A DNA stretch of 64,000 bases from an uncultured Flavobacteriales bacterium (GTDB lineage Bacteria > Bacteroidota > Bacteroidia > Flavobacteriales_E > Vicingaceae), in assembly GCA_913056345.1 (NCBI GenBank), contig CAJXMH010000014.1, positions 1 to 64,000 of the forward strand, in the 5' to 3' direction. Positions 1 through 64,000 of this stretch are shown here, piece by piece (within the stretch, counting starts at the first letter, position 1; the number at the start of each line of letters is the position of its first letter). Below the pieces are notes generated by a model that worked only from the letters and a program-made list of their open reading frames with translations, did no database searches and was not told the DNA's origin. The position numbers and the translations under genes are program-made.

Positions 1-81
1 CTTTTCTGCTAGTTTGGGCTCAAATTCTGCAATGTCTCCAAATTTTTTTAGGTCTTTAGGATTGTAATAAGACTTTTCCAT
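1..81 (-). CDS. Carboxymuconolactone decarboxylase (CMD) family protein, N-terminal fragment
   Basis: Only the first 27 codons lie in the window; the frame starts at an ATG (complement of 79-81) and is open to the left edge. The visible N-terminus contains YYNPKDLKKFGDIAEF, which I recognise from the start of Bacteroidota CMD/AhpD-like proteins. The family are small helical proteins, some with a peroxidase-type CxxC; that part lies outside the window, so activity cannot be judged. Identification rests on this short stretch alone. Confidence 0.55.
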   Translation of the reverse strand, partial: MEKSYYNPKDLKKFGDIAEFEPKLAEK

Positions 82-255
82 ACTGTGTTTTTAAAAAATT
101 GAAGCTCCAAATTAAGCATAAAGCGCAGCGTAATTAGAAATAAACAGCTTTATACAAGACGCATTTTTAAGTAAAGAGTTTTTCAAAATCGATAATCGCA
201 GATCTAGCTGATTTACAACCTCACTCTAGACTTATTTATTTAAACCACACTTTGA

Positions 256-378
256 TTCTTGCTTTGCATCAGCCACCATACGGTAGAATCTCACTGTAAG
301 AGCCTGATTGCCAAATTGAGAGTACGCAACATTGCCGGTTTGGTGAAGTATGCGGTGGAGAATGGGGTGTTGGATTGA
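256..378 (+). pseudogene. Remnant of a LuxR/NarL-type regulator C-terminus (copy 1)
   Basis: An in-frame stop (253-255) is followed by 40 open codons ending at a TGA (376-378). They read as the second half of a LuxR-type helix-turn-helix: ISHHTVESH, then LIAKLRVRNIAGLVKYAV and a short tail. The N-terminal receiver and the first HTH helices are absent, so this cannot be a working regulator. Positions 255-379 align without gaps to 3408-3532 (113 of 125 bases identical by my count). This copy has changes such as R to C and G to R at positions usually basic or Gly, as expected for drift without selection. Confidence 0.75.
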
Positions 379-386
379 GGAAATGG

Positions 387-401
387 AGGATTACAAATCC
401 T
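387..401. repeat. REP-like palindrome (AGGATT aca AATCCT)
   Basis: A 15-base inverted repeat sits just behind LuxR remnant 1. It shares its core with the palindromes at 2725-2745, 3364-3384, 4391-4410 and 5112-5134. This spacer is ACA, not GCA or TGC, so it is the most diverged copy. Confidence 0.55.
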
Positions 402-443
402 GCGAAAACGTGTAAAGACTAGGAGATTTCGAGTTTGAATCTG

Positions 444-761
444 CTAATCAGCTGTTTTCTTTCTAGTGACATACCTTATACCTATAAGCAAGAGTACAGC
501 TGAAGAAGTGTAGAATAAACCTTCTTTTGCTGTAATTAATTTAAGTTTTGCTGTTTTGGTTTTATTCTGTCTCTTACGCTTAAATTTATCTTTATCTTCA
601 ATAGTTCCTCCATAAAATCCTTTTGGCACATAAACCATTGCATTCGCTTTAGTCAGAAGTTTTTTACCTTCAAAATAATGATAGCCCGAAAAAACTAATC
701 CGAAAAAAGCGATGAGTATTGTAAAATTTGCAATGTCAAGAAACTTTGATTTCAATCTCAT
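444..761 (-). CDS. Small membrane protein of unknown function
   Basis: This 105-residue protein has two predicted membrane segments, near residues 12-30 (NFTILIAFFGLVFSG) and residues 83-97 (SSAVLLLIGIRYV). They are separated by a strongly basic stretch (KDKFKRKRQNKTKTAK, about 57-72) that should lie on the cytoplasmic side. It ends in a short Lys/Arg-rich tail. I do not recognise the family. It stands alone in the accessory region with no operon partner. The ATG and length are plausible, but coding status rests on composition and topology only. Confidence 0.5.
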   Translation of the reverse strand: MRLKSKFLDIANFTILIAFFGLVFSGYHYFEGKKLLTKANAMVYVPKGFYGGTIEDKDKFKRKRQNKTKTAKLKLITAKEGLFYTSSAVLLLIGIRYVTRKKTAD

Positions 762-836
762 AATTAAACTTTAATGCCAATCAATCCTTACTAAAATAAA
801 TTTGAGTGCTAGAATTTGAATACTTCAATCATCCTA

Positions 837-1214
837 TTAGCTGCGATTCCCTTTTCTTATATTATCATTTCTCCAAAGTGGTTGATAATTTGTGTAATGA
901 CATAAAAGTAAAATGTCTTTACTACATTTTGCTGAAGAAATAGGTTTTATATGGTCAAGATCCCATTGATCTCTATTATCCCAGCTCATCCCTTTTGAGA
1001 ATTTGCTTTCTATGTATTTTATGAATTCCCTTCCGCTACAACCTAAAATTTTCCAAGTTGGGCTGCTACCTTTTTTATTATTTGAATGTGACCATCCTAA
1101 CATTTCTTTCTTGTTTGTATCGAACCTATCTAGCCCTTGCTTTATGTGCCTTCCAACACGATGTTTAATTTCTGCTTCGATATCGTAATACGGAATTGAA
1201 GAAGAGTTAGCCAT
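837..1214 (-). CDS. HNH endonuclease-like protein
   Basis: This 125-residue protein carries an HNH nuclease signature in its C-terminal half. LDHIKP (residues 86-91) supplies the Asp-His that begins the beta-beta-alpha-metal fold, HYTNYQPLW (106-114) holds the central Asn, and RNDNIRKGNR (115-124) completes the metal and DNA contacts. Single-domain HNH proteins of this size are common in phages and mobile islands, as homing or packaging nucleases or anti-phage components. No phage structural gene or methylase is nearby, so its role is open. The key residues look intact, so it may be active. The N-terminal half (1-55) is basic and unrecognised. Confidence 0.7.
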   Translation of the reverse strand: MANSSSIPYYDIEAEIKHRVGRHIKQGLDRFDTNKKEMLGWSHSNNKKGSSPTWKILGCSGREFIKYIESKFSKGMSWDNRDQWDLDHIKPISSAKCSKDILLLCHYTNYQPLWRNDNIRKGNRS

Positions 1215-1430
1215 AACATTTAGAATTATAGTGAATCTAACTTTGAAAATAAGTAATAAAAATACCCACAGAAAATTATATTAATGCTGTCTGCATGATG
1301 TTTTTCTTTGTGTTTTATAAACATAAATCCTTATCAAAACACTTGCAACGTTAAATATAAGAGATACTTCATAAACTCCTTCTTTTTTTGCTTAGCCACG
1401 CTCATTTGATGAATTAGCCTGTTTTAGTTC

Positions 1431-1682
1431 CTAATTAACGGACACTTTACCCTCCAATATTAAGTCGGAATTTTCACCTTCTTCGACGCATTTCTCACAT
1501 AAATACACTTCCCCGACCTTATTATCATTGATAAAATCTACTACAGATTTTAAAGTCACGCTACTTGCGCACCCTATTGATTGACAATTATTCCCAAAAG
1601 TTTTACTTGACACATCCATTATTGTATGATTGGGATAATGTCTGTAGTTGAATTTTATGTTCATTGTTCTATCAGAATTCAT
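1431..1682 (-). CDS. Small Cys-containing protein of unknown function
   Basis: This 83-residue protein has four cysteines in two pairs, near residues 33/38 (NNCQSIGC) and 62/65 (YLCEKC), as in a small zinc-ribbon-like fold, followed by an acidic tail. I do not recognise a family. It lies between the HNH gene and a small membrane-protein frame on the same strand, with over 200 bases on each side, so an operon is unlikely. The paired Cys pattern argues for a real protein, but support is thin. Confidence 0.4.
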   Translation of the reverse strand: MNSDRTMNIKFNYRHYPNHTIMDVSSKTFGNNCQSIGCASSVTLKSVVDFINDNKVGEVYLCEKCVEEGENSDLILEGKVSVN

Positions 1683-1944
1683 ATTTCTTTGAATATATTT
1701 AAAATTTTAAACCGCTCATATTCGACCAGCAGCAGAAGTCCTGCAGAATCGATTTATTCAAGCATTTTATCTTATAATCTCATTGCCATATCGTTAAACC
1801 CATAGAGGTATGCACTTAAGCAGCTTTCCACCTTCCCTAATTTTTTCCTAGAGGCTTTACTAAAAAGAGTGGCAGGTCTTCTAGTTCCTTTTTAACATTT
1901 AGTATTGTAGTTTCATTACTTTCATCTTATAGACTGAAAGGTAA

Positions 1945-2121
1945 TCATTTGTCGTCTTTTGTCGTGCCTTTTAATGCTTTTGCTACACTGGTAAAAGGTA
2001 TTCGATTGAGTGCCATTTTTACAAAAGAAAATACTCTTAGGTACTTCTCTTCCGGTAGAATTACTATAAAGAAACTCATCAAGGTCAGCCAACCAAATAT
2101 AATGAAGATTGTATTTATCAT
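1945..2121 (-). CDS. 58-residue putative membrane protein
   Basis: Reading the minus strand from an ATG at 2121 gives 58 codons and a TGA at 1945-1947. The product has one N-terminal membrane helix (about residues 3-22, INTIFIIFGWLTLMSFFIVI), then a Lys-rich segment ending in TTKDDK, which matches the layout of small single-pass membrane proteins. An overlapping plus-strand frame (1949-2179, TTG start) is a poorer candidate. No family is recognised and no clear ribosome site is seen. Confidence 0.3.
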   Translation of the reverse strand: MINTIFIIFGWLTLMSFFIVILPEEKYLRVFSFVKMALNRIPFTSVAKALKGTTKDDK

Positions 2122-2165
2122 AGGCTCTAATTTTTACTATATTTTTTATTTCTTAATCTTATCTA

Positions 2166-2290
2166 TTACAACATTTTAATAATTCCCTACATTCTTTTGG
2201 CATAATGCCTTTTAACTGCGTGATTTTCATGTTTTGTTAAATGATTGACACTAAAGTTCTATAAAGGAATTTGATACCCAAAGGACAACC
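2166..2290 (+). repeat. Degenerate direct repeat, copy A
   Basis: It shares with copy B (2418-2530) the ordered blocks TTACAACATTTT, CCTTTTAACTGC, ATTCAT/TTTCAT and AAGGACAA, separated by variable gaps. Copy A contains an extra stretch of about 11 bases before CCTTTTAACTGC. It looks like an old duplication or two diverged members of a dispersed family. Confidence 0.45.
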
Positions 2291-2417
2291 ACATTAATAT
2301 CTTAAAATCAATTAGTTACAAATATGAGTGAGACATATTCTTCAAAACCAGACAGAGTGGTGACTGAGCTTTTGGTTTTAAATATTGATTCTGAGAGATC
2401 ATTCTTTACTATATATA

Positions 2418-2530
2418 TTACAACATTTTTATAAATTCCTAACATACCTTTTAACTGCATGAAATTCATTACATTAAAATTCATTGATTTTAAAGATTTG
2501 TAAGGGCACTTGCTTCCGAAAAGGACAATC
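2418..2530 (+). repeat. Degenerate direct repeat, copy B
   Basis: Counterpart of copy A (2166-2290), with the same block order. It ends in AAGGACAATCCCGC and runs directly into the GCTTTTGATTAACT motif that also flanks the perfect REP at 4391-4410. This ties the direct repeat to the REP family. Confidence 0.45.
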
Positions 2531-2584
2531 CCGCTTTTGATTAACTATTGTGATACACTGCTTCGCATGATTTGCAACCGGATA

Positions 2585-2632
2585 GCGCGGACGTCTTCGT
2601 CCGTGCAATAAAGTCCCGGACTTGCAGTCCGG
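2585..2632. repeat. Two adjacent GC-rich palindromes
   Basis: GCGCGGACG-TCTT-CGTCCGTGC (2585-2606) is followed by CCGGAC-TTGCA-GTCCGG (2616-2632). Both form tight hairpins and are far more GC-rich than their surroundings. Such paired hairpins are typical of REP/BIME-like elements, and a broken RAYT transposase of the kind that mobilises them lies 2 kb away. Confidence 0.6.
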
Positions 2633-2667
2633 AAAACGGTTATTGACTCTCCACAGCAACGCTAAAT

Positions 2668-2701
2668 AAAAAGCTCCAACTGTTTAAACAGTTGGAGCTT
2701 T
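2668..2701 (-). terminator. Intrinsic terminator behind the yefM-yoeB pair
   Basis: A perfect 32-base palindrome (GCTCCAACTGTTT paired with AAACAGTTGGAGC, flanked by A and T runs). On the minus strand the hairpin is followed by TTTTTATTT. It lies 86 bases past the yoeB stop on that strand and could act in both directions. Confidence 0.7.
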
Positions 2702-2724
2702 AATTCATTTCCGTTGTCCCGCTC

Positions 2725-2745
2725 CGCAGGATTTGCAATCCTGCG
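2725..2745. repeat. REP-like palindrome
   Basis: CGCAGGATT-TGC-AATCCTGCG, a 21-base palindrome preceded by GCTC. It is the same family as 3364-3384, 4391-4410 and 5112-5134. It sits between yoeB and its terminator. Confidence 0.65.
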
Positions 2746-2786
2746 CTAGACTTACCGCTTTAAAAAACATTCTACTTTGCCCTTCT

Positions 2787-3041
2787 TTAATAATGATACC
2801 GACATTGAAGTACTCTAATTTGTCCTTTATCAATACGGTAAACTAAGCGATGTTTCAAAGTTATTCTTCTCGACCAATATCCCGATAGTTGATGTTTCAA
2901 GGGTTCAGGTGATCCTTTTCCTTGAAAAGGGTTCCGATGGATGTCTTTCAACAAGCTATTTATCTTTTTCAAGACTTTTTTATCCTGACGTTGCCAATAC
3001 AAATAGTCTTCCCACCCTTGGTCTAAGAAAATAACTACCAT
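2787..3041 (-). CDS. yoeB: YoeB-family mRNA interferase toxin
   Basis: This 84-residue toxin is the usual YoeB length and keeps the residues known from E. coli YoeB at identical positions: Glu46 (in SPEPLKH), Arg65 (in KHRLVYRI), His83 and C-terminal Tyr84 (CRYHY). YoeB cleaves mRNA in the ribosomal A site. The gene follows the YefM-type antitoxin with a one-base start/stop overlap, the normal antitoxin-first order, so translation is probably coupled. Such pairs are usually autorepressed by the complex. Everything needed for activity is visible. Confidence 0.93.
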   Translation of the reverse strand: MVVIFLDQGWEDYLYWQRQDKKVLKKINSLLKDIHRNPFQGKGSPEPLKHQLSGYWSRRITLKHRLVYRIDKGQIRVLQCRYHY

Positions 3042-3292
3042 TATTCTCGCAATTCTTTAATCTCCCCCTTGCCTGCTTGATCAGCCTCTACTGCTTTTAG
3101 CAAACGCTCGGCATTTTTAGGGCTGCTTAATAAATGAAAAGTCTCTTGCAGACTAGTGTATTCACTTTTACTAATCAAGACCATGTCCTTTCCCTTTGGT
3201 CTTTTAATAAACAAAGGTTTGCCCATCTCAAATACCTTCTCAAAATAAGCTTTCATGTTTTGTCTAAAGTCAGTTAATGTAGTAATATCCAT
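3041..3292 (-). CDS. yefM: YefM/Phd-family antitoxin
   Basis: This 83-residue protein has the Phd/YefM N-terminal DNA-binding fold: start MDITTLTDFRQNMKAYF, then PLFIKRPKGKDMVLISKSEY at about 27-46. The C-terminal tail (about 55-83) is flexible and charged, and in this family it wraps and inhibits the toxin. It is the first gene of a two-gene operon with yoeB. The upstream 115 bases hold the promoter and probably an operator, but I could not pick out a clear palindromic operator there; the nearest palindrome is the REP at 3364-3384. Confidence 0.92.
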   Translation of the reverse strand: MDITTLTDFRQNMKAYFEKVFEMGKPLFIKRPKGKDMVLISKSEYTSLQETFHLLSSPKNAERLLKAVEADQAGKGEIKELRE

Positions 3293-3363
3293 GCTCTAAA
3301 GATTTAACCCTTGCTTACAAAGATAATTAATAAATGTACAGCATTACGTACGCATTAAATTGT

Positions 3364-3384
3364 CGTAGGATTGCAAATCCTGCG
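3364..3384. repeat. REP-like palindrome beside LuxR remnant 2
   Basis: CGTAGGATT-GCA-AATCCTGCG, one wobble pair from perfect. It lies 24 bases before LuxR remnant 2, whereas the REP-like element of remnant 1 lies just behind that copy. The two debris types therefore co-occur but not in a fixed arrangement. Confidence 0.6.
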
Positions 3385-3408
3385 GAGCGTGTTTAAACAA
3401 CACTATAA

Positions 3409-3531
3409 TTCTTGCTATGCATCAGCCACCATACGGTAGAGTCTCACCGTAAGAATTTAATTGCCAAGTTGGGAGTACGCAACATTGCCGGCTTGGTGAA
3501 GTATGCGGTGGAAAGTGGGGTGTTGGATTGA
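3409..3531 (+). pseudogene. Remnant of a LuxR/NarL-type regulator C-terminus (copy 2)
   Basis: A TAA (3406-3408) is followed by 40 codons and a TGA (3529-3531). They encode the recognition and dimer helices of a LuxR-type HTH: CISHHTVESHRKNL, then AKLGVRNIAGLVKYAV. This copy keeps the consensus better than copy 1 (256-378). No receiver domain or promoter precedes it. The intact parent is not in this window and is presumably elsewhere in the genome. Confidence 0.78.
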
Positions 3532-3686
3532 GAAGAACTGAAGATGAAAAATAGAGCGAGCGGCTACATTTTAAAAAATACCAGCAAAGCCGAATTGCAA
3601 TTTAATTTTCTTGAAAATTTCAGATATAAATTAGGGCTTAATATTTAAAATTGACGAATATAAAGACAAATAATTTAAATTTGAAT

Positions 3687-4340
3687 ATGAAATCATCAAC
3701 CCTTTTATTTCTTTTATTATGCTCAATATTCAATTCATTTTCACAAAGCCATAAAAAGCATCTTATCGGAGTAAATGGAGGCATCTCTATTCCTATACCA
3801 GACTACAGCAAACATAGAGCATATGCTGTAACAGGTGCATCTTTATTTTTAAACTACAACTATTCCTTCAAAAAGAAACTTGCTGCTACGATTAATATAG
3901 GGTTCGGTAATAACAAGGAAAACAAAGATCAATACAGAAACTTCGAAGGTAGTAGAAGAATCCATAATGTTGGATATTCAGTTCTTGGAGTTAGAGTGAG
4001 CTTTGGCGATAGATTAAGAGCTTATGTAAATCCTGTGGTTGGAGTTGGTTCATATCATACAATAGGTGCCGATGGAGTCGCTTATTTCTATTCAAATGGG
4101 CTAAAGCAAGAATATAAATTTAATCAAGAAGATACTAAGTTAGTTCTTGGTTTAATGTATGGCGGTTCAATTGGCACACTTTATCAATTATCCGAAAAAA
4201 TCAGTGTTACTATTAATCTACTTGTATTAAACTCTGATTTTAAAGAAATTGATGTTGATTATTATAATAATAGAACTATTCAATATGATCAATGGTACTC
4301 CACTGCAAACTTTACTTTAGGTATTGGATATAGTTTTTAG
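3687..4340 (+). CDS. Secreted outer-membrane beta-barrel-like protein
   Basis: From the ATG at 3687 the protein has 217 residues. It starts with a signal peptide (MKSSTLLFLLLCSIFNSFSQ, cleavage after about residue 19). The rest alternates amphipathic strands with glycines and ends in the aromatic GIGYSF, as outer-membrane barrels of the porin/OmpW-like class do. An in-frame TTG at 3651 would add 12 residues before the signal and is less likely. It is flanked by LuxR remnant 2 and a REP. No ligand or function can be inferred. Confidence 0.68.
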   Translation: MKSSTLLFLLLCSIFNSFSQSHKKHLIGVNGGISIPIPDYSKHRAYAVTGASLFLNYNYSFKKKLAATINIGFGNNKENKDQYRNFEGSRRIHNVGYSVLGVRVSFGDRLRAYVNPVVGVGSYHTIGADGVAYFYSNGLKQEYKFNQEDTKLVLGLMYGGSIGTLYQLSEKISVTINLLVLNSDFKEIDVDYYNNRTIQYDQWYSTANFTLGIGYSF

Positions 4341-4390
4341 CAGAAAAAGCTGAAAGAGAAACTTACCATAGCCAAACGGTGCTCCGCTTC

Positions 4391-4410
4391 GCAGGATTTG
4401 CAAATCCTGC
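4391..4410. repeat. Perfect REP palindrome upstream of the RAYT
   Basis: GCAGGATTTGCAAATCCTGC is an exact 20-base palindrome, preceded by GCTCCGCTTC and followed by TTTTGATTAACTGTTGTGATA. It lies 110 bases before the transposase pseudogene, the arrangement seen when RAYTs are flanked by the REPs they recognise. Confidence 0.75.
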
Positions 4411-4520
4411 TTTTGATTAACTGTTGTGATAACCTAGATTAAGCAGAACATTTCATTCGTTTTTATTGCGAATTAAGCCATTCAAAATTTTACTATTTTG
4501 GTTTAATCAAACAAGGGGTA

Positions 4521-5081
4521 AAACATACTATTAAAGAAAATAAGAGTTATTTCTTAACCATGACAATCGTTGATTGGGTAGATGTATTCTGTCGCAAAGA
4601 ACAAAGAGACATCATGGTAAATGCTTTAAAGTATTGCATAGCTGAAAAAGGACTGAACGTTTATGCCTATTGCATCATGACAAATCATGTTCATTTAATC
4701 GCAAATTGCAACGAACCTTTTCAATTAAAAGACACCATCCGGGATTTAAAGAAGTACACTTCAAAGGCCATTATTCGTGAAATAAAAAATGGGAAAGAAA
4801 GCAGAAGATCATGGTTGCTAGAAAAGTTTGAGAATGCTGGCAAAAAATCTGTAAAAAACAAAACCTACAAAGTGTGGCAAACAGGCAACCATGCGATTGA
4901 ATTATACAACAGTAAGTTTAGTTGGAGAAAGGTGAATTACATTCATTAAAATCCCGTAAAGGCAGGCTTCGTAAAGCGTGCTGAGGATTGGATTTATTCT
5001 TCTGCATCAAACTATTTGGATGAAGAGGAAAATATTCTAGCTGAGGTTAGCTGCCTAACAGTACCTTTAGGTAATCACTAG
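4521..5081 (+). pseudogene. REP-associated tyrosine transposase (RAYT, IS200-like Y1 family), broken
   Basis: The frame encodes a Y1/HUH transposase: TIVDWVDVF near the start, the metal-binding HUH motif in CIMTNHVHLIA (about 4669-4701), and KVWQTGNHAIELYN further on. Two defects are visible. The homologous beta strand (KHTIKENKSYFLT) begins at 4521, but no start codon precedes it and the first ATG is at 4560. A TAA at 4947-4949 also interrupts the frame where the family reads YIHxNPV; the same frame then continues NPVKAGFVKRAEDWIYSSAS to a TAG at 5079-5081. Full length with the stop ignored is about 186 codons, normal for the family. A read-through product is unlikely. Confidence 0.88.
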
Positions 5082-5088
5082 CATTAAA

Positions 5089-5134
5089 TTGCCGCAGGTT
5101 GCCGCAGGTTGCCGCAGGATTGCAAATCCTGCGG
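5089..5134 (+). repeat. Tandem TTGCCGCAGG x3 running into a REP palindrome
   Basis: TTGCCGCAGG occurs three times in a row (5089-5118). The third copy forms the left arm of CCGCAGGAT-TGCAA-ATCCTGCGG (5112-5134), and GAGCG follows. This looks like slippage or repeated insertion at a REP end. It lies 8 bases past the RAYT pseudogene, opposite the upstream REP at 4391-4410. Confidence 0.72.
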
Positions 5135-5200
5135 AGCGTTACTATTTAATGTTCAGGGTCTTGAGTAAATTTCCGTTGTCCTTGCCTTTGCGTAGCTTTT

Positions 5201-5225
5201 TCCAACTAGGGCTTTCGCCTACACT
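5201..5225 (-). repeat. Degenerate copy of the tRNA-Gln 3' end
   Basis: These 25 bases match the tRNA-Gln 3' segment at 5321-5345 at 19 positions, including the block ACTAGGGCT, in the same orientation and exactly 120 bases away. A partial 3'-end copy next to a tRNA is what an old integration leaves behind. The match is short and could be chance. Confidence 0.35.
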
Positions 5226-5269
5226 GCGTTACGGACGGATAGACTTCTTCGCCCTAAATTCTTAATCAT

Positions 5270-5304
5270 AAAAAAGCTCTGACTGTATTCACAATCAGAG
5301 CTTT
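5270..5304 (-). terminator. Terminator of the tRNA-Gln gene
   Basis: On the minus strand, GCTCTGATTGT-GAAT-ACAGTCAGAGC forms an 11-base stem with one G-T mismatch, followed by TTTTTT. It lies 14 bases past the tRNA 3' end. Confidence 0.78.
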
Positions 5305-5318
5305 CAATTAAAATTAGT

Positions 5319-5390
5319 TGTCCGACTAGGGCTCGAACCTAGACTCTTCTGGACCAAAACCAGACGTGTTGCCAGTTACACCATCGGACA
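5319..5390 (-). tRNA. tRNA-Gln (anticodon TTG)
   Basis: A 72-base cloverleaf is readable on the minus strand. The acceptor TGTCCGA pairs with TCGGACA, the D arm is present, the anticodon stem TCTGG/CCAGA encloses TTTTGGT with anticodon TTG, and the T arm CTAGG-TTCGAGC-CCTAG is normal. CCA is not encoded. The 3' end faces the repeat-rich accessory region. Confidence 0.95.
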
Positions 5391-5408
5391 GTTTCCCTTG
5401 CGGGACGA

Positions 5409-5416
5409 CAAAATTA
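5409..5416 (-). promoter_or_regulatory. Putative -7 box for tRNA-Gln
   Basis: TAATTTTG on the minus strand fits the Bacteroidota -7 consensus TAnnTTTG and lies 19 bases before the tRNA 5' end. A TTG for the -33 element occurs at 5442-5444, with a spacing (25) slightly long. Confidence 0.45.
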
Positions 5417-5525
5417 GAAAAATTCTTTAATACTTTTTATTCAATCTTAACAAAAACTATTTTCGCTTCATCCGCTTAAGTTTTTTAAATTCGCAGCTTA
5501 CTCTTGACTTACTCAAACTCAAGTA

Positions 5526-8500
5526 ATGACAAATTTTAGGAAACTCAATTTAATAGGTGGTTGGATCACATGGATCATTGCTACTGTTGTTTACATGCTA
5601 ACCATTGAACCCACAACAAGTTTTTGGGACTGTGGCGAATTCATTGCTACCGCATACAAACTAGAAGTTGGTCACCCCCCGGGAGCACCGCTTTTTATGA
5701 TGATCGCACGGTTTTTTACCCTATTTGCAGCTCCTGAACAGGCAGCTATGATGGTAAACACCATGTCAGGACTCGCGAGTTCATTCACGATACTTTTTCT
5801 GTTTTGGACAATTACTTCTTTTGGAAAAAAGATTGCACTTAAAACTGGAGAATTAACCGATGCTAAGCTTTACGCTGTGATAGGCAGTGGTTTTGTTGGC
5901 GCATTGGCCTACACTTTTACAGAATCTTTTTGGTTTTCAGCAGTTGAGGGTGAGGTTTATGCCTTGTCATCACTCTTTACTGCAGTGGTTTTCTGGGCCA
6001 TTTTAAAGTGGGAAGGTGCAGCAGATAAAAGCCATAACCTTAAGTGGCTTGTTCTCATTGCTTATCTAATGGGGCTCTCTATCGGAGTTCACTTGTTGAA
6101 CTTACTAGCTATACCGGCAATTGTGTTGGTCTTCTACTTCAGAAGATTCAAAGCCACTCCAAAAGGAATCATTACCGCGCTTGGTTTATCAGTTGTCATT
6201 TTAGCAACTATTCAATATGGAATCATTCCAGGTGCGATCATTATTGCATCTAAATTCGAACTCTTGTTCACCAATTCATTTGGCCTGCCTTTCAATACGG
6301 GCTTTATAGCCTATTTGGTAATTCTCATTGCGGCTATCATCTTTGGCTTGCATTACACCCAAAAGAATAAGAAGGTAATTGCAAACACTGCTTTATTGTG
6401 TGTTACCGCTATTCTTTTAGGATACTCCTCTTTTGCTGTTATCTTAATTCGGTCAAATGCTGATACGCCCATGGATGAAAACAATCCTGAGAATGTTTTC
6501 ACCTTTCTTTCTTATTTGAATCGTGAGCAATATGGAGATCGTCCACTTTTTAATGGACACTCTTTTAATTCTCCACTTGATACCAAAAAGCCTTACAAGG
6601 ACGGTTCCCCGCTTTATTATCAAGACAAAGAATCAGGAAAATACATTATCACAGATGATCGTAAAAACTCAATCCCAAATTTTGATGACCGTTTTTTAAG
6701 CTTAATTCCAAGAATGTGGAGTCAGGAAGGAAAACACAAATCCCATTATAAAAAATGGTCGGGCTTTAAGGGAAAGCCGGTGCGCTATCAAGATGCCAAC
6801 GGGCAAGCCAAGGTAATCAACACACCAACCTTCGGTGAAAACATGAGTTATCTTTTCAAGTACCAACTCGGCTGGATGTACTGGCGTTACTTTATGTGGA
6901 ACTTCTCTGGAAGACAGAACGACGTTCAAGGGCATGGTAATAACGTTCATGGTAATTGGATCTCAGGAATTGACTTTATAGATGAAGCTCGTTTGGGCAG
7001 TCAGGATAATTTACCAGATTACATTTCAGAGAGTCCTGCTAACAACAAATATTATATGTTGCCCTTTTTACTAGGTTTAATTGGATTAACCTTTCAAGTA
7101 AGCCGCGATAAAAAAGACGGAGCAATTGTAGGCTTATTATTCTTTTTCACAGGAATTGCTATTGTGCTCTACCTGAATCAATATCCTTTGCAACCAAGGG
7201 AACGAGATTACGCTTATGCAGCTTCCTTTTACGCTTATGCCATTTGGATCGGCTTGGGTGTTTATGCCATCTTCGACTTTTTGAAGAATAAACTTCCCGC
7301 AAAACTATCAGCGATGGCAGTTACTTTAGCCTGCCTTGTGCTAGTACCTGGAATTTTAGCGTCAGAAAACTGGGACGACCACAGCAGAGCTGACCGATAC
7401 ACTGGAAGAGACTTTGCAAAAAACTACCTTGATTCTTGCGCACCAAACGCGATCTTATTTACCAATGGAGATAATGATACCTTCCCACTGTGGTATGTGC
7501 AAGAGGTTGAAGAATACCGCACGGATGTGAGGGTAATCAATTTGAGTCTTTTAAATACGGATTGGTACATTAACCAAATGCGTAAGAAAGCTTACGACAG
7601 TGAGCCTATTCCGCTTAATTTGCCTGAAAAGAAAATCAGACAAGGCACGAATGATTATTTACCTGTTTACGAAAGAAAGCAGATCAAAGGTCATATTGAT
7701 GTAGACGATTTGATCGATTTTATCAAGAGCAATAATTCTCAAACTAAAATTCAAGTTAGTAGTGGAAAACGAATCGATTATATCCCAACTAAAAAACTAA
7801 AAGTTTCGGTTGATAAGCAAAAAGTATTAGCCAATGGAACTGTACCGCCTGAAATGGCTGATCAAGTGACGGATATCAAATGGGAAATCAAGAAGAATTA
7901 CGTCTTGAAAAATGACCTTACCATTCTAGATATCTTATCAGCCAATGATTGGGAGCGACCAATTTACTTTGCTAGTACAACAGGTTTAGCAAGTTACATT
8001 GGTTTAGAAGATTACTTCAGAGCTGAAGGCATGACCTACCGCTTGGTTCCTGTGAAGAAGCAACCTTCTGCTGACGGAAACCCTGGTTATGTTAATTCAG
8101 ACATTCTATATGATCGTCTAATGAATGACTTCCACTGGGGTGGAATGGATACAAACGACATTTACATGGATGAAACAAACCGCAGAATGACTATGAGTTT
8201 GCGGATTACCTTCTCAAGACTGGCTGAGCAGTTAATTGCTGAGCAAAGAAATGAAGACGCTAAGGCAGTGCTTGACAAAGCCTTTGAGGTGATGCCTGAG
8301 AAAAATGTTCCTTATGATGTATTTGTAATGTATCTAGCTGAAAACTATTATGCGATTGGCGAAAATGAGAAAGGAAATGAGATCGTTGGCAAATTAGCTG
8401 ATATGTATGAAAAGGAAGTTGCTTATTACCGTTCACTTAAACCAAAGTATAGACAAAGCCTAAGGAGCGAAGAACAGCAAGCTACTGCAATTTTGAATAG

Positions 8501-8606
8501 GCTTTTGGTAATTACGACCCAACAATATCCACAAGGTGAGTTTGGCGAAAAACTTAAAGAAAGATTAATGCCTTATTTTGGACAAGTGAGTCCTCAAAGT
8601 AGGTAA
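5526..8606 (+). CDS. DUF2723 (TMEM260-like) integral membrane glycosyltransferase-family protein
   Basis: This 1026-residue protein starts with a hydrophobic multi-pass domain. After the first helix comes WDCGEF (34-39), the acidic loop motif of DUF2723, then GHPPGAPL, with about seven or eight further helices to residue 330. More helices occur at about 515-615. The C-terminal 400 residues are soluble and end in a helical TPR-like region (about 900-1000). The eukaryotic relative TMEM260 is an O-mannosyltransferase using a lipid-linked sugar, and the fold resembles GT-C enzymes. Substrate here is unknown; the outward-facing loops imply a periplasmic protein or glycan acceptor. The ATG follows a Bacteroidota-style AT-rich leader. 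Confidence 0.88.
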   Translation: MTNFRKLNLIGGWITWIIATVVYMLTIEPTTSFWDCGEFIATAYKLEVGHPPGAPLFMMIARFFTLFAAPEQAAMMVNTMSGLASSFTILFLFWTITSFGKKIALKTGELTDAKLYAVIGSGFVGALAYTFTESFWFSAVEGEVYALSSLFTAVVFWAILKWEGAADKSHNLKWLVLIAYLMGLSIGVHLLNLLAIPAIVLVFYFRRFKATPKGIITALGLSVVILATIQYGIIPGAIIIASKFELLFTNSFGLPFNTGFIAYLVILIAAIIFGLHYTQKNKKVIANTALLCVTAILLGYSSFAVILIRSNADTPMDENNPENVFTFLSYLNREQYGDRPLFNGHSFNSPLDTKKPYKDGSPLYYQDKESGKYIITDDRKNSIPNFDDRFLSLIPRMWSQEGKHKSHYKKWSGFKGKPVRYQDANGQAKVINTPTFGENMSYLFKYQLGWMYWRYFMWNFSGRQNDVQGHGNNVHGNWISGIDFIDEARLGSQDNLPDYISESPANNKYYMLPFLLGLIGLTFQVSRDKKDGAIVGLLFFFTGIAIVLYLNQYPLQPRERDYAYAASFYAYAIWIGLGVYAIFDFLKNKLPAKLSAMAVTLACLVLVPGILASENWDDHSRADRYTGRDFAKNYLDSCAPNAILFTNGDNDTFPLWYVQEVEEYRTDVRVINLSLLNTDWYINQMRKKAYDSEPIPLNLPEKKIRQGTNDYLPVYERKQIKGHIDVDDLIDFIKSNNSQTKIQVSSGKRIDYIPTKKLKVSVDKQKVLANGTVPPEMADQVTDIKWEIKKNYVLKNDLTILDILSANDWERPIYFASTTGLASYIGLEDYFRAEGMTYRLVPVKKQPSADGNPGYVNSDILYDRLMNDFHWGGMDTNDIYMDETNRRMTMSLRITFSRLAEQLIAEQRNEDAKAVLDKAFEVMPEKNVPYDVFVMYLAENYYAIGENEKGNEIVGKLADMYEKEVAYYRSLKPKYRQSLRSEEQQATAILNRLLVITTQQYPQGEFGEKLKERLMPYFGQVSPQSR

Positions 8607-8616
8607 TATTGTAGTT

Positions 8617-9135
8617 ATGAGCACAAAAGCCTATTTATCAATAATTTACTTTGTCTTTTTGAGTTTAACTACTCAAGCTTCAATTAAAGACAGCATTGCC
8701 TTAAAAGGCAGCATCTACAACAATGTTGATCAAGTTAGGAATGTGGTAATCAAGATATTCGATGGTAATACTTTATACAAAACAGTTAAAGTTGGTTCAT
8801 CAAATCGGTTTAAAACCTATCTGCCTACCAACAAAATGCTGACTATCCAAATAGAAGCCCCAGGCTTTCACGAAAAAAGGTTTCAATTTAACACAGATAT
8901 ACCTAAGGGCTTAAACAAAATTCCTGAGTACTATTTTGACATGGATATTTTCAAAAAAAGTGAACTTGAAGGCGTTAACCCTTCTTTGCTCGACTTCCCT
9001 GCCGGTTTGGTTTTTTACGACGAAAGAAAAAAGGAGTTTGTGCACAACAAGAGCTACACCAAGAAGATGAAGAAGGAATACTACAAACTTCTTGAAGAAG
9101 CTAAGCTCAGTCAAAGAGCCCCATTAGAGGAATAG
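8617..9135 (+). CDS. Secreted protein of unknown function
   Basis: This 172-residue protein has a signal peptide (MSTKAYLSIIYFVFLSLTTQA). A beta-rich segment follows (about 27-85) that resembles the carboxypeptidase-regulatory-like fold (KGSIYNN, VVIKIFDGNTLYK, LTIQIEAPGF). The C-terminal half (110-172) holds SLLDFPAGLVFYDE and a charged helix. I believe this C-terminal block recurs in Bacteroidota secreted proteins, but I cannot name the family. The gene starts 10 bases after the DUF2723 stop and ends 18 before mscS, so the three may form an operon. Confidence 0.6.
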   Translation: MSTKAYLSIIYFVFLSLTTQASIKDSIALKGSIYNNVDQVRNVVIKIFDGNTLYKTVKVGSSNRFKTYLPTNKMLTIQIEAPGFHEKRFQFNTDIPKGLNKIPEYYFDMDIFKKSELEGVNPSLLDFPAGLVFYDERKKEFVHNKSYTKKMKKEYYKLLEEAKLSQRAPLEE

Positions 9136-9153
9136 ATCAAACACCCGAATGCT

Positions 9154-10044
9154 ATGAATGAATTTGACATCCAAAAAGCCTACAAGCTAATTAGCGAAAA
9201 ACTTATTCATTGGATGGAGGACTTTGTAGCCATGTTGCCCAATATGGCAATGGCTGTTGTAGTTCTAGTAGCCTTTTATTTTCTTGCAAGACTTGCCAAA
9301 AAAGGAGTAAGCAAAATGCTTGGAAGTGTTTCAGGCAACATTAGCCTAAACCACCTGATTGAAAACATTATTTACTTTATTGTAATTTCCATTGGCTGCT
9401 TTGTAGCGTTGGATATACTGGAGCTAGAAAAGACAGTAACCTCACTACTTGCAGGTGTTGGGGTAATTGGTCTAGCACTTGGTTTTGCTTTTCAAGACAC
9501 AGCTGCCAACTTTGTTTCAGGCATCTTTTTAGCCGTTAAAAGCCCGATAGATAGTGGAGATGTGGTGCAACTTGGAGATGTTATGGGTGTGGTAAGCAAG
9601 ATCAACCTACGTGCCACTGAAATTCATACTTTTCAAGGAACACTAGTTGTCATTCCAAACAAAGATGTTTTTCAAAACCCCCTTTATAATTTTTCGCATA
9701 GTGGCAAAAGAAGGGTTGACCTAAGTTGTGGAATTTCCTATGGCGACGACCTAGAAAAAGTAAAAGCAGTTACGGAAAAAGCCATTAAATCTACTGATGG
9801 GGTTCTGAGCTCGGAACCAATCAAGTTCTTCTACACAGGATTTGGCGATAGCTCGATCAATTTTATTATTTGTGCTTGGATCGAGCAAATTGACCAAGGC
9901 GGTTTCCTTGAAACACAAAGCAACATGATCATGTCTCTCAAGGCTGCTTTTGATGAAAATGACATCATGATTCCTTTCCCAATCAGAACCTTGGATTTTG
10001 GAATCAAAGGTGGTGAAAAATTAAAGTCGATGCTAAACGACTAA
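9154..10044 (+). CDS. mscS: MscS-family small-conductance mechanosensitive channel
   Basis: This 296-residue protein has three membrane helices, two N-terminal (about 25-45 and 68-85) and the pore helix TM3 (about 92-125) with the Gly/Ala pattern LLAGVGVIGLALGFAFQDT. The beta domain follows (SGDVVQLGDVMGVV, then NKDVFQNPLYNFSH), then the alpha/beta cage. Such channels release solutes on hypo-osmotic shock from the inner membrane. Length is close to E. coli MscS (286). It directly follows the unknown secreted protein with an 18-base gap. Confidence 0.92.
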   Translation: MNEFDIQKAYKLISEKLIHWMEDFVAMLPNMAMAVVVLVAFYFLARLAKKGVSKMLGSVSGNISLNHLIENIIYFIVISIGCFVALDILELEKTVTSLLAGVGVIGLALGFAFQDTAANFVSGIFLAVKSPIDSGDVVQLGDVMGVVSKINLRATEIHTFQGTLVVIPNKDVFQNPLYNFSHSGKRRVDLSCGISYGDDLEKVKAVTEKAIKSTDGVLSSEPIKFFYTGFGDSSINFIICAWIEQIDQGGFLETQSNMIMSLKAAFDENDIMIPFPIRTLDFGIKGGEKLKSMLND

Positions 10045-10101
10045 GCTCTTCATTCAACTCAAATCCCCCAAATTAGCATTCTAGTCAAAAAATAAAGGGC
10101 T

Positions 10102-10109
10102 TAACTTTG
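10102..10109 (+). promoter_or_regulatory. -7 box placed 4 bases before the gpmI ATG
   Basis: TAACTTTG matches TAnnTTTG exactly; only TTTT separates it from the ATG at 10114. With the usual 6-7 bases from box to start site, transcription would begin at or inside the ATG, that is, a leaderless mRNA. Confidence 0.45.
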
Positions 10110-10113
10110 TTTT

Positions 10114-11640
10114 ATGAAGAAAGCAAAGAAATTAGCACTTATCATTTTAGATGGCTGGGGCTATGGAAAAAGAGATGAAAGTGATGCCGTATTTCAAGCT
10201 CAAACTCCAGTTTTTGATGAACTCATTAAATCAAATCCAAATGCCACTTTAGTCACCGACGGCGAAAAGGTAGGTCTACCAAAAGGCCAAATGGGAAACT
10301 CTGAAGTAGGGCACCTGAATATTGGAGCTGGCAGAGTAGTCTACCAAGAGTTAGTCCGTATTAACCGAGCCATTGAAAGCGGTGAATTAGCCAAGAATCA
10401 AACACTTATCAATGCTTTTCAATACGCAAATGAGCGTAAGAAAGCAGTTCATTTTATAGGCTTAGTTTCCAATGGCGGAATCCATTCACATCAGAATCAC
10501 CTGATCGCGCTCTGCCAAATGGCCAAAGAACTCAAGGTTGAGAGAAGCTACATTCATGCATTTACTGATGGAAGAGATACTGATCCACATAGCGCAAAGG
10601 GTTTTATTGAAACTGTTGAGGAGGCTATCAGAGAGACTCCTACCAAAATTGCAAGCCTTGTAGGTCGTTATTATGCTATGGATAGAGACTTAAGATGGGA
10701 ACGCATTAAGCTAGCTTATGATCTTTTAACCAAAGGTAAAGGAGAAAAGTTTGAGACAGCGAAGGAAGGAATAGAGGCCTCTTATCAGGCAGGTATCACA
10801 GACGAATTCATCAAACCAATTGCCATAAGTGACAAGCAGGGAAATGCCTTGACGAAAGTCCAAGAAGGGGATGTTGTTATCAGTTTTAATTTTAGAACGG
10901 ATCGGTGCAGACAAATTACACGAGCACTACATCAAGAGGACTTCCCAGAAAATGGGATGCAAAAAATGAATTTGCATTACCTCACCATGACCAATTACAA
11001 CGATAGTTTCGAAGACGTTAAGGTAATATTTAAGAAAAACAACCTAGAAAACACCCTAGGTGAAATGCTTAGCAAAGCAAATAAAAAGCAAATCAGGATT
11101 GCAGAAACAGAGAAATATCCACATGTCACATTTTTCTTTTCAGGAGGGAGAGAAAAGGTTTTTGAAGGTGAAAAGCGCATCATGGTCAACTCACCAAAAG
11201 TTGCTACTTATGACCTACAACCAGAAATGAGTGCCGGCGAAGTAACAGATAAGATCGTAGAAGAAATAAAGACCGAATGGGCTGATTTCATTTGTTTGAA
11301 TTTTGCTAATCCGGATATGGTTGGCCATACCGGAGTTAGAGAAGCTATTGTAAAAGCGGTAGAAACGGTGGATTCTTGTCTTGGAAAAATAGTTGAAACT
11401 GGAAAATCGCATGACTATTCATTCATCATTATTGCTGACCATGGAAATGCGGATTACATTGTAAATAATGATGGCTCTCCCCACACGGCGCATACCACTA
11501 ATCCTGTTCCTATTATCCTTGTTGATGGTAACAATGATCAAATTAAGTCAGGTAAATTAGCCGATGTTGCGCCTACGATTTTAAGCTTAATGGGACTTAA
11601 AATACCTGAAGAAATGAACGGAGAAGTGCTGATTTATTAA
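10114..11640 (+). CDS. gpmI: 2,3-bisphosphoglycerate-independent phosphoglycerate mutase
   Basis: This 508-residue cytosolic enzyme interconverts 3- and 2-phosphoglycerate in glycolysis. The alkaline-phosphatase fold is clear. ILDGWG (11-16) holds the metal Asp, GQMGNSEVGHLNIGAGR (59-75) contains the catalytic Ser63, and HAFTDGRDTDPHSA (about 148-161), GRYYAMDRD and IADHGNADY (about 441-449) supply the remaining metal ligands. Length equals the family norm of 505-515. It stands between mscS and an M20 peptidase, with its own -7 box directly upstream, so it is probably transcribed separately. Confidence 0.97.
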   Translation: MKKAKKLALIILDGWGYGKRDESDAVFQAQTPVFDELIKSNPNATLVTDGEKVGLPKGQMGNSEVGHLNIGAGRVVYQELVRINRAIESGELAKNQTLINAFQYANERKKAVHFIGLVSNGGIHSHQNHLIALCQMAKELKVERSYIHAFTDGRDTDPHSAKGFIETVEEAIRETPTKIASLVGRYYAMDRDLRWERIKLAYDLLTKGKGEKFETAKEGIEASYQAGITDEFIKPIAISDKQGNALTKVQEGDVVISFNFRTDRCRQITRALHQEDFPENGMQKMNLHYLTMTNYNDSFEDVKVIFKKNNLENTLGEMLSKANKKQIRIAETEKYPHVTFFFSGGREKVFEGEKRIMVNSPKVATYDLQPEMSAGEVTDKIVEEIKTEWADFICLNFANPDMVGHTGVREAIVKAVETVDSCLGKIVETGKSHDYSFIIIADHGNADYIVNNDGSPHTAHTTNPVPIILVDGNNDQIKSGKLADVAPTILSLMGLKIPEEMNGEVLIY

Positions 11641-11689
11641 GCAATAAGGCCTCAATTGATTAATTTCGAAAACAAAATTATTTTCCTTG

Positions 11690-13063
11690 ATGAAAGAAGT
11701 AAACAATTACCTAGAAAAAAACAAAGAACGTTTTGTAGAAGAGCTGATCTCACTTTTAAAAATTCCTTCAATAAGTGCTGATTCCAACTATAAAAACGAA
11801 GTCATTAAGGCTGCTAATGCGGTTTGCGTGGAACTCGAAAAAGCGGGAGCGGATAAGGTAGAGCTCTGTGAAACTGCCGGATTTCCTGTAGTGTACGCTG
11901 AAAAGATCATCGACCCAAAGCTGCCAACCGTTTTAGTCTACGGGCATTACGATGTTCAACCAGCAGATCCTATTGAATTATGGGATAGTCCTCCTTTTCA
12001 GCCGGTAATTAAAGACAATAAGATCTATGCAAGAGGAGCTGCTGATGACAAAGGTCAAATGTACATGCATGTTAAGGCCTTTGAATTTATGATGCAGACG
12101 GACCAACTTCCCTGTAATGTTAAGTTTATCATTGAAGGTGAAGAGGAAGTGGGTTCAGTGAGTTTAGAAGGTTTCATAGAAGAAAATAAAGAGAGGCTAA
12201 AAGCGGACATCATTCTGATCTCCGATACAAGTATGCTTTCTTTAGAAAACCCCTCTATTACAACCGGATTGAAAGGCCTCAGTTACATGGAAGTCGAAGT
12301 TACAGGTCCAAACCGTGATTTACATTCAGGACTGTATGGTGGAGCTGTTGCGAACCCGATTAATGTATTGTGTGATATGATCTCCTCGCTTAAAGACGAG
12401 CAAAATCGTATCAGCATTCCTGGCTTCTACGACAAAGTGATCGATGCATCTGATGAAGAACGTGCTTTAATCGCGAAGACCCCATTTAGCCTAGAAGAAT
12501 ACAAGAAAAAATTAGATATAGATGAGGTTTCAGGAGAAGAAGGTTATTCAACTATAGAGCGAACAGGGATTCGCCCAACCTTAGACGTTAATGGTATATG
12601 GGGCGGCTATATTGGAGAAGGCGCTAAAACCGTGCTTCCTTCCAAAGCTTATGCGAAAATTTCCATGCGTTTAGTGCCTGATCAAAGTGATGAAGAAATT
12701 TCTGCCCTCTTTCAAAAGCACCTAGAATCAATCGCGCCAAAATCTGTGAAAGTAAAAGTGAATCCACATCATGGTGCCACCCCTTACGTTATGCCAATTG
12801 ACATCCCGGAATATAAGGCAGCAAGCGAGGCTATGAAGATTTCATTTGACAAAACACCTGTTCCGGTAAGAGCAGGAGGGAGCATTCCTATTGTAGCTCT
12901 TTTTGAACAAGTACTTGGCTTGAAATCTATCTTACTTGGCTTTGGATTAGATACAGATGCAATACATTCACCTAACGAGCACTTTGGCATAGAAAACTTT
13001 ATGAAAGGAACTGAAACCATTATCCATTTTTATGAGCAGTATGCTAAAATGAAGGCTGAATGA
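11690..13063 (+). CDS. M20-family metallodipeptidase
   Basis: From the ATG at 11690 (an overlapping TTG at 11687 is possible) the product has 457 residues. Zinc-site motifs of M20 exopeptidases are present: YGHYDVQPADP, RGAADDKGQMY and IEGEEEVGS, plus the dimerisation lid (DLHSGLYGGAVANP). The substrate is probably a short peptide or dipeptide, as in the CNDP/ArgE-DapE-related dipeptidase branch; no signal peptide, so cytosolic. The stop overlaps the next ATG (ATGA), so the downstream lipoprotein gene is co-translated. Confidence 0.9.
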   Translation: MKEVNNYLEKNKERFVEELISLLKIPSISADSNYKNEVIKAANAVCVELEKAGADKVELCETAGFPVVYAEKIIDPKLPTVLVYGHYDVQPADPIELWDSPPFQPVIKDNKIYARGAADDKGQMYMHVKAFEFMMQTDQLPCNVKFIIEGEEEVGSVSLEGFIEENKERLKADIILISDTSMLSLENPSITTGLKGLSYMEVEVTGPNRDLHSGLYGGAVANPINVLCDMISSLKDEQNRISIPGFYDKVIDASDEERALIAKTPFSLEEYKKKLDIDEVSGEEGYSTIERTGIRPTLDVNGIWGGYIGEGAKTVLPSKAYAKISMRLVPDQSDEEISALFQKHLESIAPKSVKVKVNPHHGATPYVMPIDIPEYKAASEAMKISFDKTPVPVRAGGSIPIVALFEQVLGLKSILLGFGLDTDAIHSPNEHFGIENFMKGTETIIHFYEQYAKMKAE

Positions 13064-13530
13064 GACTAAGCAAATTTATTTTAGGTCTTTTATTCATGCT
13101 TAGCTTGAGCGCATGCGTGAATTACGAAGAAGTTGAAATTACCGACATCAAAAGCATTCGCTTGGTTGAATTGACTGATCGAGAGCTACAAGTTGAAACG
13201 GAAGTTGAAATAGAAAATCCAAACAGCTTTGAAATTACGGTAGTTGAATCCTCCTTTCGAGTTACAGTGGAAGATAAAGCTATTGGAACCGCTAGTATCT
13301 TAGATCAAGTAAGCGTAGCAGGCAATTCAAAAAAATACTATAAGCTATTGCTAAATAGCTCATTGGAGGATTTAGAACAAAATGCAATGACTAATCTTCT
13401 GGCCATTACCGCTTCAGGAAAAGACAATATCAAGTTCAAAATTGATGGCTACATAATTGGAAAGGCGCTTTTTAATAAGCGAAAGGTCCAAATAAGCAGA
13501 GAGGGCGAAGTTCCGCTAAAGTTATTTTAA
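13060..13530 (+). CDS. LEA type 2-like lipoprotein
   Basis: This 156-residue protein has a lipoprotein signal ending in LSLSAC, with the lipid Cys at residue 19. The mature part matches the LEA-2/WHy-type beta sandwich: TEVEIENPNSFEITVVES, then a second strand set with a conserved Asn-Pro pair. Such proteins are envelope-anchored and possibly tied to desiccation or envelope stress, but their function is unproven. It is coupled to the M20 peptidase by an ATGA overlap, with no obvious functional link. Confidence 0.75.
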   Translation: MRLSKFILGLLFMLSLSACVNYEEVEITDIKSIRLVELTDRELQVETEVEIENPNSFEITVVESSFRVTVEDKAIGTASILDQVSVAGNSKKYYKLLLNSSLEDLEQNAMTNLLAITASGKDNIKFKIDGYIIGKALFNKRKVQISREGEVPLKLF

Positions 13531-13607
13531 ACTCTGAAGCAAGTATTTAGTCAACAGAGTTCTCATACCATAGGCTCTATATAAACCGTTACTTTTAAAC
13601 AAATAGT

Positions 13608-15626
13608 ATGAAAAAAAGCAACGAACTCATTCACGAAAGCAGCCCCTATCTCTTACAACATGCCTACAATCCTGTAGATTGGAAAGCGTGGAATAAAGAG
13701 AGTTTAGCTCTTGCCAAAAAACAAAACAAACCCTTATTGATCAGCATAGGCTATTCAGCTTGTCATTGGTGCCATGTAATGGAAAAAGAGTCCTTTGAAG
13801 ACCAATCTTTAGCAAAGTTAATGAACGATCACTTTGTTTGTATAAAGGTTGATAGAGAAGAAAGACCAGATCTTGACCAATTGTATATGACTGCAGTTCA
13901 GGCCATGAGTGGCCGAGGAGGTTGGCCGCTAAATTGTTTTGCAACCCCTGATGGAAGGCCGTTTTACGGAGGGACTTATTTTCCGCCGGAGCAATGGGAG
14001 AATATCTTGACTCAGCTGGCAAATGTTTATGAAAAAGAGCCTCAAAAAGTAGAAGAATACGCTGTTAAGTTGACCAAAGGGGTGCAAACAGCTTCTTTAA
14101 TAGAAAAAAATGAAAATCAATCCGACTTTAACCTAGCAGTTTTAAATACTTCTCTAAAAAAATGGATTAAAGCATTTGATCCTGAAGACGGAGGAAATAA
14201 TCAAGCTCCAAAGTTTCCTGTACCCAACAACTATCAGTTTTTGTTGCATTATAACTACTATGCTCAAAATAAGCAGATCAGCCAGCACCTAGAATTAAGT
14301 CTTAAGAAGATGGCCTACGGAGGTATTTATGATCAAGTCGGTGGTGGCTTTGCTCGCTATGCAACGGATATGCAATGGAAGATACCGCACTTTGAAAAAA
14401 TGCTATATGACAACGCACAGCTAATTTCACTCTACTCTGAAGCATATCGGCAAAATCCCAAGACCCTCTATAAAGAGGTAGTTGCAGAAACGGTAGCTTT
14501 CTGCAAAAGAGAACTACTAGATGAAAGTGGATCGTTTTATTCAGCCCTTGATGCTGATTCAGAAGGAGAAGAAGGGAAATATTACGTTTGGAAAAGGGAT
14601 GAATTGAAAGCTATCTTAAAAGATGATTTTGACCTATTTGCCAAGCATTTTAATGTAAACACGGTAGGGCTTTGGGAAAATGGAAATTATATTTTGATGC
14701 AAACAGATAGCCTGGAAAGCTTAGCAAAAGATGCAGGTTTAGAACTTGAAACTTATCGGAATAAAATAAATTCACTTAAAGAAAAGCTGCTGAATAAAAG
14801 AGACGAAAGAGAAAAACCAGGTTTAGATGATAAGTCTCTAACCTCTTGGAATGCATTAATGATCAAAGGCCTTTGCGATGCATACCTCAGCTTTCATGAT
14901 GACTCCTACCTTGAGCTAGCAGAAGATTGCGCCAAGTTCATTCTGCGGGATCAGAAAAAGACAGATCAGGGCTTATGGCATTCCTATAAAAAAGGAAAGT
15001 CATCAATAAATGGATATTTAGAGGATTATAGCTTTTGCATTGAGGCATTTGTAGCTTTATACCAATGCAGCCTAAATGAAACTTACCTTGAGCAGGCTAA
15101 AAGTTGGTGTGAATTCGTTTTAACTCATTTTTTCGATGAAGAGGCTAATATGTTCTATTTTACTTCTGATGAAGATGAGGCCTTATTTAGCAGAAGTATG
15201 GAAGTTGATGACAATGTGATTCCATCCTCCAATAGCAGTATGGCAAAAGCTCTTATGCAAGTAGGTATACTTTACCATGAAGAAAAATACCAAGAGATCA
15301 GTCGCCAAATGTTGCGAAATATGGAGCACAAATTTGAGCAGTACCTACCGGGTGCTAGCAACTGGGCTCAACTCTTACTGTGGAATACTAAAACCTTTTA
15401 TGAACTAGCCATTGTAGGAGATGAAGCGCAAAAGGCCGTTAAAGATTGGCATATCAATTACACTCCGAATGTAATCGTCCTAGGACTTCAAGAAGCTAAT
15501 AGTACTTTGCCACTTCTTCAAAATAAGTGGAGTAGCTCATTACGCTACTATTTATGTTATGACAAAAGTTGTCGACAAGCTGTTGAAACAAGGGGTGAGA
15601 TTCTAGCCCAAATGGAAGAAAATTGA
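13608..15626 (+). CDS. DUF255 thioredoxin-fold protein (YyaL/spermatogenesis-associated 20 type)
   Basis: This 672-residue protein begins with a thioredoxin-like domain (about 1-165). It contains [14 protein letters not shown], the signature CHWCHVM (about 52-58) and [12 protein letters not shown]. An (alpha/alpha)6-barrel resembling N-acylglucosamine 2-epimerase/cellobiose-epimerase folds follows (about 190-560; [37 protein letters not shown]). The family is near universal yet of uncertain function. Both Cys residues of CHWC are kept. The TGA overlaps the next gene's TTG start, so the two are coupled. Confidence 0.92.
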
Positions 15627-16480
15627 AAGGTCTGCTGCTCTCGCTTTTCATAGCCTTTACCAGTCTTTATTTAAAGGCTCAGTTAATTGACCCTGCAGCT
15701 ACTAAATGGTTTGAGCTCGATAACTTTTTTAGCAAAGATGCAATTGCTGAACAAGGGATTGCAGCGATTCATATAAAGATTGACGAAAAAAAGGACGGAG
15801 AGATCATTAGAGAAAAGGGGGATTTTTTGCATTATGAATTTGACGCTGAAGGAAATCTAACTCAAAGTTTAAAAAACATAAGACTAGCAAACAGAATAGA
15901 CACCCTAGAAAATCTCTACACCTATAACGATAAAGGCCAATTGATTGAAAAGAATGAAATACATCCTCCGTTCCACTTTTCATTTCATTACCAATTCAAA
16001 GAAAATAGACCGATCAAAGAGATCAAAATTGACGAAAGTAAGCCCCTAAAGGATACGGTACAACAACATTTATATTCTTATAAAATCCAAGAGAATGGAA
16101 TTATTAAGGAAACCACCTATACCAATGGGTTGCCGTTTAAAAAAGAGCAAATTCGCTTTGGACAAAATGGTAGAATTACATCCCGCAAACTTAGTTATCA
16201 AAGAGGTGGTGCTTACCGGCATACTTTATACCACTATGAAAACAATCAATTGAAAAAGGTCCGCTTGACTAGTCGTTTCTCGAAAAAGTCAGAGCGCTTC
16301 AAGCAGTTTTTTTATAAAGAAGCGCAGCTTAATGAGGTTCTGATTTTTGAAGAAGGCAAGCGAACGCATAAACTGGCTGTGACCTACAAGAAAAATGGAT
16401 TAATTGAAGCCATTATCGAACGTGACTTTTTGGCCAAAAAGATCAAGATCTACTATTTCCTTTACTCAAAAAGCAGTTAA
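15623..16480 (+). CDS. Secreted protein of unknown function with RHS/YD-like strands
   Basis: This 285-residue protein starts at a TTG that overlaps the upstream TGA (TTGA) and opens with a signal peptide ([20 protein letters not shown]). There is no nearby ATG that would keep the signal. The body has repeated short strands of the form [27 protein letters not shown] and [12 protein letters not shown], spaced about 40-60 residues, like the YD/RHS or MORN-type strands of many Bacteroidota secreted proteins. Function is unknown. Translation is probably coupled to the DUF255 gene. Confidence 0.65.
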
Positions 16481-16577
16481 GAAATCTAAGAGTTTATCAT
16501 GCTGCAGGCAGTAGCCTAATTCGCAGAAATTATCGGGCTTATGGTTAGGTCAACCCTAGCTTTTAATGCAGCCTGTC

Positions 16578-17171
16578 TTAATTGATCAAACTTATTTTCA
16601 GTTCCAAGTCAGAATAAGCTTGGTATTTTTTCAACTGCTCTTCCAAAAACTTGTTCCAGCTTATTTGAGCTTTGAATACTCTTGAGTAATTCGTTTCCTT
16701 ATCGTATTGATCTTGCATTTCACGGTACTGTTTTTTCCAAACTCTTCCCATGATATTTTGAATAGTCTCGCGGTAGTTGTTCTTATCCATTTCCACTTCT
16801 TGCAGGGCCTTGATCACCTTCCTCCTATGTAATTCCGCTATATCAAAATGAACTTGTTCGTGCTGCAACAATACTTTATTCTGTTGCTCAGGCTTAGACC
16901 ACGACTCATTTCGAATAAAACAAACCCTCATTTGAACAATCAGCTCACCTTCCCCATCACTGCTTAAATTATAAGGGAGTGCAATGCTTGAAAGTGCTGC
17001 AACATTTTCGTCTTCTTCAATTTCTCCCCTAAAATCATTCCAGCTCAACTTGACTTGCTCAGACCAATAAATTCGGTTTTCCTCGAGCATTTCAGATTTA
17101 TGATCCTGATCTTGAGCATTAAGCCCCAAAGTTAAGAGCAGCAGGGCAGTGAAGGTAGTTATTATCTTCAT
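16578..17171 (-). CDS. DUF922 putative secreted zinc metallopeptidase
   Basis: This 197-residue protein has a signal peptide (MKIITTFTALLLLTLGLNAQ). WSEQVKLSWNDFRGEI (about 35-50) is typical of DUF922, and HEQVHFDIAELHRRK (about 104-118) gives an HExxH zinc-protease-like motif. The family is annotated as a putative protease; no substrate is known. It is monocistronic, convergent with the gene ending at 16480 (the 97 bases between carry no clear terminator) and upstream of tsaB on the same strand. A -7 box lies 4 bases before its ATG. Confidence 0.8.
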   Translation of the reverse strand: MKIITTFTALLLLTLGLNAQDQDHKSEMLEENRIYWSEQVKLSWNDFRGEIEEDENVAALSSIALPYNLSSDGEGELIVQMRVCFIRNESWSKPEQQNKVLLQHEQVHFDIAELHRRKVIKALQEVEMDKNNYRETIQNIMGRVWKKQYREMQDQYDKETNYSRVFKAQISWNKFLEEQLKKYQAYSDLELKISLIN

Positions 17172-17175
17172 TAGT

Positions 17176-17183
17176 CAAAAGTA
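17176..17183 (-). promoter_or_regulatory. -7 box 4 bases before the DUF922 ATG
   Basis: TACTTTTG on the minus strand matches TAnnTTTG, followed by ACTA and the ATG at 17171. As at gpmI, this predicts a leaderless mRNA. Confidence 0.4.
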
Positions 17184-17214
17184 GGTAAAACAATTCTCTT
17201 TACCTTAACAACAA

Positions 17215-17904
17215 TCAGACCATGGGTTTTCCTTTCAAAGCCACAAACTCTTTGTAATAAAATGGTTCAAAGTAGGCCAGGTCAACATATGCTTGGTTAT
17301 CGTGAGCCTGTTGCGCCAACTTTCCCATACTTTTAGCGGATGGGAGGAGGAGGTCTAAAAATTTAGCATTGGGGTGAGTTATAATCTCTTTGCACTTTGA
17401 CGAACCATCTCCGTAAAAAAACACCTTTTTCTTTTCCAAGAAGCTTAAATAGGTATCGCTATCTATGACTTCCGCCTTTATTTTTCGCTGCTCTTCTAGC
17501 TTGTTATTGTACAAAGCTGCATATACTTCCATTCTGCGAGCGTCTACCATAGAACAGTACAACGCATCCGGATCTTGAACATATTCAATAGCTGAATAAG
17601 CCATATGTTGAAGCGTATCTACCGAAATCAAAGGAATATCTAGTCCATAACACAAGCCCTTTGCAAAAGAAACCCCAATACGCAAACCAGTGTATGAACC
17701 AGGACCTTTACTTATTGCTACTGCTTGTAAATCGTTGAATTTTACATGAGCTTCTGCGAGTACATCTTCGGCAAAAGCAGCCAAATTTTCGGCATGACTG
17801 TATGCTCCTGCAAGCTCTTTGAAGGTTTTTAACTCCCCATTTTGGAAAAGCGCAACTGAACAGTTCTTAGTAGCGGTTTCAATTCCAAGAATATTAGTCA
17901 TCAT
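17215..17904 (-). CDS. tsaB: tRNA threonylcarbamoyladenosine biosynthesis protein TsaB
   Basis: This 229-residue ASKHA-fold protein scaffolds TsaD in making t6A37 of ANN-decoding tRNAs. The N-terminal motif ILGIETATKNCSVALF and KGPGSYTGLRIG (about 67-78) are diagnostic. It lacks TsaD's iron-binding His pair, as TsaB should. The start lies inside the 3' end of the HlyD gene (11-base overlap; a second in-frame ATG at 17901 would make it 8), which means co-translation. The coupling of a tRNA-modification gene to an efflux adaptor is unusual in function but is clear in the sequence. Confidence 0.95.
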   Translation of the reverse strand: MMTNILGIETATKNCSVALFQNGELKTFKELAGAYSHAENLAAFAEDVLAEAHVKFNDLQAVAISKGPGSYTGLRIGVSFAKGLCYGLDIPLISVDTLQHMAYSAIEYVQDPDALYCSMVDARRMEVYAALYNNKLEEQRKIKAEVIDSDTYLSFLEKKKVFFYGDGSSKCKEIITHPNAKFLDLLLPSAKSMGKLAQQAHDNQAYVDLAYFEPFYYKEFVALKGKPMV

Positions 17905-19216
17905 CGCGTTTAAATAATGCTGACTTCTTAACTACTTCTACCTCATCCCCATCTTCTAACTTAGATGAAATAACATTGTAAGGACCGGTCACTACCTTTA
18001 GAGAATCGGTGAGCCCTTCTAAAATTTCTATGTACATGGTATTCTGAATGCCCGTTTTAACGTAGTGAAGTTTCACTTTCTCCCCTTCTACTACAAAAAC
18101 ACATTCTTTTTCTTCTGCTTCTTTCTCTGACTCATTCCGCTGGGTAGCTTTCCTATCCTCTTTTTCTAAACTCGTATCAGCTCTAGTGGTAACTGCTTGA
18201 ATAGGTACTGACCAAACCTGCTCAGCAACTTTTGTTCGTATATCAACCGTTGCAGACATACCAGGCCGGAAGGGAGAATTACCTTCTCTCCTGCTCTGCA
18301 GGTCTTCATAAGAAGATCGTTGCATGCGGATCTTTACATCAAAATTGGTAACCTGATCAGCGCTAACCCCACTTACATTTGCAGAGTTCGCTATTTCTGT
18401 TACCACTCCTTTGAATTTTTGGTCTAAGTAGGCATCCACCTCAATATCTGCAGTATCTCCAATATTTACGCGAACAATGTCATTTTCATTTACCTCAACC
18501 GCCACTTCCATAATGCTAAGGTCTGCTATGGTCATTATTTCAGTTCCTGCCATCTGGGCTGTACCCACTACCCGTTCACCTTTTTCACGGTTCAGTTTAG
18601 TAACAACCCCCTCCATGGGTGAATAAATTGAAGTTCTGCCGAGGTTTTCCTGCGCCTCACTCAAGGTAGCATCTGCACTTCTCACACTGTACCTTGCAGC
18701 TTCAACACTTTCTTTAGCAGCTTCCACATCTGCTTGTGCCACTTCAAAATTCGCTTTCGCTTGATCGAATTCAGCTTGCGAGATCACTTGGTCCTTATGC
18801 AGCTTTTCACTTCTTTGAAAACTTGCTTTTGCATTTTCAAACTGAGACTCAGATTGTGCTAGACGTGCTTTTGAACCCATTAAATTTGCACGTGCAGTGT
18901 TTAATGCAGCTTCAGCTCGATTTACAGCAGATGCCACGAGGTCAGGATCGATCTTAACGAGTAATTGCCCTTGCTTAACAGTTTGGCCCTCTTTAATGGG
19001 CATTTCAATTATTTCGCCAGATACATCAGAACTAATGATCACTTCGGTTTCAGGTTGAATTTTACCACTCGCAGCTACCGTCTCCACAATATCTCTTTTC
19101 TCTACGGCAGAGGTACTTACTTTAACCGCCTTATTGCTACCGCCTTTTAATAGGGCAACTGCTATTAAAACGACCACAATAGAGAGTAGAATGATGATCC
19201 ACTTTTTTGACTTCAT
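17894..19216 (-). CDS. HlyD/MacA-type periplasmic adaptor of an efflux pump
   Basis: This 440-residue protein is anchored by one N-terminal helix (about 5-24, WIIILLSIVVVLIAVALL). It has a biotinyl/lipoyl half (VSGEIIEMPIKEGQTVKQGQ), a long alpha-hairpin with heptads (about 95-185) and the second lipoyl half (IYSPMEGVVTKLNREKGERV), then beta-barrel domains. In MacAB-type pumps it bridges an inner-membrane transporter to TolC. It lies 24 bases after the tolC-like gene, but no MacB/ABC gene follows here, so the partner must be elsewhere. Confidence 0.92.
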   Translation of the reverse strand: MKSKKWIIILLSIVVVLIAVALLKGGSNKAVKVSTSAVEKRDIVETVAASGKIQPETEVIISSDVSGEIIEMPIKEGQTVKQGQLLVKIDPDLVASAVNRAEAALNTARANLMGSKARLAQSESQFENAKASFQRSEKLHKDQVISQAEFDQAKANFEVAQADVEAAKESVEAARYSVRSADATLSEAQENLGRTSIYSPMEGVVTKLNREKGERVVGTAQMAGTEIMTIADLSIMEVAVEVNENDIVRVNIGDTADIEVDAYLDQKFKGVVTEIANSANVSGVSADQVTNFDVKIRMQRSSYEDLQSRREGNSPFRPGMSATVDIRTKVAEQVWSVPIQAVTTRADTSLEKEDRKATQRNESEKEAEEKECVFVVEGEKVKLHYVKTGIQNTMYIEILEGLTDSLKVVTGPYNVISSKLEDGDEVEVVKKSALFKRDDD

Positions 19217-19240
19217 GGGTTTGGAGTTTGACTGATTTTT

Positions 19241-20689
19241 CTAATTTAAGTTAATGGCTTTGCCTTGATAAAAGTCGAGCACTTTTGTCCTGAAAATGTA
19301 ATCGAATTTTGCTTGAAGGAGTTCAGATTGAGCATTGTTAAGCCTATTTTTTTCATTGTTAAAATCAAATGAATTGATGAGACCAACGTTAAAACGCTCT
19401 TGGGTATAGGCAAAGGAAAGCTTCAAGGCTTCTACTGATTTACGAGCAGCTTTATATCTTTTCAAGGCGGCAACTGCATCATTGTGAGCCGACTCAATGT
19501 TTTGCCTTAATTGCAATTTAGAATCCTCTAGTGCTAGCTCTGCACTTTGCACACTTAATTTAGCGCGCTGAACCCCTATACGAGTGGCCATCCCATTAAA
19601 AATTGGGATGTTTAATCTAAAACCAAATGAACGGTTAAAATTATCGTCAAGCTGATCAGCAAAGGGCTTGGTCTCAAAAGTAGGTAAGAAAGACGGACTA
19701 AAAACGGGCATTTGAGGATTTCCATTCACCGTATTTCCGTTAGGAGTAAAGCCTACAAATTCTCGGTCTGTAACAATTTGATTAGCTCCTGAGTAACCCG
19801 ATCCAACAGAACCTGTCATTGTTAGGGACGGATAATAAGCGCCTCTTGCTAAGGAGCGGTTTTTTTCAGCACTGTAGTAAGAGTACTCTGCGCTTTTTAT
19901 CTCGGGCATTATATCAAGTGCAGTCAGGTAGAGCGCGCCGGGTGTAATTAATTCTGACACTCCTTGAAAATCATCTAATGGTGGACTTAAAACGTCAAAC
20001 TCCTCTGCATTGGCTAAGCGTAATAGTTGTGCTAAGTTGAGTTTGGATAGTCTCAATTGATTCTCAGCATTTACGACCTGTAATTCTTCTGAAGCAAACT
20101 GTGCCTCAATATCTCGCAAACTTCCTTCGGGTAAAGCCCCAGCCTTAACTTGCTTGCTCACCCTGTCAATTTGAATTTGAGTCACTAAAAGTTGATTACG
20201 CGCATTTTTGAGCAACTCTTTATTAAAGAGAATTTGCAAATACTGATTGGCTATGTTCAATGAAATATCGTTTTTCATTTTTTCCAGATCAAACTTGCTA
20301 GATTCTAGGTCGGCCTGATTTCTTTTTACGGTGTTGATATTTCTAAACCCATCAAACAAAGTAAGCTGGGTATTAATACCTAAAGAGTTAGAACGCACCC
20401 GTTCAGTGGCAAACTGGTTGGTAAAGGGGTCAATGGTTTGACCGAAGTTGTAAATATTGGTGGCAAAGCCATTTAGATTAGGCAAAAGGTCATATTTAGA
20501 AGCCTTTAAATCTTGCTCGGCCAACTGTTGGTTAATCTCCGTTTGCTGAACCTGTATATTGTTTTCTAAAGCATAATTAATACACTCTTCTAATGTCCAC
20601 ACTTTTGCCTCAGCCTCTTGAGCACTAAGGTTGCTAGCAAAAAAAAGTAAGATCAACAGGATAAAGCTGGTCGCTGTATTTTTAAACAT
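19241..20689 (-). CDS. tolC: TolC-family outer-membrane efflux protein
   Basis: This 482-residue protein has a signal peptide (MFKNTATSFILLILLFFASNLSAQ, written to residue 20 as its core) and the two OEP repeats of the TolC family. Each has long helices rich in Ala/Gln (WTLEECINYALENNIQV at about 31-47; the second repeat begins near 255) and barrel strands (GINTQLTLFDGFRN, FGFRLNIPIFNGMATR). The outer-membrane channel joins the HlyD-like adaptor encoded just downstream. It is first in the tolC-hlyD-tsaB operon. The upstream region has a near-match -7 box only. Confidence 0.93.
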   Translation of the reverse strand: MFKNTATSFILLILLFFASNLSAQEAEAKVWTLEECINYALENNIQVQQTEINQQLAEQDLKASKYDLLPNLNGFATNIYNFGQTIDPFTNQFATERVRSNSLGINTQLTLFDGFRNINTVKRNQADLESSKFDLEKMKNDISLNIANQYLQILFNKELLKNARNQLLVTQIQIDRVSKQVKAGALPEGSLRDIEAQFASEELQVVNAENQLRLSKLNLAQLLRLANAEEFDVLSPPLDDFQGVSELITPGALYLTALDIMPEIKSAEYSYYSAEKNRSLARGAYYPSLTMTGSVGSGYSGANQIVTDREFVGFTPNGNTVNGNPQMPVFSPSFLPTFETKPFADQLDDNFNRSFGFRLNIPIFNGMATRIGVQRAKLSVQSAELALEDSKLQLRQNIESAHNDAVAALKRYKAARKSVEALKLSFAYTQERFNVGLINSFDFNNEKNRLNNAQSELLQAKFDYIFRTKVLDFYQGKAINLN

Positions 20690-20809
20690 AATTGGTTTGT
20701 TTAGCCGAAATGAAATAAACCACTAAAATAGCAGATTCACTCCGATTGAGAAGTATTTAAAGTATAAGTGGACAAAAGAAGAAGTAAAAGGCAATTTTGC
20801 CTTGTAAAG

Positions 20810-21622
20810 CTACTGATATCTTCTTTGCACGAGTGTTCGAATCGCTTTAACCAATTCGTTATCAGAAGACCAACCATAACTAACACAAAGTTGCTGATCG
20901 AAGTATTCGATAGCTTCTTCAGCGCTATTGAATTCATTCAAGGTTCTTACCACATTCCTAAAATCCTCAATATCTCCTCCAAATAGCTCATTTGCATATA
21001 GGTAGCGTTCATTAAGACCAATAGCAGTGAGCAAGTCGGCAATTGGCTGTTTTTTCAACTGTTCGCTTAGACTTGGATCCTCTTCTTCAGAATATTGTTC
21101 ATTTAAATCAGGTTTGGAAGGTATCTCTTCATTTTCGACTATCTCTTCGGTATTTTCAACTTCTTCTATTATTTCTAGCTTCTCTTCCTCTAGTTCAGCT
21201 TTCTGTTCTTCTTCGCTGTTTTCTTCATCGGTTTCTTCTGCTGTCAATATCGGATCTTCCAATGGAGGAGTTTTATTCAAATCCTTTTGGCTTTCAGCCT
21301 CTAACTCTCCCACTTCATCATGAGGGTTGTCAGAATGATTTTGCTCTTCCACTTCTTCTTCATCTACCTCATTAAACTCTTCATCAATCTTGAGCTCATG
21401 CGCTTTTAAAGCTTGTGGTTCATATTCCTCTTCCGTAAAACCTTGTTCTCTGGCTAGCAAGTATTTAAGAATAGCTGTTTTCTCATTTAAACGCGAAACC
21501 TTCGCCGAAATAACGCTCACTTCCAACAAGGGAATGTTGGGTTTTTCAGATAAACGATCAGAATGTTTTTTAATGTTATCGATCAGTTCTGTTATCTCTT
21601 TTCGTTTTTGCTGACTATCCAT
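20810..21622 (-). CDS. Bacteroidota protein with a long acidic linker, function unknown
   Basis: This 270-residue protein has three parts. A helical N-terminus (1-75) contains KRKEITELIDNIKKH. An extremely Glu-rich low-complexity stretch spans about 78-185. A compact C-terminal domain (about 190-270) contains LLTAIGLNERYLYANELF and VSYGWSSDNELVKAIRTLV. The C-terminal domain looks conserved in Bacteroidota but I cannot assign it. The protein has no signal or membrane segment. It is transcribed divergently from tdk, with a TAATTTTG box at 21666-21673. The acidic middle explains the Ser-rich shadow frames on the other strand. Confidence 0.75.
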   Translation of the reverse strand: MDSQQKRKEITELIDNIKKHSDRLSEKPNIPLLEVSVISAKVSRLNEKTAILKYLLAREQGFTEEEYEPQALKAHELKIDEEFNEVDEEEVEEQNHSDNPHDEVGELEAESQKDLNKTPPLEDPILTAEETDEENSEEEQKAELEEEKLEIIEEVENTEEIVENEEIPSKPDLNEQYSEEEDPSLSEQLKKQPIADLLTAIGLNERYLYANELFGGDIEDFRNVVRTLNEFNSAEEAIEYFDQQLCVSYGWSSDNELVKAIRTLVQRRYQ

Positions 21623-21665
21623 ATTGAAATAAAAAGTGAGGGATAAATAATACCTTTACACAGTT

Positions 21666-21673
21666 CAAAATTA
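21666..21673 (-). promoter_or_regulatory. -7 box of the acidic-linker gene
   Basis: TAATTTTG on the minus strand, 43 bases before the ATG at 21622, matches TAnnTTTG. It lies in the divergent tdk intergenic region. Confidence 0.4.
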
Positions 21674-21690
21674 CAATTTCAAACAGCTTA

Positions 21691-22272
21691 ATGTTTCTCG
21701 AAAATACAATAAATTCAAAAAAGCGCAAGGGGTCTATTGAAGTGATTTGTGGATCGATGTTTTCGGGTAAAACAGAAGAGCTAATCCGACGTTTAAAACG
21801 CGCCAAAATTGCGAAGCAAAAGGTAGAGATATTCAAGCCTAAGATCGATACGCGCTACGATGAAGAAGCAGTTGTTTCTCACGATGAAAATCAAATTCAT
21901 TCAACCCCTGTTCCTGCATCAGCAAACATTCCTCTTTTAATTAATGATGAAGAGGTGATTGGAATTGATGAGGCTCAATTCTTTGACATGGAATTGGTTG
22001 GAGTTTGCAATCGCTTGGCCAATCAAGGAATTCGCGTTATTGTAGCCGGTTTAGATATGGATTTTAAAGGTCAACCCTTTGGTCCTATTCCTGCTCTATT
22101 AGCTACCGCAGAATATGTTACTAAAGTGCATGCCATTTGCGTAAGGTGTGGAAACTTGGCCAATCATTCCTATAGGATAGCAGCGGATGATAAATTGGTA
22201 ATGCTTGGAGAAACGGATAGTTACCAACCGCTCTGTCGCGATTGTTATCACAAAACGAAACAAGATGAGTGA
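21691..22272 (+). CDS. tdk: Thymidine kinase (type II, zinc-binding)
   Basis: This 193-residue cytosolic enzyme phosphorylates thymidine in pyrimidine salvage. It shows the P-loop GSMFSGKT (21-28), the Mg-binding DEAQFFD (about 91-97), the lasso region, and a C-terminal zinc knuckle with CVRCG and CRDC. Length is normal for the family. The TGA overlaps the ATG of alr by 8 bases, so the two are translationally linked. Confidence 0.97.
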
Positions 22273-23410
22273 AGTTCACACCTATCTACCTGACGATGAC
22301 AAAAATCACCTAAGCCGCTTACACGTTAGTGCCTCGGCCATTAGACATAATATCTCATATTTCAGAAGTCTCTTACAAGAGAATACCGGAATCATGTTGG
22401 TAGTTAAAGCCTCTGCTTACGGAAATGGAGCAAATGACATAGCTAAGCTAGCTGAAGAAGAAAAACTAGTGGAGTACTTAGCAGTGGCAGATGTAGATGA
22501 GGGAGTAAAGCTCAGAAAGGCAGGAATTCACTTGCCGATCCTCATTTTAAACCCTGCAAGAACCGCCTTCGAAGAAATGGTGCATCATTGCTTAGAGCCA
22601 GAAATTCACCAGCTTGAACTTTTGATTGATTTCGAGTCTTATCTAAAAAGCGCAGGCTTAGATTCAGGCAACTATCCAGTTCATCTTAAAATAAACACCG
22701 GCATGAATCGCTTGGGTTTTGACCTAAATGACTTACCCCAACTCAAAAAGCTGATTAAAATAGCAGAAGCTTGGGAGGTTCGATCGGTTTTAACGCATTT
22801 AAGCTGTTCAGGAGATGAAAGTGAGGATGATTTTTCATTTGGACAACTGAATCAATTTGAAGAAGCCTTAAGCGAATTAAAGCCACTCTTGCCAAAAAGC
22901 TGTTTTTTTCACGCTCTCAACACAGACGGCATACAACGTTTTCCCGATCATCACTATCAAATGGTTCGTTTAGGGGTTGGCCTTTATGGCGCTTCCGCTT
23001 TAAAGGAGCTCCGTAAAAATCTAAAAGAAGTGAACCATTTTGTATGTCGTATAACCCAGGTTAGAACGGTTGAAGCAAATGCAAGCATAGGCTACGGACG
23101 AAAAGGGAAAACGAAAGAAAAGACAAACATTGCTACTCTTGCATTAGGCTATGCTGATGGTTTTCCAAGAAAGTTAGGTCAAGGAAATTGGCAGCTTGAA
23201 ATTGATGGTAAGCTCTACCCGACCATTGGATCGATCTGTATGGATTTGTGCATGATCGACTTGGGAAATGATTGGTATCCACCACAAACTAAAGTCACCA
23301 TTTTTGGAGGAATCAAGGGCATTCAAGATTACGCTGAAGCTTTGGAAACCATTAGTTATGAAGCCATGACTAACATTTCTGCCCGCGTTAAACGCATTTT
23401 TCACGATTAA
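22265..23410 (+). CDS. alr: Alanine racemase
   Basis: From the ATG at 22265 (inside the tdk 3' end) the product has 381 residues; a frame reaching back to 22205 merely overlaps tdk. It has the PLP lysine motif [11 protein letters not shown] (canonical KANAYGHG, so two substitutions beside the Lys), the [11 protein letters not shown] strand, RLGVGLYG, and the catalytic Tyr in SIGYGRKG. It supplies D-Ala for peptidoglycan. The 3' end overlaps the convergent glycosyltransferase gene by 23 bases. In many Bacteroidota Alr is fused to MurF; here it is stand-alone. Confidence 0.94.
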
Positions 23411-24491
23411 GTAGGTCTGCTAAACATCTAATTTGTTTTTCAAGTAAAGAAGATCCTCTATCTGCTTGAAAACCCTTGAATTCAATAGCTCTTTCAACTT
23501 CATTTGGAAGGCTTAAGGCATTTTCCTTTACGGTGTAAAACAGTCTATTCTCAAAAAGGTGTTTGGCCAAATATTCCTGCTCATATTGCCCAGGAGTAGG
23601 AACAAGAACAGCCTTTTTCTTTAAAGTAAACAAATCCATTACAGAAGAATAACCTGATCTACAAAGTACCACCTCAGAGCGCATCAGTTCTGTTTGTAAT
23701 TCATGACCCTTTAAAAAATTGAGAACCTTTATTTTAGGGTTATCAGACAGGTTTTCCTCATGCTTGAGTGGCAAACCCCTTATGATCAGCACTTCAAATT
23801 CAACTCCTTCTAATTGTTCTAAAACCCTATTTTCTAATTGAGTGCGGTTTGGCTCAGGACCTGACAAAAGCACCAATAACTTTCTGATGATCGGAACAGC
23901 TGCGACTGAGTCCTGTCCAAATTGAGAAAGGGGACCAATAAAACGCAACTTTTCATTAGCCTCAGCACTATGTGACAAAGAACCACTGAGATTTTGCTCG
24001 AGAGATGGAAAATCGGGAACCCAGATTGCACTAAATTTCCGAATATATTTACCTAATAAAGCATTAGCTAAGCCTGCGCCAACAGGTAGCTGCAAGTTTA
24101 ATTGGTGCGTAAGTAAGATCGATGGTATCTTGGGGTGATGCACTCCATAGCGATTGTCAGATATAATAGCGTCGATCCTAATTTTACTAAGTAGGTGCTC
24201 TAAGTTTTTCTGTTCTTGGCGAATGCTAACAAGAAATGCAGGACTTTGCAGAGCAATAGACAGCGCACTAGGGAGCTTTTTTGAATACGTTATTTTTAAA
24301 CCAGGCAGCTGATGATATTCAAGCTTTGGAAAACTTTTTCGAAGAAAGGCTAAAGGTGCATGATCCGCAGCTAAAACAACTTCGAAGCCCTGCTTCATCA
24401 AAGTGTGAATAAGAGGAACACACCTGCTTGCATGACCTAAGCCCCAATCTAGTGGTGCAACTAAAACACGGTATTTCTTCCCTTCTGTCAT
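23388..24491 (-). CDS. MurG-like (GT28/GT1-type) glycosyltransferase family protein
   Basis: This 367-residue protein has a GT-B layout. The N-terminal motif VAPLDWGLGHASRCVPLIHT (about 10-29) is the Gly-rich nucleotide-sugar loop region. The C-terminal half has the donor-site-like RSGYSSVMDLFTLKKKAVLV and PTPGQYEQEYLAKHL. There are no membrane segments. The acceptor is unknown; it resembles the conserved glycosyltransferase-like proteins of Bacteroidota rather than MurG proper. It is monocistronic with a TACTTTTG box 8 bases before the ATG, and its tail overlaps alr on the opposite strand. Confidence 0.8.
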   Translation of the reverse strand: MTEGKKYRVLVAPLDWGLGHASRCVPLIHTLMKQGFEVVLAADHAPLAFLRKSFPKLEYHQLPGLKITYSKKLPSALSIALQSPAFLVSIRQEQKNLEHLLSKIRIDAIISDNRYGVHHPKIPSILLTHQLNLQLPVGAGLANALLGKYIRKFSAIWVPDFPSLEQNLSGSLSHSAEANEKLRFIGPLSQFGQDSVAAVPIIRKLLVLLSGPEPNRTQLENRVLEQLEGVEFEVLIIRGLPLKHEENLSDNPKIKVLNFLKGHELQTELMRSEVVLCRSGYSSVMDLFTLKKKAVLVPTPGQYEQEYLAKHLFENRLFYTVKENALSLPNEVERAIEFKGFQADRGSSLLEKQIRCLADLLNREKCV

Positions 24492-24499
24492 GGCTCAAC

Positions 24500-24507
24500 C
24501 AAAAGTA
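24500..24507 (-). promoter_or_regulatory. -7 box of the glycosyltransferase gene
   Basis: TACTTTTG on the minus strand, 8 bases before the ATG, matches TAnnTTTG. The predicted mRNA leader is at most a few bases. Confidence 0.4.
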
Positions 24508-24521
24508 GCTAATTTTAAAGC

Positions 24522-25211
24522 ATGAGAATTTTGATTAGTGGAGCCAGTAAAGGCTTAGGTAAAGCATTAGCAGAAGAGTTAGCAGCAGCCTCTTATAACC
24601 TAATTTTAGTGGCAAGAAGCAAACCGTTATTAAAAGACCTTAAAGAAAGACTTGAAAGTACTTATCAGGTTGAGGTGGAAGTTATTTCGGCTGACCTTAC
24701 TGATAAAACTTCCTTTAAACTAATTGAAACAGCCTTCAAAGAAATAGGCTATCCAGATGTGATCATCAATAATTTAGGAGTATACCTTGAAGATGAGATT
24801 ACCGAATTAAAAGAAGAAACAATCAATCAACAGTTAGCGCTGAATTTTAAGAGTGCTGTTAGAATGAGTCAATTGGTTGAAGACCATTACAAGCAGAAAG
24901 GCGCAGGTTTGATTCTCAATATCAATTCAATCATGGGACTAGAAGCAAAAAAAAGAGCTGTTTCCTATTCCATTAGTAAACATGCATTAAAAGCTTGGTC
25001 AGATAACCTTAGAGAAGCTTACCGTAATGATGGGGTTAAGGTCTGTTCAATTTACCCTGGAGCTATTGATACAACTTCTTGGGATGGACTAGAGGTTGAC
25101 CGCAGTAAAATGATTCAAAAAGAGGATATTGCGAAACTCGTGCTTAGCGTTTTAACCTTAAGCCCCTCGACTCTGGTAGAAGAAATACGCCTCTCTCCAT
25201 TAAATTTCTAA
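24522..25211 (+). CDS. Short-chain dehydrogenase/reductase
   Basis: This 229-residue Rossmann-fold oxidoreductase has the cofactor loop ILISGASKGLGKALAEEL (residues 3-20), the NNLG motif (about 83-86), catalytic Ser (INSIMGL), and YSISK (Tyr-x-x-x-Lys, about 147-151). The loop after beta2 (ARSK) suggests NADP preference. Substrate cannot be told. It has a convergent 12-base overlap with the response regulator gene. Confidence 0.9.
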   Translation: MRILISGASKGLGKALAEELAAASYNLILVARSKPLLKDLKERLESTYQVEVEVISADLTDKTSFKLIETAFKEIGYPDVIINNLGVYLEDEITELKEETINQQLALNFKSAVRMSQLVEDHYKQKGAGLILNINSIMGLEAKKRAVSYSISKHALKAWSDNLREAYRNDGVKVCSIYPGAIDTTSWDGLEVDRSKMIQKEDIAKLVLSVLTLSPSTLVEEIRLSPLNF

Positions 25212-25892
25212 ACGGTAACCTACACCCTTAACGGTAGCAATAAGACTTTCTCCTATTTTCTCCCTTATTTTTCTAATGTGAACGTCAACTGTTCTGCCCC
25301 TCACCTTTTCAAAGTTTTCCCAAACTGCATTTTTAATTTCATCTCTTGAAAACACTTTGTTGGGCTTGGAATTCAAGAGGGATAGAATTTCAAACTCTTT
25401 TTTAGGAAGATAATACTCTTTCCCTTGAGCGATAATTAAGTAGCGATCATAGTCAATAACCAAACTTTGACTTCTTTCTTCAATAACATTCCATGATTTT
25501 CTTTTCAGAATAGCTTTCAATCTACTCAACAAGACTCTTTCATGGATTGGGTGAAATAAAAAATCATCTGCACCGGACTCTAAGCCTTGAATTAAGGAAA
25601 CTTCCTCTTTGCGCTTGCTGACTAACACAATAAAAATATGTTTCCCTTCCTTGGAGTTTTTTATATTATGGCAAAAGTCAATTCCATTATTTCCTTGAAG
25701 CTCGACAGGTAGTATAATTAGATCTGTTTGTTTTTGCCTAACCTTTTCCAACAATTCGGATTCTGCTGAAACAGCGTCTACAATAAAGTCATCAGATCCC
25801 AAAAAATCAGCTAATGAAGTGAAGTTTTGCTTCTTGTCATCTACAAGTGTAATCCTATATCTGCCCATCTTTTGAATGTGAGCCACAAACAT
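25200..25892 (-). CDS. OmpR-family response regulator with a degenerate receiver
   Basis: This 230-residue protein has a receiver-like domain (1-125) and a winged-helix OmpR/PhoB domain (about 135-230; LPKKEFEILSLLNSKPNKVF, then VRGRTVDVHIRKIREKIG, VKGVGYRLEI). The acidic pair is kept (VDD, 17-19). The phospho-acceptor Asp is replaced by Pro62 (DLIILPVELQG), and the conserved Lys is replaced by His (FLFHPIHERVL). The receiver therefore cannot be phosphorylated in the usual way, whereas the DNA-binding half looks intact. A second in-frame ATG at 25868 (residue 9) may be the true start. No histidine kinase is adjacent. Confidence 0.9.
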   Translation of the reverse strand: MFVAHIQKMGRYRITLVDDKKQNFTSLADFLGSDDFIVDAVSAESELLEKVRQKQTDLIILPVELQGNNGIDFCHNIKNSKEGKHIFIVLVSKRKEEVSLIQGLESGADDFLFHPIHERVLLSRLKAILKRKSWNVIEERSQSLVIDYDRYLIIAQGKEYYLPKKEFEILSLLNSKPNKVFSRDEIKNAVWENFEKVRGRTVDVHIRKIREKIGESLIATVKGVGYRLEI

Positions 25893-26094
25893 AGAGGGTC
25901 AAAAAAAGAAAAGTGTTAAGCTTATTTTAAACAATAATGAAATGAATAGCAGGTCTTAGATAAAAATTACAGGCGCAAAAAGGGAGTAAATTCGACATAT
26001 AAAATTGAAAATGTGCGTGTTATGTTGCGCATTCAAACCTTAGCTTATTTTGTTTTCTTAATCCAAACTTAACATACAAGATTAAGCTTTCGTT

Positions 26095-26102
26095 TAGCTT
26101 TG
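26095..26102 (+). promoter_or_regulatory. -7 box of the Na/Pi cotransporter gene
   Basis: TAGCTTTG matches TAnnTTTG and lies 21 bases before the ATG at 26124. It overlaps the TTG at 26100, which argues against that TTG as a start. Confidence 0.5.
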
Positions 26103-26123
26103 CGAGCTTGCAAAAAAAGGAGC

Positions 26124-27827
26124 ATGGATTTTTCACTTATTGACGGTTTAACTTTATTAGGTGCGCTTGGCTTTTTCATTTATGGAATGAAAGTAATGAG
26201 TGAGGGCATTCAACGCACAGCAGGTTCCAAATTAAGGGACATTTTAAGGGGAATGACCCAGAACCGCTATCTTGGAGTCTTTACCGGTTTTTTGATTACT
26301 TGTTTGGTTCAATCTTCATCTGCCACAACAGTTATGGTAGTGAGCTTTGCAAATGCAGGCCTTCTTAGCTTGATAGAGTCAATAGGGGTAATCATGGGTG
26401 CAAATATTGGCACTACCGTTACGGCATGGCTTATTGCCTTTTTTGGTTTTAAAGTAAAGATCTCTTCTTTTGCCTTGCCCATTATCGCGATTGGCTTTCC
26501 ACTTATGTTTGCTAAGAAAGCTTCCATTCGCTCTACAGCAGATGTTTTTATAGGGTTCGCTTTACTTTTCTTAGGCTTAGATGCACTGAAAAATGCAGTT
26601 CCAGATCTAAATTCAAACCCCGAAATACTTGAGTTTCTAGGCTCTTTTACAGGCTACGGGATACTTACAACAGTCATGTTTGTTGGAGTGGGCACAATCA
26701 TGACGATTATAGTGCAATCCTCTTCTGCGGCCATGGCTTTAACCCTTACCTTGCTTTTTAATAATGTGATCACTTTTGAAATTGCTGCTGCAATGGTGCT
26801 TGGTGAAAACATTGGAACCACGATCACAGCTAACCTAGCGGCTATAGTTGCCAATGTACATGCTAAACGAGCGGCAAGAGCACACTTGATTTTCAACGTA
26901 TTAGGGGTTACTTGGTTGATTTTGATTTTCCCAGTATTCATAGAGTTGATCGAATACTTGTGGAGCCCTGCTCAAAGAGCCTTACAAACCGTAATGAGTG
27001 ACATTGATAAGTCACAATCTGAATTACAATTGTCCCTTTTTCACACCGTTTTTAATGTGATTAATACCCTATTAATGATTGGCTTTATTCCTTTGATCGC
27101 GAGAGTAGTAACCAAACTTGTTCCCTCTAAGGGCCTGGAAGATGAAGCTTTTCATTTGGAATACATTGGAACAGGCACCATGGTTACCACCGAGGCTTCA
27201 ATTCTAGAAGCGAAAAAAGAGCTTTTACGCTTTGGCAAGATCACCAAAAAAATGACCGGATTTGTTTCGGGTCTGCTCACAGAAACTGACCGTAAAGCCT
27301 TTAAGAAAACACTGAGTCGAATAAAAAAATACGAAGAGATTACCGATCGGATTGAATCTGAGCTAGTAATTTACTTAGCCAAAGTTTCAGAAGGGGAATT
27401 AAGCGAAGAGGCATCGCTAAAGATTAGAGCAATGCTTTCTATAGCAAATGACTTAGAAACCATTGCTGATATCAATTTCACCATGTCGAAAATTCTGAAA
27501 AGAAAATCAGAAGATAAGATCTACTTTATTCCTTCGCAAAGAGAGAACCTACAAACGATGTTTAAGCTGTTGGAAGATGCCATGGATCAAATGCAAGAGA
27601 ACTTAGACAAAGAAAGCAATGAAGAAGGTCTTCAGGAGTCTTACGAAAATGAAAAAGCCATCAATAAAATGCGCAACACCCTCAAAAAGGAGCACCTAAA
27701 AAGTATTGAGAAGGGCGAATACAAATACGAAAGTGGTATGATCTACACTGATATGTTTGCTGCGATCGAGAGTGCAGGCGATCGAGTGATTAGCATTGCA
27801 GAAGCTGCTGCAGGTAAGATCAGTTAA
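26124..27827 (+). CDS. Na/Pi-cotransporter (PhoU-domain) family protein
   Basis: From the ATG at 26124, preceded by AAAAAAAGGAGC, the product has 567 residues. Two inverted transporter repeats carry the hallmark QSSSATTVM (about 64-72) and QSSSAAMAL (about 198-206), with GANIGTT and GENIGTT loops. A PhoU-like helical tail (about 335-560) follows. The family takes up phosphate with sodium at the inner membrane. It is divergent from the degenerate response regulator with about 230 bases between, so that regulator may act here, which is a guess. The 3' end overlaps the next convergent gene by 8 bases. Confidence 0.93.
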   Translation: MDFSLIDGLTLLGALGFFIYGMKVMSEGIQRTAGSKLRDILRGMTQNRYLGVFTGFLITCLVQSSSATTVMVVSFANAGLLSLIESIGVIMGANIGTTVTAWLIAFFGFKVKISSFALPIIAIGFPLMFAKKASIRSTADVFIGFALLFLGLDALKNAVPDLNSNPEILEFLGSFTGYGILTTVMFVGVGTIMTIIVQSSSAAMALTLTLLFNNVITFEIAAAMVLGENIGTTITANLAAIVANVHAKRAARAHLIFNVLGVTWLILIFPVFIELIEYLWSPAQRALQTVMSDIDKSQSELQLSLFHTVFNVINTLLMIGFIPLIARVVTKLVPSKGLEDEAFHLEYIGTGTMVTTEASILEAKKELLRFGKITKKMTGFVSGLLTETDRKAFKKTLSRIKKYEEITDRIESELVIYLAKVSEGELSEEASLKIRAMLSIANDLETIADINFTMSKILKRKSEDKIYFIPSQRENLQTMFKLLEDAMDQMQENLDKESNEEGLQESYENEKAINKMRNTLKKEHLKSIEKGEYKYESGMIYTDMFAAIESAGDRVISIAEAAAGKIS

Positions 27828-28278
27828 GTCCTATGATGGGAGTTTCAATGGTATTGCTCTGATTCCCATCACGGTCTAGGAGGTAACCCGTATAGTAAAG
27901 CGAATCAATTCCAGATAAGCCAAAAAGATCGAGTCCTGTAAAATTGAGCCTCAATTCTCCCTCTATTCCATTTTCTGTTTCAACTCCCTCAATTGGCGGA
28001 ACCCTAAATCCCTGACCTGCAGTATCATATACCACTACTCCATTTTCTATCACAAAAACTTGAGTGACGAAATTATCGGGTAAATTTTCATTGGGTTTAA
28101 CTCCAATATTTCCATCTCCGTCTCTAAACCCTATAATCCATAAGGCAGAAGTGTCAGAAGTTCTAACAAAGTCTCTGACTTCCAATTCAGGAATTACCGA
28201 GAAATCATCTTCTTGCTTGCAGCTAATGACAAAGGCTGATAGAAGCGCACAGATAAGTATTTTTGAAAAAAGATTCAC
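27820..28278 (-). CDS. Lipoprotein of unknown function
   Basis: This 152-residue protein has a lipoprotein signal ending in AFVISC (Cys20). The mature part is beta-rich and contains GFRDGDGNIGVKPNENLP, an Asp/Gly loop resembling a calcium-binding repeat, and GYLLDRDGNQS near the C-terminus. Proteins of this build are common outer-membrane lipoproteins in Bacteroidota; no named family or function can be given. The end overlaps the Na/Pi gene by 8 bases (convergent), and the start is 12 bases from the divergent LuxE-like gene. Confidence 0.65.
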   Translation of the reverse strand: MNLFSKILICALLSAFVISCKQEDDFSVIPELEVRDFVRTSDTSALWIIGFRDGDGNIGVKPNENLPDNFVTQVFVIENGVVVYDTAGQGFRVPPIEGVETENGIEGELRLNFTGLDLFGLSGIDSLYYTGYLLDRDGNQSNTIETPIIGLN

Positions 28279-28290
28279 CTTGTAAAATTA

Positions 28291-29313
28291 ATGAGAAATA
28301 AAGCAAACGCTTTCACGGAAAATTGGGCCAAAACTTTCGAAATAAATTGTTTTGAAACCAAGCCGAGTAACTTTGAAAAGAATGCGCTTGACCTCTTTCA
28401 CTATCAAGCTCAACACTGCTCTGTCTATCATGAATATTTAAAGGCCTTAGGCACTCAAGTTGAAGCAATTGACAGTATTGAAAAGATCCCTTTTTTACCG
28501 ATTTCATTTTTTAAAAGTCACACCGTTAAGAGTGGTGCTATTGACCCTGAAAAAGTTTTTGAAAGCAGTGGCACCACAGGAAATGAAACCAGCAAGCACT
28601 ATGTAGCAAAGCTTAAAGTTTATGAAAAAAGCTTTTTAAAGACCTTTGAAAGTTTTTACGGAAAAGCCGAGGAAAACTGCATATTGGCCTTGCTTCCATC
28701 CTATTTGGAGCGCAACAACTCATCTTTAGTCTACATGGCTGAAAAGCTAATAAGAAAATCAAACTGCGAAGAGAGCGGTTTTTTTCTTGATAATTACAAA
28801 GAGCTTAAAATTGTATTGGATAAGTTAGCCGCTCGCAAACAAAGAACTTTATTGCTGGGTGTTTCTTTTGCTTTACTTGATTTTTGTGAACACTATACTC
28901 TTCCTGGGTTTCCTGAATTGCAAATCATGGAAACAGGCGGAATGAAAGGCAGAAGAAGGGAAATGATTCGAGAAGAGCTTCACAAAACATTGATGTTGGG
29001 ATTTCACAAAAAGAGCATTCATTCAGAGTATGGAATGACCGAGCTACTTTCTCAGGCTTATTCAAAAGGTAATGGTCTATTTGATACCCCACCTTGGATG
29101 AAGGTCCTTATTCGAAAACAAGACAATCCTTTTAGTTATGCTCTGCAAGGTGAAACCGGAGCAATAAACGTTATCGATCTAGCCAACATTTATTCTTGTG
29201 GCTTTATCCAAACAGATGACTTAGGAAAACTACATGCAGGAGGAAAGTTTGAAGTGCTAGGCCGATTTGATTCTGCGGAAGTGAGGGGTTGTAACCTCTT
29301 GGTTGGAGGCTAG
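28291..29313 (+). CDS. LuxE/PaaK-like acyl-protein synthetase
   Basis: This 340-residue member of the adenylate-forming superfamily resembles LuxE, which activates fatty acids. IPFLPISFFKSH (about 69-80), FESSGTTGNETSKHYV (about 90-105, the AMP-binding Ser/Thr/Gly loop) and HSEYGMTELLSQAY (about 249-262) are the expected landmarks. No luciferase or lux operon is here, so bioluminescence is not implied. In Bacteroidota these enzymes occur in polysaccharide and lipid pathways. It stands alone, divergent from a lipoprotein gene. Confidence 0.85.
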   Translation: MRNKANAFTENWAKTFEINCFETKPSNFEKNALDLFHYQAQHCSVYHEYLKALGTQVEAIDSIEKIPFLPISFFKSHTVKSGAIDPEKVFESSGTTGNETSKHYVAKLKVYEKSFLKTFESFYGKAEENCILALLPSYLERNNSSLVYMAEKLIRKSNCEESGFFLDNYKELKIVLDKLAARKQRTLLLGVSFALLDFCEHYTLPGFPELQIMETGGMKGRRREMIREELHKTLMLGFHKKSIHSEYGMTELLSQAYSKGNGLFDTPPWMKVLIRKQDNPFSYALQGETGAINVIDLANIYSCGFIQTDDLGKLHAGGKFEVLGRFDSAEVRGCNLLVGG

Positions 29314-29322
29314 CGCTAAACT

Positions 29323-30024
29323 TTACTTTATCTTGTAAATTGGTCGCTTTTTTCTTTGGTAGAGCATTAACTTTTTAGAAAGGTCATCTTGCACTTTTAA
29401 ATAAGCATCTTGAATATCTGACAACATCGTTCCCTTAGTATGAGCAAATTGTTCCTTAGGTAGCTTGGGTTCTAAGGGCATCTTATCTACTAAAGCAACC
29501 AATTCGCCTTTCCCGTTATACGCTTCATAAGTTATTTTATGTACGGACCATGCCAAGAGTTTAGACCCTTGAAAGGAAGACTTGGTTGAAAGTAGTTTGG
29601 CTGAAATTTCATACCATGTTAAAAACACAATGTAGTCAGCGGCAAAACTTTCAAGTAGTTGAGCAAGTCGGCCTTGCTCCACTAGTCTGCTTAGATCGAT
29701 CCCTTGATGGTCTATCGGTTGGTATTTGTAAACTTTAGGTGATTGTATCCTTATTTGTTGTATATCAGGCTCTGGGAGGGTATAAACCTCAACCTGCGGA
29801 TGCTGAGCAGATAATTGTTGTACAACAGCCGCTTGGTATTTTGGAAAAACCTCAGCTTGAGAAGAGAAGTTGTTGTAATTCGCAATATCAGAGAAGGAAA
29901 AGGGCGATTGAAAATCAAAACGTTCGAAAGGCACCAATAGAACCCTGATCTTTTCTTGCTCTTGAGCAAACAAGCTCAATGAAAAAGCAATAAAGAAAAC
30001 TGACAGTAAGCCTTTAATCTTCAA
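29323..30024 (-). CDS. Secreted protein of unknown function
   Basis: This 233-residue protein has a signal peptide ([20 protein letters not shown]). A core of alternating strands includes [17 protein letters not shown] (about 27-43), an adenine-nucleotide-hydrolase-like or TolB-N-like beginning, and [15 protein letters not shown]. The tail is basic. No family is recognised. The start overlaps the tyrS stop region by 11 bases (the ATG at 30024 lies inside tyrS), so it is the second gene of a tyrS operon. Confidence 0.65.
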
Positions 30025-31294
30025 TTCGAACTAAGTAATAATTTTTCTTGCCTTTCTGCAATAACAAATATCGGTCCAGTAGAAGATCATCTAAGTTGAC
30101 CGTTTTAGCTAGACTTACCTTTTCTTTGTTTAAGGCTAAGCCATTGTTTTGGATCATTCTTCTAGCCTCTCCGTTTGAAGCAAAGGCGCTCGCTATTTCG
30201 GTAGAAAAGGCGATGATCTCTATGCCTTTTTCAAGGTTTTCTTTTGATACGGTAGCCTGGGGAACTCCTTCAAAAACACTCAGTAGATCTTCCTCTGTAA
30301 GCTTTTTCAAATCCTCTGCAGTAGACTTTCCAAATAATATAGACGAGGCAGAGATCGCATTTTCTAAAGCCTCTTTTGAGTGAATCCGCTCTGTGATCTC
30401 TTCAGCTAAAGCTTTCTGTAAAGTACGTTGATGAGGAGCTTCAGCATGCGTTTTCTCCAGAGAAACAATTTCGTCCTGCCCCTTAAGACTAAAGATTCGC
30501 ATAAATTTAGCTGCATCTTCATCTGAAGTATTGAGCCAGTACTGGTAAAACTTATAAGGTGAAGTCCTTTGAGCATCAAGCCAAACGTTTCCACCCTCAG
30601 ATTTCCCAAACTTACTTCCATCGGCCTTGGTAATCAAAGGGCAGGTTAGTGCAAAAGCCTCCCCCTTTGCCTTTCTTCGTATAAATTCTGTTCCTGTAAC
30701 AATATTTCCCCACTGATCTGAACCTCCCATTTGAAGTTTACAATTCTTATGCTGGAACAAATGATAATAATCATAGCCTTGTATCAACTGGTATGAAAAC
30801 TCCGTAAAAGACAGTCCCGTTTCCATCCTCTTTTTAACTGAATCTTTTGCCAACATATAATTGATGGTAATGTGTTTTCCGGCATCTCTCAAAAAATCTA
30901 AAAATGAAAACTGACTAAACCAATCATGATTGTTTACAATTTCAGCTTGGTTTTCTTTACCAGAATTGAAATCTAAAAAACGTTCAAGTTGCTTTTTCTG
31001 GCAAGCTAGATTATGTTGGATCTGCTCTTCACTCAAAAATTTCCTTTCTTCTGACTTTCCTGAAGGATCACCAACCATTCCGGTTGCGCCTCCAACCAAG
31101 GCAATCGGTTTATGTCCTGCTCTTTGCAAATGCGTTAGCAACATAATTGGGACCAAGTTTCCAATATGCAAGGAATCTGCGGTTGGATCAAAGCCCACAT
31201 AACCCGTTGTCATCTCTTTATTGAGTTGCTCTTGGGTTCCCGGCATGATGTTGTGAATCATACCTCTCCATTCTAATTCTTTTACCAAGTCCAT
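30014..31294 (-). CDS. tyrS: Tyrosyl-tRNA synthetase
   Basis: From the ATG at 31294 the product has 426 residues. Class I landmarks are [10 protein letters not shown] (HIGH) and KFGKSEGG (KMSKS-like), plus the tyrosine pocket GYDYYHLF, and a C-terminal S4 RNA-binding domain (about 355-420; [20 protein letters not shown]). An upstream in-frame ATG at 31342 would add 16 residues, but a TATCTTTG -7 box lies between the two, which favours 31294. The downstream unknown gene overlaps it. Confidence 0.97.
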
Positions 31295-31315
31295 TTGCCT
31301 AATTTTTTGGGCTAA

Positions 31316-31323
31316 CAAAGATA
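31316..31323 (-). promoter_or_regulatory. -7 box of tyrS
   Basis: TATCTTTG on the minus strand, 21 bases before the ATG at 31294, matches TAnnTTTG. It decides the tyrS start against the longer frame. Confidence 0.5.
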
Positions 31324-31430
31324 AGGGCTTTAGAAAAGGCATTGCTTCTGCAGCTTACGAATTTTTCGGTAAGATGAAAAAGGGCAATAATTTAGTTTGA
31401 AGAACGAACCACAAAGCATTTCATTTGCTC

Positions 31431-31438
31431 TATTTTTG
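31431..31438 (+). promoter_or_regulatory. -7 box of the NAD-dependent epimerase gene
   Basis: TATTTTTG, 15 bases before the ATG at 31454, matches TAnnTTTG and supports that start over the TTG at 31397. Confidence 0.45.
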
Positions 31439-31453
31439 AAGCAAGTAAATTTT

Positions 31454-32455
31454 ATGATCTTAGTAACAGGAGGAACAGGTTTAGTTGGCAGTCATTTGCT
31501 TGTAAAGCTAATGCAAAAAGGTGAAAAGGTTCGAGCAATATACAGGTCCCAAGCATCACTTGAAAAATGCAAAAAGGTCTTTTTAGCTTACAACTGTCGT
31601 GAATTATTTGAGCAAATTGAATGGAAAAAGGCAAACCTCACAGACTATTTCAGTTTAGCTGATCAAATGCAAGGAATTACACATGTTTACCATGCTGCTG
31701 CAGTAGTTTCCTTTAGCAGCAAAGATGCCAATAACATGATGAAGGTAAATGTTGAAGGAACAACCCACCTTGTAAACCTCTGTTTGGAAAATGAAGTTGA
31801 AAAATTATGCTATGTAAGTTCAGTAGCAGCCTTAGGCAGCTACCCCAGCAAAAAGTGCACCGATGAGGAGGCTATTTGGCAAAAAGAAAAACACACCTCT
31901 GACTACTCAGTTAGTAAATACTATGCAGAAAACGAAGTTTGGAGAGCCTCACAAGAGGGCTTGAAGGTAGTGATCGTCAACCCAGCTACAATCATTGGAT
32001 TTGGTGATTGGGAGGAAAGCAGTTCAGCAATTATAAAGCGAGTAGCAGATGGATTAAGTTATTACCCTACAGGCAGCAATGGCTTTGTAGGGGTTACAGA
32101 TGTTGTTGATTGTATGCTGAAATTGATGCATGCTAAGATTGAGAACGAACGCTTTATTTTGGTTTCAGAAAATTTAAAGTTTAAGACCTTATTTGATTAT
32201 ATAGCAGATGCTTTTGACAAAAGAAGACCTCGTTTAAAGGTAAGTATCAATGTGGCTAAAATCGCCCTGATCGTCGATCAAGTAAAAGCTTTTATTACAG
32301 GGGGAAAAGCCATTTTAACACCCCAAACCCTTAGAACTTCTTTTCGTAAAAAGTGCTTTACAGCAAATAAAATAAGTCAGCTTTTGGGTTATGAATTCAC
32401 CCCAATTGAAGAGGTAGTGAAAGATGCTTCTCGTTTTTACAAGGAATCTGCTTGA
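31454..32455 (+). CDS. NAD(P)-dependent epimerase/dehydratase family protein (extended SDR)
   Basis: From the ATG at 31454 the product has 333 residues. It begins with the Rossmann loop MILVTGGTGLVGSHLL and has HAAAVVSF, the active-site Ser (VSSVAALGS) and the YSVSKYYAE motif (Tyr-x-x-x-Lys). The layout fits dihydroflavonol-4-reductase-like or nucleoside-sugar epimerases; the substrate is not readable. The last 19 bases overlap the convergent DUF4296 gene. Confidence 0.9.
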   Translation: MILVTGGTGLVGSHLLVKLMQKGEKVRAIYRSQASLEKCKKVFLAYNCRELFEQIEWKKANLTDYFSLADQMQGITHVYHAAAVVSFSSKDANNMMKVNVEGTTHLVNLCLENEVEKLCYVSSVAALGSYPSKKCTDEEAIWQKEKHTSDYSVSKYYAENEVWRASQEGLKVVIVNPATIIGFGDWEESSSAIIKRVADGLSYYPTGSNGFVGVTDVVDCMLKLMHAKIENERFILVSENLKFKTLFDYIADAFDKRRPRLKVSINVAKIALIVDQVKAFITGGKAILTPQTLRTSFRKKCFTANKISQLLGYEFTPIEEVVKDASRFYKESA

Positions 32456-32832
32456 GAGACCGGCGACTTGCCTTCAAACTCAGCCATTCGGGTATTCAAA
32501 TTTGTAATTACTTTCCGGTAGAATTCTTCCATTTTTTCAGGATCATTAAGGTGGTAATTGTAATTACTGTCAAACTGAGCCTCACTCACCCCAGCCTTGC
32601 GAAATGCAGCATTGTAAACACTATCGTTGAAATACATGCTGTCTTTATTCCGGTGATAACCCAACCTAACTATGGCTTCAGCCATTTGAAACTCGGTTAA
32701 AACTTCAATAAACTTTTCATCTTCCCAAACGTAATCGGGAAGCTGTTCTTTTTTGCCACAAGAAAGAAAGAAGACCATACTTAGGAAGCCCATTACGGGA
32801 ATAATAGAACTTGTTTTAATCACCTTAGGCAC
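32437..32832 (-). CDS. DUF4296 lipoprotein
   Basis: This 131-residue protein has a lipoprotein signal ending in FFLSC (Cys25). Its DUF4296 domain begins at VWEDEKFIEVLTEFQMAEA, followed by YHRNKDSMYFNDSVYNAAF and FDSNYNYHLNDPEKM. The family is confined to Bacteroidota and has no known function. Its ATG overlaps the GT2 gene stop by 8 bases, so it is co-translated with that gene. Confidence 0.88.
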   Translation of the reverse strand: MPKVIKTSSIIPVMGFLSMVFFLSCGKKEQLPDYVWEDEKFIEVLTEFQMAEAIVRLGYHRNKDSMYFNDSVYNAAFRKAGVSEAQFDSNYNYHLNDPEKMEEFYRKVITNLNTRMAEFEGKSPVSQADSL

Positions 32833-33562
32833 GTTTAGGGTATTTTTTAAACAAGGCGGATAATCTTAGATAGATTACACCAAAAAAAGCTTCTTTGAAT
32901 ATACTGCTGCTCATTTTACTTGTACCTTCCTGCCGATCAGTAAATATTATTGGCACTTCTTTTACCTTAAAGCCATATTTCCATGCTCTAAATTTCATCT
33001 CTATTTGAAAGGCGTAGCCTTTAAATCTAACCTGATCTAGCTGAATCGTTTTCAGCACTTCAGCCCGGTAGCATTTAAACCCTGCAGTTGAATCATGAAA
33101 AGGCATTCCTGTGACAAAACGCACATAAACCGAAGCGTAATAAGACATTAAGACCCTACCCATAGGCCAATTAACTACATTTACTCCAGTTGCATACCGT
33201 GAACCAATAGCCACATCATTTCCCTCCTTCTCACATGCATAATAAAGACGTACTAGATCTTCGGGGTTGTGACTAAAATCTGCATCCATTTCAAAAAGGT
33301 AATCGTAACCTTTTTCCAGACCCCATTTAAATCCATGAATGTAGGCAGTACCTAATCCTTGCTTCCCTTTCCTTTCTTCTATAAAAAGCCGATCAGGGTG
33401 TTTGGGAATTAAACTTTTGACTATTTCTGCAGTACCATCAGGGGAGCCATCATCTACAATCAACAGGTCAAAAGACTCTTTAAGCGAAAACACTTTTTCA
33501 ATAATCTTTTGAATGTTTTCTAACTCATTGTAAGTAGGTATGATGACAAGTTTGCTGGGCAT
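32825..33562 (-). CDS. Polyprenol-phosphate mannose synthase-like GT2
   Basis: This 245-residue GT-A glycosyltransferase lacks membrane helices. VIIPTYNELENIQKII, IVDDGSPDGTAEI and FEMDADFSHNPEDL (the DxD region) place it with dolichyl-phosphate mannosyltransferase (DPM1/Ppm1). Members transfer a sugar from GDP-mannose to polyprenyl phosphate, making a donor for periplasmic GT-C enzymes such as the DUF2723 protein at 5526-8606. That link is an inference from families. It leads the two-gene operon with DUF4296. Confidence 0.92.
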   Translation of the reverse strand: MPSKLVIIPTYNELENIQKIIEKVFSLKESFDLLIVDDGSPDGTAEIVKSLIPKHPDRLFIEERKGKQGLGTAYIHGFKWGLEKGYDYLFEMDADFSHNPEDLVRLYYACEKEGNDVAIGSRYATGVNVVNWPMGRVLMSYYASVYVRFVTGMPFHDSTAGFKCYRAEVLKTIQLDQVRFKGYAFQIEMKFRAWKYGFKVKEVPIIFTDRQEGTSKMSSSIFKEAFFGVIYLRLSALFKKYPKRA

Positions 33563-33642
33563 GACTTATTTAGTCGGATAAAAGTAGTGAATTGCAGCAC
33601 ATTTGCATACAAGCAGGCACTTAATGTTTGCTAATTATTTGA

Positions 33643-34341
33643 TCAAGATGAGGTGTTTTTCCTATTTAAGTTTTGAAGTGGATTCCGAATATAGGCAAGT
33701 TCGTAAACCATTAACAAGATAATGTAATACAACACTAGCTCTTCAAACTCTTGATGGTTTCCTCTTAAAGATTCATTAACCGGCATCCCTAACATAGGAA
33801 GCCACCGTGATAATCGCCCTACAAACAGGTAAACCAAAAAAGTACTTACAATCCATTTATTGGGAATAAAGTGTTTTATTAAGGGTTGATTGATTCTATC
33901 TCTCAACAAGGGTAAAATGACGAAAAGTAAAGCCATTACCACGTAAGATGCTTGCCTCAAATAAAATTTATTTTCGCCTTGATTGTGGAGGTTTCGTAGA
34001 ATGGTTTTGTCTTCCTCAGCATTTTTGAAAAAATATTCATAGTAGTGTATTCCGTAATCTATCTCTTCAAGAAAAAGCCATAAAAAAAAGAGCGAAAATC
34101 CACCAAACATGAGCTTTTCTAGAAAGTGATCTTTTCTCTTTAACGCCTTAACACTGTAGTAAAGACAGAAAAATATTAAGAGCAGTTGAAGATTCTCCAA
34201 AAGACCAAATTCTCGATTTACATCAGGTGAAATAATGCCCGTTAGAATAGGAACCCCTGAGTAATTGAGTAAGACCAATACCGTGCTTACGATCAAGGGT
34301 AAAATCCAATAGGTTTGATGCAGTTGACGGTTGGACCTCAT
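33643..34341 (-). CDS. Multi-pass membrane protein of unknown function
   Basis: This 232-residue protein has about six membrane helices (near 12-30, 45-63, 75-92, 130-146, 163-180 and 203-218). Between helices is EEIDYGIHYYEY with a paired Glu and several Tyr, and further on a charged GENKFYLRQAS. I do not recognise the family. It lies between the GT2 gene and the hydrolase gene on the same strand with 80 and 67 bases on either side, so co-transcription is possible but unproven. Confidence 0.65.
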   Translation of the reverse strand: MRSNRQLHQTYWILPLIVSTVLVLLNYSGVPILTGIISPDVNREFGLLENLQLLLIFFCLYYSVKALKRKDHFLEKLMFGGFSLFFLWLFLEEIDYGIHYYEYFFKNAEEDKTILRNLHNQGENKFYLRQASYVVMALLFVILPLLRDRINQPLIKHFIPNKWIVSTFLVYLFVGRLSRWLPMLGMPVNESLRGNHQEFEELVLYYIILLMVYELAYIRNPLQNLNRKNTSS

Positions 34342-34408
34342 AAAGTATTGTAAATAAATGAATAAAATTATTTAGAGGCATGAACTGCTCAAATAACGAA
34401 AGCAATTT

Positions 34409-35203
34409 TTAAGTCTCATTTAAAAACCTATTCACAGCCCCTACAAAGTTAGTGGGTGCTTCAGCATGAACCCAGTGCCCTGCATTGGGAATTTCTTCAA
34501 GCTGGTAGTTTGGGAATTTTTTTACGATTTCTGCTCCATGTTGAGGTAGAATGTAGCTTGAATTTTCTCCCTTAATGAATAGTGTTTCGCCTTTATATTC
34601 TTTATCGCTAACCGCCCATTCGCTTATCGGTAGGATCTCGTTTTTTAAAACTGATAAATTGAATCGCCAGTCATATCCTCCGCTTGATTTACGATAAAGG
34701 TTCTTCAATAAAAATTGACGAATTCCCTTTTCCTTAATTTGAGAACCAAGTTGCTGATCTGCTTCTTGTCGGTTTTCTAAATGCTCAACATCAATACTCT
34801 CCAGAGCATCTATAATCTGCCAATGGTGAACTTGATAGGAAACAGGGGCAATATCTACTACAATTAGCTTAGCTAACTTATCTGCATGTTGGACAGCAAA
34901 CTCCATGGCGGTTTTTCCTCCCATGGAATGACCGAGGATTATAGGCTGATCAATCTTATGCTCTTCTATAAATCGAGCTAGATCAGCAGCCATGTGCAGG
35001 TAGCTATGCTTTGTGGAATGAGCTGATTTCCCATGATTCCGTTGATCGATCAACCAAACTTCGTAGTCTTCAGACCATTTCTTAGCTAGTGTCATCCAAT
35101 TGTCCAATGAACCAAACAGTCCGTGCAGAATGATCAATGCTTGACCGCTTCCTAACTTTTTATAGTTCAGTTGAACTGTCTCTACACTTGCTGATGAGTC
35201 CAT
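34409..35203 (-). CDS. Alpha/beta-hydrolase (YbfF-like esterase)
   Basis: This 264-residue protein has the oxyanion strand [12 protein letters not shown] (about 25-36), nucleophile elbow GHSMGGKT (about 91-98), a lid, and the catalytic His in [11 protein letters not shown] (about 241-251). Members hydrolyse acyl-CoA or small esters; the substrate is unknown. The gene overlaps the 3' end of pdxJ by 22 bases in another frame, a tight operon often seen in this phylum. Confidence 0.9.
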
Positions 35204-35913
35204 TTCAATTCTTTTAAATACAATTCTATTGTTTTTTCTAAGCCAAAATAAAGCGCATCTGCAATAAGAGCATGTCCAATCGAGACTTCTAATAAGCCAC
35301 TAATGTTTTCTTTGAAATAACGAAGGTTTTTGAGATCTAGATCGTGACCTGCATTAATTCCTAAGCCCAATTCGTCTGCCTTTTGAGCGGCCTTTTCGTA
35401 AGGGGCAATGGCTTTTGCTGGATCTTGAGCATAACCTTCAGCATATGGCCCGGTGTAAAGTTCTATTCGGTCAACACTAGTTTCTGAAGCAGCATGAATT
35501 TGCTCCAAATTGGTTTCCATGAATATAGAAGTCCGTATATTCTCTTTTTTGAAAACACCTACTATATTAGCTATAAAGTCGAAGTCCTTTAGCACATCCC
35601 AACCTGCATTAGAAGTTAGCACTCCTGGCGGGTCAGGCACTAATGTTACTTGTGCAGGCTTAACCTCAAGCACTAGGTCTATAAATTTTTGACTTGGATA
35701 ACCTTCAATGTTAAACTCTTTACTTAAAGCGGCAGAAAGTTCTCTCACATCTTGATAGCGAATATGTCGTTCATCTGGTCTTGGGTGAACTGTGATTCCA
35801 TCAGCTCCAAACTTTTCACAGTCTAAGGCAAGCTGAACCACGTTTGGCACATTACCTCCCCTTGCATTTCTTAAAGTTGCAACCTTGTTAACGTTTACAC
35901 TTAATTGGCTCAT
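35182..35913 (-). CDS. pdxJ: Pyridoxine 5'-phosphate synthase
   Basis: This 243-residue TIM-barrel enzyme condenses 1-deoxyxylulose 5-phosphate with 3-amino-2-oxopropyl phosphate in DXP-dependent vitamin B6 synthesis. Typical motifs are [18 protein letters not shown] (residues 4-21), [25 protein letters not shown] and [11 protein letters not shown]. The DXP it uses is made by dxs at 53804-55747. It is first in the operon with the hydrolase, with a TAATTTTG box upstream. Confidence 0.97.
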
Positions 35914-35944
35914 GAATTATTCTGTAATATTGTAACAAAAGCTT

Positions 35945-35952
35945 CAAAATTA
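35945..35952 (-). promoter_or_regulatory. -7 box of pdxJ
   Basis: TAATTTTG on the minus strand, 31 bases before the pdxJ ATG, matches TAnnTTTG. It lies in the divergent region shared with the CBS gene. Confidence 0.4.
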
Positions 35953-35985
35953 GGTTATTTATACTAGCCTACTAGACTTTAAAAG

Positions 35986-36648
35986 ATGTTAGCGCAAGAA
36001 CTTATAAGCGAAGAAATACCTGAACTTAAACCTACTGATTCAGCGGAAAAAGCCCTTCAACTAATGGAGGATTTCAAGTTGACCGAAATGCCTCTAATTG
36101 AAGATGGATTATTTCTAGGTCTTTTAACTGAAAATGCGATTTTAGATTTTGATTCACTGGATCGGAAAATTGGTAGAAATAAGGTTGAACTTGATCCAAC
36201 AGCAGTTTCTAGCTATGAGCATATTTATGAAGTAATTGGAAAAATGGCAGGAAAAAAATTGAGTTTGCTGCCAGTATTAGATGATGCCAAGCAATATGTA
36301 GGCTCAATAAGCCTAGCTAAGCTAGTTGACCACATTGCTCAATTAGGAGCAATGAAAGATCCCGGAGGCATTCTGCAAGTCGAAATGAATGTAAATGACT
36401 ACTCTTTAGCTGAAATTGCAACCCTTGTAGAAAGCAATGGAGCTAAAATCGTCAGCTCTTATGTTAGCACTCATGATGATTCTACCAAGATGGATTTAAC
36501 CATTAAGATTAATCAAACAGACCTTTCTGCTATTATTCAAACTTTTGAGCGTTACAATTACAACCTAGTTGCATCCTTCCACAAAAGTGAGCTAGAGGAT
36601 GACCTAAAAAAACGTTACGACGCCTTTCTCCACTATTTAAATATGTAA
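35986..36648 (+). CDS. CBS-domain protein
   Basis: This 220-residue cytosolic protein has two CBS motifs (about 4-60 and 75-125). A C-terminal part (about 130-215; VEMNVNDYSLAEIATLVES) has the alternating pattern of an ACT-like ligand domain. CBS pairs bind adenosyl ligands and usually regulate a partner. It opens the outer-membrane biogenesis cluster and is followed 4 bases later by the BamA-like gene. The effector partner is not evident. Confidence 0.85.
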   Translation: MLAQELISEEIPELKPTDSAEKALQLMEDFKLTEMPLIEDGLFLGLLTENAILDFDSLDRKIGRNKVELDPTAVSSYEHIYEVIGKMAGKKLSLLPVLDDAKQYVGSISLAKLVDHIAQLGAMKDPGGILQVEMNVNDYSLAEIATLVESNGAKIVSSYVSTHDDSTKMDLTIKINQTDLSAIIQTFERYNYNLVASFHKSELEDDLKKRYDAFLHYLNM

Positions 36649-36652
36649 AAGC

Positions 36653-38086
36653 ATGCTAAGAGCAAGCTGCTTTCTCATTCTTTGTTGTTTTTTTTCCGCG
36701 GCTTCAGCCCAAGCGTTCAAAATAAATCCTGTAGCCCGGGATAGCAGCATGTATGAAATGCCTTATAAAAGCATTCAAGCTATTCAAATTGTAGGAAACA
36801 AGGTAACCAAAGCACACATTATTTTAAGGGAGTTGACTTTTAGCAAGAACGACACCCTTAGCAATGAAGACTTTATCGAGTCCTTAGAGCAATCGAAAAA
36901 GAACTTGTTGAATACTTCTCTTTTTAATTTTGTAAAAATAGATTGGGCTATTCTAAGTCCTGATGAGGTTTTTATCGTTATTCAAGTTGAAGAAAGGTGG
37001 TACACTTTCCCACTTCCTATTTTTGAAATTGACGATAATAATTTCAACACCTGGTGGCGTGACAGAGATTATTCCCGAATCAATTATGGAGGTTTGCTCA
37101 TTCGCAATAATTTTAGAGGACGAAAGGAAAAACTCAGCTTGATCGCGCAATTTGGGTTCACTGAAAGATTTCGGCTCAAATATGAAATCCCTTACATCAA
37201 TAAATCACAAAAAAGTGGCTTAGGGTTCAATTTCTCTTACAATCGCCTTGATGAAATTGTCTACAACACAGAAAACAATGAAAGGTCTTTATACAAGAGT
37301 ACTAATGGAGATGCGGTAAAAAACTATGCAGGGGGAGTAGAATACACCTACAGACGTAAGATCTTTAATAAACACCGCTTTGGAGTTGAATATGACCTCT
37401 ATTCGATTCAAGATACCGTCACAGATCTTAACCCTAATTATTTAAGAGGCAGTGAAGCAGAGAGTCAATTTTTAAGCCTTTATTACAAATTCACCCATGA
37501 TAATAGAGACTCTAGGAATTATCCTTTGAAAGGAAACTATGTATCAATGAGTGCTAGGAAATACGGTTTGGGGATATTATCCGACAAACTTGATCTTACC
37601 AACGTCCAATTTCATTTTAGAAAGTATTTTGAAATAAAAGAAAGGTGGTATGCTGCGACCTCATTAAGGGGAGTAGTGGCTGCCAATAACAACCAGCCTT
37701 ACTTATTGCAAAATGGGCTTGGCTACAGCTCAACCTTCAACGTAAGGTCTTACGAATATTATGTGATTGATGGACAAAACATTGGACTTGCTAAGGCTCA
37801 GCTTAAATATCAACTTGTTAAGCCCAATTATGCTAAGCTTGACTTTGTCCCCCTTGAACGCTTTAATAAGTTTCATTATGCTTTTTACCTGGGTTTGTTT
37901 TCAGATTTTGGATATGTGGAAGACAATATTGGCTTTCCGGGAAATGATCTAGCCAATGAATTCCAGTTTGGGATGGGTGTAGCACTCGACTTTGTTAGCT
38001 ACTATGACACTGTGATCCGTAGTGAGTTTTCGGTAAATAAATTTGGGGAGAGTGGTTTTTTTCTTCACTTTGTAGCACCTATATAA
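36653..38086 (+). CDS. BamA/TamA-superfamily outer-membrane protein (short)
   Basis: This 477-residue protein has a signal peptide (MLRASCFLILCCFFSAASAQ). One POTRA domain is visible (about 40-115; IQIVGNKVTKAHIILRELTF). A C-terminal barrel of the bacterial surface antigen type follows (about 150-477), with the usual FTHDNRDSRNYPLKGNYV and a final FVAPI. With one POTRA and no full BamA set, it is shorter than BamA at 41522-44047 and probably has a different, TamA/Omp85-like role. It is 4 bases downstream of the CBS gene. Confidence 0.88.
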   Translation: MLRASCFLILCCFFSAASAQAFKINPVARDSSMYEMPYKSIQAIQIVGNKVTKAHIILRELTFSKNDTLSNEDFIESLEQSKKNLLNTSLFNFVKIDWAILSPDEVFIVIQVEERWYTFPLPIFEIDDNNFNTWWRDRDYSRINYGGLLIRNNFRGRKEKLSLIAQFGFTERFRLKYEIPYINKSQKSGLGFNFSYNRLDEIVYNTENNERSLYKSTNGDAVKNYAGGVEYTYRRKIFNKHRFGVEYDLYSIQDTVTDLNPNYLRGSEAESQFLSLYYKFTHDNRDSRNYPLKGNYVSMSARKYGLGILSDKLDLTNVQFHFRKYFEIKERWYAATSLRGVVAANNNQPYLLQNGLGYSSTFNVRSYEYYVIDGQNIGLAKAQLKYQLVKPNYAKLDFVPLERFNKFHYAFYLGLFSDFGYVEDNIGFPGNDLANEFQFGMGVALDFVSYYDTVIRSEFSVNKFGESGFFLHFVAPI

Positions 38087-38095
38087 CAGTATCAT

Positions 38096-38980
38096 ATGAA
38101 AGTTGCCCTATTTGGAAAGAACCTAGCTGACAGCAGCCCAAAAGACCTAAAAGATTTGATAGGCTGCTTTAAACAGGGTGCAGACACTCTTTATCTGCAT
38201 CAGAATTTTAAAGAAGTTGAGAAGAGCCTAGACATCCTCAATAGCCTATCAATAGATTATTTTAGCAGCTATGAAGAACTAGATACTAGCTTTGACTTTT
38301 TGATCAGCATAGGTGGAGACGGCACCTTTTTAGATTCTACCCTATTAGTTCGTGACCTGAATATTCCAATTTTAGGTATAAATACAGGTAGACTAGGATT
38401 TTTATCAAACACCGCTACTTCAGAAATAGAGGAAGCCATTGGATGCTTGAGGAGCGGCAATTTCGAAATTGACCAGAGGAGCTTGCTCAGATTAGACAGT
38501 GAGTCAAATCTTTTTAAGGCACAAAACCACGCACTGAATGAGATCAGTATTTTGAAAAGAGATACTTCCTCAATGATCTCAATAGAAGTTAAGATAAATG
38601 ATGAAATGTTAAACACCTATTGGGCTGATGGGCTAATTATTGCGACCGCAACAGGTTCTACGGCTTATTCATTAAGTTGCGGGGGACCAATACTTATGCC
38701 GGGAGGGGGTAATTTCGTTATCACACCAATTGCTCCGCATAATTTAAATGTGAGACCAATGGTTATTGATGATGATGTTGTTCTCAAAATCAAAGCTGAT
38801 GGCAGAGCAGACAAAAGTTTAGTTGCTTTAGACTCTCGCTCTGAAGAATTGCTAAATCAAGAAGAAATCAGCATACAAAAGGCAGATTATCAAATTGGTA
38901 TTGTGCAGATCGATAAACACAACTTTATAAATAGCCTTAAAGCAAAACTAAATTGGGGGCTTGATCGACGAAATAAATAA
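38096..38980 (+). CDS. nadK: NAD kinase
   Basis: This 294-residue enzyme phosphorylates NAD to NADP. SIGGDGTFLDS (about 65-75) holds the GGDG motif with the catalytic Asp. The NE/D motif occurs as LNEISILKRD, and the substrate helix region as TATGSTAYSLSCGGPI (about 182-197). Length is normal. It starts 10 bases after the BamA-like stop. Confidence 0.97.
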   Translation: MKVALFGKNLADSSPKDLKDLIGCFKQGADTLYLHQNFKEVEKSLDILNSLSIDYFSSYEELDTSFDFLISIGGDGTFLDSTLLVRDLNIPILGINTGRLGFLSNTATSEIEEAIGCLRSGNFEIDQRSLLRLDSESNLFKAQNHALNEISILKRDTSSMISIEVKINDEMLNTYWADGLIIATATGSTAYSLSCGGPILMPGGGNFVITPIAPHNLNVRPMVIDDDVVLKIKADGRADKSLVALDSRSEELLNQEEISIQKADYQIGIVQIDKHNFINSLKAKLNWGLDRRNK

Positions 38981-39018
38981 GTAAGTCACTGAATTAAGTT
39001 ATTTTATCTTAATTCTAT

Positions 39019-39026
39019 TATATTTG
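39019..39026 (+). promoter_or_regulatory. -7 box of the first DUF6089 gene
   Basis: TATATTTG, 22 bases before the ATG at 39048, matches TAnnTTTG. It argues against a start at 39024, which would lie within the box, and suggests a promoter internal to the cluster. Confidence 0.45.
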
Positions 39027-39047
39027 CTCGTCCTAATATTTAGGCAA

Positions 39048-39989
39048 ATGAAAAGAATTTTTGTACTCCTTTTACTTGTTTTCATCTTGCTTCCCTCTTT
39101 AGCAGATGCTCAAAGATGGAAAAGATTTAGACGACAGATTGTTGGAGGCGCAGGAGTAACCAATTTTCTTGGAGACTTAGGCGGAGCAAACGACATAGGT
39201 CGCGACGGTCTTGTTGACCTAGACTTTGTAGCCACTAGACCTTCTTTAATGATCGGCTACCGTTATCAATTGAATAACTTCATTTTCTTACGTTCTAATC
39301 TAACTTGGGGAATTTTAAAAGGGGATGATGCAAACACACAACAAATTCATCGGCGAGGAAGAAACCTTTCATTTAGGTCGGGCTTTTTAGACCTTAATTT
39401 GATGGCTGAATTCTACCTGTTTAACAATGCGAGAGGTAACCTTTATCGCTTAAGAGGAGTTAGAGGAAGAAGAGGCTTGAATATGGATCTTTATGTTTTT
39501 GCAGGTATTGGTGGAATGTATTTTAACCCCAAAGCAGAGTATCAAGGTCAATGGGTTGCATTGCAGCCAATCGGTACAGAAGGGCAAGGATTGGAAGGAG
39601 AAGATGGAAGATATAGCCGCTTTACCTTTACAGTTCCTTATGGTATTGGTGTCGGCAAATCAATTGATCGCTATTGGGCTGTAAATGTAGAATTTACCAT
39701 GCGAGCAACCTTCACCGACTATATTGATGATGTAAGTACCGACTACTATGGAAGAGAAAACATGAGACAAGCAAAGCTTGATGGAGGAGCCAGCCAAGCG
39801 GAAGCTAATAGAGCCGCTATTTTATCTGATCCCAATATTTTTGACCAAACCATTGATGGCTTTGATAGCAACAACCAGTTGGTCGACGAACAAAGGGGAG
39901 ACCCAACTGACAATGACGCCTTTATGACAGGCATGATCACAATTGCTAGAAAAATTGTTAAAAGGCGCAGAAGTAGACCTAAGTTCTAG
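39048..39989 (+). CDS. DUF6089-type outer-membrane protein (first of two)
   Basis: From the ATG at 39048 the product has 313 residues. A signal peptide (FVLLLLVFILLPSLADA) is followed by a barrel-like body starting GGAGVTNFLGDLGGAN, where the NFLGDLGG motif is typical of this family. It also has IGYRYQLNNFIFLRSNLTWG, FAGIGGMYFNPKA and a basic tail (KRRRSRPKF). The family sits between nadK and uppS in many Bacteroidota and is thought to be outer-membrane related; no activity is known. It is followed at 40025 by a shorter relative. Confidence 0.85.
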   Translation: MKRIFVLLLLVFILLPSLADAQRWKRFRRQIVGGAGVTNFLGDLGGANDIGRDGLVDLDFVATRPSLMIGYRYQLNNFIFLRSNLTWGILKGDDANTQQIHRRGRNLSFRSGFLDLNLMAEFYLFNNARGNLYRLRGVRGRRGLNMDLYVFAGIGGMYFNPKAEYQGQWVALQPIGTEGQGLEGEDGRYSRFTFTVPYGIGVGKSIDRYWAVNVEFTMRATFTDYIDDVSTDYYGRENMRQAKLDGGASQAEANRAAILSDPNIFDQTIDGFDSNNQLVDEQRGDPTDNDAFMTGMITIARKIVKRRRSRPKF

Positions 39990-40024
39990 CAATCTTTCAA
40001 AATTTAATCCGTTTATTGCAGTCT

Positions 40025-40729
40025 ATGAAGTTGAAACAAGTTCTTCTTGGATTTAGCCTAGTATTCTCAATTTTCACTTTTGCTCAAAAGACCATGGAGT
40101 TTGGGTTGCTGATTGGTCGGAGTTATTATTTGGGAGAGATCAACCCTAGTACACACCTTGGAAATGGGGTTGGGAGTTTTACCTATGGTGGAGCTTTTCG
40201 CTATAATTTAAATAAACGCTACAGTTTAAAGGCAACCGTTTCTAGAACTACCCTACAAGCAGAAGATCAAGTTTCTGAGCTTGACTTTAACCTAGCTCGT
40301 AATGCTAGTTTTAAAAATGAGGTAACTGAGTTTGCCGGAACCATCGAGTTTAATTTTCTACCTTATGAAACAGGAGATCCAGATCATTTTTTCAGCCCAT
40401 ATTTATTCATAGGCTTTAGCATTTACGGAAGCAGTCCAGAAATATTAATCAACGACAATGAAGTTCCTGAAGCAGATGAGGGGCAAAGTACTAACCTTGC
40501 CTATCCGTTTGGCGCGGGACTAAAACTGAGTATAAGCCAAAAACTTAGCCTTAGCTTTGAATGGGGTTTTAGAAAAACTTCTAATGACAACATAGATGGC
40601 TTACCTAACAGATTTGCAGAGATATATGAATGGGGAAAAGACTACGATAACGATTGGTTTGTAGCCAATAACTTTATGTTGACTTTCATGCTTTCAGATC
40701 CGGGCCCTTGCCCCGCATATAATTTTTAA
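40025..40729 (+). CDS. DUF6089-type outer-membrane protein (second of two)
   Basis: From the ATG at 40025 the product has 234 residues, with a signal peptide (LKQVLLGFSLVFSIFTFA) and the related motif LLIGRSYYLGEINPS in place of NFLGDLGG. Barrel-like strands follow (FSPYLFIGFSIYG, LSLSFEWGFRKTSND), ending in PCPAYNF. It is a diverged partner of the preceding gene, so one may have arisen from the other. It is followed by uppS after 43 bases. Confidence 0.8.
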   Translation: MKLKQVLLGFSLVFSIFTFAQKTMEFGLLIGRSYYLGEINPSTHLGNGVGSFTYGGAFRYNLNKRYSLKATVSRTTLQAEDQVSELDFNLARNASFKNEVTEFAGTIEFNFLPYETGDPDHFFSPYLFIGFSIYGSSPEILINDNEVPEADEGQSTNLAYPFGAGLKLSISQKLSLSFEWGFRKTSNDNIDGLPNRFAEIYEWGKDYDNDWFVANNFMLTFMLSDPGPCPAYNF

Positions 40730-40772
40730 AATCAGCTTATTAATCTGATATTTGCCCGCCTTAAAATAAGAC

Positions 40773-41519
40773 ATGCCTTCTACAGCAGAACATAAGGAAA
40801 ACATACCTGAACATATTGCCATTATAATGGATGGCAATGGGCGCTGGGCTAAAAAGCATGGTAAGGCCCGTGTTTTTGGCCATAGAAGCGGGGTAAAGTC
40901 TGTTAGGAGCGTAACAGAAGGTGCAGCTGAAATTGGAGTAAAGTACCTAACGCTTTACGCCTTTTCTACAGAAAACTGGAACAGACCAAGGGCTGAGGTA
41001 ACCGCCTTAATGCAGTTACTAGTTTCTACTATTGCTAAAGAGACTAAAACCCTAAGTAAGAATAACATTAAACTGCAAGCTATAGGTGACTTAAAAAGTT
41101 TACCAGCTAGTTGCTTTCAAGAACTAAATAAGGCTATTGCTTCTACCGCAAATAATTCTGGAATGACATTGAACCTAGCGTTAAGTTACAGTTCAAAGTG
41201 GGAAATTATGGAGGCCGTAAAAGAACTTCTAACTGACGTTAAAAAAGGCAAAATCCAAGATGACGAGATTGATGAAGCGGTATTCAAAAACTACCTTTGT
41301 ACCAAAGAGATTCCCGATCCAGAATTACTAATAAGAACAAGTGGTGAACACCGAATCAGTAATTTCTTATTGTGGCAATTGGCTTATTCAGAGCTTTATT
41401 TTACAGATAAACTTTGGCCTGATTTCAGAAAAGATGATCTTTTACAGGCTATTGATGATTACAATAAAAGAGAAAGAAGGTTTGGGAAAACCAGTGAGCA
41501 AATCGCCACGAAGAAATAA
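40773..41519 (+). CDS. uppS: Isoprenyl transferase (undecaprenyl diphosphate synthase)
   Basis: This 248-residue cis-prenyltransferase makes the lipid carrier for peptidoglycan and other glycans. HIAIIMDGNGRWAKKHG (about 13-29) has the catalytic Asp and FGHRSG follows. FSTENWNRP and ELLIRTSGEHRISNFLLWQ complete the family signature. The bamA ATG lies 2 bases past the stop, so translation is coupled. Confidence 0.97.
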   Translation: MPSTAEHKENIPEHIAIIMDGNGRWAKKHGKARVFGHRSGVKSVRSVTEGAAEIGVKYLTLYAFSTENWNRPRAEVTALMQLLVSTIAKETKTLSKNNIKLQAIGDLKSLPASCFQELNKAIASTANNSGMTLNLALSYSSKWEIMEAVKELLTDVKKGKIQDDEIDEAVFKNYLCTKEIPDPELLIRTSGEHRISNFLLWQLAYSELYFTDKLWPDFRKDDLLQAIDDYNKRERRFGKTSEQIATKK

Positions 41520-41521
41520 AG

Positions 41522-44047
41522 ATGCTTAGAGTTTTCAGAATAATATGTTTAGTGATCGCTGTAAGCTTTTCTCAAGTTATGATGGGTCAAATTACCATAG
41601 ACCAATCACTTGAAGTTTTAGATTATACTTCTCCAAGAACTTATCAAATAGGAGGCATTTCTGTTAGCGGAACCCAAAACCTAGATCATTCTGCTTTAAA
41701 AGCCATATCAGGCTTACAAGAAGGACAAGAAATAGAAGTACCTGGCGATGGAATATCGGGGGCGATCACGAAACTTTGGGAACAGAAACTATTCACAGAT
41801 ATTTCCATTGAAGCTACAGATCTACGAGGGGACCTGATTTTTCTAAATATTGATGTGCAAGAACGACCAAGGTTATCGAAATTTAGATTTAAAGGGGTCC
41901 GAAAAGGAAAACAAGAAAGTCTAAGAGAAGACATTAAACTGATCAGGGGAAAGGTTATAACCCCAAACTTACTCGATCAAACTAAAAGAAAAGTAGCTGA
42001 CTATTTTATAGATAAAGGTTACTTCAATACTGAGGTAAACATTATCCAACAGGTGGACTCCAACCTCAGCAATAGCTCCATCATCACTATTGATGTCGAT
42101 AAAAATAAAAGAGTAAAAATTCAAGACATAAACATAAAAGGAAATGAGGTTTTTGCAGATGACAAGATCAGGAAGGCTCTCAAAAACACCAAAAGGAAGC
42201 GTTTCATCAGGATTTTCAAGCCTTCTAAATTTATTCGAAGTGATTATGAAAGTGACCTAGATAACATTGTAGCCAAGTATAATGCAAAGGGCTACCGAGA
42301 TGCTAAAATTGCAAACGATACGGTTTATCAAGTAGCAACCAATCGAGTTAGCATTGACATTGAAATCAAAGAAGGGAAACAATACTTTTTTGGTGACATC
42401 AAATGGATAGGTAACACAAAGTTTACTGATAATGAGCTTGACAGAATCTTAAACCTTGAAAGAGGAGATATTTTTAATCAAGACTTATTGGACCAGCGCA
42501 TCTACCAAGACCCCAACGGACGAGACATTAGTTCGCTTTATCTTGATGACGGTTATTTGTTCTTCCAACCTAACGTTGTTGAAACTCAAGTTAGAGAAGA
42601 CACTATTGACTTTGAGATCCGATTAAGAGAGGGAAAACAGGCAAGGATAGACGAAGTAACCATTGTTGGAAATACCAAAACCAATGACCATGTGATTCGC
42701 CGTGAGATCAGAACTTATCCCGGTCAGTTATTTAGTAGGGCAGACATCATAAGAAGTCAGCGGGAACTGATGCAATTGGGTTATTTCAACCAAGAGAAGC
42801 TAGGCGTAAATCCTGTTCCGGATCAAGCCAGTGGAACGGTTGATATTGAATATGTAGTTGAAGAACAACCCTCAGACCAAGTTGAACTTTCAGGAGGCTG
42901 GGGCGGTGGCCGAGTGGTAGGTAGCCTTGGACTTACTTTCAATAACTTTTCTGCTCGCAGGTTCTTTAAAAAAGAAGCATGGAGACCACTTCCATCAGGA
43001 GATGGTCAAAGATTGAGTTTAAGGGCTCAAACTAACGGACAATTCTTCCAATCCTATAATGTTTCTTTTACAGAACCGTGGTTAGGAGGAAGAAAACCCA
43101 ATAGTTTAAGCGTAACCGGCTTTTACTCGCAACAAACTAACGGTGCAGCGCGATTTATAACCAATGGAGATGGAGAACAGGTTGATAACCCTAACCGTCA
43201 GTTTCTAGGAATTTGGGGGGCTACAATTGGCTTAGGGCAGCGCTTGACCAAACCTGATGACTTCTTTCAACTTTACAATGAGATCAGCTACCAATACTAT
43301 GACCTTAAAAATTGGGGAAACTTTATCTTCGGAACTGGTTTTGCCAACAATTTAAGTTTTCGACATACCTTTTCCAGAAATTCAGTAGATGCGCCTATTT
43401 ATCCAAGAAGAGGAGCTAACACCTCCCTCTCTCTTCAATGGACGCCGCCTTATTCCCTGTTTGACGGCAGAGAAAGCTATGATGAATTAACCAGTCAAGA
43501 ACGTTTTAAGTTTATTGAATTTCATAAATGGAAATTCAATTCTTCTTGGTTTACAACCTTAACTGGCAAGTTAGTATTGAACAGTAAGGTTGGCTTTGGT
43601 TATCTAGGTTCCTACAGTGCGGCTAAAGGTCAGTCCCCTTTTGAAAGGTTCTTTCTTGGAGGTGATGGGTTGACCGGTTTCAATTTAGATGGGAGTGAAA
43701 TTATTGCTTTAAGAGGATATGGTGATCGAATTTTATCTCCTCGTGTAGGCGGCACGGTTGTAAGTAAATACACCATGGAAGTCCGTTATCCATTCTCATT
43801 AAATCCCACCGCAACAATTTATGGCCTAGCTTTTGCAGAAGCTGGTAATTCATGGTTTGACTTCAGTGAATTTGCACCATTTGAAGTTAGAAGATCAGCC
43901 GGACTAGGTGTAAGGATTTACATGCCTTTCTTCGGTCTTCTTGGTCTAGACTGGGGCTATCGATTTGATGATGTTCCAGGCAGAACAGACCCAAACCAGC
44001 GAACGGAGTTTCACTTCTCTATAGGAGGAAACATAGGAGGTTGGTAA
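41522..44047 (+). CDS. bamA: Outer-membrane protein assembly factor BamA
   Basis: This 841-residue protein has a signal peptide (MLRVFRIICLVIAVSFSQVM). Five POTRA-like repeats cover about 40-440 (IGGISVSGTQNL, IQDINIKGNEVF, FFGDIKWIGNTKF, IDEVTIVGNTKT). The surface antigen barrel (about 455-841) contains FTEPWLGGRKPNSL, GFYSQQTNG and the (V/I)RG-type loop LRGYGDRILSPR, and ends in a C-terminal Trp. It inserts barrel proteins into the outer membrane. Length fits BamA. The two OmpH chaperones follow at once. Confidence 0.97.
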   Translation: MLRVFRIICLVIAVSFSQVMMGQITIDQSLEVLDYTSPRTYQIGGISVSGTQNLDHSALKAISGLQEGQEIEVPGDGISGAITKLWEQKLFTDISIEATDLRGDLIFLNIDVQERPRLSKFRFKGVRKGKQESLREDIKLIRGKVITPNLLDQTKRKVADYFIDKGYFNTEVNIIQQVDSNLSNSSIITIDVDKNKRVKIQDINIKGNEVFADDKIRKALKNTKRKRFIRIFKPSKFIRSDYESDLDNIVAKYNAKGYRDAKIANDTVYQVATNRVSIDIEIKEGKQYFFGDIKWIGNTKFTDNELDRILNLERGDIFNQDLLDQRIYQDPNGRDISSLYLDDGYLFFQPNVVETQVREDTIDFEIRLREGKQARIDEVTIVGNTKTNDHVIRREIRTYPGQLFSRADIIRSQRELMQLGYFNQEKLGVNPVPDQASGTVDIEYVVEEQPSDQVELSGGWGGGRVVGSLGLTFNNFSARRFFKKEAWRPLPSGDGQRLSLRAQTNGQFFQSYNVSFTEPWLGGRKPNSLSVTGFYSQQTNGAARFITNGDGEQVDNPNRQFLGIWGATIGLGQRLTKPDDFFQLYNEISYQYYDLKNWGNFIFGTGFANNLSFRHTFSRNSVDAPIYPRRGANTSLSLQWTPPYSLFDGRESYDELTSQERFKFIEFHKWKFNSSWFTTLTGKLVLNSKVGFGYLGSYSAAKGQSPFERFFLGGDGLTGFNLDGSEIIALRGYGDRILSPRVGGTVVSKYTMEVRYPFSLNPTATIYGLAFAEAGNSWFDFSEFAPFEVRRSAGLGVRIYMPFFGLLGLDWGYRFDDVPGRTDPNQRTEFHFSIGGNIGGW

Positions 44048-44061
44048 TAAAATGTAACACA

Positions 44062-44595
44062 ATGAGAAAATTATTCTTTTTCGTTCTATTTGCAGTGTCG
44101 ATTTTGGCAGTTCAAGCACAAAAGTTTGCCTACATTGATACCGAATACATCTTGAAGAATATACCGGAATATAAAGATGCCCAAAAACAGTTAGACGATT
44201 ATTCTAAACAATGGCAGCAGCAAATTGACCGCAAGTACCAAGAAATTGATAAGATGTATCAAGACTTTGAAGCAGAGGAGATCTTGCTAACAGAAAGCAT
44301 GAAAAATAAGAGAAGAGAAGAAATCTTAAAAAGAGAAGAAGAGGCTAGAAAGTTCAAACAAGAAAAGTTTGGTGTAGATGGCGAACTTTTCAAGAAAAGA
44401 AAAGAACTAATTAAGCCAATTCAAGAAAAAATTTACAAAGCAGTACAAGAAACCGCTAATATTGGCCGATACTCTATTATTTTTGACAAAGCTAGTAGAG
44501 GATTAACGATGGTATACACCAACCCAAAATACGATAAGAGTGACGATATTTTAAGACGAATGGGTTACAAGCCTGGAGAAGAACAAAGAAGATAA
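44062..44595 (+). CDS. OmpH/Skp-family periplasmic chaperone (first of two)
   Basis: From the ATG at 44062 the product has 177 residues, with a signal peptide (LFFFVLFAVSILAVQA). It has the Skp-like start AYIDTEYILKNIPEY, then a long charged helical hairpin (about 50-120) and a closing strand (IIFDKASRGLTMVYTNP). Skp trimers hold unfolded outer-membrane proteins for BamA. It is 14 bases behind bamA. Confidence 0.93.
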   Translation: MRKLFFFVLFAVSILAVQAQKFAYIDTEYILKNIPEYKDAQKQLDDYSKQWQQQIDRKYQEIDKMYQDFEAEEILLTESMKNKRREEILKREEEARKFKQEKFGVDGELFKKRKELIKPIQEKIYKAVQETANIGRYSIIFDKASRGLTMVYTNPKYDKSDDILRRMGYKPGEEQRR

Positions 44596-44644
44596 AACAA
44601 CCACCTAAATTAAATTCAAAACCTAATATTTTAAATACAACATC

Positions 44645-45139
44645 ATGAAAAAGTTAGTCATCATTTTTGCCACTTTATTAAGTACAACGGCTTTTGCTCA
44701 AAAACTAGGGCATATCAATTCAAATGAACTTTTACAAGCAATGCCTGAACGCTCAACAATTGAGGAAGACATCAAGGTTTATGCTCAAGAGTTAGAAACT
44801 CAATTGTCTACTATGACAAAAGAATACCAAGCAAAAGTTCAGAACTACCAGTCGAAAGAAGCTTCTATGACTGATGCCATCAAACAAGATAAAATTCAAG
44901 AAATTACTAACCTAGAAGAGCGCATCAATAAGTTTCAGCAAACAGCGCAAAAAGATTTACAAACAAAAGAAGAACAACTTCTAAACCCCGTGATTGAAAA
45001 AGCAAGAAATGCCATTGAGGAAGTAGCAAAAGAAAATGGCTACACCTACGTTTTCGACTCCGGAGTTGGTGTTTTACTTTACCAAAGAGACTCTGATAAC
45101 ATCATGCCATTAGTAAAAAAGAAATTAGGCTTACTCTAA
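44645..45139 (+). CDS. OmpH/Skp-family periplasmic chaperone (second of two)
   Basis: This 164-residue protein has a signal peptide (MKKLVIIFATLLSTTAFA), GHINSNELLQAMPER, a long helical region with TKEYQAKVQNYQSKEA, and the closing YTYVFDSGVGVLLYQ strand. It is a paralog of the preceding gene (49 bases upstream). It is followed by a strong terminator (45163-45199), so the bam cluster transcript may end here. Confidence 0.93.
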   Translation: MKKLVIIFATLLSTTAFAQKLGHINSNELLQAMPERSTIEEDIKVYAQELETQLSTMTKEYQAKVQNYQSKEASMTDAIKQDKIQEITNLEERINKFQQTAQKDLQTKEEQLLNPVIEKARNAIEEVAKENGYTYVFDSGVGVLLYQRDSDNIMPLVKKKLGLL

Positions 45140-45162
45140 AGTTTAAATTTTACCCTAAATTC

Positions 45163-45199
45163 GAAGCACTTGCGAACCATGCAAGTGCTTCTTTTTTTT
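45163..45199 (+). terminator. Intrinsic terminator abutting the murI start
   Basis: GAAGCACTTGC-GAACCAT-GCAAGTGCTTC forms a perfect 11-base stem (45163-45173 with 45181-45191), then eight T (45192-45199). The murI ATG is at 45203. It ends the ompH transcript, and murI then has essentially no leader of its own downstream of the T run. Confidence 0.88.
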
Positions 45200-45202
45200 G
45201 AG

Positions 45203-46012
45203 ATGAAGAATAACCCAATTGGCATATTTGACAGTGGTATTGGCGGATTAACAGTGGCTCACGCTATACAAGAGAAACTGCCAAATGAACAACTGATCTA
45301 TTTTGGAGACACAGCTCATTTACCTTACGGTGACAAGGAGCCCTATTCCATTAAACATTACTCCACCGAAATTGCCAAGTTCTTATTAGAGAAAAAAGTC
45401 AAACTTATAGTTATTGCCTGCCACACGGCTTCTTCAGTTGCTTTTAAAGAAGTAAGCAAAGTTGTAGGAAATCGAGCATTGGTTCTAAATGTAGTAGACC
45501 CTGTTATCGCTGCACTTCAAAAACTGAGAGACCCTGAGCATCTAGTCGGCATAATCGGCACAAAAGGAACGATCGGGTCGAACATTTATCCTCATAAATT
45601 GAGCAAACTAAACAAAAGCTTGAAGTTAGCTTGTTTGGAAACTCCCCTGCTTTGCCCTATGATCGAAGAAGGCTTTATTAATGACCAAATAAGCCAAACC
45701 GTGATCAACACTTATTTAAGCGAAAAGGTGCTGAAAAATATAACACATATGGTATTAGCCTGTACGCACTACCCTTTGATCAAAGCTCAAATAACACATT
45801 ATTATAAGGGAAATATCAACATTATTGACCCTTCTGAGGTAGTGGCAGAAACAGCTAAAAATCTATTAAAAGAAGCAAACCTGCTAAGAAAAGAGTCAAG
45901 TGGACTTGATCACCATTTTTACGTTTCAGATTACACCCAATCTTTTGAGCAAAGTACACGCTACTTTTTTGGAGAAAAAGTAACCCTTGAAAAAGGCAAC
46001 ATTTGGAGTTGA
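45203..46012 (+). CDS. murI: Glutamate racemase
   Basis: From the ATG at 45203 the product has 269 residues. It supplies D-Glu for peptidoglycan. IGIFDSGIGGLTVA (about 6-19) and YFGDTAHLPYGDK, the first catalytic Cys in VIACHTASSVAF (about 70-81), and the second in VLACTHYPLI (about 181-190) are all present. Alternative upstream starts (TTG 45170, ATG 45179) lie inside the terminator hairpin and lack homology. No clear ribosome site can fit between the T run and the ATG. It is convergent, end to end, with the gamma-carbonic anhydrase gene. Confidence 0.95.
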   Translation: MKNNPIGIFDSGIGGLTVAHAIQEKLPNEQLIYFGDTAHLPYGDKEPYSIKHYSTEIAKFLLEKKVKLIVIACHTASSVAFKEVSKVVGNRALVLNVVDPVIAALQKLRDPEHLVGIIGTKGTIGSNIYPHKLSKLNKSLKLACLETPLLCPMIEEGFINDQISQTVINTYLSEKVLKNITHMVLACTHYPLIKAQITHYYKGNINIIDPSEVVAETAKNLLKEANLLRKESSGLDHHFYVSDYTQSFEQSTRYFFGEKVTLEKGNIWS

Positions 46013-46528
46013 TCAGGCTTTATACCAAGCGGAATATTTCAAATAACTATTGGCAATTCTTTTTATTTCTCCTTCGGTAAGCTCTTTGCTTACTGCTTTT
46101 ACCTTTTTTGCTGGCACTCCTGCATAAATAAAACCTGACTCTACCCTAGTATTTTCAAGCACTACCGCACCTGCTGCTACAATAGCACCACTTTCTACAA
46201 CCGCATGATCCATTACTATACTACCCATACCAATCAAAACATGGTCTTCAATTGTACAGCCATGAACGATAGCATTATGGCCTATTGAAACCTGATTACC
46301 AATGGTAGTAGGCGCCTTCTGATAAGTGGCATGGATTACCGCTCCGTCTTGCACATTAACTTGATCACCAATCTTAATGTAGTGAACATCTCCCCTAATC
46401 ACGGCATTGAACCAAACGCTGCATTCGTCACCCATGCAAACATCACCGATGATGGTTGCATTGTCAGCAAAAAAGCAATTGTCCCCATAAGTAGGGGTTT
46501 TTTCGTTAAGGGTTTTGAACAAAGCCAT
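46013..46528 (-). CDS. Gamma-class carbonic anhydrase family protein
   Basis: This 171-residue left-handed beta-helix has hexapeptide repeats (NATIIGDVCMGDECSVWFNA, IKIGDQVNVQDGAVIHA). It has the three zinc-type His: VIHATY and IGHNAIVHGC. Gly and the metal region are intact, so it may be a true gamma-CA/YrdA-type enzyme, though many in this family show no CO2 hydration. It meets murI stop to stop with no spacer. Confidence 0.93.
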   Translation of the reverse strand: MALFKTLNEKTPTYGDNCFFADNATIIGDVCMGDECSVWFNAVIRGDVHYIKIGDQVNVQDGAVIHATYQKAPTTIGNQVSIGHNAIVHGCTIEDHVLIGMGSIVMDHAVVESGAIVAAGAVVLENTRVESGFIYAGVPAKKVKAVSKELTEGEIKRIANSYLKYSAWYKA

Positions 46529-46580
46529 CTGTTATTTTTTCTTTAAGGTTATAGAACAAAGCTAATCATGAATTCTTAGC

Positions 46581-46588
46581 TAACTTTG
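46581..46588 (+). promoter_or_regulatory. -7 box of the NifU-family gene
   Basis: TAACTTTG, 11 bases before the ATG at 46600, matches TAnnTTTG, with a short predicted leader. Confidence 0.45.
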
Positions 46589-46599
46589 AACAAAAAAGT

Positions 46600-47223
46600 A
46601 TGGAAAAAGAGAAAACTATAGCACCACACAGCATATATGCAGAAAGTACACCCAATCCTGCAACCATGAAGTTTGTCTCAAACCGCTACCTAGTAGTTGA
46701 TGGACAGGTTTATGAGTATGAGGTAGAGGATGATCTAAGTAACTCGCCTTTAGCAGAAAGATTATTGAACTTCCCTTTTGTTTCAAAGGTATTCATCGCA
46801 AGTAACTTTGTAGCCATCACTAAAACCGACATTATTGAATGGGAAGATGTAATTCACCAATTACGCGACTTTTTATCTGAATTCTTGAACGGCGAAGGTA
46901 AAGTGATTCTTCAATCATCACTTGAGCAAAATAATACGGAAGAAAATCAAGAAAAGGGAATTAAAACCCCCAAAAGAGAGAGCTTTGAGGGAATTGAAGC
47001 TAAAATCGCAGATATTTTAGATGAATACATTAGGCCTGCGGTAGAAAGTGACGGTGGAGCAATCCACTTGCATGCTTACGATGAAGGAAAAGTGAGTGTA
47101 GTTTTGAAAGGTGCTTGCAGCGGTTGTCCTTCATCTACCATGACTTTGAAAGCCGGTATAGAGAATATGCTTAAGGAAATGCTCCCCGGTCAAATCAAAG
47201 AAGTTGAAGCTATAAATGGCTAA
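46600..47223 (+). CDS. NifU-type Fe-S cluster assembly/carrier protein (Nfu)
   Basis: This 207-residue protein has an Nfu N-terminal domain (YAESTPNPATMKFVSN at about 8-23; about 8-98) and a C-terminal NifU domain (about 130-207). The latter contains DEYIRPAVESDGGAIHLH and the CxxC cluster ligand GACSGCPSST (Cys about 173 and 176). It carries 4Fe-4S clusters to target enzymes; there are no other suf/isc genes nearby. It is monocistronic with its own -7 box. Confidence 0.93.
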   Translation: MEKEKTIAPHSIYAESTPNPATMKFVSNRYLVVDGQVYEYEVEDDLSNSPLAERLLNFPFVSKVFIASNFVAITKTDIIEWEDVIHQLRDFLSEFLNGEGKVILQSSLEQNNTEENQEKGIKTPKRESFEGIEAKIADILDEYIRPAVESDGGAIHLHAYDEGKVSVVLKGACSGCPSSTMTLKAGIENMLKEMLPGQIKEVEAING

Positions 47224-47274
47224 GACTTTTAATTGTAGTACATTTATTTCTACAAACACGCTAATCGATTTAGT

Positions 47275-48657
47275 ATGAAAGCAATAAGCTTCACTTTTAT
47301 TACCCTTCTTTTTAGTATCGCTTGCTTTTCCCAGATAAGTATAACCAACACTAACATGCCTCAAGCAGGCGACACTATAAGGTTTAGTGTGGCACCTCTG
47401 GATACCGCCGTTCTTTTTGGTTACCAAAATAATGGACCCAATCAATCTTGGAACTTTGATTCCCTAACGGCAATTCGCCAGGGCTTAGATGAATATTTTG
47501 CTTCATCAAGCACGCCCTACTCAGGGCAAGTAAGCGGAAGGATCGGCTTTAAGGTTACTGATACGCTTTCACTGGGTGGAGTGAGCTTATATGATGTTTA
47601 TGACTTTTTTCAAAATACTAGTGCAGAGTACGCTCAAGATTACCGAGCAGCAAGTGTTCCAACAGGATTGAGTTGGCCTTTTCCTGCAGTTTTAACCTTA
47701 GCGCCTGCCTTTAGTGATCGAGATGAAGTCTATCAATTTCCGCTGAATTATTTAGACCGTGATAGCTCAACTTTTGACTTTGCATACACAAACGCTCTGA
47801 TTGGGGCTTACTATGGCTCAAATGGCTACCGCATTAATGAAGTTGATGCTTGGGGAACGATCATAACTCCCTATGATACTTTTAACACCATAAGGGTGAT
47901 AACCGATGTGGTTTCCTACGATTCTGTTAGCTTTGGCGGAAACAGTTTTGGAATTAATTCCCACAGCAGAGAATACAAATGGTTAAGTACACAAGAAAGA
48001 ATTCCTGTTTTCAGTTTAAGTGGAAATGTAGTGCTCAATCAGTTTATCCCTACCAACGTTCAGTTTAGAGACACAGCTAAAGGCTTGCCTCCTATTTTTG
48101 CCCCTATTGCATTATTCAATGCTGATACTACTGTTGTGTCGCTTGGTGATACTTTAAGTTTTAACAACCTTAGCTTGAGCCTTACCCCAACCAACTCTAC
48201 TTGGAGTATTTCACCTGCCACCCATGCTTATTCAAATGGCACAAGCGCTTCTAGCCGAGAACCAACAGTGCAATTTAACGATACTGGTTCTTACAATATT
48301 CAACTCATTATCAGCAACAATCAAGGCTCAGATACGCTTTTAAGGCCAAATTATATCCAAGTGGTTAATAGTTCAGTTGGTTTAACAGAAAGGCATAAAG
48401 ACCAAAAAGCCTTTACCCTTTTTCCTAATCCAACAAAGAAAGGATCTGCTATTTGGCTCAGAGTGGCTGAAAAAGCAACAATGGATGAATTGCAGATTAC
48501 AAACATCAAGGGTCAGGAAATTCAACGAATTAGGCTCAACGTTTCGAATCAAAAAACAGTTTTGCTTCCCACTCAAAACCTCTCTAAAGGTCAGTACTTC
48601 ATCATTGGTAGAAGTGGAAATAAGTTAGTGGGCCAAGCACCATTAATTGTCCATTAA
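47275..48657 (+). CDS. T9SS-secreted protein with PKD-like domain and type A sorting signal
   Basis: This 460-residue protein has a signal peptide (AISFTFITLLFSIACFS). Two beta-rich regions of unknown role follow, then a PKD/Ig-like module (about 275-365; FNDTGSYNIQLIISNNQGSD). The type A C-terminal sorting domain (about 380-460) has FTLFPNPTKKGSAIWL, TNIKGQEIQRI and LSKGQYFIIGRSG. Such tails direct export through the type IX system to the cell surface or medium. It is followed without gap by an M14 peptidase gene, whose TTG directly follows the TAA. Confidence 0.9.
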   Translation: MKAISFTFITLLFSIACFSQISITNTNMPQAGDTIRFSVAPLDTAVLFGYQNNGPNQSWNFDSLTAIRQGLDEYFASSSTPYSGQVSGRIGFKVTDTLSLGGVSLYDVYDFFQNTSAEYAQDYRAASVPTGLSWPFPAVLTLAPAFSDRDEVYQFPLNYLDRDSSTFDFAYTNALIGAYYGSNGYRINEVDAWGTIITPYDTFNTIRVITDVVSYDSVSFGGNSFGINSHSREYKWLSTQERIPVFSLSGNVVLNQFIPTNVQFRDTAKGLPPIFAPIALFNADTTVVSLGDTLSFNNLSLSLTPTNSTWSISPATHAYSNGTSASSREPTVQFNDTGSYNIQLIISNNQGSDTLLRPNYIQVVNSSVGLTERHKDQKAFTLFPNPTKKGSAIWLRVAEKATMDELQITNIKGQEIQRIRLNVSNQKTVLLPTQNLSKGQYFIIGRSGNKLVGQAPLIVH

Positions 48658-50385
48658 TTGAGGTTTTCTTTTGCGCTGATCGGCATCTTTTTTTGCAGTC
48701 TCGTTCATGCCCAAGCAGAACGAAAGATTAATGAAAGTAGAACCTACGAATCACTAATAGCTGAGTATAAAGCTCTAGCAAAGTCATACAAACAAGCCAA
48801 GCTTATTGAAATTGGTAAGAGCGATATTGGCAAACCCTTGCAGCTTTTCGTGATAGACTCTGATGGGTATTTTCAAGCTAAAAAAATTGATTCTTCCAAG
48901 GTGACCATTTTGATCAACAACGGCATACATCCTGGAGAGTCTTGTGGAATAGATGCATCAGTAGAACTTGCAGAACAATTATTGAGCGACTCCCGGTATG
49001 CTCCAATCCTTAAACAAGCAAGAATACTGATTATTCCAGTTTACAATATCGGTGGTATGTTAAACCGCAACAGCTTCTCAAGAGCAAACCAAAATGGTCC
49101 CAAAGCCTATGGTTTTAGAGGCAATGCAAAAAACTTAGACCTCAATAGGGACTTTATAAAAGCAGATTCTAAAAATGCTAAGTCATTTAATCAATTCTTC
49201 GTTGAATGGGACCCCGATGTATTTGTTGAAACACACACTACTAATGGCTCAGACCATACCTACACCTTAACCTTAATTTCAACCCAAGTTGATAAACTTG
49301 AGCCTTCATTGGCAAACTTCTTAAAAAACGACTTTGAGCCTGAGCTTTATCAAAAAATGGCAGATCACGGTCAGGAAATCACACCCTATGTGTATACCCT
49401 TGAAGGCGATCCAAAAAAGGGAATCAAGGCTTTTCTTGAAACCCCTCGTTACTCAACTGGCTATGCAGCATTGCATCACTGCCTAGGTTTTATTACAGAA
49501 GCACACGTTTTTAAACCCTATGAAGCAAGGGTAAAACAAACCAACTCTTTTTTAGAGTTGCTGATCTTAGAAAGTGTTGAGCAAAAGGAGGCAATACACA
49601 AGGCTCGAAAGCAGGCTGTAAAAGAAATCATGGCTAAAGATTCGATTGCTGTACAGTGGAAACTAGATAGCGCTCGTTACAAACGAATTCTCTTTAAAGG
49701 TTACGAAAAAGTTGAGAAAAGAAGCAAACTTACGGGCCTACCTTTAGGCTTTTACAATCACGAAGAATCCTATACAGATAGCATTAGGTTTTATAAATAC
49801 TACCAAGCGGCTACTAAGATTAAGGTACCAGATTATTATTTAGTACCGCAGGCTTATGAAAAAGTAATTCAAAGATTAGCATGGAACGGTGTAAAGTATG
49901 TTAGGCTTAATAAGGATACTTCAATTGAAGTTAGTAGTGAAAGGATTATAGATTATCAAAGCCCTAAACAACCCTACGAAGGACATTATCTCCATTCCGG
50001 TATTCAAACTAGATCTGAAAAGGTGAAACTCAACTTTTATAAGGGTGATCTCTTGGTTCCAAGTAAACAGCAAAAAAGAGCTTATCTCACACATGTATTG
50101 GAGCCCGCAGCCGTAGATGGCTTTTTCGCTTGGAATTTTTTTGATGGTATTTTACAACAAAAAGAGTGGTTTTCTGATTATGCTTTTGAGCCAAAGGCTA
50201 AGAAACTACTTGAGGAGAATGATTCACTGCGAATTGCTTTTGAAAAAGCTAAGCAGCAAAAGCCAAGTCTAGCAAATAGCAACTTTGAACAGCTTTATTT
50301 TATTTATAAACGTTCTCCTTATTATGAAAGAAGCGTAAATCGATTTCCGATTTACAAGATATACGAAAAGGAAGCAGTACGATGA
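48658..50385 (+). CDS. Secreted M14-family zinc carboxypeptidase
   Basis: This 575-residue protein starts at a TTG that immediately follows the previous TAA. The signal peptide RFSFALIGIFFCSLVHAQ would be lost from any later start. The M14 zinc site HxxE is INNGIHPGESCG (about 90-101), with distal His in VFVETHTTNGSDHTY. The rest is long for a simple carboxypeptidase and may include an accessory domain. It is periplasmic or secreted and cleaves C-terminal residues, perhaps of peptides. nhaA overlaps its stop by ATGA. Confidence 0.88.
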   Translation: MRFSFALIGIFFCSLVHAQAERKINESRTYESLIAEYKALAKSYKQAKLIEIGKSDIGKPLQLFVIDSDGYFQAKKIDSSKVTILINNGIHPGESCGIDASVELAEQLLSDSRYAPILKQARILIIPVYNIGGMLNRNSFSRANQNGPKAYGFRGNAKNLDLNRDFIKADSKNAKSFNQFFVEWDPDVFVETHTTNGSDHTYTLTLISTQVDKLEPSLANFLKNDFEPELYQKMADHGQEITPYVYTLEGDPKKGIKAFLETPRYSTGYAALHHCLGFITEAHVFKPYEARVKQTNSFLELLILESVEQKEAIHKARKQAVKEIMAKDSIAVQWKLDSARYKRILFKGYEKVEKRSKLTGLPLGFYNHEESYTDSIRFYKYYQAATKIKVPDYYLVPQAYEKVIQRLAWNGVKYVRLNKDTSIEVSSERIIDYQSPKQPYEGHYLHSGIQTRSEKVKLNFYKGDLLVPSKQQKRAYLTHVLEPAAVDGFFAWNFFDGILQQKEWFSDYAFEPKAKKLLEENDSLRIAFEKAKQQKPSLANSNFEQLYFIYKRSPYYERSVNRFPIYKIYEKEAVR

Positions 50386-51770
50386 CAGAGAAGGAAAAGG
50401 AAAAAATCAGCAAAGAAAAAGTCTACCCAATTGAGCGGATACTTGCTCCGGTTGACAATTTGTTGCGTAACAAACCTGTTTCTGGTATTCTCTTATTTGT
50501 AGCGGTAATCGTAGCATTAGTTTGGATTAATTCTCCTTGGGGCGCTTCCTACCATCATTTATGGGAAACCAAGTTTCAAATTGGTTTTGGATCAAACATA
50601 ATAGAGAAAGATGTGCACCATTGGATCAATGATGGTTTAATGGCTATTTTCTTTTTTGTAGTTGGCCTTGAAATCAAGAGAGAGATTATGGCAGGCGACC
50701 TTTCCTCTTGGAGAAAAGCATCTTTACCTGCAGCAGCGGCTATTGGAGGCATGATTGCACCGGCTATTATTTACAGCCTCTTCAATTTTGGCAGTGATAC
50801 TGAATCAGGCTGGGGCGTACCGATGGCTACAGATATAGCTTTTACACTTGGCGTTTTATCCCTTCTAAAAGACCGTGTACCTATTAGCTTAAAGATCTTT
50901 TTAACGGCACTTGCCATTGTTGATGATTTAGGGGCTGTTCTAGTCATCGCTTTTTTCTACACAGAAAACTTATTTATCCTTTATCTAGAATACGGTCTTG
51001 GATTCTTTCTTGTTTTAGCAATAGGAAATTGGCTTGGTATCAGAAATACAGCATTCTATGCTATAATTGGAATATGTGGTCTTTGGGTAGCCTTTCTACT
51101 CTCAGGGGTGCATGCTACAATTGCCGGGGTTCTTTTAGCTATGACTATTCCAGCTAAAACTAAGATCAACAAATTTGGCTTCATTTATCAGGTAAAAAAA
51201 CTATTGGGCAGATTAAAAAAGGCCAAATCAATGGATGGCTCTTACTTAAGTGACGAGCAACAAGAAATTATTGAAGACATCAAAGAAACTCGCTCAAAAG
51301 TAGAAACACCACTTCAAAAGCTCGAGTTTGCTTTAAATCCATTTGTTTCTTTTGTTGTACTTCCACTTTTTGCCCTTAGTAATGCGGGTATAGAATTCAA
51401 CTTAAATATTTGGGAAGCCATTACCAATCAAGTTTCAATTGGAATTATTTTGGGATTGATTGTTGGAAAATTTGTAGGTATCATGGGGTTTTCTTGGATA
51501 TTAGTCAAATTAAAAATTGCTGACTTACCAAGAAACGCAAATTGGGGAACTATGGCAGGTGCAGCAATCATGGCTGGAATCGGCTTTACCATGTCCATCT
51601 TTATCGCCAACCTAGCTTTTACTGATGAAACCATGGTAAAACAAGCCAAGATGGCTATTTTATTTGCCTCTGCCTTGGCAGGAATTATTGGCTTGTTAAC
51701 CATACGCTATTCGGCCAAACAGCTTCATCCTGAAGAGATCGATAGAAAGGATAACGAAGAAGCAGAATGA
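50382..51770 (+). CDS. nhaA: Na+/H+ antiporter NhaA
   Basis: This 462-residue inner-membrane protein has about 12 helices. FFVVGLEIKREI (about 86-97), PMATDIAFTLGVLSLL (the TM4 break) and the Asp pair AIVDDLGAVLVI (about 183-194) that binds sodium are all present, and VHATIAGV follows. A charged cytosolic loop (about 275-300) is longer than in E. coli NhaA. It overlaps the M14 gene by 4 bases, so it is expressed with that gene although the functions are unrelated. It exports Na+ for pH and salt tolerance. Confidence 0.95.
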   Translation: MTEKEKEKISKEKVYPIERILAPVDNLLRNKPVSGILLFVAVIVALVWINSPWGASYHHLWETKFQIGFGSNIIEKDVHHWINDGLMAIFFFVVGLEIKREIMAGDLSSWRKASLPAAAAIGGMIAPAIIYSLFNFGSDTESGWGVPMATDIAFTLGVLSLLKDRVPISLKIFLTALAIVDDLGAVLVIAFFYTENLFILYLEYGLGFFLVLAIGNWLGIRNTAFYAIIGICGLWVAFLLSGVHATIAGVLLAMTIPAKTKINKFGFIYQVKKLLGRLKKAKSMDGSYLSDEQQEIIEDIKETRSKVETPLQKLEFALNPFVSFVVLPLFALSNAGIEFNLNIWEAITNQVSIGIILGLIVGKFVGIMGFSWILVKLKIADLPRNANWGTMAGAAIMAGIGFTMSIFIANLAFTDETMVKQAKMAILFASALAGIIGLLTIRYSAKQLHPEEIDRKDNEEAE

Positions 51771-51771
51771 T

Positions 51772-51779
51772 TACCTTTG
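51772..51779 (+). promoter_or_regulatory. -7 box of the PurF-like gene
   Basis: TACCTTTG, 43 bases before the ATG at 51823, matches TAnnTTTG. Confidence 0.4.
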
Positions 51780-51822
51780 CGCTTCCTTAAAACATGTTGC
51801 ACCACAGGCCAAACACTTTAAC

Positions 51823-53724
51823 ATGAGCGACCAAATAAAACATGAATGCGGCATTGCATTCATCCGCTTACGCCAACCACTTGAATATTACATAGAAAAA
51901 TACGGCACCATCGCCTACGGCTTAAATAAGCTGTACCTCTTAATGGAAAAACAGCACAATAGAGGACAAGATGGTGCAGGTGTGGCTAACATCAAACTTG
52001 ATGTTGAACCGGGCGCAAGGTACATCAGCCGACTTCGTTCAAACGATCAGCAACCAATTAAAGAAATCTTCGGCAAAATCAACGAAAAGTTACAAGTTGT
52101 TCAAGAGAAAGATCCGGCCCTTTTAAAAGATGTATCCTACATGAAGCAAGAAGTTGCCTTCACTGGAGAGGTGCTTCTTGGCCATTTGCGTTATGGAACT
52201 TTTGGTCGAAACAGCATTGAGAACTGCCATCCTTTTTTGAGGCAAAATAATTGGATGAGCAGAAATTTAGTGGTAGCGGGAAACTTTAACCTTACAAACG
52301 TTGACGAACTTTTTGGCTTATTAGTGGATCTAGGTCAACACCCAAAAGAACGTTCAGACACCGTTACAGTGCTAGAAAAAATTGGCCATTTTCTAGATAT
52401 GGAAAACCAAAAGCTTTACAAGAAGTACAGGGCACTTGGGTATGCAAAAAAGGAGATCAGTGAACTGATCGCGAAAGAAATGAAAGTTCAGCGCATCTTA
52501 CGAAATGCAGCGGAAGACTGGGATGGAGGTTATACTATGGCGGGCATGATGGGACATGGAGACGCTTTTGTTCTCAGAGACCCTTCGGGAATAAGGCCTG
52601 CTTTTTATTATGAAGATGATGAAGTAGTGGTAGTAACATCAGAGCGACCTGCTATCCAAACTGCTTTTAATGTCCCAATTGAGAAAATAAAAGAAATAGA
52701 GCCGGGACATGCTGTAATTGTTAAGAAAGATGCTAGCCTGAAGGTGAAGAAAATACGAGAACCCCTAGAAAAAAAGGCCTGTTCATTTGAACGCATTTAC
52801 TTTTCACGCGGTAGCGACCAAGATATCTACCAAGAAAGAAAAGAACTAGGACGTTCGATTTGCCCAGAGGTTTTAAAAGGAATTAATCACGACCTAAAAA
52901 ATGCTGTTTTCTCCTTTATCCCAAATACTGCCGAAACCTCTTTTTATGGAATGGTAAATGGGCTCGAAAAGCATTTAGACGATGTAAAGAAAGAGAAGAT
53001 CAAGCAATTGCCGCCCAATCCATCAGATGAAGCACTCAATGAAATTCTTGACATTCGCTTAAGAGTAGAAAAGATTGCCATTAAGGATGCAAAACTCAGA
53101 ACTTTCATTACCCAAGATGAGAGCAGGGATGACCTTGTAACCCATGTTTATGATATTACTTACGGTACCATCAAAAGAGGAGTTGACAGTTTAGTCGTAA
53201 TTGATGACTCCATTGTAAGAGGCACCACGCTAAAGCAAAGTATTTTACGCATTTTAGATCGTCTTGGACCTAAAAAAATCATCATTGTCTCCTCAGCGCC
53301 ACAAATTAGATATCCTGACTGTTATGGCATCGACATGGCGAAGCTGGGTGATTTCATTGCTTTTCAAGCAGCAATAGAATTGCTGAAAGAGCAGGGAAAA
53401 GAAAAGCTAATTAAAGAGGTTTACAAGCGCTGCAAGGCGCAAGAAAATATGCCTAAAAATCAAATTAGAAATTTTGTAAAAGAAATTTACGAGCCCTTTT
53501 CTGCAGCTGAAATTTCAGCTAAAATTTCAGAATTGCTAACTCCTAAGGGCATCAATGCTGAAGTCCAAATCATTTATCAAACCATTGAAGGACTGCATGC
53601 TGCCATACCTGAACACAAAGGAGACTGGTACTTTACTGGCGATTACCCCACCGCAGGCGGTAACAAAGTAGTGAATAAAAGCTTCATTTATTACTTTGAA
53701 GGAAAAAACGAGCGTGCCTATTAA
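51823..53724 (+). CDS. Long PurF-like amidophosphoribosyltransferase
   Basis: This 633-residue protein has an Ntn-type glutamine amidotransferase domain (about 9-300). Its Cys9 in HECGIAF would be the N-terminal nucleophile after removing an 8-residue propeptide. RGQDGAGVA and GHLRYGTFG follow. A phosphoribosyltransferase domain (about 310-560) carries VVIDDSIVRGTTLKQS (the PRPP motif, near residue 460) and SSAPQIRYPDCYGIDM. Canonical PurF, which makes phosphoribosylamine, is about 470-510 residues; this has an insertion between domains and a tail. It may be the purine enzyme or a paralog. It is monocistronic. Confidence 0.85.
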   Translation: MSDQIKHECGIAFIRLRQPLEYYIEKYGTIAYGLNKLYLLMEKQHNRGQDGAGVANIKLDVEPGARYISRLRSNDQQPIKEIFGKINEKLQVVQEKDPALLKDVSYMKQEVAFTGEVLLGHLRYGTFGRNSIENCHPFLRQNNWMSRNLVVAGNFNLTNVDELFGLLVDLGQHPKERSDTVTVLEKIGHFLDMENQKLYKKYRALGYAKKEISELIAKEMKVQRILRNAAEDWDGGYTMAGMMGHGDAFVLRDPSGIRPAFYYEDDEVVVVTSERPAIQTAFNVPIEKIKEIEPGHAVIVKKDASLKVKKIREPLEKKACSFERIYFSRGSDQDIYQERKELGRSICPEVLKGINHDLKNAVFSFIPNTAETSFYGMVNGLEKHLDDVKKEKIKQLPPNPSDEALNEILDIRLRVEKIAIKDAKLRTFITQDESRDDLVTHVYDITYGTIKRGVDSLVVIDDSIVRGTTLKQSILRILDRLGPKKIIIVSSAPQIRYPDCYGIDMAKLGDFIAFQAAIELLKEQGKEKLIKEVYKRCKAQENMPKNQIRNFVKEIYEPFSAAEISAKISELLTPKGINAEVQIIYQTIEGLHAAIPEHKGDWYFTGDYPTAGGNKVVNKSFIYYFEGKNERAY

Positions 53725-53752
53725 AACCCTAATCAAGAGCTAATTAAATTAG

Positions 53753-53778
53753 TTGAGAACTTAATAATCCTATATTTG
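53753..53778 (+). promoter_or_regulatory. Promoter of dxs (-33 TTG and -7 TATATTTG)
   Basis: TATATTTG at 53771-53778 matches TAnnTTTG, with TTG at 53753-53755 at a 15-base gap, in the range for a -33 element. The box ends 25 bases before the ATG at 53804. This is the best-formed promoter in the window. Confidence 0.55.
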
Positions 53779-53803
53779 TTCCACCTTCAAGCACTGAAAC
53801 GCC

Positions 53804-55747
53804 ATGGAATTTAAAGCCGGAGAATTACTAAAGCAAATAGAATATCCTCAAGATTTGAGAGAACGCTTTGACACAAGTGATCTACCTCAAATATCAAAAG
53901 AATTAAGAGACTTTATTATTGATCTTGTTTCTGTTAAAGGAGGTCATTTCGGCGCCAGTCTAGGTGTTATTGAACTCACCGTAGCCTTGCACTATGTTTT
54001 CAATACACCTGACGATCAAATTGTGTGGGATGTTGGACATCAAGCTTATGGTCACAAGATCTTAACAGGTAGAAGAAATATTTTTCACACCAACAGAAAG
54101 TACAAAGGCATAAGTGGTTTTCCAAAAAGAAGCGAAAGCGAATATGATACTTTTGGGGTAGGACATAGTTCTACTTCTATCTCTGCCGCTTTGGGAATGG
54201 CGGTTGGGTCTAGACTCCAAAAAGAATTAGAGAGACAGCACATTGCCGTAATTGGTGACGGAGCTATGACAGCAGGACTTGCTTTTGAAGGATTGAATCA
54301 TGGTGGGGTTGAAGATTCCAATATGCTCGTAGTCTTGAATGACAACTGCATGTCAATCGACCCTAATGTCGGAGCACTAAAAGAGTACCTTACTGACATT
54401 ACAACTTCACACACCTATAATAAGGTGAAAGACGAAGTTTGGACACTCTTGGGGAAAATTTCCAAGTTCGGTCCTAATGCTCAAGCTATTGTTCAAAAAG
54501 TTGAGAATGGTATAAAATCAGCCATGTTGAAGCAAAGCAACATGTTTGAATCCTTAAATTTTAGATATTTTGGACCAATAGATGGCCATGATGTAACACA
54601 TTTGGTAGAAGTCTTAAAAGATCTGAAGGACATTCCAGGTCCTAAAATCCTTCACATTCTTACCACTAAAGGCAAGGGCTATGAACTTGCCGAAAAAGAC
54701 CAAACAAAGTGGCACGCTCCGGGGCTTTTCAATAAAGAAACGGGTGAAATCATTAAGGTAACGCCCAAAAGCCCTCAACCACCAAAATACCAGCAAGTTT
54801 TTGGTCATTCCATAGTTGAGTTAGCCGAAAAAAATGAAAAGATTGTGGGAATTACTCCTGCGATGCCATCAGGAAGCTCATTAAACATCATGATGGAAGC
54901 AATGCCTGATCGTGCTTTTGACGTAGGAATTGCAGAGCAACATGCCGTAACTTTTTCTGCCGGTCTTGCTACAAGAGGAATGATTCCATTTTGCAACATC
55001 TATTCTTCTTTTATGCAAAGGGCTTACGACCAAGTTATTCACGATGTAGCATTGCAAAAATTGCCCGTTATCTTTTGCCTAGACCGCGCAGGGATTGCGG
55101 GAGCGGATGGACCAACTCACCATGGAGCTTACGACTTAGCCTACATGCGTTGTGTACCGAATATGATTGTTTCTGCCCCAATGAATGAGGAAGAACTTAG
55201 AGATTTAATGTACACTGCTCAAGGTGATAATTATGGCCCATTTTGTATTCGCTACCCAAGAGGTCAGGGAGTGATGCCTTCATGGAAAACACCTTTCAAA
55301 AAAATAAAGATTGGAGAAGGACGAAAGGTTAAGTCAGGTAATGATGTAGCTATTCTTAGTATTGGCCATATTGGTAATTATGCTCTAAAAGCAGCACAAA
55401 ACCTCGCGGAAGAAGACATTAGCGTAGCACATTATGATATGCGATTCGTTAAACCTTTAGACGAAATGTTGTTACACGAGGTATTTAGCAAATTTGATAA
55501 AGTAGTAACAGTAGAAGATGGCTGCCTACAAGGTGGCTTAGGAAGTGCGATCTTAGAATTTATGGTTGATCATGGCTATCAATCACAGGTAAAACGCTTA
55601 GGAATTCCGGATAAGGTAATTGAACATGGATCACAAGACCAACTCTACACAGAATGTGGCTATGATACCCCTGCGATAGAAAAAACGGTTAAGGAATTGA
55701 TTGTTGAGAATGAAGGTAAAAAAAGCGATAATAAAGCTTTTGCCTAG
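53804..55747 (+). CDS. dxs: 1-deoxy-D-xylulose-5-phosphate synthase
   Basis: This 647-residue thiamine-dependent enzyme condenses pyruvate and glyceraldehyde-3-phosphate, the first step of the MEP isoprenoid route, and its product also feeds pdxJ. The TPP fold includes DVGHQAYGHKILTGR (about 73-87), GDGAMTAGLAFEGLN (about 149-163) and the Mg Asp/Asn NDNCMSIDPN. The central half holds DVGIAEQHAVTFSAGLA and AGIAGADGPTHHGAYD, then a transketolase C-terminal domain. Length is normal. It has its own promoter and a bidirectional terminator behind. Confidence 0.97.
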   Translation: MEFKAGELLKQIEYPQDLRERFDTSDLPQISKELRDFIIDLVSVKGGHFGASLGVIELTVALHYVFNTPDDQIVWDVGHQAYGHKILTGRRNIFHTNRKYKGISGFPKRSESEYDTFGVGHSSTSISAALGMAVGSRLQKELERQHIAVIGDGAMTAGLAFEGLNHGGVEDSNMLVVLNDNCMSIDPNVGALKEYLTDITTSHTYNKVKDEVWTLLGKISKFGPNAQAIVQKVENGIKSAMLKQSNMFESLNFRYFGPIDGHDVTHLVEVLKDLKDIPGPKILHILTTKGKGYELAEKDQTKWHAPGLFNKETGEIIKVTPKSPQPPKYQQVFGHSIVELAEKNEKIVGITPAMPSGSSLNIMMEAMPDRAFDVGIAEQHAVTFSAGLATRGMIPFCNIYSSFMQRAYDQVIHDVALQKLPVIFCLDRAGIAGADGPTHHGAYDLAYMRCVPNMIVSAPMNEEELRDLMYTAQGDNYGPFCIRYPRGQGVMPSWKTPFKKIKIGEGRKVKSGNDVAILSIGHIGNYALKAAQNLAEEDISVAHYDMRFVKPLDEMLLHEVFSKFDKVVTVEDGCLQGGLGSAILEFMVDHGYQSQVKRLGIPDKVIEHGSQDQLYTECGYDTPAIEKTVKELIVENEGKKSDNKAFA

Positions 55748-55771
55748 ATAACAGCTTCCAAACTAAAGCAC

Positions 55772-55804
55772 AAAAAAGTCCGAGTTAGTAAACTCGGACT
55801 TTTT
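55772..55804. terminator. Bidirectional terminator behind dxs
   Basis: AAAAAAGTCCGAGTT-AGTA-AACTCGGACTTTTT forms a perfect 10-base GC stem with A and T runs on both sides. It can end dxs (plus) and the DUF3332 transcript (minus). Confidence 0.88.
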
Positions 55805-55824
55805 ATTTTCAAGTAAAACCCTAC

Positions 55825-56388
55825 TTAATTGCTAGCAAGATCTAAGTATAAATTTTCATTCTTATCCTTAAGGGCAAGGTTATCTAGGCTATTTAGATCA
55901 AAGGTTTTAACTCCTAAAGCAGTATGAAAGTCTACCTCATTTTCTTTGATAGTCATTAGTTCAACTTCATCTCCTTCCTTAGCAAAACTCCAACTGCTTT
56001 TTTCTTCTGAGAAAAGCATATTACCAAGGTCTTCAAGTCCCGCAGGTGTAAGTTTCTGAAACTTCATCTGGTTCTTTGTGGCAGTTAATTTATAAGTTTC
56101 TCCTTTAAAAGTCATGAGCTACTCTTCAAATTCTCCTTCATTCATGGCAATAGGGTTGGAACCGGTCCAAAACTCAAGCAAGTTGAAAATGATCAAATCT
56201 AAAAATCCTGCAATCCCATAGACAGGAACAATGTTTAGTACGTAAAAAAGTAAAGTTTTCACGAACTTATTATCTGAAGCACCATCATTGAATTCATATA
56301 CCTTCTTAACTAAGGTAAAAGAGCCAAAGCAGCCTGTTTGGGTTATCATAATTGAAGCGGCAACTGCCGTAAAAAGTAATTTTCGCAT
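55825..56388 (-). pseudogene. DUF3332 lipoprotein gene split by an in-frame TAG
   Basis: Two frames (89 codons at 56119-56388; 96 at 55825-56115) are in the same reading frame, separated only by TAG (56119-56121) and CTC. The first half has a lipoprotein signal ending in QTGC and the DUF3332 block FVKTLLFYVLNIVPVYGIAG, then EFWTGSNPI. The second half (MTFKGETYKL, WSFAKEGDEVELM) matches the usual C-terminal half of that family, as I recall it. The full 187 codons are the family's normal length. The gene is therefore interrupted by one substitution, unless the stop is a sequencing or assembly error, or the second half is restarted at its ATG. Confidence 0.75.
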
Positions 56389-56658
56389 AAAATTTAGTTT
56401 AATTGTTTGAATCTTAAATGTAGGAAAAGTAAAAATCAGAAACCGAGAAAAGCAAACTAGCTTTTTAACAATTTGGTTTCCTTCTGTAGCTGATTGCAGA
56501 GAAACGCAAAAAATTAACTTTCAAATCTTGAAGTCTACTTATGTTCTTTTCAAACGGAACAATGGCTGAACAAAAAATATTTAGGCCACAAAGCTCTTCT
56601 AGAACATATTCCCTAAAACCAAATATTGCTTTACATTTACCGCCTGAAACAAGAATCA

Positions 56659-57405
56659 ATGAGTTTAAAACAAGAACTTCGATCTCAAGGAGACTTTTTA
56701 TTTAAGTACCGCAGCTACCTTCCAATTATCATCATTCTAGTTGGAATTGGTGTTTACGTTCAAAATGTGATGCAAAATGAATTGCTAACAGGGCAAACAG
56801 CCGAGTTTTACAAACTTGCATGTTTAGGAGTCTGCTTGATCGGCCAGTATATTCGTGCTCACGCCATTGGACATGCCGCAGCCAACACATCTGGAAGAAA
56901 CACCACTGTTGGCCAAGTGGCTGACACAGTAAATACTTCTGGTTGGTATTCTATCTGCCGGCACCCTTTATACGTTGGGAACTTTTTTATGTGGCTTGGC
57001 ATTGCAGGCTTTACCCAAGAGCCATGGTTTTTAGTGGCCTTCGTTTTTATTTACTGGGTCTATTACGAAAGGATCATGTTCGCTGAGGAGATATTTCTGA
57101 TCGAAAAGTATGGCAAAGAATACACGAATTGGTCTGCTCATACTCCTGCTTTTTGGCCTAAATTCTCTCAGTGGAAAAAGCCCATTTATCCCTTTTCGTG
57201 GGCGAAGATCATTCGTCAGGAAAAAAGTGGGTTATTAAACCTTTTCTTGGTGCTTTTCATTTTTGAAGTAATTGGAAGCTACATCAACTCAGGAGAATTA
57301 CTGGATATGCAGCCCTATTGGTATTACTTTTTTATTGCTGCGATTGTCTGGTATATTTTAATCAAAACCTTGGAAAAGACTACCAATTTATTTGAAGGTA
57401 GATAG
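56659..57405 (+). CDS. Isoprenylcysteine/phospholipid methyltransferase-like membrane protein
   Basis: From the ATG at 56659 the product has 248 residues. It has five or six membrane helices, with CRHPLYVGNFFMWLG (about 98-112) and YYERIMFAEEIFLIEKYG (about 134-151). RHP and the following EE are the SAM-binding and catalytic landmarks of the ICMT/PEMT-like family. Bacterial members methylate lipids or small substrates rather than prenylated proteins; the substrate is unknown. An upstream start at 56626 would add 11 residues without support. It is monocistronic. Confidence 0.85.
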   Translation: MSLKQELRSQGDFLFKYRSYLPIIIILVGIGVYVQNVMQNELLTGQTAEFYKLACLGVCLIGQYIRAHAIGHAAANTSGRNTTVGQVADTVNTSGWYSICRHPLYVGNFFMWLGIAGFTQEPWFLVAFVFIYWVYYERIMFAEEIFLIEKYGKEYTNWSAHTPAFWPKFSQWKKPIYPFSWAKIIRQEKSGLLNLFLVLFIFEVIGSYINSGELLDMQPYWYYFFIAAIVWYILIKTLEKTTNLFEGR

Positions 57406-57410
57406 AAAAC

Positions 57411-59000
57411 TTACTTTTTGATGACCCATTCGATCTCTTGGTCCCAGTTGGCTCTTATGGTAATCTTCCCTTCATAAATGAAGACTTTCTCAGCTTGTCT
57501 TTTTTTACTAAAGTCTCCAGTATCCCATTGTTGATTTCGATTCTCATCAACTATCAACTTCAAGCCATAAGCTCCTGCCTTCAAATTGCTGAAAGAGGCT
57601 TTGTTATCCTGTAACTGCAATTGCCTTAAAACGTTTTGGTCTCTGCCCAACAATTGAATCAATAGCGGAATAGAATCAGTGTAATTAACTGTTAAATACA
57701 AATTACCGTAACTCTTAGCCGAATTCAGACCAAACTGCATACTTAAGGTATCATGGCTGGTCCCGAAAAGATCATTCACTGCACCTGGCAAAAGCTGCAA
57801 CATATAGGTGCTATCAGTTTCAAACTCATGTTTCACTATTACTTGCTGTGGACGCAGCGAATCAATCTCGTAGTCAGCTGCCAACAAGGTAGAATCGGCT
57901 TTACGCAATTGAATCAGACTGTCGGTAATGGTTTTTAAAGGTCGGCTAAAGTTCAATTGAACAGCTTTGTAATAAGGATGCTTACCTTCAGGCTTGCCAA
58001 TTAATTTCAACGTTCTATTATCCAAAGTGTCAAACTTTAGACCAATAGTGTCTACGTAACCAAAAGAAGTAGCAAGTATCATGTCAGATTTGTAAGCACT
58101 ATCAACCTCAAACCAAAGTAAAAGTGAATCCCTTCCTTTGCTTATTTCATGATGCAGCAGATAAGTACTATCAGCTTTTTCCACAAATGAAAACGTTAGA
58201 GAATCGATCTTTCGGTTAAAAACAAGCACATTGAGTGCAGCCGATTCTTTTTGACTCTTTACAAACTGTTGTTCACGATCTTCTAGAAAGGAATACAAGC
58301 GTAAACTATCCATTTTTGAATTTAAACGAATTGCACTATCCAAAAAAGCGACTTTTTCATCAGGTTTATCAAAGAGGTAATTGGTGTTTTCGTCGCTGAG
58401 CGAAAAAACACTGTAAGTCCCTTCTTTTAAATTCCTAAGCTTAAAACTACCGTCTTCATTTGTTCTACTAACGTATTTAGGTATTTGCTTGTACGGAAGA
58501 GAATCTAAGTTGCTAGTGTCATACAAGACAACCAAGGCGTCTTTAACCACCTCTTTGGTAAAGGCATCAACCAATCTTCCATTGAGTTGAAGCGTATCAA
58601 TAACATTACCTGTAGAAAACACATATTGAAAGTCTTTGAGTGGATTTGACTCCCTGTAGTCAACAATTGCATCACCAAAGTTTAAAACGTAAGTGGTATT
58701 GGCTTTAAGGGTGTCTTGAATTTCAATGCGAAGTGTTTTCCCTTTAACCGTAGTCTCCAAATCGTATTTTAAAGGTGGTGAGGTAAGCAATTGCTGGTTG
58801 AGTTGCTTTAGGCTAATAAACTCATCAAATTCAATCTCTATCGGCTCAGCTTGATAATTCAGTTGTTCTTGAGGCGGTTGAATGGTTAAAATCTCAGGTG
58901 GAGTTTCATCTCTTGTTCCACCTGTTGGAGCTACTTGTTGAGCGCAAGCATAAAAAAAGAGCGCAAAAACTCCGAAAATTCTTAAAGCAGCTTTACGCAT
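57411..59000 (-). CDS. Lipoprotein with bacterial Ig-like (Big_5) N-terminal domain
   Basis: This 529-residue protein has a lipoprotein signal ending in LFFYAC (Cys about 19). A Big_5/SbsA-type Ig domain (about 30-130) contains PTGGTRDETPPEIL, EIEFDEFISLKQLN and NTTYVLNFGDAIVD. A carboxypeptidase-regulatory-like domain follows (about 134-205; GRLVDAFTKEVVKDALV, FKLRNLKEGTYSVFSL), then beta-rich repeats. It is an outer-membrane lipoprotein, common in Bacteroidota; the function is unknown. It overlaps the upstream GAF gene by 8 bases and is the last gene of a comF-fRMsr-lipoprotein run. Confidence 0.85.
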   Translation of the reverse strand: MRKAALRIFGVFALFFYACAQQVAPTGGTRDETPPEILTIQPPQEQLNYQAEPIEIEFDEFISLKQLNQQLLTSPPLKYDLETTVKGKTLRIEIQDTLKANTTYVLNFGDAIVDYRESNPLKDFQYVFSTGNVIDTLQLNGRLVDAFTKEVVKDALVVLYDTSNLDSLPYKQIPKYVSRTNEDGSFKLRNLKEGTYSVFSLSDENTNYLFDKPDEKVAFLDSAIRLNSKMDSLRLYSFLEDREQQFVKSQKESAALNVLVFNRKIDSLTFSFVEKADSTYLLHHEISKGRDSLLLWFEVDSAYKSDMILATSFGYVDTIGLKFDTLDNRTLKLIGKPEGKHPYYKAVQLNFSRPLKTITDSLIQLRKADSTLLAADYEIDSLRPQQVIVKHEFETDSTYMLQLLPGAVNDLFGTSHDTLSMQFGLNSAKSYGNLYLTVNYTDSIPLLIQLLGRDQNVLRQLQLQDNKASFSNLKAGAYGLKLIVDENRNQQWDTGDFSKKRQAEKVFIYEGKITIRANWDQEIEWVIKK

Positions 59001-59487
59001 CCCAATCTTGTTTTTTTAAGATGGCACTTAGCTTCTCCAAGTAGTGCTGATCGATGTGATCGAAATGAGCCAGGTGTTCGCTGTCAACATCTAAAACCCC
59101 AGCTAGCTTATTTTCTTGACTGAACAAAGGCACTACAATTTCTGATCGACTTGCTGCGCTGCATGCGATGTGACCCTCAAAAGTGCTTACATCTTTAACG
59201 ATTATAGTAGATTTATTACTTGCCACCTTTCCACAAACTCCTTGGCCTAGTGCAATTCTTGTGCAAGCTAAAGGCCCTTGAAAAGGCCCAAGTACAAGCT
59301 CCTCTTGCTTGATCAAGTAAAATCCTACCCACCAAAATTCAAAAACTGTTTTCAGTACAGCAGATACATTTGCCAAATTAGCGATCAAGTCAGTCTCCCC
59401 TTCAAGCAAGGCTTTTAGCTGAGGCAGTAAGTCTTGGTATTTCTCCTCTTTTGAGGCCTCAGGGTTGAATGCTATACTTTCTGACAT
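58993..59487 (-). CDS. msrC: Free methionine-(R)-sulfoxide reductase (GAF domain)
   Basis: This 164-residue GAF-domain enzyme has three Cys at 75, 85 and 109 (CTRIALGQGVC, then HIAC). Their spacing of 10 and 24 is the same as E. coli fRMsr Cys84/94/118. Neighbouring WWVGFYL (about 52-58) and VLDVDSE are typical. It reduces free Met-R-O with electrons from thioredoxin. It sits 27 bases behind comF and overlaps the Ig-like lipoprotein gene. Confidence 0.94.
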   Translation of the reverse strand: MSESIAFNPEASKEEKYQDLLPQLKALLEGETDLIANLANVSAVLKTVFEFWWVGFYLIKQEELVLGPFQGPLACTRIALGQGVCGKVASNKSTIIVKDVSTFEGHIACSAASRSEIVVPLFSQENKLAGVLDVDSEHLAHFDHIDQHYLEKLSAILKKQDWDA

Positions 59488-59514
59488 CTCACAAAAATAC
59501 AGATTGCCGCCTGC

Positions 59515-60195
59515 TTATTGACTTATTGCCAGACTAAGAAAGCTAAGTTTTACGCCTTCAATTTTTAGCAATTCTTGGGCGCAAGCTTCAGCGGTTGAAC
59601 CAGTAGTCAAGACATCATCAATCAAAAGCAGATGCTTGTTTTGAAGGTTTTCAGTTTCTTGTAAAGCAAATGAGGCGGAAACATTCTCCCAGCGCTTAAA
59701 CCTTCCTTTGCGCGTTTGTGAGGCAGTATTCATCTCTTTCTTGATCACATCGCTTCGTAGCTGTAGGCCACTTCTTGACTCAAGCCCTTTAGCCAAATAG
59801 AAACTTTGGTTGTAGCCGCGCTTTTTCTCTTTCAAAGGATGAATCGGAACTGGCACTGCATAATCTATTCCTGCAAAAAAGTCTGTTTGTTGCAATTCCT
59901 GAGCCATCAAACCTCCCATGGTTAAGCCAATCTCTTTCTTCCCTTTATATTTCAATTGATGCAAAATAGCTTGTACACTACCCTTTTTCTGAAAAAGTAA
60001 ATAAGCAGTAACTCGTTGAAAAGGGACTCTAGACCAAAACACTTTAGAAGCTTGGTTTTCTATTTGATCAAATTGAGGCATACGTGGCAGTTTGTGCCGG
60101 CAAGCAAGGCAAAGATGATCAAGCTTTCCTGTCATTGACTCTCCGCAAGCCACACATACCTTTGGGAAGAACAAATTAGTCAGTGCCTCAATCAT
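59515..60195 (-). CDS. comF: ComF-family phosphoribosyltransferase-like protein
   Basis: This 226-residue protein has an N-terminal zinc ribbon CVACGESMTGKLDHLCLAC (about 14-32). The PRTase domain ends in LLIDDVLTTGSTAEAC (about 191-206), the PRPP-binding loop. ComF/GntX proteins take part in DNA uptake and related DNA processes. No other competence gene is adjacent. It leads the run with fRMsr and the lipoprotein gene, and is divergent from the coiled-coil gene. Confidence 0.93.
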   Translation of the reverse strand: MIEALTNLFFPKVCVACGESMTGKLDHLCLACRHKLPRMPQFDQIENQASKVFWSRVPFQRVTAYLLFQKKGSVQAILHQLKYKGKKEIGLTMGGLMAQELQQTDFFAGIDYAVPVPIHPLKEKKRGYNQSFYLAKGLESRSGLQLRSDVIKKEMNTASQTRKGRFKRWENVSASFALQETENLQNKHLLLIDDVLTTGSTAEACAQELLKIEGVKLSFLSLAISQ

Positions 60196-60268
60196 CTTCC
60201 TAAATTAGTAAAAAGCCCGCTAGCAGGAATAAATCGCTTGCTCGCTAGCCTATAACTTGGCATAAAAC

Positions 60269-60276
60269 TATATTTG
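60269..60276 (+). promoter_or_regulatory. -7 box of the coiled-coil membrane protein gene
   Basis: TATATTTG, 15 bases before the ATG at 60292, matches TAnnTTTG and supports that start. Confidence 0.45.
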
Positions 60277-60291
60277 CAAAAACCATTCTAC

Positions 60292-61233
60292 ATGTCGAAA
60301 GAAGAAGGACGTAAGTCACTCGAAACAAGCCTAGAGCAAACCAAGAACATCAACCGCATTCTCATCATCATCATCGTGATTTTGTCATTGGTTTTGGGAA
60401 TCACCCTTTGGCAATTTTTTGATCTTCGTAAAACAGTTGACCAAAAAGGCACTGAAATTGAGCTACTCGGAGACGAAAGAGGAGAATTGCAATCTGAGCT
60501 TGAAGACATGCTGACCGAGTTTGACAGTTTGGAAACCGATAATGATTCAATGAAAGTAGAGCTTTCTCAACGCAGATTAGAGGTGGAAGAACTGCTTGAT
60601 AAAGTAAAAGACAAAGATTTTGCTATTTACAAACTACGAAAGGAGACCAAAACCCTTAGAACCATTATGAAAGGTTATGTGGTGACCATTGACTCAATCA
60701 ATACTTTAAATGTAGGCTTGCGAAAGGAAAATGCTGAAGTAAAAGAAACCCTTTCAAAAGAGCGTTCTAGATCACAAAAACTGCAAAAAAGCAATGAAAA
60801 TCTTTCAAGTAAGGTTGAACTGGCAAGCAGGTTAGACATTAGCAGCGTAAGGGTTTTTGGAGTTAAGGTTAAACGTGACATGACAGGCAAAGAAACAGAC
60901 CGAGCGCGCAGAACAGATAAGTTAAGGGTATGCTTTACCTTAGATGAAAACAAAGTAGCCAAAGCGGGTAAAAAGGACCTTCACATCCGAATTGTTGCCC
61001 CTGATGGTGTATTACTCACTCCTGGTTATGGTGATGAATACCGCTTTGAGTTTAACGGCACTAAAGGATATTTCTCTGACAAGGAAACCATTGATTATCA
61101 AAAACAAGCCATGGAGGTTTGTATGGATTGGGCGAAGCCTACAGAAGATTATGAAGTACTTGAGGGTGAGTACAACATTTTCCTTTATGCAGAGGATTAT
61201 GAGATTGCCAAAACTACTTATGAACTAAGGTAG
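60292..61233 (+). CDS. Single-pass membrane protein with long periplasmic coiled coil
   Basis: From the ATG at 60292 the product has 313 residues. One membrane helix (about 23-43, ILIIIIVILSLVLGITLW) is followed by a heptad-rich coiled coil (about 44-185) in three segments. A compact C-terminal domain follows (about 185-313; DISSVRVFGVKVK, LRVCFTLDENKVAK, HIRIVAPDGVLL). I recognise this as a conserved Bacteroidota membrane protein but not its function. It faces the large outer-membrane protein gene convergently with 3 bases between stops, hinting at no shared transcript. Confidence 0.7.
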   Translation: MSKEEGRKSLETSLEQTKNINRILIIIIVILSLVLGITLWQFFDLRKTVDQKGTEIELLGDERGELQSELEDMLTEFDSLETDNDSMKVELSQRRLEVEELLDKVKDKDFAIYKLRKETKTLRTIMKGYVVTIDSINTLNVGLRKENAEVKETLSKERSRSQKLQKSNENLSSKVELASRLDISSVRVFGVKVKRDMTGKETDRARRTDKLRVCFTLDENKVAKAGKKDLHIRIVAPDGVLLTPGYGDEYRFEFNGTKGYFSDKETIDYQKQAMEVCMDWAKPTEDYEVLEGEYNIFLYAEDYEIAKTTYELR

Positions 61234-61236
61234 TTG

Positions 61237-63999
61237 CTAAAAGAAAGCCCTTACTTGCATGCCACCGGTGTGAATGGTACGAATACCATCAGATCTTCTT
61301 CCACTGTAATTCAGGTTCAATTGTAGGTTGTTAGAAAGGTTTCGCTGCCAGAGCACATTCCATGTTATGTTTCCACCTGCTGTTAGTCCATCTAACATTT
61401 CAAAGGCAAGTGCGCTGTTTCCTTGGGCATTAAAATCTATGTTCACATAGCCAAGTGAAAATGAAAAGCTTCCTTTTCCAGCTTGATTGAATTGGGTCTC
61501 AATATTTGCACTTCGATTAAATGCCTTCTCAAAGCCTTGTAAATTTTCCTTTTCCTCATAAGTAAGCTCGGCACTTATGCGCAATTTTACCGATGGCTGA
61601 TAGATCAATTTTGGTCTGACCCCACGGCTAAAAATGGTAAAGTTTCGGTTGTCAAAAAACTCTGAAGCGGTAGACCTCTCGCTAACTGAGATCACCTGTT
61701 CTATTGCGTAAAGGCGGTTTAAGTTATAACGACCTCTTAGCTCTTGCTGAATAAGTGCACGACTCTCAAAACCATTAGTTAACAGATTCTTACTTCGGTT
61801 GTCCAAATAAAAGAATTCCATATTGAATTTTGGACTCAAACGGTTATAATAAAAAGTATTGGCAAAAGAAGAGTTAACTGAAATCAGCGTGCTGTCAGTC
61901 AGTTGATTGTTAAATGGATTGTAAATATCCTCCTCTAGTTGAGTCTTTCGCTCAGCGCGGTAGGTTATTTTATTTGAAAAGCGGCCAATAAACTTCTGCC
62001 ATTTCTTGCCGCCACTCAATAAAGCATTAGGTCGAAGAAAGAGTACTTGGTTGAACTGATTGCTAAACACCCGAACAAAATCATTGGTCGGCGTAAAGAT
62101 TTTAATGTAATTCGCTTGAAAGCTATTGTTTGCACCTGCTACCTCAAACTCGTTCAACTCCTGCACTCCATTGTCGTTGTAGTCATTCCAAAGGTGCGTT
62201 CCTTGCCCATCATTAACCTCTAAAAAGGAAAACTCACGACGGTTTTCTAGGCCACTTCCTACTTGATAGAATGTATTAGACGAAATAAATCCTTTTAAGG
62301 CTTTTAGATCGTAGTCTAGCTGTCCAAGCAGGGTGTTTTCAGGTTCTCGATTACTGAGTTCTTCATTCACCACCTCTAACCTTCTGTAAGTTACTTTTCC
62401 ATTTAAACGGCTGTTCACTTTCTGGGAGATTCTAAAATCAAAGTCAAAGTTTTCACCCTTGAGGGCATAATCAAGCTCTTCATTTTCGGGAAAATAATCG
62501 TAGATCTCGCTGTAGCTAAGACGATAAAAATTGCGCGAGGTGCTATCGCCCTTCTCCACAAAAGCTTTCCAGATGGTACGGTCAAAGCTGCCATTTTGTA
62601 TGGTATCGCTTTGCCCTTGGTAAAACAAGATTCTTTCCTGTTCAAGGTAAAAACCCACTTTTAGGCTTTTCAGCTTTTGGGTTGCAGTGGTGTAATGGCG
62701 CAAAAACTCACTGTTGTTAGCTGCATCAACCGTTAAATAACTCCCTCTTGATCGTAAATCGAATCCCTTGTGCTGCAATTGTCCATTATAGCCATTGGAT
62801 AGTCCTGCATAATCCTCACCTTTATTGAAACTTCCAAGTTCGTAGTTAAAGGAGTTTTTCCCTTTACTCAAACCCGTTTGCGCTCTCAATAAATATTCAT
62901 TCCCCTCCAAGTTTAAGCCTCTGATATTCCAGTCACGATCGAACTCTACATCTCGATAGCGTTCTATAAATTGAAAATTCGTTCCCCTTTGCTCGTAAAA
63001 TAGCTTGCTGTTCCATTTGGTTTTGCGAAGAGAGTCGCCTCCCAATGGCTCGGTATGTTTCGCTTCTAATTTAAAAGCATAAGATTGATCATCTTGACCA
63101 TCTAGTTCAGAAAAAGTGTTCAAGTCATTATTGGTGAGTGCCCCCTCAAGTTTTATTTCGCTCTCTTTTGAGAAAACATACTCTCCACCAAAAGTCACCA
63201 TCTGTCTTCTTTTGGGGGTAATAAGGCGCAAAACCGGTTCATAATTTCCTTGTGGTTGCCCATTTACCGGAGCCACCCATTGAAAAACCCTACCATTAGC
63301 ATCTGAACGAATCTGTCGGTAATTTCCATTTCCTTGCCCCACCTGACTAAAACGGGCTCGATAAAGCGCACTATCAGGATTCTTGGAAAAAACCAAGACA
63401 TTTTGAAACCCCATCGTATCGACCAGTTTATACATCACTTGATCGCTTAGAAAACCACTCGTATCAATACCACTTACCACTGCTTCATCAAGCTGATCTC
63501 CTGCTTCAGCCAAAACCAACTTTTCCTCTTCACTCAATTCTTGTTGCAGCGGTTGGTTCCTGTGATCTTGTTCTGAGTAGACATTAAAGTTCAGTTTGAG
63601 CTTTTCTTTGCGGTATTGATTTTCAGAGTAGATTACAGACCGGCTGTAGTTACGCTCAGAATATTGAAACTCCACCACGATCCGCATGTCTTTAGTAATA
63701 ATTTGGCGAGGGGTAAAAGTCAATTCGGCAGTATTGTAATCGATCACATAATCATGATCTTGCCCACGTGTCATCAGTTTACCATTCACATACACTCTTT
63801 CCGTCCCAGAAAGCACGATGATAAAACTCTCATTTTCTTCACCCTGCAGCAAGTAGGGCCCTTGATTCCCCTCTACTCCAGGAATAATATTTCGGGCAAA
63901 CTTTCCACGAGAAATGGCGGCATTGATGGATGTTTTTAAAATCCCATTGTCTTTTTCATTGAATTCTTCTTTGGTTACAATCTCAGTTGAAAAACCACC
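61237..63999 (-). CDS. Large outer-membrane beta-barrel protein, 5' end beyond the window
   Basis: The frame is open from 63999 to the stop at 61237 (920 codons visible, N-terminus outside). The TTG at 63852 is not a start; the preceding codons are in frame (SINAAISRGKFARNII). An N-terminal part carries VYVNGKLMTRGQDHDYVI, resembling the strand-loop modules of T9SS SprA-like barrels. The following about 700 residues are barrel-like strands ending in aromatic AFF. It is probably a large outer-membrane protein of the TonB-receptor or SprA size class. The function is unassigned. Confidence 0.72.
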   Translation of the reverse strand, partial: GGFSTEIVTKEEFNEKDNGILKTSINAAISRGKFARNIIPGVEGNQGPYLLQGEENESFIIVLSGTERVYVNGKLMTRGQDHDYVIDYNTAELTFTPRQIITKDMRIVVEFQYSERNYSRSVIYSENQYRKEKLKLNFNVYSEQDHRNQPLQQELSEEEKLVLAEAGDQLDEAVVSGIDTSGFLSDQVMYKLVDTMGFQNVLVFSKNPDSALYRARFSQVGQGNGNYRQIRSDANGRVFQWVAPVNGQPQGNYEPVLRLITPKRRQMVTFGGEYVFSKESEIKLEGALTNNDLNTFSELDGQDDQSYAFKLEAKHTEPLGGDSLRKTKWNSKLFYEQRGTNFQFIERYRDVEFDRDWNIRGLNLEGNEYLLRAQTGLSKGKNSFNYELGSFNKGEDYAGLSNGYNGQLQHKGFDLRSRGSYLTVDAANNSEFLRHYTTATQKLKSLKVGFYLEQERILFYQGQSDTIQNGSFDRTIWKAFVEKGDSTSRNFYRLSYSEIYDYFPENEELDYALKGENFDFDFRISQKVNSRLNGKVTYRRLEVVNEELSNREPENTLLGQLDYDLKALKGFISSNTFYQVGSGLENRREFSFLEVNDGQGTHLWNDYNDNGVQELNEFEVAGANNSFQANYIKIFTPTNDFVRVFSNQFNQVLFLRPNALLSGGKKWQKFIGRFSNKITYRAERKTQLEEDIYNPFNNQLTDSTLISVNSSFANTFYYNRLSPKFNMEFFYLDNRSKNLLTNGFESRALIQQELRGRYNLNRLYAIEQVISVSERSTASEFFDNRNFTIFSRGVRPKLIYQPSVKLRISAELTYEEKENLQGFEKAFNRSANIETQFNQAGKGSFSFSLGYVNIDFNAQGNSALAFEMLDGLTAGGNITWNVLWQRNLSNNLQLNLNYSGRRSDGIRTIHTGGMQVRAFF

Positions 64000-64000
64000 C

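Follow-up and report, generated by a model that had tools for sequence, protein, structure and literature searches.

The window analysed here, a stretch of 64,000 nucleotides from the genome (2.92 Mb in 66 contigs) of an uncultured Flavobacteriales bacterium, carries on its minus strand a gene for a PhoB-like regulator with an altered receiver domain, hereafter called pseudo-PhoB. The gene lies between a convergent short-chain dehydrogenase (SDR) gene and a divergent gene for a Na/Pi cotransporter. The features of this locus are the following:

24522..25211, plus strand: SDR gene, convergent neighbour, not part of the proposed mechanism; beside pseudo-PhoB in 9 genomes
25200..25868, minus strand: pseudo-PhoB gene, from its likely true start (222 aa)
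25251..25295, minus strand: recognition helix, residues 200-214, conserved
25296..25322, minus strand: residues 191-199 (WENFEKVRG), counterpart of the sigma-contact (transactivation) loop of E. coli PhoB, diverged
25551..25553, minus strand: His114, codon CAC, at the position of the conserved Lys
25707..25709, minus strand: Pro62, codon CCT, at the phospho-acceptor position
25886..25893, minus strand: predicted -7 element TATGTTTG, 18 nt past the box, overlapping the ATG at 25892
25912..25931, minus strand: predicted pho box facing pseudo-PhoB, TTTAAAATAAGCTTAACACT; score 12.5 with the held-out matrix
26057..26076, plus strand: predicted pho box facing the Na/Pi gene, CTTAATCCAAACTTAACATA; score 12.5 with the held-out matrix, and a match to the strict pattern
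26095..26102, plus strand: predicted -7 element TAGCTTTG, 18 nt past the box
26124..27827, plus strand: Na/Pi cotransporter with a C-terminal PhoU domain, 567 aa

The longest open reading frame, 25200-25892 on the minus strand, opens at the ATG at 25892 and encodes 230 amino acids, to which the residue numbers used here refer. Since this ATG lies inside the predicted -7 element (25893-25886), the true start is probably the ATG at 25868, an assignment based on the predicted promoter at 25886-25931 and on the starts of the orthologs; counted from there, Pro62 becomes Pro54 and His114 becomes His106. A preliminary description of the locus placed the divergent cotransporter gene about 230 bp away, which is correct when the distance to its ATG at 26124 is taken from 25892, and becomes about 255 bp when it is taken from 25868.

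The window protein matches the Pfam domains Response_reg (PF00072, 71.1 bits) and Trans_reg_C (PF00486, 77.4 bits), both above the cut-off, and shows the arrangement of the OmpR/PhoB family, a receiver followed by a winged-helix Trans_reg_C domain. Its best NCBIfam models are those of PhoB, which it matches at 143 and 140 bits, the cut-offs being 270 and 296; as the canonical PhoB of the same genome also stays under the NCBIfam PhoB cut-offs (214 and 231 bits), this is a weak test of PhoB identity. In the receiver, translation and alignment confirm the proline at the phospho-acceptor position and the histidine at the conserved Lys noted in the preliminary description, and the remainder of the pocket, Asp18, Asp19 and Ser92, is present. 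According to the available text of PMC12548384, a pseudo-receiver lacks at least one of five key residues (the Asp-Asp pair, the phospho-acceptor Asp, the Thr/Ser and the Lys), and with Pro62 and His114 the proposed assignment of the window protein to this class is borne out. The same two residues stand where a PhoB requires, next to the acidic pair, a phosphorylatable Asp and a Lys. As far as the sequence tells, pseudo-PhoB is a pseudo-receiver protein of the OmpR/PhoB family and not a functional PhoB. A structure prediction carried out with AlphaFold on two sequences, the window protein and one relative, gave a mean pLDDT of 49 and was not used.

The order was sampled through 46 genomes, belonging to one family and 16 genera, with the window protein as query, and a match at 1e-30 was obtained in 45 of them. 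Sorting the proteins by the five pocket residues gave 36 canonical rows (31 genomes), with the pocket Asp-Asp, Asp, Ser/Thr, Lys, and 34 degenerate rows (33 genomes). Thus, a second, degenerate PhoB-type paralog is present in 33 of the 46 genomes (34 proteins), and 32 of these 33 also hold a canonical PhoB (two of them partial), the exception being G022, which is 82% complete. No degenerate paralog was found in the other 13 genomes, six of which are less than 90% complete and in which weaker regulator matches were not gone through singly; among these 13, G004, G014 and G035 have two canonical copies. The second matches of twelve additional genomes were canonical in all cases, and a scan of genome contigs returned two loci, one of which is a distant cyanobacterial regulator (27% identity). 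Two degenerate paralogs, L084 and L085, occur in genome G018 (71% completeness, 5% contamination), where either contamination or a real duplication is possible.

Pro62 is common to seven genomes of four genera. At this position, the 34 paralogs have Asp (21), Pro (7), Glu (4), Ala (1) or Ser (1), and the nine proteins which share the synteny, that of the window included, have Pro in seven cases, Ala in one and Ser in one. Orthologs restoring the Asp, as a strain-specific or sequencing change at residue 62 would imply, are not what these relatives show, and we reject such a change; in particular, the six further genomes with Pro62 exclude a sequencing error. The claim that the acidic pair is intact holds for the window protein and not for its clade: the pair is altered in 33 of the 34 paralogs, Asp-Asp being found in none of the other 33 and Asp-Glu in one, and both residues are non-acidic in all the 21 paralogs with Asp at position 62. 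The Lys position is unchanged in 20 of the 34. In the other synteny-sharing proteins, the acidic pair and the residue at the Lys place read DN/H, QE/Q, KS/S, DG/E and DE/Q.

A tree inferred on all the alignment columns reproduced the split obtained by sorting the pockets, with no canonical row inside the degenerate clade. In this tree, from which one fragment (L064) was left out and in which an unrelated regulator served as outgroup, the support of the clade is 99/92 with 33 rows and 94/53 with 34 rows. The bootstrap of the tree had not settled, G040 joins the clade weakly, at the latter values, and long branches make the placement of those members that have diverged most (G040, G031 and G033) unsure. 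By these sequence comparisons, the paralogs belong to a single clade, placed next to canonical PhoB.

Nine genomes (the window, L041-L047 and L049) share the gene order SDR, pseudo-PhoB, Na/Pi cotransporter, small gene and LuxE-like gene. Elsewhere, the paralog directly follows a MORN gene on the same strand (17 genomes, 13 of which belong to genus g8) or adjoins a purine gene (six genomes, G008-G013). In 13 of the 17 MORN-linked genomes, the next genes on the fetched stretch encode a TonB receptor, a protein called c3 and the canonical PhoB, and genes for the Na/Pi cotransporter and for porin O/P lie upstream in some. These MORN-linked loci, with TonB receptor, c3 and canonical PhoB, resemble the PhoBR operon of Flavobacterium johnsoniae, for which the portion of PMC8115612 at hand reports that phosphate depletion induced the TonB receptor, lipoproteins and PhoB, and did not clearly induce OprP and PhoR. 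The c3 gene (about 400-485 aa; L048, L051, L052, L054, L056 and others) is conserved beside the TonB receptor and the canonical PhoB; its one member scanned gave no Pfam match, 24 of 25 regions upstream of it, in part training regions of the matrix described below, carry pho boxes, and by position it may be the counterpart of the FII lipoprotein of the F. johnsoniae operon. Versions of the Na/Pi cotransporter of 809-824 aa were observed in G004, G030 and G035. Within the window, no histidine kinase gene lies beside pseudo-PhoB, and no PhoR accompanies it; the kinase next to the canonical copy, on contig C3 of the same genome, has PnpS and PhoR as its best models.

In 177 regions upstream of Pho genes, 7-mers repeated at 11 bp occupy 1.74% of positions, versus 0.34-0.54% at lags of 8-10 and 12-15, divergent gene pairs entering the same region twice both in this count and in the motif search. 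The predicted phosphate box consists of the motif CTTAACAT recurring with an 11-bp period. To avoid circularity, the matrix was trained exclusively on promoters outside the window clade, those of the PhoB, TonB-receptor, c3 and porin genes (88 regions, 53 sites). When applied to the nine held-out intergenic regions between pseudo-PhoB and Na/Pi genes, its best site beats the shuffled sequences in 9/9 (P 0.03 or less) and scores at least 10 in 8/9. Across the order, a score of at least 10 is reached upstream of 31 of the 34 pseudo-PhoB genes (23/25 outside the window clade) and of 22/23 Na/Pi genes, and in 0/100 other upstream regions; the nine intergenic regions of the window clade serve both genes and are counted under both, and the G040 paralog has its upstream region in common with the training gene c3. 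Eight extra regions, in which a Pho gene lies on the other side of a divergent intergenic region, were tallied separately, and 7/8 score at least 10. The upstream regions of MORN (3/13), kinase (0/8) and ECF (0/6) genes are mostly devoid of a box at this score, which is present before all six purine-linked paralogs. In two other families, a score of at least 10 is found upstream of 8/9 paralogs against 5/77 other regions (gene strand), the matrix being less specific there than in the order, with its 0/100.

Specifically, the two boxes of our locus rank second and third by matrix score in the 64 kb. The top-scoring site of the window, at 11014-11033, falls inside the open reading frame 10114-11640, presumably a phosphoglycerate mutase gene, and was taken as a chance match. 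The strict box pattern has five matches in the genome, versus one in a backward control, and the site at 26057 is among the five; two others overlap each other on contig C24, just upstream of a 432-aa open reading frame with a lipoprotein-like start, and the remaining two have a matrix score below 10.

The distance from the boxes to the element TAnnTTTG, which is not part of the pho-box matrix, peaks at 18 nt (26/175) and then at 29 nt (15), all other distances occurring at most 3 times each; the 29-nt spacing corresponds to one repeat more than 18 nt, sometimes in the same promoter. The -7/-33 promoter consensus of the Bacteroidetes was taken from PMC6847099, which, in the part available, also reports that F. 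johnsoniae promoters almost never have G at the middle positions of the -7 element; each of the two -7 elements of the window has a G at one of these two positions. By inference, the predicted pho box would stand in for the -33 element. The pseudo-PhoB gene thus has, by prediction, a box in register with its promoter, as expected of a Pho-regulon member: score 12.5, and 18 nt to TATGTTTG. The link to the Na/Pi gene suggested in the preliminary description gains from the kept synteny and from the predicted boxes, and can now be made specific. All together, the boxes suggest that pseudo-PhoB is tied to the Pho regulon, and do not speak to the sign of the regulation.

Selection on the paralog could be estimated in the pairs in which dS is unsaturated. 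In four paralog pairs from three groups, dN/dS is 0.11-0.17, and the canonical PhoB gave 0.02-0.07 in three pairs; in the like-for-like pair G005/G006, the paralog has 0.17 and the canonical PhoB 0.02. As dS is saturated for the window gene and its nearest relatives, the low ratios apply to other relatives, and in these, as estimated from the sequences, the paralog is under purifying selection. A pseudogene is rejected on the grounds of the open frames and of the low ratios in four pairs of relatives.

We then compared the two domains region by region between degenerate and canonical proteins. The recognition helix (residues 200-214) shows an identity of 0.80 and, on sequence, resembles the box-reading helix of a PhoB, whereas the loop which precedes it (residues 191-199) shows only 0.19. 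The same loop has an identity of 0.78 among the canonical proteins themselves, 0.71 between these and the canonical proteins of other families, and 0.28 within the degenerate clade. The preliminary description, in which the DNA-binding domain was called intact, was accurate for the recognition helix and inaccurate for the diverged loop. In the receiver, the identity of degenerate to canonical proteins is 0.13 for residues 16-20, 0.33 for the beta3-alpha3 loop and 0.52 for the alpha4-beta5-alpha5 face, the fragment L064 and the unrelated regulator being left out of these comparisons of pocket, beta3-alpha3 loop and dimer face. The seven Pro62 proteins all retain the two acid-base pairs of the dimer face; outside this group, the 105-126 pair is lost in many members.

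In E. coli PhoB, the substitutions W184R, G185R, V190M and D192G in the loop are reported to abolish activation (PMC3973317, in the text available), and an acidic patch of the loop to face sigma region 4 (PMC3973317; also PMC1885438 and PMC3348028, likewise in part). The corresponding four residues of the window protein are Trp, Glu, Val and Gly; hence Trp191 and Val197 (E. coli W184 and V190) are retained, and the sigma-contact loop of a PhoB is altered by G to E and D to G. A distinct loop sequence, W-x-N-F-E-K/Q-V-R-G, is common to the window protein and the three relatives closest to it, and may serve some purpose. Three canonical proteins (G183, G094 and G130) have, like the milder paralogs, Asn at the position of D192, and E. 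coli E191 is replaced by Gly in most canonical Bacteroidia copies, so that the sigma contact may differ between phyla.

The paralog extends beyond the order. In a quick class-wide tree, the second PhoB copies of two other Bacteroidia families fall in the paralog clade (SH-aLRT 96). Nine rows were omitted from this tree (the L064 fragment, the unrelated regulator, two long-branched paralogs, four near-duplicate paralogs and one partial canonical protein), and long branches weaken the deepest joins of both the order tree and the class tree. The nine sampled copies of the two further families have milder pockets: that of G120 is complete, and in the other eight one acidic residue is changed to Ser, Thr or Ala, together with Asp to Glu in three of the eight. 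The loop is changed in all nine clade members of these families and, as this includes G120 with its full pocket, the sigma-contact loop was probably lost before the pocket. Four of the nine adjoin genes for carboxypeptidase-regulatory-like and MORN-repeat proteins, the same small neighbours that the paralog has in the order of the window; in family f21, CpD-like and MORN genes were observed beside the second PhoB copy at L126, L127, L128 and L133. Glu takes the place of the phospho-Asp in three class relatives, L128, L129 and L144 (DTETK, DTESK and DSETK). In some regulators, Glu in place of the phospho-Asp can mimic phosphorylation.

The lost pocket, the clade with its synteny, the helix kept next to a lost loop and the boxes at fixed spacing are read directly in the sequences; from them, we infer phosphorylation-independence, box binding, dimerisation and the sign of the effect. 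In the model that we prefer, which we regard as evenly poised between right and wrong, pseudo-PhoB would be a Pho-regulon-encoded, phosphorylation-independent and non-activating PhoB, competing or heterodimerising at the pho boxes as a feedback brake. At low phosphate, a PhoR-like kinase would phosphorylate the canonical PhoB, encoded elsewhere in the genome, and phosphorylated PhoB would bind the pho boxes just upstream of the -7 element, turning on the Na/Pi cotransporter and, via the second box of the same intergenic region, pseudo-PhoB. The latter would then take the same boxes, as a homodimer or as a heterodimer with PhoB, without phosphorylation or sigma contact, and further induction would be limited or shut off. 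As the pseudo-PhoB gene carries a box of its own, its product would act as a delayed negative feedback, the level of which would be set by pseudo-PhoB expression. On a broader scale, and with a confidence that falls short of even, we tentatively consider pseudo-PhoB a natural dominant-negative PhoB of the Bacteroidia, in which the loop would have been lost first and the pocket then stepwise, the helix and its own pho box being kept. The regulon would in this way contain a brake on the response to phosphate, the activity of which would be set only by its own expression.

The alternative that we take most seriously, unlikely as it seems to us, is a constitutive activator or feed-forward amplifier, which would use the same boxes without phosphorylation and contact the polymerase in a different way, so that Pho genes would stay on once induced. 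The changed loop may indeed contact the polymerase differently, which would leave room for activation; a distinct loop is common to the window protein and three near relatives, the OmpR loop is described as unlike that of PhoB (PMC1885438, in part), phosphorylation-independent activators such as ChxR and CmrT have been reported, and boxes are predicted before both pseudo-PhoB itself and the Na/Pi gene. However, the window protein has other residues at two of the four places which E. coli PhoB needs for activation, and a loop so poorly conserved across the clade would be odd for a working contact. The preliminary description had considered a constitutive regulator; in our reading, a protein that has lost its sigma-contact loop is more likely to be non-activating than to be a constitutive activator. 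Rather improbable, in our judgement, is a protein acting solely as a heterodimer partner, which would use the alpha4-beta5-alpha5 face to pair with PhoB, phosphorylated or not, and would alter the phosphorylation, lifetime or choice of boxes of the latter. The dimer face is the best kept receiver region among those measured, its two acid-base pairs persist throughout the Pro62 group, and precedents exist in CmrT/CmrR, for which such pairing is discussed, and in WhiI/BldM, for which it is reported. Against this, the well-kept recognition helix suggests a DNA contact of its own, and the 105-126 pair is missing in many other members.

To a ligand-sensing pseudo-receiver, with an altered pocket binding a metal or a metabolite, we assign a very low probability. 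Asp18 and Asp19 could form a site together with His114, and JadR1 and RedZ are mentioned as being under ligand control (PMC12632262, in part), but this combination of residues is unique to the window protein. The ligand-binding role put forward in the preliminary description is left unsupported, because the members of the clade have not conserved the old pocket, their residues 16-20 being only 34% identical. Finally, a functionless, decaying paralog appears hardly credible: the paralog does evolve faster than canonical PhoB and was not found in 13 of the 46 genomes of the order, but the frames are open, dN/dS is low in the four pairs, and boxes and helix are kept.

If the feedback-brake model is true, a PhoB duplicate can become its own antagonist by losing activation before phosphorylation. 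The intermediates of such a path are graded and traceable, from a full pocket with a changed loop, through the loss of one acidic residue and then of both, to the partial loss of the Asp. In addition, the system comes with predictions of both the binding site and the targets, the canonical PhoB of the same cell provides an internal control, and the sign of the regulation is clear enough to be tested; a 2025 review, in the text available, calls the on/off switching of bacterial pseudo-receivers a mystery. As a by-product for the order, the system provides a predicted pho box (CTTAACAT with its 11-bp period) and the register of this box to the -7 element.

Among the matches listed in our literature search, titles and the beginnings of abstracts named no degenerate PhoB paralog in Bacteroidota, a search that leaves subscription literature uncovered and the absence unproven. 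With the PhoB of Bacteroidia, pseudo-PhoB shares the two domains, a similar recognition helix, the best NCBIfam models and the association with Pho genes and predicted boxes; it differs in that the window protein is devoid of the phospho-Asp, the Lys, the sigma-contact loop and an adjacent histidine kinase. Degenerate receivers like that of pseudo-PhoB are described in the aspartate-less OmpR/PhoB regulators ChxR of Chlamydia, HP1043/HsrA of Helicobacter and RitR of Streptococcus, of which ChxR and HP1043 are said to work without phosphorylation; in the portions of the literature available, none of the three is described as a paralog coexisting with a canonical regulator and using the boxes of the latter. 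WhiI and BldM of Streptomyces are reported as atypical regulators that heterodimerise, as may be possible for pseudo-PhoB. These two proteins are of the NarL/LuxR-type family and not of the PhoB one. By analogy, the nearest parallel appears to be CmrT beside CmrR in Clostridioides difficile, where, according to the available text, an OmpR-family pseudo-receiver likewise works alongside a normal regulator. There, CmrR autoactivates the cmrRST operon, which resembles what the predicted boxes suggest that PhoB may do for pseudo-PhoB. The authors of that work considered a duplication of cmrR and cmrT unlikely and treated CmrT as constitutively active. Pseudo-PhoB, by contrast, clusters with PhoB and no longer has the activation loop.
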